From positions 1 through 31,906 of IMG/VR virus record IMGVR_UViG_3300012920_000146: 31,906 nucleotides of DNA; one strand, given 5' to 3'. Below, piece by piece: positions 1 through 31,906 of the stretch; positions within the stretch are counted from its first letter, which is position 1, and each line of letters starts with the position of its first letter. This stretch comes from a virus. The translations under genes were made by a program, and so were the position numbers. Below the pieces are notes generated by a model, which searched no databases, was not told the origin of the DNA, and saw nothing but the letters and a program-made list of their open reading frames with translations.

Positions 1-115
1 CGCGTCAGAACAGAGCAAGCAAGCAAGCAAGCGTCAATCGTTGTCTTGCAGGGTTCGATTCCTTGCCGCGTATCCCAACCAGGGCCACACAGCCCGATTT
101 ATGGAGGTAGATGAT

Positions 116-994
116 ATGCAACCGATCATAATTTATGAGGGGCCAAGCAATTACGACGGCAACCCGATTGTTGTGACCGCATGTTTATCGGGCAACAGCG
201 CAACAGGGCGCACGCTCGATTTGACCGTGGCTCCGCTCAACGTTGTTGAAGCCGTGCGAGCGGTCGAGGGCAAAGGATTCGCAAGGGGCAAAGCCTACAC
301 GCAAGCCCTGAAAGAGTCTATCAAGAGTGTCTGTCACGGTTCGTGCGGTCATTACAAATTCGTCGACGGCGAATTGGTGTTGACATGCTACGTCCAGGGC
401 AACGTTCGGGTTGCAGGACAACCAGCCAAGCAACTAGCTGAGGCCGTCAGGCCACCGAATTTTCGGGAAGCCTGGAAATCGCTTTGCAAGATGGCGAAAT
501 TGTCAGGCTTCAGCATGGTCAGGCTCTGCGTAGCAGGATCAAGCGGAGCGATTCCCAAGGACACAATTGAATGGATCATGGGAGACGCGGAGAAAGAGGG
601 ACTTGGGCGACTTGCATACGTCGAGAATCATCGCTCGAAGGGTGCACAGCATCTGAAGGGCACACATATGGCAAGTGTCCAAACGATGGAACAAGCCAAA
701 ATTGCACTCAAAAACGGCTGGGGAGTCTTCTTCTCCATGCCTGTCTACGAGTTTGAGGGCGGATTCAAGATGCCCAAGGGCGCGGAATTCTGCGGAAAAT
801 CAGCGGAAGCAAAGGAAGTGCACGGGCTACCGATTACGTGTGATTCGTGTGGACTTTGTGACGGCACAAATTTTGTCATCGTGCCATCACACTCTTCTGG
901 AGATGGTGCACGCAAACGTAGCAAGCGCATGCAGGGCGTCGAAATTCGTAGCTCTACTGGTCAATTGGTCGGTAGATTTCCGGTGCTGGCATAG
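116..994 (+). CDS. Gp88-like cysteine-rich phage protein, function unknown
   Basis: 292 aa from ATG 116, chosen because GGAGG at 103-107 lies 8 bases upstream; ATG 101 and TTG 41 in the same frame lack such a site. The protein resembles the phage 'gene product 88' family: an N-terminal SGNSATG element, a Cys pair C73/C77 (SVCHGSCGHY), the stretch HLKGTHMASVQ followed by a GW motif near 201, and a C-terminal cluster C242-x2-C245-x2-C248 (TCDSCGLCDG) with H259 further on. The Cys/His spacing suggests a bound metal, but that is inference and the family has no established function known to me. It is the first gene in the window and precedes the small-gene block by 44 bases. Family assignment is from remembered motif order, not a search. 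Confidence 0.75.
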   Translation: MQPIIIYEGPSNYDGNPIVVTACLSGNSATGRTLDLTVAPLNVVEAVRAVEGKGFARGKAYTQALKESIKSVCHGSCGHYKFVDGELVLTCYVQGNVRVAGQPAKQLAEAVRPPNFREAWKSLCKMAKLSGFSMVRLCVAGSSGAIPKDTIEWIMGDAEKEGLGRLAYVENHRSKGAQHLKGTHMASVQTMEQAKIALKNGWGVFFSMPVYEFEGGFKMPKGAEFCGKSAEAKEVHGLPITCDSCGLCDGTNFVIVPSHSSGDGARKRSKRMQGVEIRSSTGQLVGRFPVLA

Positions 995-1038
995 AGCCGC
1001 ACAAGGGGGGGCGCACCTAACGCGCAGGGAGCAGAATT

Positions 1039-1278
1039 ATGAGCAAATGGGCAGCCATAGCGGCCGGCGCGGCACGCATCATCGAGTCGCAAACCCTAGA
1101 CGCAGAAACAGGGCTCAGGTGCATCATCGCACCTTGTGCTGACTACCAAGAGCTTAAGCGCCTGCCATCTGCGGTCATCTTTGAAGGGAGGCTTTACGGC
1201 AGGACAGGATGGAATTCTGACAGGCACGTTGCGTACTACAGAACCGATGCACCAGTTGCCATGGCATGCGCCGACTAA
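1039..1278 (+). CDS. small hypothetical protein
   Basis: 79 aa starting at ATG 1039 with an AGGGAG Shine-Dalgarno about 8 bases upstream (GCAGGGAGCAGAATT). The sequence begins MSKWAAIAAGAARIIES and is a mix of a short helix and a likely beta portion (SAVIFEGRLYGRTGW). I recognise no family. It sits between the Gp88-like gene and a 97-base intergenic stretch holding a putative promoter/operator element. A longer reading starting at 675 in another frame overlaps the Gp88-like gene and has no ribosome-binding site, so it was not used. Confidence 0.65.
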   Translation: MSKWAAIAAGAARIIESQTLDAETGLRCIIAPCADYQELKRLPSAVIFEGRLYGRTGWNSDRHVAYYRTDAPVAMACAD

Positions 1279-1314
1279 GGCAGACCATCATAACGTTTTC
1301 ACAGAAAACCACCA

Positions 1315-1352
1315 AAACTGTTGACAGGACCAACCACTTCTGGCACTGTCAG
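1315..1352 (+). promoter_or_regulatory. putative early promoter/operator, copy 1
   Basis: This 38-base block matches another block at 3606-3643 at 30 of 38 positions without gaps. Two parts are conserved: AAACTGTTGRCA (with TTGACA at 1321-1326, a perfect -35 hexamer) and a fully identical 16-base part, CTTCTGGCACTGTCAG (1337-1352). The segment between them varies, as in a promoter spacer. Seventeen bases after TTGACA stands CACTGT, a poor sigma-70 -10 box. CTGGCA-C-TGTCAG is a near-perfect inverted repeat (5 of 6 pairs), which suggests a protein-binding site. It lies just ahead of the ribosome-binding site of the 38-aa gene at 1376. Promoter and operator roles are inferred. Confidence 0.45.
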
Positions 1353-1375
1353 ACACACACAAGAGGAGAGTTAAG

Positions 1376-1492
1376 ATGAGCAAGCTTCAGGATGAATATC
1401 AAATCTACCTAGACTGCGCCGATGACGGTGACGGCAACGATATCACCACAGGCGAGCCGCTCAAAACTTTTGATGAGTGGCTGAATTCATAA
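1376..1492 (+). CDS. 38-aa hypothetical protein
   Basis: ATG 1376 is preceded by AAGAGGAG at 1361-1368, a strong Shine-Dalgarno site, and the frame runs 38 codons to TAA at 1490-1492. The protein is strongly acidic (YLDCADDGDGNDITTGEPL) and ends LKTFDEWLNS. It is the first gene after the putative promoter at 1315-1352, and its 3' end merges into the 32-base leader repeated at 2582. No family is recognised. Its support is the ribosome-binding site and the tight spacing to the next gene. Confidence 0.55.
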   Translation: MSKLQDEYQIYLDCADDGDGNDITTGEPLKTFDEWLNS

Positions 1493-1516
1493 CAACACAC
1501 AAGAGGAGATAGAGAT
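1485..1516 (+). repeat. 32-base direct repeat, copy 1 (gene end plus RBS leader)
   Basis: Identical over 32 bases to 2582-2613. It contains the final TCA TAA of the preceding gene, then AACAACACACAAGAGGAG and ATAGAGAT. In this copy the last bases form the ATG of the next gene (1515), so it works as a Shine-Dalgarno leader. The second copy leads to no start codon. Confidence 0.85.
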
Positions 1517-1793
1517 GAAATTCAGCAAGCGAAAAATCAAACAAATCATGAAATGGCATATGTTCAACTACGGCGGAATTCGGGGCGAAGTCCATGAAGA
1601 TGAACGCGCCAGATGGTATCTAGACGCGCTCGATACAGACTACCCTGAAGCCCGTGAATTTTGGATGGAAAATTACCCTTCAGATGATTATGACCAACAA
1701 GCCCTGCCAGAAGGCGAGGTGTGGGAGCTTTGCGAGAAATACTACTACGAGGCCTTTCGGCGAGTCGGTAACGCCTTGAATCTAAACTGGTAA
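1515..1793 (+). CDS. small acidic hypothetical protein
   Basis: 92 aa from ATG 1515, with AAGAGGAG at 1501-1508 within the repeated leader. The N-terminus is basic (MKFSKRKIKQIMKW) and the remainder is acidic and aromatic (YLDALDTDYPEAREFW, DDYDQQALPEGEVWEL), ending NALNLNW. It has the appearance of a soluble helical protein with no membrane segment. No family is recognised. It lies 22 bases after the 38-aa gene and 24 bases before the next, in an apparent polycistronic run. Confidence 0.7.
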   Translation: MKFSKRKIKQIMKWHMFNYGGIRGEVHEDERARWYLDALDTDYPEAREFWMENYPSDDYDQQALPEGEVWELCEKYYYEAFRRVGNALNLNW

Positions 1794-1817
1794 CCAGCGC
1801 ACAAGAGGAGGCACAGG

Positions 1818-2042
1818 ATGAGCACAATCAAATGGGGCCGGACTACCGACAGTCTGCCCACTTACTATGGGTCTGGAGCAAGCTTTTGCAGGCCGTTTGT
1901 CATACGTCGAGTCGGGCGACGATGGTACCTGTCGCAAGGCAGTCAATGGGGCGCCACACCCCGAAAGTGGGAGCCCGTAGGGGAGCCCTACAAGCGCCTT
2001 GCAGACGCGAAGCTTGCTGCCGAAAGCATCGCGGCTCGTTGA
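1818..2042 (+). CDS. small basic hypothetical protein
   Basis: 74 aa from ATG 1818, preceded by ACAAGAGGAGGCACAGG, another copy of the CACAAGAGGAG-type leader. Aromatic and basic residues are frequent (PFVIRRVGRRWYLSQGSQW), followed by an amphipathic C-terminal helix YKRLADAKLAAESIAAR. The middle looks like a short beta-hairpin. No family is recognised and there is no membrane segment. Confidence 0.6.
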   Translation: MSTIKWGRTTDSLPTYYGSGASFCRPFVIRRVGRRWYLSQGSQWGATPRKWEPVGEPYKRLADAKLAAESIAAR

Positions 2043-2055
2043 CGCACAAGAGAAG

Positions 2056-2127
2056 ATGCATACAGAGCAAGCCCTGTCACCCGTCGAAAGGTGGCAGGGC
2101 ACCAACCAAGGGCAAGCGTGGCCCTGA
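2056..2127 (+). CDS. possible 23-aa micro-ORF
   Basis: ATG 2056 opens a 23-codon frame ending at TGA 2125-2127 (begins MHTEQALSPVERW). It follows GCACAAGAGAAG, a one-base variant of the leader used by its neighbours, which weakens the Shine-Dalgarno site. An 11-base-pair hairpin lies inside the frame. It may be a real micro-protein, a leader peptide for the metalloprotein gene at 2146, or a decayed gene. Only the leader similarity supports it. Confidence 0.3.
   Translation: MHTEQALSPVERWQGTNQGQAWP
2071..2100 (+). other. 11-bp RNA hairpin
   Basis: GCCCTGTCACC (2071-2081) pairs with GGTGGCAGGGC (2090-2100) across an 8-base loop, with a single G-T wobble. No run of T follows, so it is not a classical intrinsic terminator. 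It could be an RNA-processing or stability element between two small genes. Confidence 0.45.
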
Positions 2128-2145
2128 ACACGCACGGAGGCAGAC

Positions 2146-2589
2146 ATGAGAACAGCAACACAAAGACGGCCAAGACGGCCAAGACGGCCAAGACGGGACA
2201 GGACAGAGCGCCTTACCAACAAGCGAATGAACGACGCAGTGTACGCAGAGCGGCGCAAGGTGATGCACCACGTCTACGAGGCGCGAGGCCTGCTACGCTC
2301 TGTCGGCATCGACATGCCACGAGTGCAGATTCGCATCTGCGAGCGGGACCCGCACATCCTCGGCGTTGCGCGTCTAGGTGGAGACCTCGCTATCTGGATT
2401 TCAGAAAGCGTCATCAACATGGGCGAGCGGCATCTCAGGCACACGGTTTTTCACGAGCTTGCGCACACACTGTTCCAAGCTCCGCACAAGAGAGGGTGTC
2501 CGCTGATGCGGCCTATCCATCCTAGAAAGCCTGACCTGGAACAAGGCGAGCGAGTTTTCCTAGAACTGGCGAAAGCCTACCATTCATAA
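2146..2589 (+). CDS. HEXXH putative zinc metalloprotein
   Basis: 147 aa from ATG 2146 with GGAGG at about 2136-2140. Residues 7-18 are an Arg/Pro repeat (RRPRRPRRPRR) encoded by a 9-base tandem repeat. The core has predicted beta strands (RVQIRICERD, LAIWISESVI) and then FHELAHTLF, where H103-E104-x2-H107 is the zinc/catalytic motif of gluzincin and metzincin peptidases. H114 and the GCPLM segment (118-121) could be a third ligand and a Met-turn, but H114 is one residue further than in the canonical metzincin HExxHxxGxxH. The size and fold order recall small SprT-like or ImmA-like phage peptidases. A protease targeting a host regulator is possible but purely inferred. Confidence 0.7.
   Translation: MRTATQRRPRRPRRPRRDRTERLTNKRMNDAVYAERRKVMHHVYEARGLLRSVGIDMPRVQIRICERDPHILGVARLGGDLAIWISESVINMGERHLRHTVFHELAHTLFQAPHKRGCPLMRPIHPRKPDLEQGERVFLELAKAYHS
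2163..2198 (+). repeat. 9-base tandem repeat AAGACGGCC
   Basis: Three exact units at 2163-2171, 2172-2180 and 2181-2189, plus a partial fourth (2190-2198), inside the metalloprotein gene. It encodes RRP units. The length is a multiple of three, so gain or loss keeps the frame. Confidence 0.9.
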
Positions 2590-2613
2590 CAACACACAAG
2601 AGGAGATAGAGAT
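2582..2613 (+). repeat. 32-base direct repeat, copy 2 (orphan RBS leader)
   Basis: Exact copy of 1485-1516. Here the ATTCATAA portion ends the metalloprotein gene, but the leader finishes GAGATCC instead of GAGATG, so the AAGAGGAG at 2598-2605 has no start codon at the right distance. The next gene uses a separate site. This looks like the scar of a lost gene or of recombination between leaders. Confidence 0.85.
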
Positions 2614-2654
2614 CCAAGGGGGCCGCGCATCCTACACGCGGGAGGAGAGGCAAA

Positions 2655-2909
2655 ATGAAGTGCAAAACCAAGCTCACGGTCAGCGCAGAGATCGAAGAAG
2701 GAGAGTTGATTCGTCACTTGGAGTGCGTGATCGACGAGGATTCGCCACCGTCCATCAGCTTCGACGAATGGGCAAAGCAGCAGTGCTTTGAGTCCATGCT
2801 CGAAGAGATGCTTGATGAAATAGGCTGCTTTCACATATGCGAGGGACGCATACACCCCGAATCGTGGGGGGAAGTCATTGCCAGCAAATACCGCGACGAC
2901 TGCTGCTAA
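2655..2909 (+). CDS. small acidic hypothetical protein
   Basis: 84 aa from ATG 2655 with a GGAGGAGAG site upstream. The N-terminal strand (KTKLTVSAEI) is followed by acidic helices (FESMLEEMLDEIG) and a Cys-containing C-terminus ending DDCC. The five or so cysteines could bind a metal, though no clear ligand pattern is visible. No family is recognised. It follows the orphan leader and precedes the membrane-anchored gene by 21 bases. Confidence 0.65.
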   Translation: MKCKTKLTVSAEIEEGELIRHLECVIDEDSPPSISFDEWAKQQCFESMLEEMLDEIGCFHICEGRIHPESWGEVIASKYRDDCC

Positions 2910-2930
2910 GCGGCAGCAAGGAGAATTGAT

Positions 2931-3116
2931 ATGATTAGCATCGAAAAAGCCATTGTACTCATGACCTTAGCCGTCACCGCATTCATGGTGACAATGGGCC
3001 AGATTCAAGAGTGCGAGCCCAAGCCCAAACCCTACTGTACCGTGGAGCAAGTGCTCGGAAATATTAACGATTGCGGGTCCGACGACGACCTGAGCGATTT
3101 CTTTGGAGGTGAGTGA
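2931..3116 (+). CDS. small membrane-anchored or exported protein
   Basis: 61 aa from ATG 2931 with AAGGAG upstream. Residues about 6-24 (KAIVLMTLAVTAFMVTMGQ) form one hydrophobic segment, a signal anchor or uncleaved signal. The rest is short, acidic and contains three cysteines (ECEPKPKPYC, INDCGSDDDLSDFF). There is no lipobox, so a lipoprotein is unlikely. Its stop (TGA 3114-3116) shares one base with the next start. The role could be host-membrane modification or superinfection exclusion, which is a guess from topology only. Confidence 0.65.
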   Translation: MISIEKAIVLMTLAVTAFMVTMGQIQECEPKPKPYCTVEQVLGNINDCGSDDDLSDFFGGE

Positions 3117-3454
3117 TGACAGACGCAAAATACCCTGTAAATGTGGCCCGTATTGACGGCCACTGGGGATGTGACGGGCACGCGAAAGACCCCGGTGAGG
3201 CTGTTGAGTGTTTTCTAAGCATCTTTGGGGCCGACTGCGCACCCCCTGACTTTCGCAAACACGGCATCAGAGCAACGCTCGTTGACCTCGACTTGCTGGA
3301 CGGCGAACTAGACACGCAAACGCTTTCCAGGAGCCGAATTGAAGAGGCCTATGGCGACGAGATTGATAACTTGGGGGCGCGCCTTTACAGGGGCTCCGGT
3401 CGATGGCACTTGTTTGTCGAGTGTTGGGAAGTCGGCCTTTTCGATATGGATTAG
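3116..3454 (+). CDS. hypothetical protein, translationally coupled
   Basis: 112 aa. ATG 3116 is preferred over GTG 3113 because GGAGG (3105-3109) then lies 6 bases away; the start overlaps the preceding TGA by one base, so translation is probably coupled. The protein has a Cys/Trp/His-rich beginning (GHWGCDGHAKD) and an acidic body (VDLDLLDGELDTQ, EEAYGDEIDNL), ending WHLFVECWEVGLFDMD. No family is recognised and there is no membrane segment. Confidence 0.65.
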   Translation: MTDAKYPVNVARIDGHWGCDGHAKDPGEAVECFLSIFGADCAPPDFRKHGIRATLVDLDLLDGELDTQTLSRSRIEEAYGDEIDNLGARLYRGSGRWHLFVECWEVGLFDMD

Positions 3455-3465
3455 GGAGGTGAGTG

Positions 3466-3603
3466 ATGAGTGACAGAGAAATGAGAGAGGCGCTTGCCGC
3501 GCTTATCAAGCTATGGGAAGAAGGTGGCCAAAAGCTATGCGAAAGAGCGTTGAGGCTTGCCGCCGTTATGGCTGACCAACACAGCGATTCCACAGAATCA
3601 TGA
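3466..3603 (+). CDS. 45-aa helical hypothetical protein
   Basis: ATG 3466 is preceded by GGGAGGTGAGTG, the same 15-base GGAGGTGAGTGATGA context as at the previous gene's start (3105). The 45-codon product (MSDREMREALAALIKLWEEG, then QKLCERALRLAAVMADQ) is almost entirely an amphipathic helix with a hydrophilic tail. It may bind a partner protein. The repeated start context and a 12-base gap support it. No family is recognised. Confidence 0.55.
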   Translation: MSDREMREALAALIKLWEEGGQKLCERALRLAAVMADQHSDSTES

Positions 3604-3605
3604 AG

Positions 3606-3643
3606 AAACTGTTGGCACATTTAACTGCTTCTGGCACTGTCAG
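3606..3643 (+). promoter_or_regulatory. putative early promoter/operator, copy 2
   Basis: Second copy of the element at 1315-1352: AAACTGTTG identical, TTGGCA in place of TTGACA, variable spacer, then CTTCTGGCACTGTCAG identical. The same 17-base spacing holds between TTGRCA and CACTGT. It is placed 20 bases ahead of the gene at 3664, as copy 1 is placed ahead of 1376, and both are followed by a CACACAAG-GG leader. The repeated placement argues for a regulatory role; which factor reads it is unknown. Confidence 0.45.
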
Positions 3644-3663
3644 GGGCACACAAGGAGGTAAGT

Positions 3664-3891
3664 ATGAATGAAATCTATCTAAACACGCGGACGTGTGACT
3701 ACTTTGACGTTCCCTACCGAGGCAGCAAGCGCTGGTGGTGTAGCGGCGACGCTCTTCTGCGGTCGCGCCCCGATTGGGACTCGGCGCACACTGAGTTTCT
3801 GAAAACCAATGCATCGAAGACCATTCTGCTGCAAAGGACCGAGGCTGAGCAGGGCCCCGGCTGGTACAGCGTCAAACAAATTATTGGATGA
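3664..3891 (+). CDS. small hypothetical protein
   Basis: 75 aa from ATG 3664 with AAGGAGGTAAGT immediately upstream, one of the best ribosome-binding sites in the block. The sequence is rich in aromatic and basic residues (YRGSKRWWCSGDALLRSRP) and ends GPGWYSVKQIIG. It is the first gene after the second promoter-like element. No family is recognised. Confidence 0.65.
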   Translation: MNEIYLNTRTCDYFDVPYRGSKRWWCSGDALLRSRPDWDSAHTEFLKTNASKTILLQRTEAEQGPGWYSVKQIIG

Positions 3892-3916
3892 GCGGCACCG
3901 CTGCGAGGAGAAAGCC

Positions 3917-4105
3917 ATGAAACAGATTGCAGCCAGTGTACGTTTGTTGGACGGACCAAAAGGAGCGTGGTCAGGGTACTACCGACGCTCAAAAAGGGCA
4001 GAACGCCGTTACCAAGCTAAATTGGAACGGGCTGCGCGTAAAAAACAATTCAAAGCTAGGAGAAAGCCCAGTGAAGGAGGGAGTGGTGAACAAGAACAAT
4101 ATTGA
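3917..4105 (+). CDS. small lysine/arginine-rich protein
   Basis: 62 aa from ATG 3917, chosen because GCGAGGAGAAAGCC precedes it; an in-frame ATG at 3809 lies inside the previous gene without such a site. The middle is very basic and probably helical (RRSKRAERRYQAKLERAARK, KQFKARRKP), which suggests nucleic-acid binding, and the end is GEQEQY. No HTH or zinc motif is visible. The last 20 bases overlap a possible micro-ORF. Confidence 0.6.
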   Translation: MKQIAASVRLLDGPKGAWSGYYRRSKRAERRYQAKLERAARKKQFKARRKPSEGGSGEQEQY

Positions 4106-4136
4106 GCCCTTTCGGCGCAAAGGAGATGAGCGATGA
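4086..4136 (+). CDS. possible 16-aa coupling micro-ORF
   Basis: GTG 4086 with GAAGGAGG 5 bases upstream opens a 16-codon frame (MNKNNIEPFRRKGDER) ending at TGA 4134-4136, which overlaps the next gene's ATG (4133) as ATGA. The start lies within the end of the preceding gene in another frame. It could serve to couple translation between the two genes rather than to make a functional peptide. Confidence 0.3.
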   Translation: MNKNNIEPFRRKGDER

Positions 4137-4630
4137 GTGGAGCTACGTATAATCAACTCTGCGGCAATGTGGACCTTAGACTAGGCCCTTTTGAAAGGCG
4201 ATTGGTTGGCAGTGTGCTGGCCTGCATTGAGGGATACGTCGCAAAAACCGAGTGCAAAAGCGGAGAGTACGGTGTTGGCGCTGGAAAGGTTGAGTATCCG
4301 CTGACTTACACGCAAATTCCAGCCATTCTGGAGGCTATCGCGGCTCTTGAGGCCGACATTCCCAACAGGATTGCGCTGGCGCAGGAATACGGTGAGCTAA
4401 ATCCCATGTTCGCCAGCGTGGCGAAAGACATGACGGATCGCTGGGAGTACATCAACTCACTCATACCAAAAGCCAGGGAGCTTATGAGGCGCTGCGCCAA
4501 AGCTCTTAGCACCATGCGTGCGATCCAAGACCAAGCAGAGGAGCAGTTGGACGCTTTTATGGAGCAAGATCTTAGTATTTGCGCAACGCATGACCTCCGG
4601 CTTGAAGCCGGTGAAGGAGGAGAGCAGTGA
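4133..4630 (+). CDS. helical hypothetical protein
   Basis: 165 aa from ATG 4133 with AAAGGAGATGAGCG upstream. It is mostly alpha-helical: AILEAIAALEADIPNRIALA, then residues about 100-145 (WEYINSLIPKARELMRRCAK, MRAIQDQAEEQLDAFMEQ) look like a coiled coil. No catalytic motif or membrane segment is seen. It is the largest unassigned gene of the block and is coupled at both ends to micro-ORFs through ATGA and GTGA overlaps. Confidence 0.65.
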   Translation: MSGATYNQLCGNVDLRLGPFERRLVGSVLACIEGYVAKTECKSGEYGVGAGKVEYPLTYTQIPAILEAIAALEADIPNRIALAQEYGELNPMFASVAKDMTDRWEYINSLIPKARELMRRCAKALSTMRAIQDQAEEQLDAFMEQDLSICATHDLRLEAGEGGEQ

Positions 4631-4692
4631 TTACCGAAAGACTGGTGCAACACGCCATTATGGAGGCCACAAGTGAAAATGAAAGACTTTGA
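4627..4692 (+). CDS. possible 21-aa coupled micro-ORF
   Basis: GTG 4627 overlaps the preceding TGA as GTGA and has AAGGAGG 7 bases or so upstream. The frame has 21 codons (MITERLVQHAIMEATSENERL) and ends at 4692, overlapping the next gene by 20 bases. Geometry is that of a translationally coupled gene; the product has no recognisable feature beyond a short helix. Confidence 0.35.
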   Translation: MITERLVQHAIMEATSENERL

Positions 4693-4873
4693 TTTTAATA
4701 TGACACCCATGACTCAGGAAGAAATCGCGCAAGCCCGCGAGCTAAGGGACAGGCGCGGCAACTGGGACACAGAGGATGTTCTCAAAGCCCTGACAATAGT
4801 CAGCGCCATGATGCGACGACAGGAGGAAGCCCTTTGCCAGATTGATATGGCACACGCTGAGGGGGTGCACTGA
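4673..4873 (+). CDS. small acidic helical hypothetical protein
   Basis: 66 aa. GTG 4673 is preferred because GGAGG (4662-4666) lies 6 bases upstream; ATG 4679 would be 12 bases away. The protein begins MKMKDFDFNMTPMTQEEI and is otherwise two helices (AQARELRDRRGNWDTEDV, ALTIVSAMMRRQEEALCQID). Its TGA overlaps the next ATG by one base. No family is recognised. Confidence 0.55.
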   Translation: MKMKDFDFNMTPMTQEEIAQARELRDRRGNWDTEDVLKALTIVSAMMRRQEEALCQIDMAHAEGVH

Positions 4874-5040
4874 TGACTGAAAGAAGCAAGAAAGACATGC
4901 TCGCTTCATATGAAGTCGAGCGCGAGATGTTAATCCAAGTGTGGCGACAGCTTACAAAGTGTGAGCGCGACTACGTTGGATACTTGACCCAGAAATGCAT
5001 TCGCATTCGCAAGGAGATTAAAGATGAGCAATCACAATGA
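4873..5040 (+). CDS. 55-aa helical hypothetical protein
   Basis: ATG 4873 shares a base with the preceding TGA (TGATG). The 55-codon product (MTERSKKDMLASYEVEREML..., ending RIRKEIKDEQSQ) is charged and helical with two cysteines. Its end overlaps the regulator gene at 5024 by 17 bases. The clean tiling between two real genes supports it, although there is no recognised domain. Confidence 0.55.
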   Translation: MTERSKKDMLASYEVEREMLIQVWRQLTKCERDYVGYLTQKCIRIRKEIKDEQSQ

Positions 5041-5359
5041 GTTACGGAAGTGCCTGAAGGACTTGACCGACACGCACAAAGAGACAATCAACCTTTTGCA
5101 GGAGGCCGTGGACGCCGAAAGGCAGGCTTATAAAGCCCTGACAGGGCACAAGCTGAAGATTGCCAAGATGCTCAAGCACTACCGGCAGTCTTACGACTTG
5201 ACTCTCGACCAGCTAGCCGAGCGCAGCAGCTTTAGCCGGACTTACATTCACTACGTTGAGAGTGGCAGGCGGTGGGCACCTGACGTCATCGCGGACGTGC
5301 TGCGAGTCTTCAGCGCTATCGACCGCGAGGAGGCTGAAGATGTTCGGAGCCCTGCCTAA
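5024..5359 (+). CDS. Cro/CI-type HTH transcriptional regulator
   Basis: 111 aa from ATG 5024 with AAGGAG about 6 bases upstream. Residues about 1-40 form a helical, partly coiled N-terminus. Residues about 42-96 match an XRE-family (HTH_3) fold: KMLKHYRQSYDLTLDQLAER, then the recognition helix SFSRTYIHYVESGRRW and the closing helix DVIADVLRVFS. Such proteins dimerise on short inverted repeats. It immediately precedes and overlaps (20 bases) the replication initiator gene, so it probably controls the early operon; the inverted repeats at 1340-1352 and 3631-3643 are candidate targets, by inference. No CI-like cleavage domain is present. Confidence 0.8.
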   Translation: MSNHNELRKCLKDLTDTHKETINLLQEAVDAERQAYKALTGHKLKIAKMLKHYRQSYDLTLDQLAERSSFSRTYIHYVESGRRWAPDVIADVLRVFSAIDREEAEDVRSPA

Positions 5360-6173
5360 GTCGATTGTGCTCGACCCCAAGGTAACTCCGCTTGAGAAGA
5401 CGGTGCTACTAGCCCTTGCTGTTCATGCCGACAAGCAGGGCCGGTGCTACCCGTCGCAAAGAGCCTTGTCGGAGCGCCTCGGTGTTAGTCGCAAGTCCGT
5501 CACACGGGCTATTGGATCACTGCGCCACAAGCAATTGTTGCTGGTGGAGGAGCGCAGGAGGGAGGGTGACAATGGCAGGACATCATCTCTATATACCCTG
5601 AACTTCAAGAGATTTGACGATTTGTCCCAGGGTAGGGACATATTGTCCCAGGGTGGAGTCGAGAAGTCCCAGGGGCAGGGACATATTGTCCCACCCCATA
5701 GGACACCAGTGTCCCAACAAGAACAAAACCAATTAACCAAAACCAAAGAACATAAATTTAAACCCATCGTAGACAGCTACAAAAAGCATCTTCCGCAGAT
5801 GAGCCAGCCAAGAGCCTCGAGCCTGAAAGGAACGCTAGGTCGAAAGCTCGCCCGCAGATGGAAGGAGCAGCCTGACGCTGACTGGTGGGACAAGCTGTTC
5901 AAGTGCGTAGCACAGGACGAGTGGTATTCAGGGCAAGGCTCATGGAGCGGAGCAACTTTGCGCTGGCTTGCCGAGCCAAAGAACCTCGAGAAGGCTGAGG
6001 AGCGATTTCACAAGCAGCTTGCTGGCAAGAGCCAAGCTCCCGCTCAACAGGCGCTACCATCTGACCCGTATGAGGCGGCAATCGAACGCGAGCGTCGTCG
6101 CAACCCGCACCTCGAGGGAAGCGCAGAGTGGGAAATGTTCATTGAAGACACCAAACGAAAGTACAGGAGGTAG
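5340..6173 (+). CDS. replication initiator, lambda O-like
   Basis: 277 aa from ATG 5340, chosen for GAGGAGG at about 5327-5333 and the stop/start overlap with the regulator; an in-frame ATG 5256 lacks a site. Residues about 17-70 form a winged helix (LLALAVHADKQGRCYPSQRA, LGVSRKSVTRAIGSLRHKQL) of the HTH_36/initiator type. A low-complexity linker follows (about 90-140; LSQGRDILSQGG, KSQGQGHIVP). The C-terminal part (WWDKLFKCVAQDEWYSGQ, then LRWLAEPKNLEKAEERF) matches phage replication proteins that recruit helicase. The linker DNA itself carries iterons and an A-rich tract, as the lambda origin lies inside gene O. It sits 3 bases ahead of the DnaB-type helicase gene. Confidence 0.82.
   Translation: MFGALPKSIVLDPKVTPLEKTVLLALAVHADKQGRCYPSQRALSERLGVSRKSVTRAIGSLRHKQLLLVEERRREGDNGRTSSLYTLNFKRFDDLSQGRDILSQGGVEKSQGQGHIVPPHRTPVSQQEQNQLTKTKEHKFKPIVDSYKKHLPQMSQPRASSLKGTLGRKLARRWKEQPDADWWDKLFKCVAQDEWYSGQGSWSGATLRWLAEPKNLEKAEERFHKQLAGKSQAPAQQALPSDPYEAAIERERRRNPHLEGSAEWEMFIEDTKRKYRR
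5621..5760 (+). other. putative replication origin (iterons plus A-rich tract)
   Basis: Within the initiator gene there are five direct half-sites NGTCCCA, with their hexamers starting at 5623, 5644, 5665, 5687 and 5710, spaced 21, 21, 22 and 23 bases (about two helical turns). Inverted partners (GGGACA) start at 5635 and 5678, with AGGACA at 5700. Two identical palindromes GGGACA-TAT-TGTCCC lie at 5635-5649 and 5678-5692. Directly after, 5716-5760 is 34/45 A+T (28 A) and could be the unwinding element. This iteron-then-AT-rich order inside the initiator gene is the layout of the lambda origin. Function is inferred. Confidence 0.7.
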
Positions 6174-6176
6174 GAG

Positions 6177-7466
6177 ATGCTTTTCAACGAGACGGCAGAG
6201 CTTGCGATATGCATGGCTGCGAGCGGTATGTGGCACAAGGAGGGCCCTGCGGCGGTGCAGCATGTAGATCCAATGGACTTGGTGGACAAGACTCGCCAAG
6301 ACATTCTCAGAAGCTCACAAGAGATTTGGAAACAGTGTGGCGTCGTCGACGAGACAGCGATCAAAGGCAGTCTCACGCGAAAGGGATACGACGTTGAGAG
6401 TGCGCTTTTTGAAATCAATCATGGCATTGGCTATCACCAGCCAGAGACTTTGCCAGGCATGATAGACACGGTGCGCAAGCTCGCCAGAATTCGTCGAGCA
6501 GTAAGGCACTCGATGGCGGCGCAGGCAGCGATTGACGCCGAGGATATGGATGCTGCCGAGGAGAGCTTTGGCAAGATTGCAAGGACGATGGTCGAGGGGC
6601 GACAGCGCCGTGACGCCAAGAGGCTCTCGGCAATTGCAAAGGATTTGATTGACCAGATTCATTCCCCAGCAACAGACAGAGGCACAGGCATGAGCACTGG
6701 CCTTTATGCTTGGGACAGAGGCTCGCTTGGCCTGCTTGGCTTGCATCGCACACATCTGACGGTGCTTGCGGCTCGACCGGCGATGGGCAAGACGGCCCTG
6801 GCCCTCAACATCGCTTGGAACGTCGCTGCTCATGGGACTCCCGTGTTGTTCAGTTGTGGGGAAATGAGCGCAGTTGAGCTTGGTGAGAGGCTGCTCTCGC
6901 ACATCTCGCAAGTCGATTACTCGCGCATCCGTACCGGCAGGCTGGACGCCGATGCTCACGCTCGACTGGCTGACGCCACAAGAGCCATGGCTGACGCCCC
7001 TTTGCACATTTGGGACGCCGGTCGCGTGACAGCGCCCGACCTTCTGGCCCAGACAAGGCTGGTTTCAGCGCAAGAGGGCAAGCCTGTTGGCCTGCTCGTT
7101 GTTGACTACCTCCAGCGCATGGGGTGCGAACAGCGATATCGCGAGCCTAGACACCGAGTGGCTCACAACGCCGAGGCCCTAAAGAGCATGGCTCAGGACG
7201 AGAATATGTGTGTTCTGGCCCTGGCGCAGCTTAACCGAGGGCTCGAGTCTCGCACCGACAGGCGGCCCCTCATGGCTGACCTGCGCGAGGCTGGTGAGAT
7301 TGAGCAGGAAGCCAACGAGGTCATCGCCTTGTACCGGCATCATGTTTATTTTGAGGACGCTCCTCCGCATGCGGCAGAACTGATTGTTCGCAAGGCGAGG
7401 GGCGCACGCACCGGCAGGATGGACCTGCGGTGGGATGGGAGCACAATGACATTTGGAGACGCATAA
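6177..7466 (+). CDS. dnaB: replicative DNA helicase, DnaB-type
   Basis: 429 aa from ATG 6177 with AGGAGGTAGGAG just upstream. It is a hexameric 5'-3' replicative helicase that opens the fork, here presumably loaded by the initiator encoded immediately upstream. The N-terminal helical domain occupies about 1-110, with a linker to about 165. The RecA-like domain has Walker A RPAMGKT (200-206), catalytic Glu E229 (SCGEM), Walker B LLVVD (306-310) and the H4/arginine-finger region QLNRGLESR (351-359) with RRPLMADLREAGEIEQEA. The length is slightly shorter than bacterial DnaB, as usual for phage versions. Its TAA overlaps the next ATG by one base. No primase domain is fused and no separate primase gene is seen, so host primase is probably used. 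Confidence 0.95.
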   Translation: MLFNETAELAICMAASGMWHKEGPAAVQHVDPMDLVDKTRQDILRSSQEIWKQCGVVDETAIKGSLTRKGYDVESALFEINHGIGYHQPETLPGMIDTVRKLARIRRAVRHSMAAQAAIDAEDMDAAEESFGKIARTMVEGRQRRDAKRLSAIAKDLIDQIHSPATDRGTGMSTGLYAWDRGSLGLLGLHRTHLTVLAARPAMGKTALALNIAWNVAAHGTPVLFSCGEMSAVELGERLLSHISQVDYSRIRTGRLDADAHARLADATRAMADAPLHIWDAGRVTAPDLLAQTRLVSAQEGKPVGLLVVDYLQRMGCEQRYREPRHRVAHNAEALKSMAQDENMCVLALAQLNRGLESRTDRRPLMADLREAGEIEQEANEVIALYRHHVYFEDAPPHAAELIVRKARGARTGRMDLRWDGSTMTFGDA

Positions 7467-7720
7467 TGAGAGCAGATATCGCATGGGAGCACGAGATTGC
7501 TCGACTTAGAGACCTACGAAAAGCTCAAGGGCTCACGCAAATGGGACTAGCAGAGCTTCTTGAATGCTCGCAGGCTGGTCTTCACGAGTGGGAGGTCGGC
7601 AAGAGACAGCCGCGCATCACAACATGGCTGCGATGGAGGGAGGCCTTGGGCCTTCAAGTCCCGTGGGACACCAGCAACACAGACCAGCGACAGCGCTGGC
7701 GTAAATCTATGTCTACTTGA
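7466..7720 (+). CDS. small XRE-family HTH protein
   Basis: 84 aa from ATG 7466, which overlaps the helicase TAA by one base and has TTTGGAGAC upstream. Residues about 12-62 form an HTH_3 domain (LRDLRKAQGLTQMGLAELL, CSQAGLHEWEVGKRQPRI). The basic C-terminus ends RQRWRKSMST. It is the second Cro/CI-like protein of the window and sits directly ahead of a promoter with an inverted repeat (7717-7745). That spacing suggests it may regulate the recombination genes, by inference. Confidence 0.8.
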   Translation: MRADIAWEHEIARLRDLRKAQGLTQMGLAELLECSQAGLHEWEVGKRQPRITTWLRWREALGLQVPWDTSNTDQRQRWRKSMST

Positions 7721-7745
7721 CATGCATACCTGTCTATGCTAGAAA
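7717..7745 (+). promoter_or_regulatory. sigma-70-type promoter with operator-like inverted repeat
   Basis: TTGACA (7717-7722) is followed after 17 bases by TAGAAA (7740-7745), with an extended -10 TG at 7737-7738. The spacer holds the inverted repeat GCATA-CCTGTC-TATGC (7724-7739), suitable for a dimeric repressor. It lies at the end of the HTH gene and 35 bases before the exonuclease start. Confidence 0.55.
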
Positions 7746-7779
7746 CCCGGCAGGAACTCTATTCACACAGGAGGAACCC

Positions 7780-8742
7780 GTGAATAACTTGAAAGAAATG
7801 CTGGCGAGCGTGCCGATGCGGCCAGCTAACGACCGGCCTAATTACCTGGGAGCAAGCGAAGCTCCTGCAATCCTTGGCCTTTCGCCCTGGGCAAAGCCCT
7901 TTGACATCTGGGCAAGGAAGACTGGTGCAGCAGAGTCCGACTTCAGCAGCGCAGCCACAAGACGCGGCCATCATCTTGAGGGCGCTGTTCTGGACTGGGG
8001 GGCAGAGCAGGCATGCCTTGACGAGCATGTTCGCGGAGGCGACTTTAACAGTCTTCCCGTCCAAGGCCCGAGATCGTTCGCGGCTTTTCACCCTGATGGT
8101 TGGGGATGGAGTGACAATAAGTGTCACTTGATTGAGGTTAAAACAACCCGCTCTGCCGATGGCTGGGAGGACGACGGGGTGCCTGCCGTGTACGCGGCTC
8201 AAGTCAGATATCAGCTTGCTTGTTGCCCCGATTTTGTTGCCGGAGCGTACATCTTCTGTTTTTCAAGCTTTGCTGACGAAGTTTTTGTCAGATACGTCCA
8301 TCGAGACGAGAAGCAAGAGGCTCGCATTCTGGATATCTGCGATGATTGGTGGAGCCACCACATCGAGGCCAAGTCACCGCCTCCTTTGGATGGTAGCGAC
8401 AGTGCTGAGAAATGGCTGCGCCACATATACCCAAAGCAGCGCCGTCTGCTTGAGGATGCTGGCGAGGAGGAGGCTGCTATTGTAGGCGAGCTTGCTGAGG
8501 TCCGCGCCATCCTGAAGACGGCCAAGTCTAGGGAGAAGCTCTTGTCTCAGCAGCTTAAAAACTGCATTGGAGAGCGAGAGGGAGTCTTTGTCGAGTCTAT
8601 TGGCAAGGTTACCTGGAAGTGGCAGCAGGGCCGCGAGTCGTTCGATTCAAAGCGGTTCAAACAAGACCATCCAGAACTCGCCGTGAAGTACATGAAGCGA
8701 GGCTCTGATATCCGCGTTTTGCGCATGCCGAGAGGTGTATAA
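7780..8742 (+). CDS. YqaJ-family viral recombinase, 5'-3' exonuclease
   Basis: 320 aa from GTG 7780, chosen for AGGAGG (7769-7774) five bases upstream. The family degrades one strand of duplex ends to make 3' overhangs for an annealing protein, like lambda exonuclease or RecE. Motifs: YLGASEAPAILGLSPW (22-37), G63-x3-E67, the catalytic set D106 (FHPDGW), E119 and K121 (LIEVKTT), and a downstream Q141/Q145 region (AAQVRYQLACC). The C-terminal third (about 230-320) is helical and coiled. It pairs with RecT two genes downstream. Its TAA overlaps the next ATG by one base. Confidence 0.9.
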   Translation: MNNLKEMLASVPMRPANDRPNYLGASEAPAILGLSPWAKPFDIWARKTGAAESDFSSAATRRGHHLEGAVLDWGAEQACLDEHVRGGDFNSLPVQGPRSFAAFHPDGWGWSDNKCHLIEVKTTRSADGWEDDGVPAVYAAQVRYQLACCPDFVAGAYIFCFSSFADEVFVRYVHRDEKQEARILDICDDWWSHHIEAKSPPPLDGSDSAEKWLRHIYPKQRRLLEDAGEEEAAIVGELAEVRAILKTAKSREKLLSQQLKNCIGEREGVFVESIGKVTWKWQQGRESFDSKRFKQDHPELAVKYMKRGSDIRVLRMPRGV

Positions 8743-8978
8743 TGGCTAAGCGAGCACGATGTATTTGGACGCTAGACAGCGACTACAAAGGTAAAAACGG
8801 AGGCATTCGACGTGTCGTTAGTCAGTCAGGAAGCAAGGTCACTGTTATGGTAATCGACCCTGGCTGTGACACGCGCCTGAACAAAGGCGACATGCTCACC
8901 ATCAACCACTTGTCCATGAAGCGATGGACGCACAATGACTGCAAGGTCATCAACACACAGGAGGCCCACAATGGGTAA
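8742..8978 (+). CDS. small hypothetical protein between exonuclease and RecT
   Basis: 78 aa from ATG 8742, overlapping the exonuclease stop (TAATG), with GAGAGG upstream. Short strands and glycines (YKGKNGGIRRVVSQSGSKVT, VMVIDPG) resemble a small SH3-like beta barrel, after which comes RLNKGDMLTINHLSMKRW. No family is recognised with confidence. Position between two cooperating recombination genes suggests an accessory role in that pathway, by context only. It overlaps RecT by 8 bases. Confidence 0.65.
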   Translation: MAKRARCIWTLDSDYKGKNGGIRRVVSQSGSKVTVMVIDPGCDTRLNKGDMLTINHLSMKRWTHNDCKVINTQEAHNG

Positions 8979-9837
8979 TTTAGCAACCAGTCAGCAGGTC
9001 CGTCACTGGATTGACAGCCCACATATGAAAGAGAAGATCAGCAGCGCCTTAGGCGGCTACATGTCGGGCGATATGTTCGTCGCGCAAGTGGCTCTCGCCG
9101 TGCAGGAGCCATCGGTCGCGAAGTGCAGCCCGACCAGCGTCTTTAACGCAATGCTCGAGGTCGCCACAATGGGCTTGCTGCCTGGTAAGCAGCATAGCCA
9201 CGTTGCTCTTATCCCTCGCAAAGGAGCGTTGACAGTCATGCCTCAGTGGCAAGGCTTGAAGCACCTGATGGAGCGGCAGCAGCATGTTCGTAGCGTTCGA
9301 GCGCATTTGGTCCATGAAGTTGACGAGTTTGTCGTCGAGGAGGGGTGCGTCATCAAACACCAGTACGACCCCTTCGACGAGAGCCGTGTCTTTCAGCACT
9401 GGAGCAAGGGCGATTGCGGTCTTCGTGGCGGCTACGCTCGCATTGAGTACACTGACGGCACTGTCGAGTATCACTTCGTCACTTCAGCAAAGGTCAAGGC
9501 CAACGCTGACTGCGCTCAAACGCAGAGCAACTGGAAGAAGTGGTTTCCCGAGTACTGTCAGAAGACCGTCCTTCGCGACTGCTACGCTCGACGCGCTATT
9601 CGTCTTGACCCTGAGACAGAGGGCCGTCTTGGTGTCGCGGTGAGGGCCATCGACGAGGCTGAGCAGAATGACGCCGACCGTGGCGGCTACGCTGTCAAGC
9701 CAGGAGAGCGCAAGCTGCCCAAGGGGCAGGATACCCTGGCTGAAGTGCTCGCAGCCCGTCCTGAGCCGTCCTCGGACGATTCAGACGTATCTGCTGAGGA
9801 GGACAGTATCGACGTCGAAGTAGATCTGTTTGAATAA
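8971..9837 (+). CDS. recT: RecT-family single-strand annealing protein
   Basis: 288 aa from ATG 8971 with ACAGGAGGCCCACA upstream; an in-frame ATG at 8935 lies inside the previous gene and lacks a site. RecT/Red-beta-type proteins coat 3' overhangs and anneal complementary strands. Family features in order: CSPTSVFNAMLEVATMGLLP, then VALIPRKGALTVMPQWQG, VRAHLVHEVDEFVVEEG, then the conserved RGGYARIEYTDGTVEYHFVT and NWKKWFPEYCQKTVLRDCYA. The C-terminal about 40 residues are acidic and disordered (SSDDSDVSAEEDSIDVEVDL), which could bind single-strand-binding protein or other partners. It works with the YqaJ exonuclease upstream. Confidence 0.93.
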   Translation: MGNLATSQQVRHWIDSPHMKEKISSALGGYMSGDMFVAQVALAVQEPSVAKCSPTSVFNAMLEVATMGLLPGKQHSHVALIPRKGALTVMPQWQGLKHLMERQQHVRSVRAHLVHEVDEFVVEEGCVIKHQYDPFDESRVFQHWSKGDCGLRGGYARIEYTDGTVEYHFVTSAKVKANADCAQTQSNWKKWFPEYCQKTVLRDCYARRAIRLDPETEGRLGVAVRAIDEAEQNDADRGGYAVKPGERKLPKGQDTLAEVLAARPEPSSDDSDVSAEEDSIDVEVDLFE

Positions 9838-9876
9838 ACAACGCGCAACTCCTGTATCTAAATATCTTCTATGCCC

Positions 9877-9892
9877 GGTGCGGCTCCGCACC
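9877..9892 (+). other. perfect 7-bp inverted repeat
   Basis: GGTGCGG-CT-CCGCACC in the 125-base gap after RecT. It forms a compact GC hairpin followed by TTCACATAT, not by a T-run, so termination is uncertain. The remainder of the gap shows no gene; AAAAGGAG at its end is the ribosome-binding site for the resolvase. Confidence 0.45.
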
Positions 9893-9962
9893 TTCACATA
9901 TCCCACCTTTGAGCCAATAGCCCTCGTAGTCAGGAGGCGGGGGCTGCTCAAAAGGAGATAGA

Positions 9963-10481
9963 ATGACGCTCATCGAAGAACTTTTAGGCCCGACAAGAAA
10001 CCCTTTAGGCTTGCCGCTTTGGCTTGGGCTCGACCCCGGCACCACCAAGACCGGATGGTGTTTGTTCTGCCCAAAAACAGAGACCGTTATGGCGGGCGGA
10101 CACTCCGACAACGAGATGATTCTAATGATGATTGGCATGCTCCGTGATGGAGATGAGGTCGTCATGGAAAGCTTCGCGGCGCAGGGCATGCCTCTTGGCG
10201 AAAGCAGTCTCGAAACAGTAAGGTGGGAGGGTCGGTTCATGCAGAAATGCGACAAGTACCTAAACCAGATAACCCGCCGAGATGTAAAGGTTCTTATTTG
10301 CAATAGCGCAAGAGCTAAGGACGCTAACATTCGCCAAGCTCTGGTTGATATGTTCGCATACGGCTACGGCAACCATGGCTACGGTACCAAGGCAGAGCCC
10401 TCTCCTCTTCGATGCCTGAAAGGTAGTGGCTCTCACGGCTTCAGCGCCCTTGCTGTTTGTGTGGCGCATTTAAGACGATAA
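9963..10481 (+). CDS. RuvC-like Holliday junction resolvase
   Basis: 172 aa from ATG 9963 with AAAAGGAGATAGA upstream. It has an RNase H-like fold: first-strand acidic motif LGLDPGTTKTGWCLF with D24, then VVMESFAAQGM with E69, a basic middle (ITRRDVKVLICNSARAKDAN, IRQALVDMF) and a C-terminal helix GSHGFSALAVCVAHLRR. Cellular RuvC has paired aspartates before the last helix; here H158 stands in that region and no Asp is present, as I recall for some phage relatives. It would resolve branched intermediates made by the RecT pathway before packaging. A strong terminator follows. Confidence 0.8.
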   Translation: MTLIEELLGPTRNPLGLPLWLGLDPGTTKTGWCLFCPKTETVMAGGHSDNEMILMMIGMLRDGDEVVMESFAAQGMPLGESSLETVRWEGRFMQKCDKYLNQITRRDVKVLICNSARAKDANIRQALVDMFAYGYGNHGYGTKAEPSPLRCLKGSGSHGFSALAVCVAHLRR

Positions 10482-10497
10482 CTGGCGCGTTGCCAGA

Positions 10498-10555
10498 CCC
10501 CCTCTCCCCTCTGCTTTTGTCGGCGGCTTTTAAAGGGGGGAGGGGTTTTTCTTTA
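10498..10555 (+). terminator. rho-independent terminator
   Basis: CCCCTCTCCCCT (10499-10510) pairs with AGGGGGGAGGGG (10534-10545), 12 pairs including one wobble, around a 23-base loop. It is followed by TTTTTCTTTAA. It closes the rightward replication/recombination operon after the resolvase. On the other strand no T-run follows, so it acts in one direction only. Confidence 0.85.
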
Positions 10556-10601
10556 ATAACCAACACTTTCGTGTAGGCTGTCGCAAACTGGGAGGGCTTC
10601 T

Positions 10602-11975
10602 GTGACAGATTTAAAGACAATCCTTCACCAAACCAGCAGGAAAAGCAGCAGCCCTTTGTGGTTGCGCTGGAGAAACCAGGGCTGGAATAAGAATCGAATC
10701 AAGTCTGAGCTAGGCCACCTAACTTCATCCGAAATCAAGCGGCTTCGCAAGATGGCTAAGCAGGAGTGCCGCAACAACGGGGTACCCCTTCGCGGAAAGC
10801 CAAAAGGCGACGGGATAACGACAGCCGTCAATGACGGCACCGATAGGATTGAATCCTCGCAGTCAGGAAGCGTCTGGACCATCAATGGGATGGGGAGGAT
10901 CTCCACTCTCGAGCAGTTGCTAGATCGAGCAGAGGTAGACACCAACAAGTGGCGGGTCGAATCGTGGAGAGCCAACGCTTACGAGGCGCAGCGAGCGGGA
11001 GGAGGCGTCGTCCAGCTTTGGCAGGTCAAGGCATCCCTTCGAGAAAATCCAGCATGGCTCTGGTCGCCCGTTCAGCCAAGAGCCGAATATGAAAAGGTTA
11101 TTGTCGAAAAGCCAGAGGTCACTCTTGTGCTGCCCGACTCGCAAAATGGCTACTTGTGGAACTCAAACATGAGCACCCTTGACCCGCTGCATGACCGGCG
11201 CTGCTGGGACATTGCGGTGCAAGTTGCCGAAATGATTAAGCCCGACCGGATTGTTTTGCTGGGAGACATGGTCGATTTTGCCGAGGGCTCCAAGAGATGG
11301 CCAATCACAAACAACCTTCGGGCGACTACCCAACCAACCATTGAAGAACTGTATTGGTGGCTTCATCGATTGCGTGATAAGTGCCCGGAATCACATATAA
11401 AATACCTCGAAGGCAATCATGAAGACAGAATCGATAGAGCCCTTGTCGGTTCGGTGTCGGAACTTTCCGACCTTCGCCCAGCCGGAGACCCTGAGCCGCT
11501 GGTCACTTGGAGGCGTTTACTCGCTCTGGACTCCCTCGGTGTCGATTACGTGGGGCCATACGGTACGAATATCACGCTCGCGCCTGATTGTGAGGCGCAT
11601 CACGGCACCGTGGTTGCTCAGGGCGGTGGAGCCACTGCCGCCAGAATTCTTAAAGGCGCTCATATTAGCCAGATATACGGGCACATTCACCGCAGAGAGT
11701 ACGGGTGCAAGACTGTTTACGGACCATCTGGACGACGAACTATCTTTGCAGCAAGCCCCGGCACCTTCTCGCGAGTCGATGGGGTTGTCCCGGCGGTTAA
11801 GAAGCGCATTGACTGGCAGCAAGGTATCGCCATCCTTGTCAACGACGGCAACCGCACCTCGTGCCAGGTTATCCCTATTGACGAGGGGATTGCTTACATT
11901 TATGGAAAGCGAATTGTCGGCAAAGATCCCGGCCCAGACATTGCTAGGGACACGGGCTGGCCACAGCTAGCTTAG
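10602..11975 (+). CDS. calcineurin-like metallophosphoesterase
   Basis: 457 aa from GTG 10602, with GGGAGG about 5 bases upstream. The N-terminal part, about 1-165, is a variable region with a possible helix-turn-helix (WNKNRIKSELGHLTSSEIKR). The C-terminal two-metal phosphoesterase has LVLPDSQNG (D179), LLGDMVDF (G221-D222), YLEGNHEDR (N272-H273-E274), EAHHG (333-334) and YGHIHRR (H361, H363), the full set of metal ligands. Similar phage proteins are nucleases or phosphatases of unknown substrate. The gene stands alone after the terminator and its stop overlaps the end of the convergent 19-aa gene by 4 bases. No clear sigma-70 promoter is seen in the 50 bases upstream. Confidence 0.85.
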   Translation: MTDLKTILHQTSRKSSSPLWLRWRNQGWNKNRIKSELGHLTSSEIKRLRKMAKQECRNNGVPLRGKPKGDGITTAVNDGTDRIESSQSGSVWTINGMGRISTLEQLLDRAEVDTNKWRVESWRANAYEAQRAGGGVVQLWQVKASLRENPAWLWSPVQPRAEYEKVIVEKPEVTLVLPDSQNGYLWNSNMSTLDPLHDRRCWDIAVQVAEMIKPDRIVLLGDMVDFAEGSKRWPITNNLRATTQPTIEELYWWLHRLRDKCPESHIKYLEGNHEDRIDRALVGSVSELSDLRPAGDPEPLVTWRRLLALDSLGVDYVGPYGTNITLAPDCEAHHGTVVAQGGGATAARILKGAHISQIYGHIHRREYGCKTVYGPSGRRTIFAASPGTFSRVDGVVPAVKKRIDWQQGIAILVNDGNRTSCQVIPIDEGIAYIYGKRIVGKDPGPDIARDTGWPQLA

Positions 11976-12031
11976 TAGCCCTTCTTCTTTTTGCCGGTGC
12001 CCTTTTTCTTTTTGGTAGTGCCGTACTTCAT
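11972..12031 (-). CDS. 19-aa lysine-rich micro-protein
   Basis: On the minus strand, ATG (12029-12031) is preceded by AAAAAAAGGAGCAAACA, a strong Shine-Dalgarno site, and reads MKYGTTKKKKGTGKKKKGY then TAA. Nine of 19 residues are lysine. The start overlaps the preceding gene's stop as ATGA, and its own end overlaps the convergent phosphoesterase stop by 4 bases. Tiny Lys/Gly/Tyr peptides of this kind occur in other phage late regions as far as I recall. A DNA-condensing or virion role is possible but unproven. Confidence 0.6.
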   Translation of the reverse strand: MKYGTTKKKKGTGKKKKGY

Positions 12032-12390
12032 TGTTTGCTCCTTTTTTTCGCGCCTTCTACGCGGTTAACAATAGCTTCGGACCATACTTTGCCCGCCGAG
12101 CCGCCCCATAATAACCATGAGATTTTAGCCGCTCCAGTTGGGTCGCTTTTGTGTTTGTGCTTGTATGCGCTGTGGCGTGCGAAAAAAGATTTCATGCGCT
12201 TAACAGTGCTGTAACTAAGTCGCTGGCCACTGGCAATGGCGGCGGCTCTAGCCACCCCTGAGCCGATACCTTGCTTTCCGGCCTCTTGCGTAGACAATCC
12301 GCCTCGCTTGTGTTTTTTTCGGAGCCTCAACCCGGTTCGGGCTGCTGATTTCATTGCTGCTGTAGGCGCAAAGCCCTTGCTTGTGTCCAT
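12028..12390 (-). CDS. basic phage protein with FFARH / WLLWGG signature
   Basis: 120 aa from ATG at 12388-12390 with GAGGAA upstream on the minus strand. Conserved-looking segments are FAPTAAMKSAARTGLRLRKK, then VARAAAIASGQRLSYSTVKR with MKSFFARHSA, and AAKISWLLWGGSAGKVWSEA. The same run of motifs (M-x-x-FFARH then W-LLWGG-x-x-G-x-x-W) recurs in small phage proteins and as a domain on head-morphogenesis proteins, without known function. The protein is strongly basic (about a quarter Lys+Arg), suggesting nucleic-acid contact. It overlaps the 19-aa gene as ATGA. Confidence 0.75.
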   Translation of the reverse strand: MDTSKGFAPTAAMKSAARTGLRLRKKHKRGGLSTQEAGKQGIGSGVARAAAIASGQRLSYSTVKRMKSFFARHSAYKHKHKSDPTGAAKISWLLWGGSAGKVWSEAIVNRVEGAKKRSKQ

Positions 12391-12407
12391 ATATTCCTCG
12401 CAACAAG

Positions 12408-12539
12408 CTATAGTTTGTCTGTTTTACGGTTATGTTGAGGCTTTATATTGGTTTTTTTTGAAAATCGCAGCCAGTTTCCTACAGCCGACCCAAAGATCAC
12501 CAAAAAAATTCCTAAAAAAATTAAGCATTTAGCAATCAT
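12408..12539 (-). CDS. possible 43-aa single-span membrane peptide
   Basis: Minus-strand ATG (12537-12539), 43 codons, stop at 12408. Residues 1-20 (MIAKCLIFLGIFLVIFGSAV) are strongly hydrophobic and a basic tail follows (RFSKKTNIKPQHNRKTDKL). It fills most of the 156-base gap between the membrane protein at 12547 and the basic protein at 12390. No good Shine-Dalgarno site is visible, which lowers confidence. Position in the lysis region and the topology fit a small holin, antiholin or spanin-like component. Confidence 0.4.
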   Translation of the reverse strand: MIAKCLIFLGIFLVIFGSAVGNWLRFSKKTNIKPQHNRKTDKL

Positions 12540-12546
12540 GGCGATT

Positions 12547-12927
12547 TTATATTTTGTCGGTAGCGACTTCGACGTATTTGTCGGCTAAAATCTTTTTCTG
12601 ATCACTATTGAGCGTCTCGAGAACAAAGGAAGGGACGCTGGCTGGGTCAACGTACTCTTTAAGCACATTATTGACGATGTCTTCATCAGAGGCTTTGACA
12701 GCCTTGGTTCCCCGCTTGTTTTGGAGCGGCGTCAAAAGGTTTGCAATCTTGAGCACGATCTCGAGAACCTTGTTGTCAACCTTGTTAGGCGTCCATTCGA
12801 CAAGCGCACGCAAAAGCGGCTGGGCCATCATGATAAACGAAGCCACTGTTGCGGCGACCATAACTGCCGGGTTGGCTTTAAACATATCAATGACAAACGC
12901 CACCATTTTAAGGGCTAACTCTTCCAT
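12547..12927 (-). CDS. membrane protein of the lysis region (holin candidate)
   Basis: 126 aa from minus-strand ATG at 12925-12927, with GGGAG about 6 bases upstream, inside the end of the endolysin gene. A hydrophobic stretch spans about residues 8-44 (MVAFVIDMF, ANPAVMVAATVASFIMMAQP), enough for one or two segments. The remainder is charged and helical (VDNKVLEIVLKIANLLTP). It lies 3 bases after the endolysin gene. A holin role is inferred from position and topology; an alternative is an internal virion or antiholin protein. Confidence 0.6.
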   Translation of the reverse strand: MEELALKMVAFVIDMFKANPAVMVAATVASFIMMAQPLLRALVEWTPNKVDNKVLEIVLKIANLLTPLQNKRGTKAVKASDEDIVNNVLKEYVDPASVPSFVLETLNSDQKKILADKYVEVATDKI

Positions 12928-12930
12928 AAC

Positions 12931-13629
12931 TTACTCCCACCAAACGGGACGGCACCAGACCGTCTTGGTTTTTCTTCTAAAAAATGCAAGGGACCGCAGC
13001 TTAATGGCGTCACCCTCTCGTTTGTAGACAGAGTACGAGCAGTCGTACCCGTTGCCGTCTTGAATATGAAACCCTACGTGACCCTGTCTTTGTTTTCCTT
13101 TAGCCCGATAGTCAGGATACACAACAACGCTATGCGAGGTGTAAGGCTCCACGATCCGAAAGAGACGGTTCTTTCCGCGAGCGTCGGCCCAAATCGAATC
13201 GGTTGAAAACCAGTTTGGGAACGCGGGGTTTGGCTTTCGCGACATTCCAAGACAGTGTGCAATAAACCCTGAACAGTCTGACGCATCACTAAGTTCCTCT
13301 TCAAACCAACCAAAGCCACCTCGCCCTAACTGGTAGATGGTTCCGGCATTGTCAGCAGCAGCCATCATGGCCCCAACGAAGTCTCCCTCGCTTGGCTTGT
13401 TTAGCTCCCACAGTGCCGCATAGGTGGCGGAGCCTGGGTGACAGTCTGCATCTAAAGAATTCTGCTCTTGAAATTGTTTGACGATAGCGGCCCTGACATG
13501 AAGCTCGTGCAAAACGCTGTAGTCAATGCCTGGAATCATTGTCTCTTCTTGCAGGCTGGTTCTCATAAGCCTCAAGACATTGGATGGCATGGAGGCCAGG
13601 GCGCGGTTGGCTGCTTTGGTTCGCGTCAT
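12931..13629 (-). CDS. endolysin: PG-binding plus NlpC/P60-type peptidase
   Basis: 232 aa from ATG 13629, which overlaps the preceding stop (TAATG); a later ATG giving MIPGIDYSVL (residue 31) has AAGAAGAG just before it and may be the main start. Residues about 44-76 (AAIVKQFQEQNSLDADCHPG, TYAALWEL) match the peptidoglycan-binding repeat seen in lysins. The peptidase has the nucleophile C119 in SDCSGFIAHCLG and H184 in QGHVGFHIQDG, the Cys-His arrangement of NlpC/P60 or CHAP enzymes that cut peptide bonds in murein. It would lyse the cell at the end of infection. No signal peptide is seen, so release probably depends on a holin from the neighbouring membrane proteins. Confidence 0.78.
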   Translation of the reverse strand: MTRTKAANRALASMPSNVLRLMRTSLQEETMIPGIDYSVLHELHVRAAIVKQFQEQNSLDADCHPGSATYAALWELNKPSEGDFVGAMMAAADNAGTIYQLGRGGFGWFEEELSDASDCSGFIAHCLGMSRKPNPAFPNWFSTDSIWADARGKNRLFRIVEPYTSHSVVVYPDYRAKGKQRQGHVGFHIQDGNGYDCSYSVYKREGDAIKLRSLAFFRRKTKTVWCRPVWWE

Positions 13630-14000
13630 TACTCCGCAACTCCCATCCTGCGCGCACTATTCATAACACGCATTTCTGTTTCAAGCTCTGCAAGCATCTT
13701 ATCGTGATCGCGCTCGAGACGGCGGTGCTCTTGCCATAGGTTAGTTCGTGCAGATCTGCTGTCTCGCTCAACCTTTTCGACTTTGTCATCTACCCTAGCA
13801 ATAAGATTGCTTAAATCCTCTCTGGTCTTTACGACCTCGCGCTTTAAATCTCCAAGAGTTGCTTTGATAAAGTTAAACGCAATACCCGCAATCGCCATAA
13901 TCACAGTAGACATGCCTCCCAGGATAGCGAGTAACGCTCCCCACGAGACGCCACTATCTTGAGTAGCGATGGTAGGCACTGCTGCGAATAGGTCAAGCAT
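13629..14000 (-). CDS. membrane plus coiled-coil protein (holin or spanin-like candidate)
   Basis: 123 aa from minus-strand ATG at 13998-14000, whose first base overlaps the fibre gene's TAA; an earlier in-frame ATG at 14027 lies inside the fibre gene. Residues about 15-50 hold one strong membrane segment (WGALLAILGGMSTVIMAIAG, IAFNFI), followed by a long charged coiled coil (KREVVKTREDLSNLIARVDD, EKVERDSRSA). N-terminal anchor plus coiled coil is the layout of an inner-membrane spanin or of some holins. It is directly upstream of the endolysin gene in the leftward operon. Confidence 0.65.
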   Translation of the reverse strand: MLDLFAAVPTIATQDSGVSWGALLAILGGMSTVIMAIAGIAFNFIKATLGDLKREVVKTREDLSNLIARVDDKVEKVERDSRSARTNLWQEHRRLERDHDKMLAELETEMRVMNSARRMGVAE

Positions 14001-15214
14001 TAGAAAAACTCTACCGTAACACGCCACTCACCATCGGCCCTAACTTGAATCGCAAAAGGGTCGCTTGTAAACCAGAAGTCTGCGGTGTTTTCTCCTGCCG
14101 CAGTCTCAAGCACATATGGAGTTGACTGGCTTGCAAAAGTGCCCGTGTTGGCCACGCTGTCGCCGTACACGGTCGCGGCCAGCGCGTCACCCATACCGCC
14201 GCCCGTGGGCGCGATGAAAGTCATTCCGTATTGGGTGTTGTCGTCTAGCTTTGCTAGCGTCACTGTAAAGCGTATGCGCTGTCCAACGGGAGCCTCAAAA
14301 ACAATGCGTTGGTTAAAGTTGTTGGTGTAGTAACCGCTTGGCCCGTTGGGCTGGCAAAAGACCCCGCCCTCAGTGCGCGCCGCAAGCGGCGTTCCGTAGG
14401 GCTCTGAAAGGGTAGAGAAATCAATAGGGTCATCGGACGCTTCAGGCTGAATGTCAAACGCAGGAATCGAGTGCTTCTTTGAAACCAATCCGATAAGATG
14501 CGCCCAATCATTGTCTTCGACATAACCGCTCAAAATGATTAGCTCTTTTAGACCGCCGTTTAACTGAAGCGTCCCAGAGTCAGCCCTGTTGCCAACGTAC
14601 AGCGAAGAGGCTTCGTGGTCCCCGGAACTATTTATGTAATTAGAGGCCGCAGGGACAAGCAGGCCAGACTGGCTCCAGACGTCCAGGCTGTCAGGGTCTG
14701 TTGAGCGGCTCCCGCGCATACCCATAATTGTTTTGTTTTGCGCCGCGCTGCTGCTGCTTTGGACGTAGCTCTTTGAGGAGTCTCCGCCCAATTCTGCTTG
14801 GCGCTTGCCGTCCTTTAGGATTAACCGAAAACCCCGGCTACTATCAACGTCCGCAGTATACTCCGCAATGGACGCCTCCCCAGAGGTTGTGTTGCTGTAG
14901 AACACCGCAATAGCAGACACAGAGTCTGACGTGATGCCCGCCGAATGGAGCGCAGACATACCCTGAGTCGAGTTATCAAACGTAACGCAGGCACCGCCCT
15001 CAAAGCTGGTAGAGCTAAAGACAGGGCGCTTGCTGGGCGTCGTTTGGGTTAGCGCCGTTCCGCCGACTCTTGAGGTCCATGCAGAAACAGTGTCGCCGTC
15101 CGACAAGTCAAACAAATCACACGCATCAAACCAGCCGATAACGCCGTGCTTTCCAATAGCCGAAACGATTGCAGCGTCTGCGGCCTTTAATTTGGACAGC
15201 CCCGGTTTATACAT
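14000..15214 (-). CDS. tail fibre / receptor-binding protein with LamG-like domain
   Basis: 404 aa from minus-strand ATG at 15212-15214; it overlaps the previous gene by 8 bases and has only a weak AGGG site. Residues about 25-245 look like a concanavalin/LamG-like domain (GWFDACDLFDLSDGDTVSAW, then PVF...GGACVTFDN, and ELIILSGYVED), typical of sugar-binding phage appendages. The C-terminal about 140 residues are a second beta-rich domain (RIVFEAPVGQRIRFTVTLAK, WRVTVEFF). A host-recognition role is inferred from fold pattern and the position between structural and lysis genes. Confidence 0.68.
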   Translation of the reverse strand: MYKPGLSKLKAADAAIVSAIGKHGVIGWFDACDLFDLSDGDTVSAWTSRVGGTALTQTTPSKRPVFSSTSFEGGACVTFDNSTQGMSALHSAGITSDSVSAIAVFYSNTTSGEASIAEYTADVDSSRGFRLILKDGKRQAELGGDSSKSYVQSSSSAAQNKTIMGMRGSRSTDPDSLDVWSQSGLLVPAASNYINSSGDHEASSLYVGNRADSGTLQLNGGLKELIILSGYVEDNDWAHLIGLVSKKHSIPAFDIQPEASDDPIDFSTLSEPYGTPLAARTEGGVFCQPNGPSGYYTNNFNQRIVFEAPVGQRIRFTVTLAKLDDNTQYGMTFIAPTGGGMGDALAATVYGDSVANTGTFASQSTPYVLETAAGENTADFWFTSDPFAIQVRADGEWRVTVEFF

Positions 15215-15608
15215 CAGACGACCCTAACACTTTGATTTCGACGTTTACGTTTGCGGCAAGGTTTCCGCCAGCGCCAACAACAGTAAACCCAGAATCTTGG
15301 CCTGCTGCAACAACAGTAAAGATTCGATTGTAAGTTGCGGCTGCACCATTGTAAGCGACTGCCAGCGTTCCGTTTAGGCCCCAGTCCGCGTCTACCCCAA
15401 TAGCGTCTGGATTAACGTGGTAACCAACAATTGAAACAGTGTCGTTGCCGCCGCCGGTAATGGAGACCATCACATGCAGGTACAAGTCTTTCCGCGAGTT
15501 AAAAATAACCGAAGCGGGGCGATCGTAGCTTGGGACTAGATCTGCCTTTGCTCCTGCGGCTACTGATAGGGATCCTAATAGTTTTGGTTGTGTTCTGTTG
15601 TCTGGCAT
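15207..15608 (-). CDS. small beta-rich virion protein
   Basis: 133 aa from minus-strand ATG at 15606-15608 with AGGAGG 7 bases or so upstream. It is composed almost wholly of predicted strands with Gly/Asn turns (SVIFNSRKDLYLHVMVSITG, VAYNGAAATYNRIFTVVAAG). No catalytic motif or membrane segment. The jelly-roll-like composition and its place next to the fibre gene suggest a fibre, decoration or connector protein. No family is recognised. Confidence 0.65.
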   Translation of the reverse strand: MPDNRTQPKLLGSLSVAAGAKADLVPSYDRPASVIFNSRKDLYLHVMVSITGGGNDTVSIVGYHVNPDAIGVDADWGLNGTLAVAYNGAAATYNRIFTVVAAGQDSGFTVVGAGGNLAANVNVEIKVLGSSDV

Positions 15609-15652
15609 GCCAAACCTCCTGTCGCAAGGGTGCGTGTTTTATGGGTTATTGT

Positions 15653-18600
15653 CTACTGAAAAGTGTTTTTTTTAAGTCTGGGAGAGCCCTTTAATCTTTG
15701 CATGTATGCGTCTAGGTCTTCTTGGAACAAGCCTTTTACATCTTTTTTGCCGCCAAACAATTTCTTTCCCGTCTCAACCCATTTTTCGCGAACGCGCTGG
15801 TAATATGCCTCTTGTTCGGGGGTCCTGTTTTTTGTTTTGCGTAAGAGATTGTATTCTTTATCTAAAGGAAACCTGAAGCTTGATTTTCCAAACAATTTTA
15901 TTCCCGTTTCAATCCATCTTTCGCGCACTTCTAAAACGCGTTGGTAATATGCTTCTTGTTCAGTTGTCCTGTTCTTTGTTTTGCGTAAGAACTTGTATTC
16001 TTTGTCTAAAGGAAATCTGAAGCTTGATTTTTTGCCGCCAAACATTGCTAGCCGGTGACGCATAAACTCAATTTTGTCTTCACCTAAAGACAGGAGCCTT
16101 TTGTTTTGCTTAAGGTCTCTTCCCGTTGGCCCAACCTGTTGCAGCCTTTTAAGGTTTCCGGCGTAAGGAAATTTGTATCGGTTTCGCTGGCGCTTAATCC
16201 ATTCCTTGCCGTTTTTGGCAATGTTGGTTTCGCGAAGCCCTTCTTTAAAAACGTGGTAGATCATGTAGTCGGCAATGTTTTCAAAGCGACCGTCAATCTT
16301 TTCGCCGCGTTCTTGCACAACCTTTGCTCTACGCAACACGTTGCCCATTCCTGCGTCGTAAGCAAGCCTAGTTGCGCCGCCGACTGTTGTTCCCGCAAGA
16401 AAATTAACCGCAGTTTCCATTAGTGCGAGTCCGCCGTCTTCATCCCCCCTGTTAATTAACTTGACAACGTTAGCAAACGTCGGGTGCGCAAGGCCCGCAA
16501 GCATTGCCGCGTCTTTAAGCGGGTCTAGTTGGCCCGCTAACCTGGACTGCTCGAGGCGCAGCATCTGCTTATCATAATCGCTACGTTCTTCTGGGGCCTT
16601 TGCAGAGGCCTTGCGTGCGGCGTCCCGCCCAAACAGTTGGTAGCCTAAACCCCTAGCAAGGCGAGCCATTGTTGCTGTCGTTGAAAACGCATTTGCATTC
16701 ATCGGGTTGGACACGCCAAAAGTATCTTCCCCGGTGCGGCTTCGCACCAAAGGAGCCCCTTGAGATCCATAGCCAGACATAATCCTGTGAACGCGACTTT
16801 CGCCATCTTCGTTTTTAGTGTCGTAATATCGCGCTAACGCACCAATGCTAGCTCTTTTTGCCGCCAGTTTAAGCAGTCCCTTTGACTGCGCTTTCAAGAG
16901 ATAAGGGCTGTTTGTTCTGATGTGCCCCAACGGCTCAAAGTTTAACGCGCCACTAAAAATACCAGGCTTGCCCGGTAACTCCATGGTTTGGTGCGCCCAT
17001 GTAAAGAACATCGACACAGGCGTAAGGAGGCTCGCTTTAGACTGCAATCGTTTTAAGGCAGTGGGCACCTTGTTAAAATCAACAAGCGTTTCTCGTGCCG
17101 TTCTTGCGGCCGTGTCGGCTATAAGATTGTAGTATTGTTGCGAAGTTGAAGAGATGCGCCGCGTCTTACCCCCGCTAAAAACAGTCCAGCTACCGTCCGC
17201 ATTTTTTCGCATGTTAATATTGCGCCCTCTTTTAGGCATTAACACAACGTCCCGCCCTGGCTCTACTCGCTCAAGCTCGGAAAGCATTGTGCGCATTGTA
17301 CGCAACGTACTGTAACCCTTAGGAACTCCGTCGCCTAGTTGGTAAAATCCGGCAGCTTTACCCATAACATTTCGATAAATTTGCGCTGGCTTGCCGTCAA
17401 CAGGGCTTCCTTTCATGCTTTTAACGATGTCCGAAATGGCGCTTGAATCCATGACTCCAGAGCCCTCAATCGCACGCATAATGGCTGTGTCTTGCGGATT
17501 TAAATTGCCTTTTTTGTAGTTTACAAGATCGCGCATAAAAGTGGCGTAGCCAATTTGAGTCCTTGCCGGGGTCTGGCCGTACATTAAAGAGTGCAAGTAA
17601 ATATTAGAATAAATGTTTCCGTCGATTGTTTTAATAGACAATGTAGTAAGCGCACGCTTAGAGTGCCGGTACAAGGTCGGAAGCATTCCTGTTTGCGCCA
17701 ACACATTAAGATTTTCAAGGTGTGCGGAAATGGCGCTGTTGTAATTGGGGTCAACTTTGACTGTATTAAAATCAACCTCAATACCCCGCTTCCTTAATGC
17801 GTCTTGCAAAACTAGAGAAGGAGTTTCGTATTTTGAAAGCTTTGCCAGCCGCAATTGCACCTGTCTTTCTGTAAGCGTCGGAGCGCCTTCTCCAAGTTTG
17901 GCTTTGATTTCTTCGTTTGCTAGTTCTGTAATTTTCTCTACAGCCGCAGGATTTGAAAACAGTTCACCAGGCTCAGCAAACAATTCGTCAACAACAATAG
18001 CGAGCGGCTCTTCCCCAAGAGCCTCGAGAGCCGTTTGCTTGACGACTCCGTTATAAGCAACAGACTTTTGCGTTTTAGGGTCGTAACCCGCACGCACCAA
18101 AGATCTCTGAAACTCACGCGCAAGCGCCTGGCCTGCGGCCTCCTGGTTCATTTTCCCTAAAAGATTGTCACGCAAAGACTCTACTGCGCCAGCCCTAAAT
18201 TCACCTTGGGCCTTAGGGTCGTTTGCAAAATCGTTGTACGTTTCGCGAATTATTTCTGAGATTGGCCTTCCGTTAATTGCATAGTCAGTAGACTTGCCGC
18301 TAACATAGTCTTCAAGAAGCGTTTCGCGAACAAAGGTGTCAATTTGTTTGCGAAGCAACGTGTGTGCCTTTTCATTTTTGGCAGCCAAGACCGACGGCCT
18401 TTCCTCTGTTCCAAGTTTAACAAGCAGGTTTACCGCTTCTTCGTTACTAATCCTGCGCCCTTTAGATTGCCAGTCTCGGTCACGCTCTAAAACAAACCTC
18501 TGAACACGTTGACGCAATTCAGTAACTTCTTTGCCTTCAAAAAGCAGTATTGCTGCGGCTTGAGCCTCGGCAGGATTAAGCCCGTAACGAGTTAAAGCCT

Positions 18601-21600
18601 CGGCAATAATGGGGAGGTCAAATTGAGCGGCTCCTTTTTCTTTGATTAGCCGATCAGTTAAGCGCTTAGTAAATGCGCCTCGCATTCGTTCATCAAGAAG
18701 CAAGCCAACCGACCCTTGGTCGCCGTAGGCTTCCGCAAACATTTGGTGAACTCGATTTTTATCCAGACCAAGAAGCTCTACAGACTCAGCAAAATCATTT
18801 ACCAATCGAGACATCTCTGGGTCAGTAAATTCAAGAACGGGTCGCTTAGATTGCGTTTCGATTTCGGCTGCACGCTTAATTTCTTGCGCCGTTCGCGGAG
18901 CGGTCGCTCTTGCTTGTTCTGCTTTAATATATTTTGCTTCAAGAATTACTCTTTCATCAAGCGTTTTTGCAAGCCGGGCCGCAATCGTGTCTGCCATGCC
19001 TTCGGAAACGCCCTCTGCAATAAGTTTTTGTCTTAAAGAATTTTTAAGCACAACCTGCCTTGCGGCAAACTCCGGCCCCGCAGCTTTAGTGCCGAAAAAA
19101 CTAAGCTCCCCATCGCTAAGCCCGCGCTTATTGGCGATTTCGTAAACAGCAGCGCCAGCGTCTCGCACATATTCGTCCGAAAACCTGTCAATATTGCGCT
19201 GCGCCTTGCTCACTTTCTTGGCCACAACACCCTTTCGCTTGGCTGTTTTTGCGTCTATTGCATCAAGCAACCTAACGGTGTGTGCCTGTACATGGCCTTG
19301 AAATTCCTGGCTGTTAACCATATCCAAAACGGCGGCTTTAAATTCTGCGGCTTTGTTTTTCTTGAACTTAAGCTGAGGGTTCTTTTCTTTAGCGTCACGA
19401 ACAAGCTGGTTGGCAATTTTGTTTGCAACCGCCTCTGCGTCGGCTGTTGTTAGCGAAACCTTCTTGGCATTTCTAACAGTTGTTTTTCGCAATTGCGCTT
19501 CAACATAGCCATGTAAATTTTGAGCAAACGCCCTTTGAAATTCACCATATTCTAGGCCGGGAACCTTTTCCGCAAGCTGCCCAAACGAAACTGGTGCGCG
19601 ACCGCTCTCAGCCTTAGATGTAAAGGAGTCGCCAAAATTGGTTTCGGCCATATCGTTGTAAACACGATCTCGAAAATACGAGCGGTTCCGAACATCTTGC
19701 ATATAAACAGGACGAGCGGGCCGGACAACCTGCTGCTCTACAATGCTTTGCGGGCCTTTAACATAACGAGCGTATTCGCTATCAAGACGCCCCTGCTCTA
19801 CTCTTCGGGTGGCTTTAAGCTCGTCTGCCCGCCTTGCGGCACGAACTGCTTCGCCCCCCATTTCAACCGCTCGAGATATTGCCAGAGGGTCGGCAACTAC
19901 GCCTTGTTTAGACGAAGCCTCATAAGCCCTGCCGGGAACCTCAAGCATTCTTGCGGAGGTCACGGGCTGCTCCGGGCGCTGCCGTAACTCGGCGCTCATT
20001 ACTGTTCCGGTCGCTTTCGCCCGCTCCGTTGCCCTAATAGGCTCATCAAGCACCGCCCCAATACGAGGTTGGACTAGCGTCGGGTCAACAAGCTCGCGTG
20101 TGTACACGTCAGCAATGTTTCCGAGTTTGACTGCTGCGGCAGGGAAAAATCGCCCCGCAACTTTAGGGCCAAGAGCTTTAATTCCCGCAAGGCCAGGACC
20201 GCCGACAGCAGCGCCCAGCGTGGTGCTTGCGCCCATCCCAAACAGTGGGGTCAAAAAATCCCCTATCATAGCCGCACCTAAGAACGAGCCTTTAAGCGCC
20301 TTACCAAGTTTTGCCGCATTAGTTTCAATAAGGAACTCGGGCGGAACGCCGCCAGGAACTTCTGTGGACAATCGGATATCCATAGCAGAAAGCTCTTCTA
20401 AAGCCTTTTTTGCAACTTCTGGCTTTATCTCCCCCTTTTTTTCAAGATCTTTAATTGTCTTTCGCAAGTTTGCTTGGTGTTGGGTTTTTAATTTTTGAGT
20501 GTAAGCGGCCTGTCTTGCGGGCGACAGGCTTTCAAGCGGAACGGGCACTGGGTCAAGCACTTCTCCAACTGTTTGATAAACATCACTAAGAGCTTTTTTA
20601 AAATAAGCTGGAGTTGGCGCAACACCGCTTTCGCGCATAACTTGCTGCGCCATGCGCGTTGCTTGCGCCCTGCTTTTCAAACCTTTGCCTATGCCTTTTG
20701 CAAAAGGAAGAAACATAAACAAAGTTGTCGCAGGATATGCGTAACCCATAACCAAAGGGTCTTGCATGTAACCTTTTGCAAGGCTAGTCGGGGCAGTTAG
20801 CAATCCCTCGCCTAACTCAAGCCCAGACCGAATCGGTCCTTGTTTAGAGATGCCGAGAAAGCCCTTGCCGATGTCAAAAAACATGCCGCCAACTGACAGC
20901 AAATCAGAACCAAAGCTTTCAGCAAGGCTTTGTTCTTTGTATTTGCGCAGCCCCTCTTCAAGCATTAGCTCGCTTGGCAGCTTTTCCTTCTTTTTCTTTT
21001 TGGTGAGGTCACGGTCAAATACTGTTCCCTCAAGGTCAAGGTCAAATACTGTTCCCTTAACGAGCTCATCACTAATAGTTGGCAAAGACTTAGCGAAACC
21101 CGCAGCGGCGCTACCCAGAAATGCAGCTTGCGCCAGGCCGGGAGCCCTAACTGCTAACTCAAGCATTTGATATGCCGGGTCTTTTGTTTTAGGGGGCTCG
21201 GGAAATGTTGTTTTAATTTGGTTAATAGCGCCCTTCATTATTTGAATTTGCTCAACAATGCCGGGGATTTCGACGTTTCGTTTTTTTGCGTCTTCAAACA
21301 TGGCCATAAGTTGGCCAACCCTTTCTTCTAGCCTGGGCAGCGCCTGCCGGGCCTTAAGCTGAGACAATGCAATTTGCTGCCTGCCAACTTGAATAAGTTT
21401 CTTTCGGTCTGCACCAGCCTGGGCTGCAAGAATTAGTTCGCCGCCCTTTTCTGCCGCAGACGGTTCTGTGACGGTCGCTCTTTGCATTGGGCTCATGCGC
21501 TCAACAGGCACAGACCGCTGTTGTTGGCGTGATTGCTGTTGGACTTGCTGAAACTGACGCTGTTGTTTTTGAAAGCCCTCAATATCTTGTTGAGTTGGGG

Positions 21601-21763
21601 CCGTTGTCTCTGGCGTTATTTGTTGCGGTTGAGACAAAAACGGTTCGATAGGCTTTAGCCTGTCCGCTGCCGTCACATTCAACGACCTCAAATAAGCAGC
21701 AAGCCCTTTTGGTTTGGCCCCTGCGTTAACCTGTTCTACAATCCATTGTTCAACAGTTGCCAT
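15653..21763 (-). CDS. giant internal virion / DNA-ejection protein candidate
   Basis: 2036 aa, the largest gene here. After a short N-terminal region comes a Gln-rich segment (about 48-90; QKQQRQFQQVQQQSRQQQR). Hydrophobic or glycine-rich stretches lie near 335-358 (YAYPATTLFMFLPFAKGIG) and 489-527 (FLGAAMIGDFLTPLFGMGAS), and the long middle is helical and charged. Near 236-251 an 8-9 aa unit is duplicated (GTVFDLDLEGTVFDRDL) next to a poly-Lys run. A 48-aa tandem duplication lies at about 1909-2003. The size, helical content, amphipathic stretches and the preceding small Ala/Gln-rich genes match ejection proteins of T7-like podoviruses (gp15/gp16 type). No lysozyme or transglycosylase motif was found. 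Alternatives: tape measure or polymerase-type virion protein. Confidence 0.72.
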   Translation of the reverse strand: MATVEQWIVEQVNAGAKPKGLAAYLRSLNVTAADRLKPIEPFLSQPQQITPETTAPTQQDIEGFQKQQRQFQQVQQQSRQQQRSVPVERMSPMQRATVTEPSAAEKGGELILAAQAGADRKKLIQVGRQQIALSQLKARQALPRLEERVGQLMAMFEDAKKRNVEIPGIVEQIQIMKGAINQIKTTFPEPPKTKDPAYQMLELAVRAPGLAQAAFLGSAAAGFAKSLPTISDELVKGTVFDLDLEGTVFDRDLTKKKKKEKLPSELMLEEGLRKYKEQSLAESFGSDLLSVGGMFFDIGKGFLGISKQGPIRSGLELGEGLLTAPTSLAKGYMQDPLVMGYAYPATTLFMFLPFAKGIGKGLKSRAQATRMAQQVMRESGVAPTPAYFKKALSDVYQTVGEVLDPVPVPLESLSPARQAAYTQKLKTQHQANLRKTIKDLEKKGEIKPEVAKKALEELSAMDIRLSTEVPGGVPPEFLIETNAAKLGKALKGSFLGAAMIGDFLTPLFGMGASTTLGAAVGGPGLAGIKALGPKVAGRFFPAAAVKLGNIADVYTRELVDPTLVQPRIGAVLDEPIRATERAKATGTVMSAELRQRPEQPVTSARMLEVPGRAYEASSKQGVVADPLAISRAVEMGGEAVRAARRADELKATRRVEQGRLDSEYARYVKGPQSIVEQQVVRPARPVYMQDVRNRSYFRDRVYNDMAETNFGDSFTSKAESGRAPVSFGQLAEKVPGLEYGEFQRAFAQNLHGYVEAQLRKTTVRNAKKVSLTTADAEAVANKIANQLVRDAKEKNPQLKFKKNKAAEFKAAVLDMVNSQEFQGHVQAHTVRLLDAIDAKTAKRKGVVAKKVSKAQRNIDRFSDEYVRDAGAAVYEIANKRGLSDGELSFFGTKAAGPEFAARQVVLKNSLRQKLIAEGVSEGMADTIAARLAKTLDERVILEAKYIKAEQARATAPRTAQEIKRAAEIETQSKRPVLEFTDPEMSRLVNDFAESVELLGLDKNRVHQMFAEAYGDQGSVGLLLDERMRGAFTKRLTDRLIKEKGAAQFDLPIIAEALTRYGLNPAEAQAAAILLFEGKEVTELRQRVQRFVLERDRDWQSKGRRISNEEAVNLLVKLGTEERPSVLAAKNEKAHTLLRKQIDTFVRETLLEDYVSGKSTDYAINGRPISEIIRETYNDFANDPKAQGEFRAGAVESLRDNLLGKMNQEAAGQALAREFQRSLVRAGYDPKTQKSVAYNGVVKQTALEALGEEPLAIVVDELFAEPGELFSNPAAVEKITELANEEIKAKLGEGAPTLTERQVQLRLAKLSKYETPSLVLQDALRKRGIEVDFNTVKVDPNYNSAISAHLENLNVLAQTGMLPTLYRHSKRALTTLSIKTIDGNIYSNIYLHSLMYGQTPARTQIGYATFMRDLVNYKKGNLNPQDTAIMRAIEGSGVMDSSAISDIVKSMKGSPVDGKPAQIYRNVMGKAAGFYQLGDGVPKGYSTLRTMRTMLSELERVEPGRDVVLMPKRGRNINMRKNADGSWTVFSGGKTRRISSTSQQYYNLIADTAARTARETLVDFNKVPTALKRLQSKASLLTPVSMFFTWAHQTMELPGKPGIFSGALNFEPLGHIRTNSPYLLKAQSKGLLKLAAKRASIGALARYYDTKNEDGESRVHRIMSGYGSQGAPLVRSRTGEDTFGVSNPMNANAFSTTATMARLARGLGYQLFGRDAARKASAKAPEERSDYDKQMLRLEQSRLAGQLDPLKDAAMLAGLAHPTFANVVKLINRGDEDGGLALMETAVNFLAGTTVGGATRLAYDAGMGNVLRRAKVVQERGEKIDGRFENIADYMIYHVFKEGLRETNIAKNGKEWIKRQRNRYKFPYAGNLKRLQQVGPTGRDLKQNKRLLSLGEDKIEFMRHRLAMFGGKKSSFRFPLDKEYKFLRKTKNRTTEQEAYYQRVLEVRERWIETGIKLFGKSSFRFPLDKEYNLLRKTKNRTPEQEAYYQRVREKWVETGKKLFGGKKDVKGLFQEDLDAYMQRLKGSPRLKKNTFQ
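15750..16041 (-). repeat. 144-base tandem duplication inside the giant gene
   Basis: Two adjacent copies, offset by 144 bases (for example CTAAAGGAA at 15862 and at 16006), encode SSFRFPLDKEYKFLRKTKNR and SSFRFPLDKEYNLLRKTKNR followed by near-identical EQEAYYQRV and WIETG/WVETG segments. A 3-codon insertion in the first copy (VLEVRERW against VREKW) and a lost Gly-Lys in the second are the main differences. The period is 48 codons. Confidence 0.9.
21013..21057 (-). repeat. 27-base tandem duplication
   Basis: GGTCAAATACTGTTCCCT occurs at 21013-21030 and 21040-21057 (offset 27 bases), encoding the repeated GTVFD segment of the giant protein. It keeps the reading frame and neighbours an AAA-rich poly-Lys run. 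Confidence 0.88.
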
Positions 21764-21766
21764 AAA

Positions 21767-23368
21767 TTATTGCCCTGATTTACCTTCAAGAAGATTTAGG
21801 GTTGGTACGGCTGCGCGTGAAGGAGGTGGAGGAGGGGGAGAGGGGGGCGTGTTTGTAGTGACCCCGCCAGAGCCGCCTTGTGGTCCCTGCACGAACTCTA
21901 TTTCTGGTAGGTAGAAATCGCTTGGAATATTGCCCGTAAGAATGTCCTGCGGAATCTTCTTGCCTTTGTTTTGTTTTTCTAATGTCCAATCGCGAATGTA
22001 TCGCGCACGAGCATTTAAAAGCCTGTTGTAGTTAAACAACTGAAGTTGCTTTTTAAATTCTTTTGTTTGTTTTTCCCAAGTATCTACCTTGCGTTTAAAG
22101 TCCATTGGCTTTTCGTTCGCTTGTTTGACAGGCCTTTTAGGTAGTTTTGCGCCATAATTTTCAACAAAGGTGCGAGCGCGTTTGGTTGCTGCCTCTGATT
22201 TGCGGATTTCTGTGTCAAGCTGTTTTTGAGTAGCCGTGCCTTTGCTCAAGAAAAACATTTTCTTTTGAAAATGGTACCTTAAACCAGCCTGGCGTCTTTG
22301 GCCTTTTTGCCTAAGTCTTTCAAGCGATTCCTTCTTTTTATACAAATCAGTCTGTAAGTCTTTTCTTGCCTGTGCGGCAGCGTCAGCGGCGGCTTTTTGA
22401 GCAGCAAGCGCAGCCTTTTGCCTCTCGCCCAACGCAAGAACAGCATCGGCTCTTTGCTGCGTAGCCCTGTCACGAGCTTCGGTTGCAAGCAAAGAAGCCT
22501 GCTGCCTGCCGCGCTCTAGCTCCGCACGCACCGGAGTGATCTCTGATGGCATTCTCAAACGCTTCATCATATCTGCAATTGCTTTTTGCCTACGTTGCGC
22601 GGCAGGAATTTCGCCAATTGTCGTAGCAAGCGGAATGTCTGCCAGCGGACTGTATTGAAGACCTAAAAGCATGCGCCTAACAGTCTGGAAGTCGCCTAGC
22701 ATTAATGCAGATCGAATAGCAGTCTCAGCATCCGCGATTGTATTAAACGTAGGAAGCGCCTGTGGTGACTCCGCAACAGCTTGCTCTGCGGCGGCAACAG
22801 CTTGACCTGTTTTGGCTAACTGCTCTGCGGCCAAATACTGTTGCTCATTGGGGCCGCCAAGAGTCATGCCGGGAACCGGAGACTCAAATCCAAACTTGCC
22901 AGGATCTGGCATTGGCCCCACGTCTACGGGAAGCGGCGCTTGCGGTAGTTGCGCCGCAACATCGGGGGCAAGCTGCACAAACCTTGGGCCAAGACCGGCA
23001 CCCGGAGTTACACCAAGCGACTGCTGAAGCTGCTGTTGCGTTGACCCCAGCCCCGGCGCAAGAGGAAGCGGCTGCGCCCCAATGTCTGCTGCCTGAGCCT
23101 TTGCTTGCTGGGCGGCTTGTTGAGCAGCATCTAGTTGCTGGGCAGCAATCTCTCCCTGCTGAACCGGCGGCTGGTACTCTTGGCTAAGAAACGGAGCGAC
23201 GGCGTCAGCAATCTTTTTTGCGTTTTGAACAGTCGATAAAACTTTGTTAATGGTTTTCATAGAGTCCCGGCCCTCTGTTCTTACAAACAAATTGCCTTGT
23301 TTAGGAACCCAATAAGGTCGCCCTTGTCCCCGGCCTAAGTTTAAAATAATATTTGCGGCAGACGCCAT
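21767..23368 (-). CDS. internal virion protein with coiled coil and poly-proline tail
   Basis: 533 aa from minus-strand ATG at 23366-23368 with AGGAGGCGATT upstream. Residues about 65-140 are Ala/Gln-rich (AAQQLDAAQQAAQQAKAQAA), about 275-430 are a long charged coiled coil (DAAAQARKDLQTDLYKKKES), and near 508-520 there is a proline run (PPSPPPPPPSR). No enzyme motif is seen. Its stop lies 3 bases before the giant gene and its composition fits the T7 gp15-like partner that forms the ejection channel. Family not confirmed. Confidence 0.62.
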   Translation of the reverse strand: MASAANIILNLGRGQGRPYWVPKQGNLFVRTEGRDSMKTINKVLSTVQNAKKIADAVAPFLSQEYQPPVQQGEIAAQQLDAAQQAAQQAKAQAADIGAQPLPLAPGLGSTQQQLQQSLGVTPGAGLGPRFVQLAPDVAAQLPQAPLPVDVGPMPDPGKFGFESPVPGMTLGGPNEQQYLAAEQLAKTGQAVAAAEQAVAESPQALPTFNTIADAETAIRSALMLGDFQTVRRMLLGLQYSPLADIPLATTIGEIPAAQRRQKAIADMMKRLRMPSEITPVRAELERGRQQASLLATEARDRATQQRADAVLALGERQKAALAAQKAAADAAAQARKDLQTDLYKKKESLERLRQKGQRRQAGLRYHFQKKMFFLSKGTATQKQLDTEIRKSEAATKRARTFVENYGAKLPKRPVKQANEKPMDFKRKVDTWEKQTKEFKKQLQLFNYNRLLNARARYIRDWTLEKQNKGKKIPQDILTGNIPSDFYLPEIEFVQGPQGGSGGVTTNTPPSPPPPPPSRAAVPTLNLLEGKSGQ

Positions 23369-23377
23369 AATCGCCTC

Positions 23378-23995
23378 CTAGTTAAACCAAGTGCTTGGGT
23401 CGGTCCACCGAAACTGATTTTCGTAAGGATCGCCAATTTCGCTAACTCTGTTGACGTAGTACATCAAAAGCTCTGGCTCGCTTTCAACAAACTGACGAAT
23501 GGCGCTAACGTTACGCTCGTAATCTTCTTTGTTGTTGGCAGACTTAATTGCATCTTGAATCATTTTTTCAACTTTCATTTTAGCTTCGGCAAGACGCTCG
23601 GAAGCCGTCCCGTACTGAAGCATTTTGTCAGCTGCCGTTGCTTGAGTCGCGTAGCCCTCGGACTGCATTTTTGCAGCGTCAGCAAGAGCTTGTGCGCTTG
23701 TGAAGCCAAACCCCGCAGCCTTCTGCGCTGCCTGAAGACCGCCTTGCAAAGCGCCGCCGTAAGCAGACGCTCCGCCTCGCCCAGCTTGCGCCGCACCAGC
23801 AGCCAACCCAGCAGCGGCCTGCCCGTAAAGGGCACGCTCAGCCTGAGGCATTGCCTTTTTTAAACGAGCCTCGTAGTCCTGGGCTCCACTAATAAGCTTT
23901 TGTGCCGCTAGTTCTGAAGACGTGCCGATTTGGTTGATTTGTTGGTTCTTGTACGCCAAGCCCGAAGCGTCTTCTTGGTTTAGTTTCTTTGCCAT
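23378..23995 (-). CDS. Ala/Gly-rich internal virion protein
   Basis: 205 aa from minus-strand ATG at 23993-23995 with CAGGAGGCTGTA upstream. The middle (about 55-105) is a small-residue, weakly hydrophobic region (YGQAAAGLAAGAAQAGRGGA, QGGLQAAQKAAGFGFTSAQA), flanked by charged helices, and the end is FRWTDPSTWFN. The composition resembles the small ejection protein of podoviruses (T7 gp14 or P22 gp7 type), which enters the outer membrane. It is the first of three consecutive genes of rising size (205, 533, 2036 aa), the same order as T7 14-15-16. Confidence 0.62.
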   Translation of the reverse strand: MAKKLNQEDASGLAYKNQQINQIGTSSELAAQKLISGAQDYEARLKKAMPQAERALYGQAAAGLAAGAAQAGRGGASAYGGALQGGLQAAQKAAGFGFTSAQALADAAKMQSEGYATQATAADKMLQYGTASERLAEAKMKVEKMIQDAIKSANNKEDYERNVSAIRQFVESEPELLMYYVNRVSEIGDPYENQFRWTDPSTWFN

Positions 23996-24031
23996 TACAG
24001 CCTCCTGACTGCAATATGCAGCCGTTTGCCT

Positions 24032-25783
24032 TTAACGTCCAGCAGTCATTTTAGGGTCGCGACCGCCGACAACGGTTTTCTTGCCTATTAAATACAGCCA
24101 GTTACCGCCGACCCCGGCATAGACCTCGTTGTTTCCAGCGGCCCCATCAGAGCCCAGCCCGCCTGGGTCTGTAAAAGACTGGCGAACAACTATGTATTGC
24201 TCTGCGCCTTTAGTTGCAGGCGGGTTGTTTGCGCCCGCTTGCGACCTGCCCTGAGTCGTCACAACAGAGGCTCCTTTGGCTACAAAAAATGGAGGGCCCT
24301 GGACAATGCTTGCTCCAGCAATGTTTTTTAAACCAACGCCGTTTGTGGCCCCTTTGGAAACTAGAGGAACTTGAACAAGATCAAACGTGTGGTCAAACGA
24401 GGTCATGCTTGAGTCTGCGCCGTGCCTAATTCTGTCTATCGTGTTGTTGGCAATGTTTGCCGCCGTATAGCTCAAATGCGCCACTTGCTGAAACGCGCTG
24501 TGGTCCGCCTGCTGCCCCGTGAACAAGGCGACCCCAACTTCTCCCGCAAAGGTTGCCGAAGACGGCTTAGCTCCCGATGTGGTTGGCAGGTGAGGCGCTC
24601 CTCCGGCGGCGGCAGAGGCTGGGCTGCCGTAGTTAAGAGCCAAAACGCAATGATGAATAACAAAAGGATAATTAATGGGAATCCATCGCTCATCTACAAT
24701 AGGTCCGCTAAACGGGGTTCCCCCGGCGTTAGCCGCATCACCAACAGTGTCGCTAGTTAACCGGCCTCTATGAGAAAAGTTGCTCCATAGCGGAACCGCC
24801 ACAACCTCAAGGCCGCTGTCTTTGGTAAAGAACTCGTAAGCACTTGTCGCGCCCTGCTTTGTGTAGCCGGACAAAAGCTTGTTCATAAGCTGCCCATCAA
24901 ACAAAGATGCGACAGTACTGATGCCGTCAGAAGCTTCCGCTGTGATCGTAGCGTTCGCAGTTGGCGTCGTTATGTTAAAAGGTGTGGTTGACGTCGTGCC
25001 GTTATGAGGCGGCATGTTTTGGACGTTGTCCGCCGAGGTGTCTCGAGCAACGCGCTCGCAGCTAAATCTCATAGTGCAAAGAAACGAAGGCATTGATAGC
25101 CAAAGGTTTTCAGCCGACGCAGGAAGAGCGTCTGGATGCAGCCCGTCAGCCTGCACGCATAGCATAAGCGTTTTGTACGGATGAACATCTTTGTTCAAAT
25201 CGGTAAACAGAAAGGGGTTTAGCCGAAGGAATCTTCCTGTGTAAAAAGTTGGCGAAAGCGTCGCGCTAAACACCTCTCGGTCAGGATCCGTTCCAGACTG
25301 GCTGTTGTAAGAAAGCATAGCTTTTTCAACTAAGCTCAACTTAATCTCAAGCCTTTTGGCTGCGTTGTGCGACAGATAACCTTCTTGCGTGGATACGGCG
25401 TTATTTGAGTCAAGAATGGCCGCTGGCTCAGCCCTTTGGTCAAAAGAGACGCTCATCTCTTCAAGAGAATAGCGAGCAGTTGAACTATCAATTATTGCTG
25501 AAGAGTTCAGAAGCTCTTGAGGCTGCGGTACAGCAAAAGGAAAGGCAAATGCGTATTTGTCTTTGTTTTGCCACGAAGATGCTGAAGTGTCTGCATAAAG
25601 CTGATAGCCCGAAAGCTGGGGGACCCAGAAAGAAACTCGAAACGACGTTTCACTATCTCGAACAACTTTAGGAGCCAATCTGGCACTTGCAAGAGCCGCC
25701 GCAACGCTTTCCATCGGGGCGTAAACGTGCTCAAGAAGAAGCTTTACTCCGCGAGATAACTTTTTCCGGGTAAACTGGCTCAC
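24032..25783 (-). CDS. virion structural protein, unassigned
   Basis: 583 aa from minus-strand GTG at 25781-25783, which overlaps the previous TGA as GTGA and has TTGGAG upstream. The N-terminus is helical (RGVKLLLEHVYAPMESVAAA) and the remainder is beta-rich with Ser/Thr/Asn/Gly loops (HNGTTSTTPFNITTPTANAT) and an Ala/Gly-rich C-terminus. No enzyme motif. It shares the short N-terminal helical start plus beta body pattern with the 292-aa gene next to it. A tail, appendage or decoration protein is likely; a coat protein is less likely given its place after the nozzle. Confidence 0.58.
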   Translation of the reverse strand: MSQFTRKKLSRGVKLLLEHVYAPMESVAAALASARLAPKVVRDSETSFRVSFWVPQLSGYQLYADTSASSWQNKDKYAFAFPFAVPQPQELLNSSAIIDSSTARYSLEEMSVSFDQRAEPAAILDSNNAVSTQEGYLSHNAAKRLEIKLSLVEKAMLSYNSQSGTDPDREVFSATLSPTFYTGRFLRLNPFLFTDLNKDVHPYKTLMLCVQADGLHPDALPASAENLWLSMPSFLCTMRFSCERVARDTSADNVQNMPPHNGTTSTTPFNITTPTANATITAEASDGISTVASLFDGQLMNKLLSGYTKQGATSAYEFFTKDSGLEVVAVPLWSNFSHRGRLTSDTVGDAANAGGTPFSGPIVDERWIPINYPFVIHHCVLALNYGSPASAAAGGAPHLPTTSGAKPSSATFAGEVGVALFTGQQADHSAFQQVAHLSYTAANIANNTIDRIRHGADSSMTSFDHTFDLVQVPLVSKGATNGVGLKNIAGASIVQGPPFFVAKGASVVTTQGRSQAGANNPPATKGAEQYIVVRQSFTDPGGLGSDGAAGNNEVYAGVGGNWLYLIGKKTVVGGRDPKMTAGR

Positions 25784-26658
25784 GATTTCTCCAACATGCT
25801 TATTGCGACTGAATAGTATTGCTTGGCAAACGAGTTAGTGCTACCCCAGCCCGTGTCGTAGGGAGTGTCAAAGAGCCCGTTTGAATACTGAGGAATAACA
25901 AGGTTTAATCGCACGCGGCTGTTTTGTGGGATTGGGACTTCAACATCTAAGTTGACATAAACACCTGTCGGGTTAGGCCCCGCTACAGCGGGGTATTCAG
26001 GCTTCATGTCGGTAGATATTGCCGCGTTCATTTTCCAAGCGTCTGCGGGGAACCTTGTCCTAAGAACCTCGGTATTTCCTTGCGATCTGCCTTCTTGGGT
26101 AAACGGGTTATCCACAGCAAGCTCGACGGTAAAGTCGTCCGAAGGGTCTCCCTGGTTTTTTCCAGGAGGAACCTCTTCCCCGTTTGGGCCGTAAATAAAC
26201 GAGTTGGTAAATTCATTATCCGTTCTCATAACAAACATTATTTTTGTAATAATTGTTGGTTTAAACACATGGAGCGAAGACGACCATTGGTAGTAGTTAT
26301 CCCCTCCCCCCAAGCTAATAGATGTTTTTAAAAACGGAAGCCCCCACCCTTTAGACCTGTACTCGTTTGTTGGGTAAAATAAGCTTTCATCTACTGCCTG
26401 GTTAAAGGTAAAGCTATAAGGAAGATTTCTTGGGTTCATCCAGGGCAAGGACGGAGAGCCATAAACGCCGCCCGCTGAGACAGGCTTCGCTGGCTGGTAT
26501 CCCGCAACAAACGTGGTTTCTGTCCAGTTTCTTTCTAAGTCACGGGGCTGAAGAGCATTAAACCTATCAACAAACGCTTGCATAAAACCGTCTAAGCGGT
26601 TGCCATCAATTGTTGTGTCTTCAGTAAACTGTAAGCGACGTACAAGCTCTCGTATCAT
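25780..26658 (-). CDS. virion structural protein, unassigned
   Basis: 292 aa from minus-strand ATG at 26656-26658, with TAGGAG about 8 bases upstream overlapping the previous stop. A short helical N-terminus (RRLQFTEDTTIDGNRLDGFM) precedes a beta-rich body (YYQWSSSLHVFKPTIITKIM, VPIPQNSRVRLNLVIPQYSN). The C-terminus ends KQYYSVAISMLEKS. No enzyme motif is seen. It is coupled by a 4-base overlap to the 583-aa gene. Probably a tail or appendage component, by context. Confidence 0.58.
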   Translation of the reverse strand: MIRELVRRLQFTEDTTIDGNRLDGFMQAFVDRFNALQPRDLERNWTETTFVAGYQPAKPVSAGGVYGSPSLPWMNPRNLPYSFTFNQAVDESLFYPTNEYRSKGWGLPFLKTSISLGGGDNYYQWSSSLHVFKPTIITKIMFVMRTDNEFTNSFIYGPNGEEVPPGKNQGDPSDDFTVELAVDNPFTQEGRSQGNTEVLRTRFPADAWKMNAAISTDMKPEYPAVAGPNPTGVYVNLDVEVPIPQNSRVRLNLVIPQYSNGLFDTPYDTGWGSTNSFAKQYYSVAISMLEKS

Positions 26659-26667
26659 AGCGTTCTC

Positions 26668-27252
26668 CTACGTCGTTACAAACACGGCTGTTGCGGTTCC
26701 CAGCGCGTTTCCGGTTTTGTTTGAGGCTATTACGCCAACATTTGCCGCAGCGCCTGAGTTGTTAATTACGCTACCAGCAGTAGCGATCGTGCCCCCAAAA
26801 AAACAACCAACAAACCGCGCTTTCCCGCCGCTTTCTATTTTAACAAATGTCGGGGGCATAGATTCCTTTTTAATAAACCGGCAGTTAACAAACGTTACAT
26901 CACCTGTTGCTTTAATTTGCACCAAATGGTCTACGTTGTTTTCGCCTTCAGAGCCAATAAAATCAAGCCCTTCCACATGCGCCTCCGAGCCAAAAACGGC
27001 AAGGCGATTCATTTTTGCGCCTGGAGCGGCAGTTATCCGGCTCCCTGGATTGCTCCATTCAAACCCAACATGGGTTCCTGAAAGAAGATAAAACCCATTG
27101 TCTTTTAAGAGATCTTCATCCAGAGAGTCTCCCGGCCTTACCACATTCTGGCCAACAGCATTGACAGTGGTATGAAACTCATTGCGTTGCGACCAAGACT
27201 CAACGTAGGCTCGGTCACCTTGCAGAAGTATTTCTAAAGGAATCCGAGTCAT
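26668..27252 (-). CDS. beta-helix virion protein
   Basis: 194 aa. Minus-strand ATG at 27250-27252 is preferred since it overlaps the previous TAA by one base; an earlier in-frame ATG at 27264 lies within that gene. The sequence shows rungs of about 20 residues with repeated aromatic/aliphatic positions (RLAVFGSEAHVEGLDFIGSE, VQIKATGDVTFVNCRFIKKE, VKIESGGKARFVGCFFGGTI), typical of a right-handed parallel beta-helix. Its length is too short for a tailspike with enzyme activity. A cap, needle or connector role in the tail is possible. Confidence 0.6.
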   Translation of the reverse strand: MTRIPLEILLQGDRAYVESWSQRNEFHTTVNAVGQNVVRPGDSLDEDLLKDNGFYLLSGTHVGFEWSNPGSRITAAPGAKMNRLAVFGSEAHVEGLDFIGSEGENNVDHLVQIKATGDVTFVNCRFIKKESMPPTFVKIESGGKARFVGCFFGGTIATAGSVINNSGAAANVGVIASNKTGNALGTATAVFVTT

Positions 27253-29918
27253 TATCTGCCCCATCGACGAGGCTTACCAACCTTTTTGATGTAGGCTTTA
27301 AGCGAGTTAATGACAATCTTTTCGGCTCTCGACTTAACATGGCCAAAGACCATGACCGCCAAGGACTCTCCGCGCAAAGAAGAGGAAACGACTTGCGTAT
27401 CAAGCTGCTCGTCGTCAACCAAAAAGTTTCCGTTGGCAGTTCCGCTCTGGCCCCATTTAGCGGCATTGTTAAAGATCCGCTTAGTGACTCCCCCTGCGGC
27501 GTCAACCATTCGGTCCCGCAAAGGGATCTTGCCAAAAATGGCGTTGTACGAAGCCATGTCAGCAACCTGACCAGACCAATCTCGCCAGTCGGCTTGAAAA
27601 GCTATGTTCACCAGTCCCTGGGGCCAAGCGTTTGCAACCGTTTCTGTTCCTTTGACGCCGTGCGTCAACATCCTCATTACAACGTTTCGCATTCTAAGCT
27701 GAGACCTATCGTTGTCTTCAATGCGGTCTGTCTTTAACACCCAGTCCACAGGCTGGGCGACGTCGTTGTTGCCGTGCCCAAGCGTTGTGTTGGCAATTTG
27801 CCAGACAGCATGATCATGAACTGCGCCGCCAATATTGCTTGCCGTCACGTTGATTCCCATGCTCATTGCGTCATTGCCCGTGGCGTTCTTTTTGAACGGG
27901 AGCCAAATTAGTCCGTGAATACGGTTGCTTGAAAACACCATGTTAGGATGCCGGTTCCAGGTTGCGGCTGACGCGGGACCGTTAAACATTAGGCGGATTT
28001 CGTTTCCGGCTTCATTAACAGCGCCACCATCATAACACCGAACCTCCTTGCTGGCGGCTGGAGCACCCCACCCCCATCCATCCAAGGCGGCGCTTCGCTC
28101 TGCGGGAAGCATAAAGTCAACCTGGCCCGTAACTCCTGGCGAAAACAAAGGCGTCCATTCTGCATTATCAAACGTAAACTGAATATCAACAGTTTGCGCG
28201 ACCCCGTTTAAAGTAGAGTCTGGCTTGAACAGGATTGGCATTAAATAAATTTCTTGATTCGGCGTTGCCGTAGGGAGCTTAAAGCTTGCGGGCAAAACTT
28301 GAGGTTCGGCAAATACAACGTAACCGTCCCTGCCCTGGAAATCTGTCTTATAATACCCGTTAAAGGCACGCATATCTTCTCTGGAATCTACCGTCCGATC
28401 AATAGCACCGCCTCGACCCCATTCTGTAATAAAGTAAGATTTTGAAGTGTAGTTTTGGGCCGGGATGATTGCATCGGCTGCGGTTGCAGATTCAACTCCA
28501 CAAATTAGAAAGACCCTTCCGTCGCGAGCGCACGCATGCGGGCCTGGAAGGTTTTTGCGGGCCTCAACTCTTGTCGCGATTTCGCTTGCAATGCTTTCAG
28601 TTGTCCATACGGACCAACTTCCTTTGCTGTTAACAAGGATGGCATTGCTTGATGGGATGCTAACAAAAAGCATCTGCAAGTCGCCGTCAAACTCAATATG
28701 AACAGAAGCGTCTGACGGCCATGTTAGGAACGTAAGCGGCTGGTCATAGGTCGTGTCGGCGTTTCCTGAGTCTGCATAAAACGAGGACAGGGGCAGGCTA
28801 ATTCCTTCTTCAGATTCAAAGAGCGGCTGAAGCTGCTGACCAATGTTTTCTAGCTGAAGCCCACCGGCAAACGAATAAATGCCCGTAGCATCAGCCCACA
28901 CAATCGCCTGGTCCATCCGGCTTTTGCTCATAGGCCCCAGACATCCAATATTGTCTGAAAGACGCCTTAAATCGCCTTGTGCTGCGTTTACGCCTATTGA
29001 CGGTCTGTAGACAAACGTTTCGTTTGAGGTCCAAATAAGAAGGACTCCGGCTGACTCACCAAGAGCGGTAATGGGCTCGACGCAAGGAACGTCAACAATA
29101 TTTAAAGCGTTAACGCTATTGGGAGCCCCGACGTCGCTAATAAAAACGCTGCGGTCCTGAGCAATAAAAGCCCTGTTTGCAAGCATGACGACATCGGTCG
29201 GATTGGGAAACGTAGAGCTATCCAAGTAACGAACAGCGTCTTGATCTTTTCCTACTTGAGGAAATATTTTCGCAACCCTGCTGCTTTCCACATAAGGAAG
29301 GCAATGGTTTTCAAGCCGAACACTGTCAACCTGCTGCCATCTAGTTCCGTTGTAATCGGCGGGGCTGTAATACCAAAGGCCCATAGATGAATTGCCAAAC
29401 AACAACGTGTCGTTATTAAACGGGGCAAAGAACACATGATTGTCATCTTCGTTTGCAGACAACCAATTTTGGCGGTCCCACTCGCGAGATGTTTGATATT
29501 GCCCTCTCCAAAACGGCATCGGTATTACGCTGTCGGTGCCCGCCTCTCCAGTGTGGCGATGAAGGATTTCTTCCCACCTTTCGCCAGTGTCCGTGTCGTA
29601 AATGCTAACGGCGTAAAAATCAATACTGTGAGAGCGGTTTCCTGTGTTAGCAGTAGCCGCATTTCCAACCAGCACCGTTACAATTTGCGTTGCTCCCCAC
29701 CACGTTTTTAAAGCGTAGGAGCCGAGTTGCTTGGTGTAGCCACGGGAGCCGTCATTAGGGCCGAGCAGCGTTGTATCAAACTGGGCCATTTGCCCAAAGC
29801 CAGAGCGAACTTCCCAGGCGTTTCGGCGTCGAAACATGTTTTGAATAAACGCGCCTTTATCAACAACGTCGAGAGCAAGCCCTTTGGGAAGCAGATCTGC
29901 ACTTGTGCTGGGAATCAT
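27252..29918 (-). CDS. large tail nozzle / hub protein
   Basis: 888 aa from minus-strand ATG at 29916-29918 with GAGAGG about 5 bases upstream; the start overlaps the adaptor's TAA. The N-terminus (DLLPKGLALDVVDKGAFIQN, AWEVRSGFGQM) and the many short strands with WD/YY segments (GLWYYSPADYNGTRWQQVDS, WADATGIYSFAGGLQL, GSWSVWTTESIASE) are typical of the beta-propeller nozzle proteins of short-tailed phages (T7 gp12 or P22 gp10 type). Its place directly after portal and adaptor matches assembly order. Distant homology would be needed to prove it. Confidence 0.68.
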   Translation of the reverse strand: MIPSTSADLLPKGLALDVVDKGAFIQNMFRRRNAWEVRSGFGQMAQFDTTLLGPNDGSRGYTKQLGSYALKTWWGATQIVTVLVGNAATANTGNRSHSIDFYAVSIYDTDTGERWEEILHRHTGEAGTDSVIPMPFWRGQYQTSREWDRQNWLSANEDDNHVFFAPFNNDTLLFGNSSMGLWYYSPADYNGTRWQQVDSVRLENHCLPYVESSRVAKIFPQVGKDQDAVRYLDSSTFPNPTDVVMLANRAFIAQDRSVFISDVGAPNSVNALNIVDVPCVEPITALGESAGVLLIWTSNETFVYRPSIGVNAAQGDLRRLSDNIGCLGPMSKSRMDQAIVWADATGIYSFAGGLQLENIGQQLQPLFESEEGISLPLSSFYADSGNADTTYDQPLTFLTWPSDASVHIEFDGDLQMLFVSIPSSNAILVNSKGSWSVWTTESIASEIATRVEARKNLPGPHACARDGRVFLICGVESATAADAIIPAQNYTSKSYFITEWGRGGAIDRTVDSREDMRAFNGYYKTDFQGRDGYVVFAEPQVLPASFKLPTATPNQEIYLMPILFKPDSTLNGVAQTVDIQFTFDNAEWTPLFSPGVTGQVDFMLPAERSAALDGWGWGAPAASKEVRCYDGGAVNEAGNEIRLMFNGPASAATWNRHPNMVFSSNRIHGLIWLPFKKNATGNDAMSMGINVTASNIGGAVHDHAVWQIANTTLGHGNNDVAQPVDWVLKTDRIEDNDRSQLRMRNVVMRMLTHGVKGTETVANAWPQGLVNIAFQADWRDWSGQVADMASYNAIFGKIPLRDRMVDAAGGVTKRIFNNAAKWGQSGTANGNFLVDDEQLDTQVVSSSLRGESLAVMVFGHVKSRAEKIVINSLKAYIKKVGKPRRWGR

Positions 29919-30607
29919 TAGAACCTCTCAGCAACTTTAGAATTCGCCTCTGTGTCTCGGCCAACGCCCAGGAACCCTCGCAGCCGGTCTTCTTCAACGG
30001 CCAACTGCATTTGCAGCTTTTGATGCACTTCCGCATCTCGAGTCGCGTAGTAATCGCGAGCAGCGTACATGGCAATAAGCTTGTGAAACTGGTCGTAGTC
30101 GTCGATAAACTCGTTGTCACCGGCAGTGTCTTTTGTCCAATCAACATTTGCACCGGGCAAATAGTAAAGCCGGACAGTTGCCTGTAGTTTTCGGGAAAAC
30201 AAAAGCTTTGTGCCGACAAGGGCGCATTGGGTTGGCGCGTCTTGCCATTGGTTAAGAAACGATCGTGGCAATACCGGGTCTAGCGTCCGAACGCTTTCAA
30301 CAAATTGCCAGATGTTGCTTTGGTCATCGAGAATAGCGATCCGGCGCAAGCGGAGCAGTTTGTTTGCTGGCGTTGCTGCCGAGCCCAGCAATGCGGGGGC
30401 TGATGCCGAAAGGTCAATCTCTGACGCAGAGCCGATCGCAAAGTCTTGAGTCTTGTTGTATGCCCAGTGGTCACCATCAATAACCACCTGACGAAACGAA
30501 TCGTACCCGCGAGCAAGCGCGTTTCGGCGCTGGGCAACGGTTAAAAACGTTAAGTCCGGCTCGTCAATGTATTGGTCGAACAGTGCTCGTACTTCTTCAA
30601 CGTACAC
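29918..30607 (-). CDS. head-tail adaptor protein candidate
   Basis: 229 aa from minus-strand GTG at 30605-30607 with a weak GGGGG site. The pattern of helices with a small beta part (ARGYDSFRQVVIDGDHWAYN, RLRRIAILDDQSNIWQFVES, VRLYYLPGANVDW, then FHKLIAMYAARDYYATRDAE) fits phage adaptor proteins that bind beneath the portal ring (T7 gp11 or SU10-like). It lies between portal and nozzle, and its TAA overlaps the nozzle start by one base. Assignment combines pattern and position. Confidence 0.66.
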   Translation of the reverse strand: MYVEEVRALFDQYIDEPDLTFLTVAQRRNALARGYDSFRQVVIDGDHWAYNKTQDFAIGSASEIDLSASAPALLGSAATPANKLLRLRRIAILDDQSNIWQFVESVRTLDPVLPRSFLNQWQDAPTQCALVGTKLLFSRKLQATVRLYYLPGANVDWTKDTAGDNEFIDDYDQFHKLIAMYAARDYYATRDAEVHQKLQMQLAVEEDRLRGFLGVGRDTEANSKVAERF

Positions 30608-30616
30608 AATAGCCCC

Positions 30617-31906
30617 CTACGGCAACCCTAGCCGCCCAGGCGTTCCTTTGCTTTCAGAAGCGGAGCCTGTTGGGTTCATGGGATCATTTAAAACTGGGCG
30701 AGCATCAGGTCCAGTAGGCGCTGGTCCACCACCGCCAGGTCCGTCTGGGTTTGGCAAAGACCCTGTTGGGCCGCCCTGTGGCTGCATCTGCTGCGCCATT
30801 TGAGTCGCAACCTGCTGGTATATCGTCCAGACGTTTTCAAACGTTTGCAGGGCGTTCTGAGCGTCAATATCGCCCTGCTGCGCCGCAAGCAACGCTTCTG
30901 GCTTTTTGTTGTAGTAAGCGGGCGAGCGAATAAACTCTCCAAACACATTTCTAATAGCAAGCATAATCGCCGGTTCTTCAATGATTTGAATAGTGTGTCC
31001 GCTAAGAACAGCCTCGAGCAAGTCTTGCGCGTGCGAAAGCATCTGCATTTTTTCAAGCTCGGCCTTCTCGTCGAGAGTAAAGGACAGGTGTTTAAGAACG
31101 TCTTGAGGCGGAATAACGCCAAGCTGGGCCAGCTGCATCACCTGAGCATCACGCTCTTTTGCGTTCATCGCAAACAAACTTCCGGCTTCCACCTCAATTT
31201 CTGGAGCATCAATAAGGTTAGTTTTATCAAGCTCTTTGGTAACGGTGACGCCGAACGTCGGGTCAAGAATGGCGACCGACTTCTTTTTGGGCATGTACGC
31301 TTTCCACATGACCAGCGCATGAACGGCGGACTCCTCCATCGCTCGACTCATTTCGTGCATTGTAACGGCTAGGCCCATGCTGTCCTGCTGCAACAATGTC
31401 TGCATGGACACGTTAGCCGTGACGCCAGGGGCGCGTTTGCCCATCGAAATGTTATGGATGCCGCCAACGTCTTCCATTTCCATAAGCTGACGGTTTTGAA
31501 CCTCGTATACGTCCGAGTTAAGAGAGGGTCCAGGCAGGCGGCTTGGTGCGAGAGAGTTCCCGTTGTAAAACACAGCCTGTCCCGGCCTGTTTGTAATCTG
31601 GTTCATGTTAACGTTTGCCTGTTTTGGAATCATCCAAATCGGGTTTGTCATTAACTTGACAGATTCAAGCATAAAGTTTCGATACAGGTTGTACTGAACC
31701 TGCATGTCTAGCAAAGGAAACAGTTGAGACATTCCGTATAGGCGGTCAGCAACCGGGGTCCAGCGCATAAACGCTACGGGAAAGATGTTCTCGGGCGTTT
31801 CGCTCTGCTCAATCCATTGAGACTTGCTCTCTGTGCGAGCATTGCCGCCAGCGCCCGTCCAGACGCCACAGCGCCCGTCTTTAAAGTAAACCCACCAAAG
31901 CTCAAG
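30617..31906 (-). CDS. portal protein, N-terminus cut by window edge
   Basis: 430 codons are visible; the frame stays open to position 31906 (reading ...FPVAFMRWTPVADRLYGMSQ), so the start lies outside the window. The stretch from that point through YRNFMLESVKLMTNPIWMIP and EMSRAMEESAVHALVMWKAY is typical of podovirus portal proteins, with the central stem and clip helices. The last about 70 residues are Gln/Met then Gly/Pro-rich (MAQQMQPQGGPTGSLPNPDG) and probably flexible. The dodecameric portal threads DNA and docks the terminase and the adaptor encoded next. Confidence 0.8.
   Translation of the reverse strand, partial: LELWWVYFKDGRCGVWTGAGGNARTESKSQWIEQSETPENIFPVAFMRWTPVADRLYGMSQLFPLLDMQVQYNLYRNFMLESVKLMTNPIWMIPKQANVNMNQITNRPGQAVFYNGNSLAPSRLPGPSLNSDVYEVQNRQLMEMEDVGGIHNISMGKRAPGVTANVSMQTLLQQDSMGLAVTMHEMSRAMEESAVHALVMWKAYMPKKKSVAILDPTFGVTVTKELDKTNLIDAPEIEVEAGSLFAMNAKERDAQVMQLAQLGVIPPQDVLKHLSFTLDEKAELEKMQMLSHAQDLLEAVLSGHTIQIIEEPAIMLAIRNVFGEFIRSPAYYNKKPEALLAAQQGDIDAQNALQTFENVWTIYQQVATQMAQQMQPQGGPTGSLPNPDGPGGGGPAPTGPDARPVLNDPMNPTGSASESKGTPGRLGLP

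Follow-up and report, generated by a model that had tools for sequence, protein, structure and literature searches.

Repeats embedded in the initiator gene of a phage very probably form its replication origin, arranged as in lambda and lying within the linker codons of that gene. The window, that is, the whole stretch of DNA analysed, is one viral record of IMG/VR of 31,906 bases. A lambda-like origin inside the initiator gene had been proposed by a sequence-only reading, and it is still the best explanation. It is carried by the array itself, by selection acting on the DNA, by the domain layout of the protein, by the repeats kept in one relative (L002) and by a correlation between recognition helix and iteron across many initiators. 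Feature coordinates are collected in Table 1.

The initiator consists of an N-terminal winged helix, a disordered linker and a C-terminal replication-protein domain. Its HTH_36 (PF13730) match covers residues 16-66 and scores 49.7 bits against a curated cut-off of 25. This match lies in a replication module, with a DnaB neighbour and with PHROG replication-initiation and O-like matches that cover the N-terminal and C-terminal parts of the protein. AlphaFold2, run with 14 alignment rows, gives a confident winged helix, with helices at residues 17-29, 40-47 and 51-63 and wing strands at 67-73 and 81-87. The part that follows the linker is modelled with less confidence. The matches in the PDB are winged-helix regulators. 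No match to Phage_rep_O (PF04492) was found for the initiator at E ≤ 0.01, while lambda O (6e-36) and P22 gp18 (7e-38) match this family in the same Pfam test. The initiator belongs to HTH_36 and not to Pfam Phage_rep_O, and it probably works in a lambda O-like manner. The DnaB-like gene is followed by a RecE/YqaJ exonuclease gene and then by RecT. Two small HTH_31 genes (5024-5359 and 7466-7717) flank the initiator–helicase pair, and the first shares 20 bases with the initiator start.

Table 1. Features of the initiator gene, its embedded array and the adjacent helicase gene (window coordinates).
Feature	Position	Strand	Basis
Initiator gene (P0001), 277 aa	5340..6173	+	HTH_36, E=3e-13; PHROG replication initiation / O-like families; AlphaFold2 model
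Winged-helix domain, residues 16-88	5385..5603	+	HTH_36; AlphaFold2 pLDDT at least about 90 over most
Recognition helix, residues 51-63	5490..5528	+	AlphaFold2 model and helix/iteron comparison
T55	5502-5504	+	Recognition-helix position tracking the iteron
R56	5505-5507	+	Recognition-helix position tracking the iteron
Iteron half-site 1, TGTCCCA	5623..5629	+	Sequence
Linker, codons 98-166, predicted disordered	5631..5837	+	AlphaFold2 pLDDT <50
Iteron 2, perfect palindrome GGGACATATTGTCCC (TGTCCCA at 5644)	5635..5649	.	Sequence
Half-site 3, degenerate, AGTCCCA	5665..5671	+	Sequence
Iteron 4, perfect palindrome GGGACATATTGTCCC (TGTCCCA at 5687)	5678..5692	.	Sequence
Iteron 5, GGACA-CCAG-TGTCCCA, with near-palindrome GGACA-CCAG-TGTCC at 5701-5714, 4-bp centre (TGTCCCA at 5710)	5701..5716	.	
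A+T-rich tract, 45 bp, 75.6%, candidate unwinding element	5716..5760	.	Composition
C-terminal replication-protein domain, about residues 141-229	5760..6026	+	PHROG 19658 and 5810 matches; low-confidence AlphaFold2 helices
DnaB-like replicative helicase, 429 aa	6177..7466	+	DnaB_C, E=8e-66; PHROG 19, E=6e-67

The array has the layout of an embedded origin. Several iterons at about two-turn spacing (five (T/A)GTCCCA sites, 21, 21, 22 and 23 bp from start to start) lie within the initiator coding sequence, an A+T-rich tract adjoins them on the 3′ side, and the helicase gene is next to the initiator. The linker codons hold the tract and every iteron except the first. The half-sites and their spacing, the two identical 15-base palindromes, the A+T-rich tract beside them and the setting in the linker of a winged-helix initiator gene followed by DnaB had all been read from the sequence beforehand, and each was borne out. 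Poly-A tract aside, the array is the densest hexamer cluster of the window. Only 0.2% of the 45-base stretches in the window are as A+T-rich as the tract. On its own the tract is not unique, since six other places have at least its A+T content. Over the 60 bp that follow the final site, A+T is 70%. As single-stranded DNA, 5615-5720 folds better than shuffled sequences (z=-3.1), as expected because of the palindromes.

This layout can be set against known systems. Lambda O and ori-lambda likewise have mid-gene inverted-repeat iterons about 20-24 bp apart (annotated spacing 20, 24 and 23 bp) and an A+T-rich tract 3′ of them, with 68% A+T over the 60 bp following the last iteron. Both the array map and this comparison support the order of iterons then A+T-rich tract as in lambda. 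Unlike the window, lambda has a Phage_rep_O protein and an iteron of the ATCCCTCAAAACGAGGGA type. Lambda O is followed by gene P, which encodes a helicase loader and not a helicase. The closest gene order is that of P22 gene 18/12 (NC_002371), where an O-like initiator gene with an annotated rep_origin inside it directly precedes a DnaB-like helicase gene. P22 differs in that gp18 belongs to Phage_rep_O, not HTH_36, and in its GGTAAA/TTTACC-like repeats. The proposed likeness to lambda thus stands for iterons and an A+T-rich tract inside an O-type initiator gene. It does not extend to the gene order, which is P22-like and not lambda O-P, or to the protein, which lies outside the Pfam family of lambda O.

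The lambdoid 'replication protein O' genes of mEp013, SfV and ST64B resemble the window initiator in HTH_36 (tested for mEp013) and in having their own linker repeats. These repeats are different, GTGTCAC/GTGACAC and GGTGCA-like, and in neither SfV nor ST64B does an annotated DnaB gene come right after the initiator gene. Gene 4 of the Bartonella run-off replication region has been described as an initiator gene of the lambda-like type that contains palindromes and a dip in GC, upstream of a helicase gene and at a peak of DNA amplification (PMC3610622). This likeness is by description, and gene 4, unlike the window, is a domesticated chromosomal remnant. The Bartonella genome to which L175 belongs was screened for the gene of the run-off region, and the HTH_36 match proved to be an unrelated ORF. 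L175 itself (Bartonella sp. contig NZ_JAQITD010000001.1) has a Mu-like region in which a gene for a ParB-like protein runs on the minus strand (5162-6169). At 5580-5780, the coding sequence of this gene contains the palindromes GGGACAA-TTGTCCC and GGTGCAA-TTGCACC, each twice, and the ParB-like protein is possibly another carrier of its own binding sites.

If the array serves as DNA, its repeats should persist where the linker peptide changes. The viral contigs contained one close relative of the whole initiator, L002, which is 42% identical over the alignment and has a diverged, longer linker peptide. Its gene has TGTCCCA or CGTCCCA repeats at the same place, none of them a perfect palindrome. 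Repeats and spacing were thus kept despite linker divergence in the one case available. The other suggested check, GC skew, was of no help. Cumulative skew over the window shows no turn at 5.6 kb, and its sole turn, at 11.3 kb (peak ~11300), coincides with the flip of the coding strand from plus to minus. A turn only where gene orientation flips makes the skew uninformative, and it neither supports nor opposes an origin at 5.6 kb. Further along the window, about 12411-12550 is rich in poly-A.

HTH_36 genes were then collected from bacterial genomes by domain search, blind to repeats, in two sets (n=133; 64 + 69). The first genomes were reached through loci of a motif scan, with the genes themselves picked by domain score. 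For each gene, repeated hexamers in the linker were compared with versions of that gene whose synonymous codons had been permuted. A self-specific repeated hexamer (p ≤ 0.01) was found in 45 of the 133 genes, 15/64 in the first set and 30/69 in the second, as against 3 of 119 control ORFs taken from the loci of the first set. The 45 genes use 40 different hexamers. Of 67 dereplicated genes with p ≤ 0.05, 60 have more A+T in the 60 bp on the 3′ side of the repeats than over the gene as a whole, with a mean of 0.524 against 0.428 (p=8e-12), part of which linker composition may explain. The window initiator also has such self-specific repeats, a property defined here and not a published criterion. 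TGTCCC is therefore one specificity among dozens in HTH_36 initiators, which share a common scheme. This qualifies the earlier suggestion of an undescribed iteron family. The literature searched, most of it outside subscription journals, contains no account of TGTCCC iterons in initiator genes, as suggested, or of a helix–iteron correspondence, but TGTCCC does not form an isolated family.

These relatives bear on a different use of the repeats, as operators through which the winged-helix protein represses transcription via its own gene body, with the origin elsewhere. Palindromic sites for a winged-helix protein do look operator-like, and a protein bound within a gene can block its transcription. 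We nevertheless consider autoregulation improbable. Five phased sites and an A+T-rich tract exceed what an operator needs, the sites lie ~280 bp into the gene, the repeats of relatives also sit in the linker with an A+T-rich stretch after them, and the neighbouring genes and families are replicative.

The protein that reads the sites can be approached through the recognition helix. Viral contigs were scanned for GGGACA-N3-TGTCCC plus a third half-site. At 22 of 104 viral loci, such a TGTCCC array falls within a winged-helix ORF, after the part encoding the domain, compared with 1 of 120 for control TGTCGC arrays (p=2e-7). TGTCAC arrays do so at 74/120 and TGTCTC arrays at 1/15. Since TGTCTC and TGTCGC arrays are almost never in winged-helix ORFs, they can be used as negative controls. 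TGCACC arrays gave two helices, too few for comparison. Domains were compared after dereplication at 70% identity, which left a mean pairwise identity of 26% in the TGTCCC class. Over the whole domain, no column distinguishes TGTCCC carriers from carriers of other iterons as well as that of window residue T55 (z=7.5), and the R56 position is arginine in all 14 TGTCCC carriers of this set. In the viral collection, the T55 position is T, S, A, C, G or K in 17 of 19 distinct TGTCCC helices and Q, I, M or V in 52 of 56 distinct TGTCAC helices (Fisher p=3e-11; p=2e-7 on distinct five-residue cores). This residue grouping was set after the first comparison had been seen and was kept as it was for the TGTCAC scan. 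Arginine occupies the R56 position in 75 of 75 distinct helices, across both iteron classes.

This rule has exceptions and is not clean: Q occurs in L088 and R in L013; K is found in either class; and L284 and L393 are likewise poor fits. Our prediction for TGTCTC was N or F at the residue matching T55. The only case that turned up has Q there, and the prediction was not supported. The domain tree is poorly resolved and can neither count nor prove independent origins of the TGTCCC class. Two TGTCCC-bearing winged-helix ORFs, L105:2426-3292 (minus) and L098:3926-5320 (minus), have C-terminal parts that by eye resemble the DnaA N-terminal domain, unlike the window C-terminus. The winged-helix and iteron unit seems to have been joined to different loading domains.

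By this correlation, the favoured reader of the sites is the initiator itself, and T55 is favoured as a specificity residue. We think it rather probable that HTH_36 initiators of phages and prophages have their own binding sites in the linker part of the gene with such regularity that a DNA-recognition code can be read from genome sequence alone. Arginine at the R56 position would go with the TGTC core, and the base after it would be selected by the residue at T55: TGTCAC with Q, I, M or V, and TGTCCC with small residues or K. Initiator and origin would then change specificity together, in one gene. Binding by another phage or host protein, such as the HTH_31 product of 5024-5359 or 7466-7717, is very unlikely by comparison; two small HTH genes do flank the module, but across 75 distinct helices the iteron covaries with recognition-helix residues of the initiator itself.

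Selection on the DNA was assessed by recoding the initiator gene 20,000 times with synonymous codons for the same protein. Exact half-sites in 5610-5740 number six, against a mean of 0.67 and a maximum of 4 in the recodings, so that 0 of 20,000 reach six. The two palindromes arose in 3 of 20,000. They are 43 bp apart in different codon phases, which argues against a protein repeat, and the half-sites fall in two reading frames. The half-site count and the two frames together therefore indicate selection on the DNA. A protein-level repeat (SQG.DILSQG) in the disordered linker, with the DNA pattern as its by-product, is very improbable: several half-sites do read SQ or LSQ, but the 21-bp unit occurs in two codon phases, encoding GRDILSQ once and GQGHIVP once, and no recoding reproduces the half-site count.

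We therefore return to the array as an origin and propose how it would work. The initiator winged helix would bind the five GGGACA/TGTCCC sites, probably as dimers on the palindromes. Because the sites are about two helical turns apart, they would lie on one face of the DNA. An O-some-like complex may then form and open the A+T-rich tract, and the C-terminal domain, the putative helicase-recruiting part, would bring in the DnaB-type helicase, whose gene follows that of the initiator. Lambda O is dimeric, the iterons that it binds are inverted repeats, and unwinding requires the A+T-rich tract (PMC7466680). The lambda iterons have been discussed as hairpin-forming too (PMC7466680).

What the array adds lies mainly beyond the window. 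That an origin can lie inside the initiator gene is textbook knowledge from lambda and P22, so the present case is one more example and the novelty of the window itself is low; the helix–iteron correlation is the part worth testing. HTH_36 initiators commonly have this embedded layout, and each has an iteron of its own, so origins of phages and prophages can be located from sequence alone. Many winged helices are now paired with probable binding sites. With these pairs, single-residue swaps can test a long-standing question, namely how the specificities of an initiator and its origin shift together.
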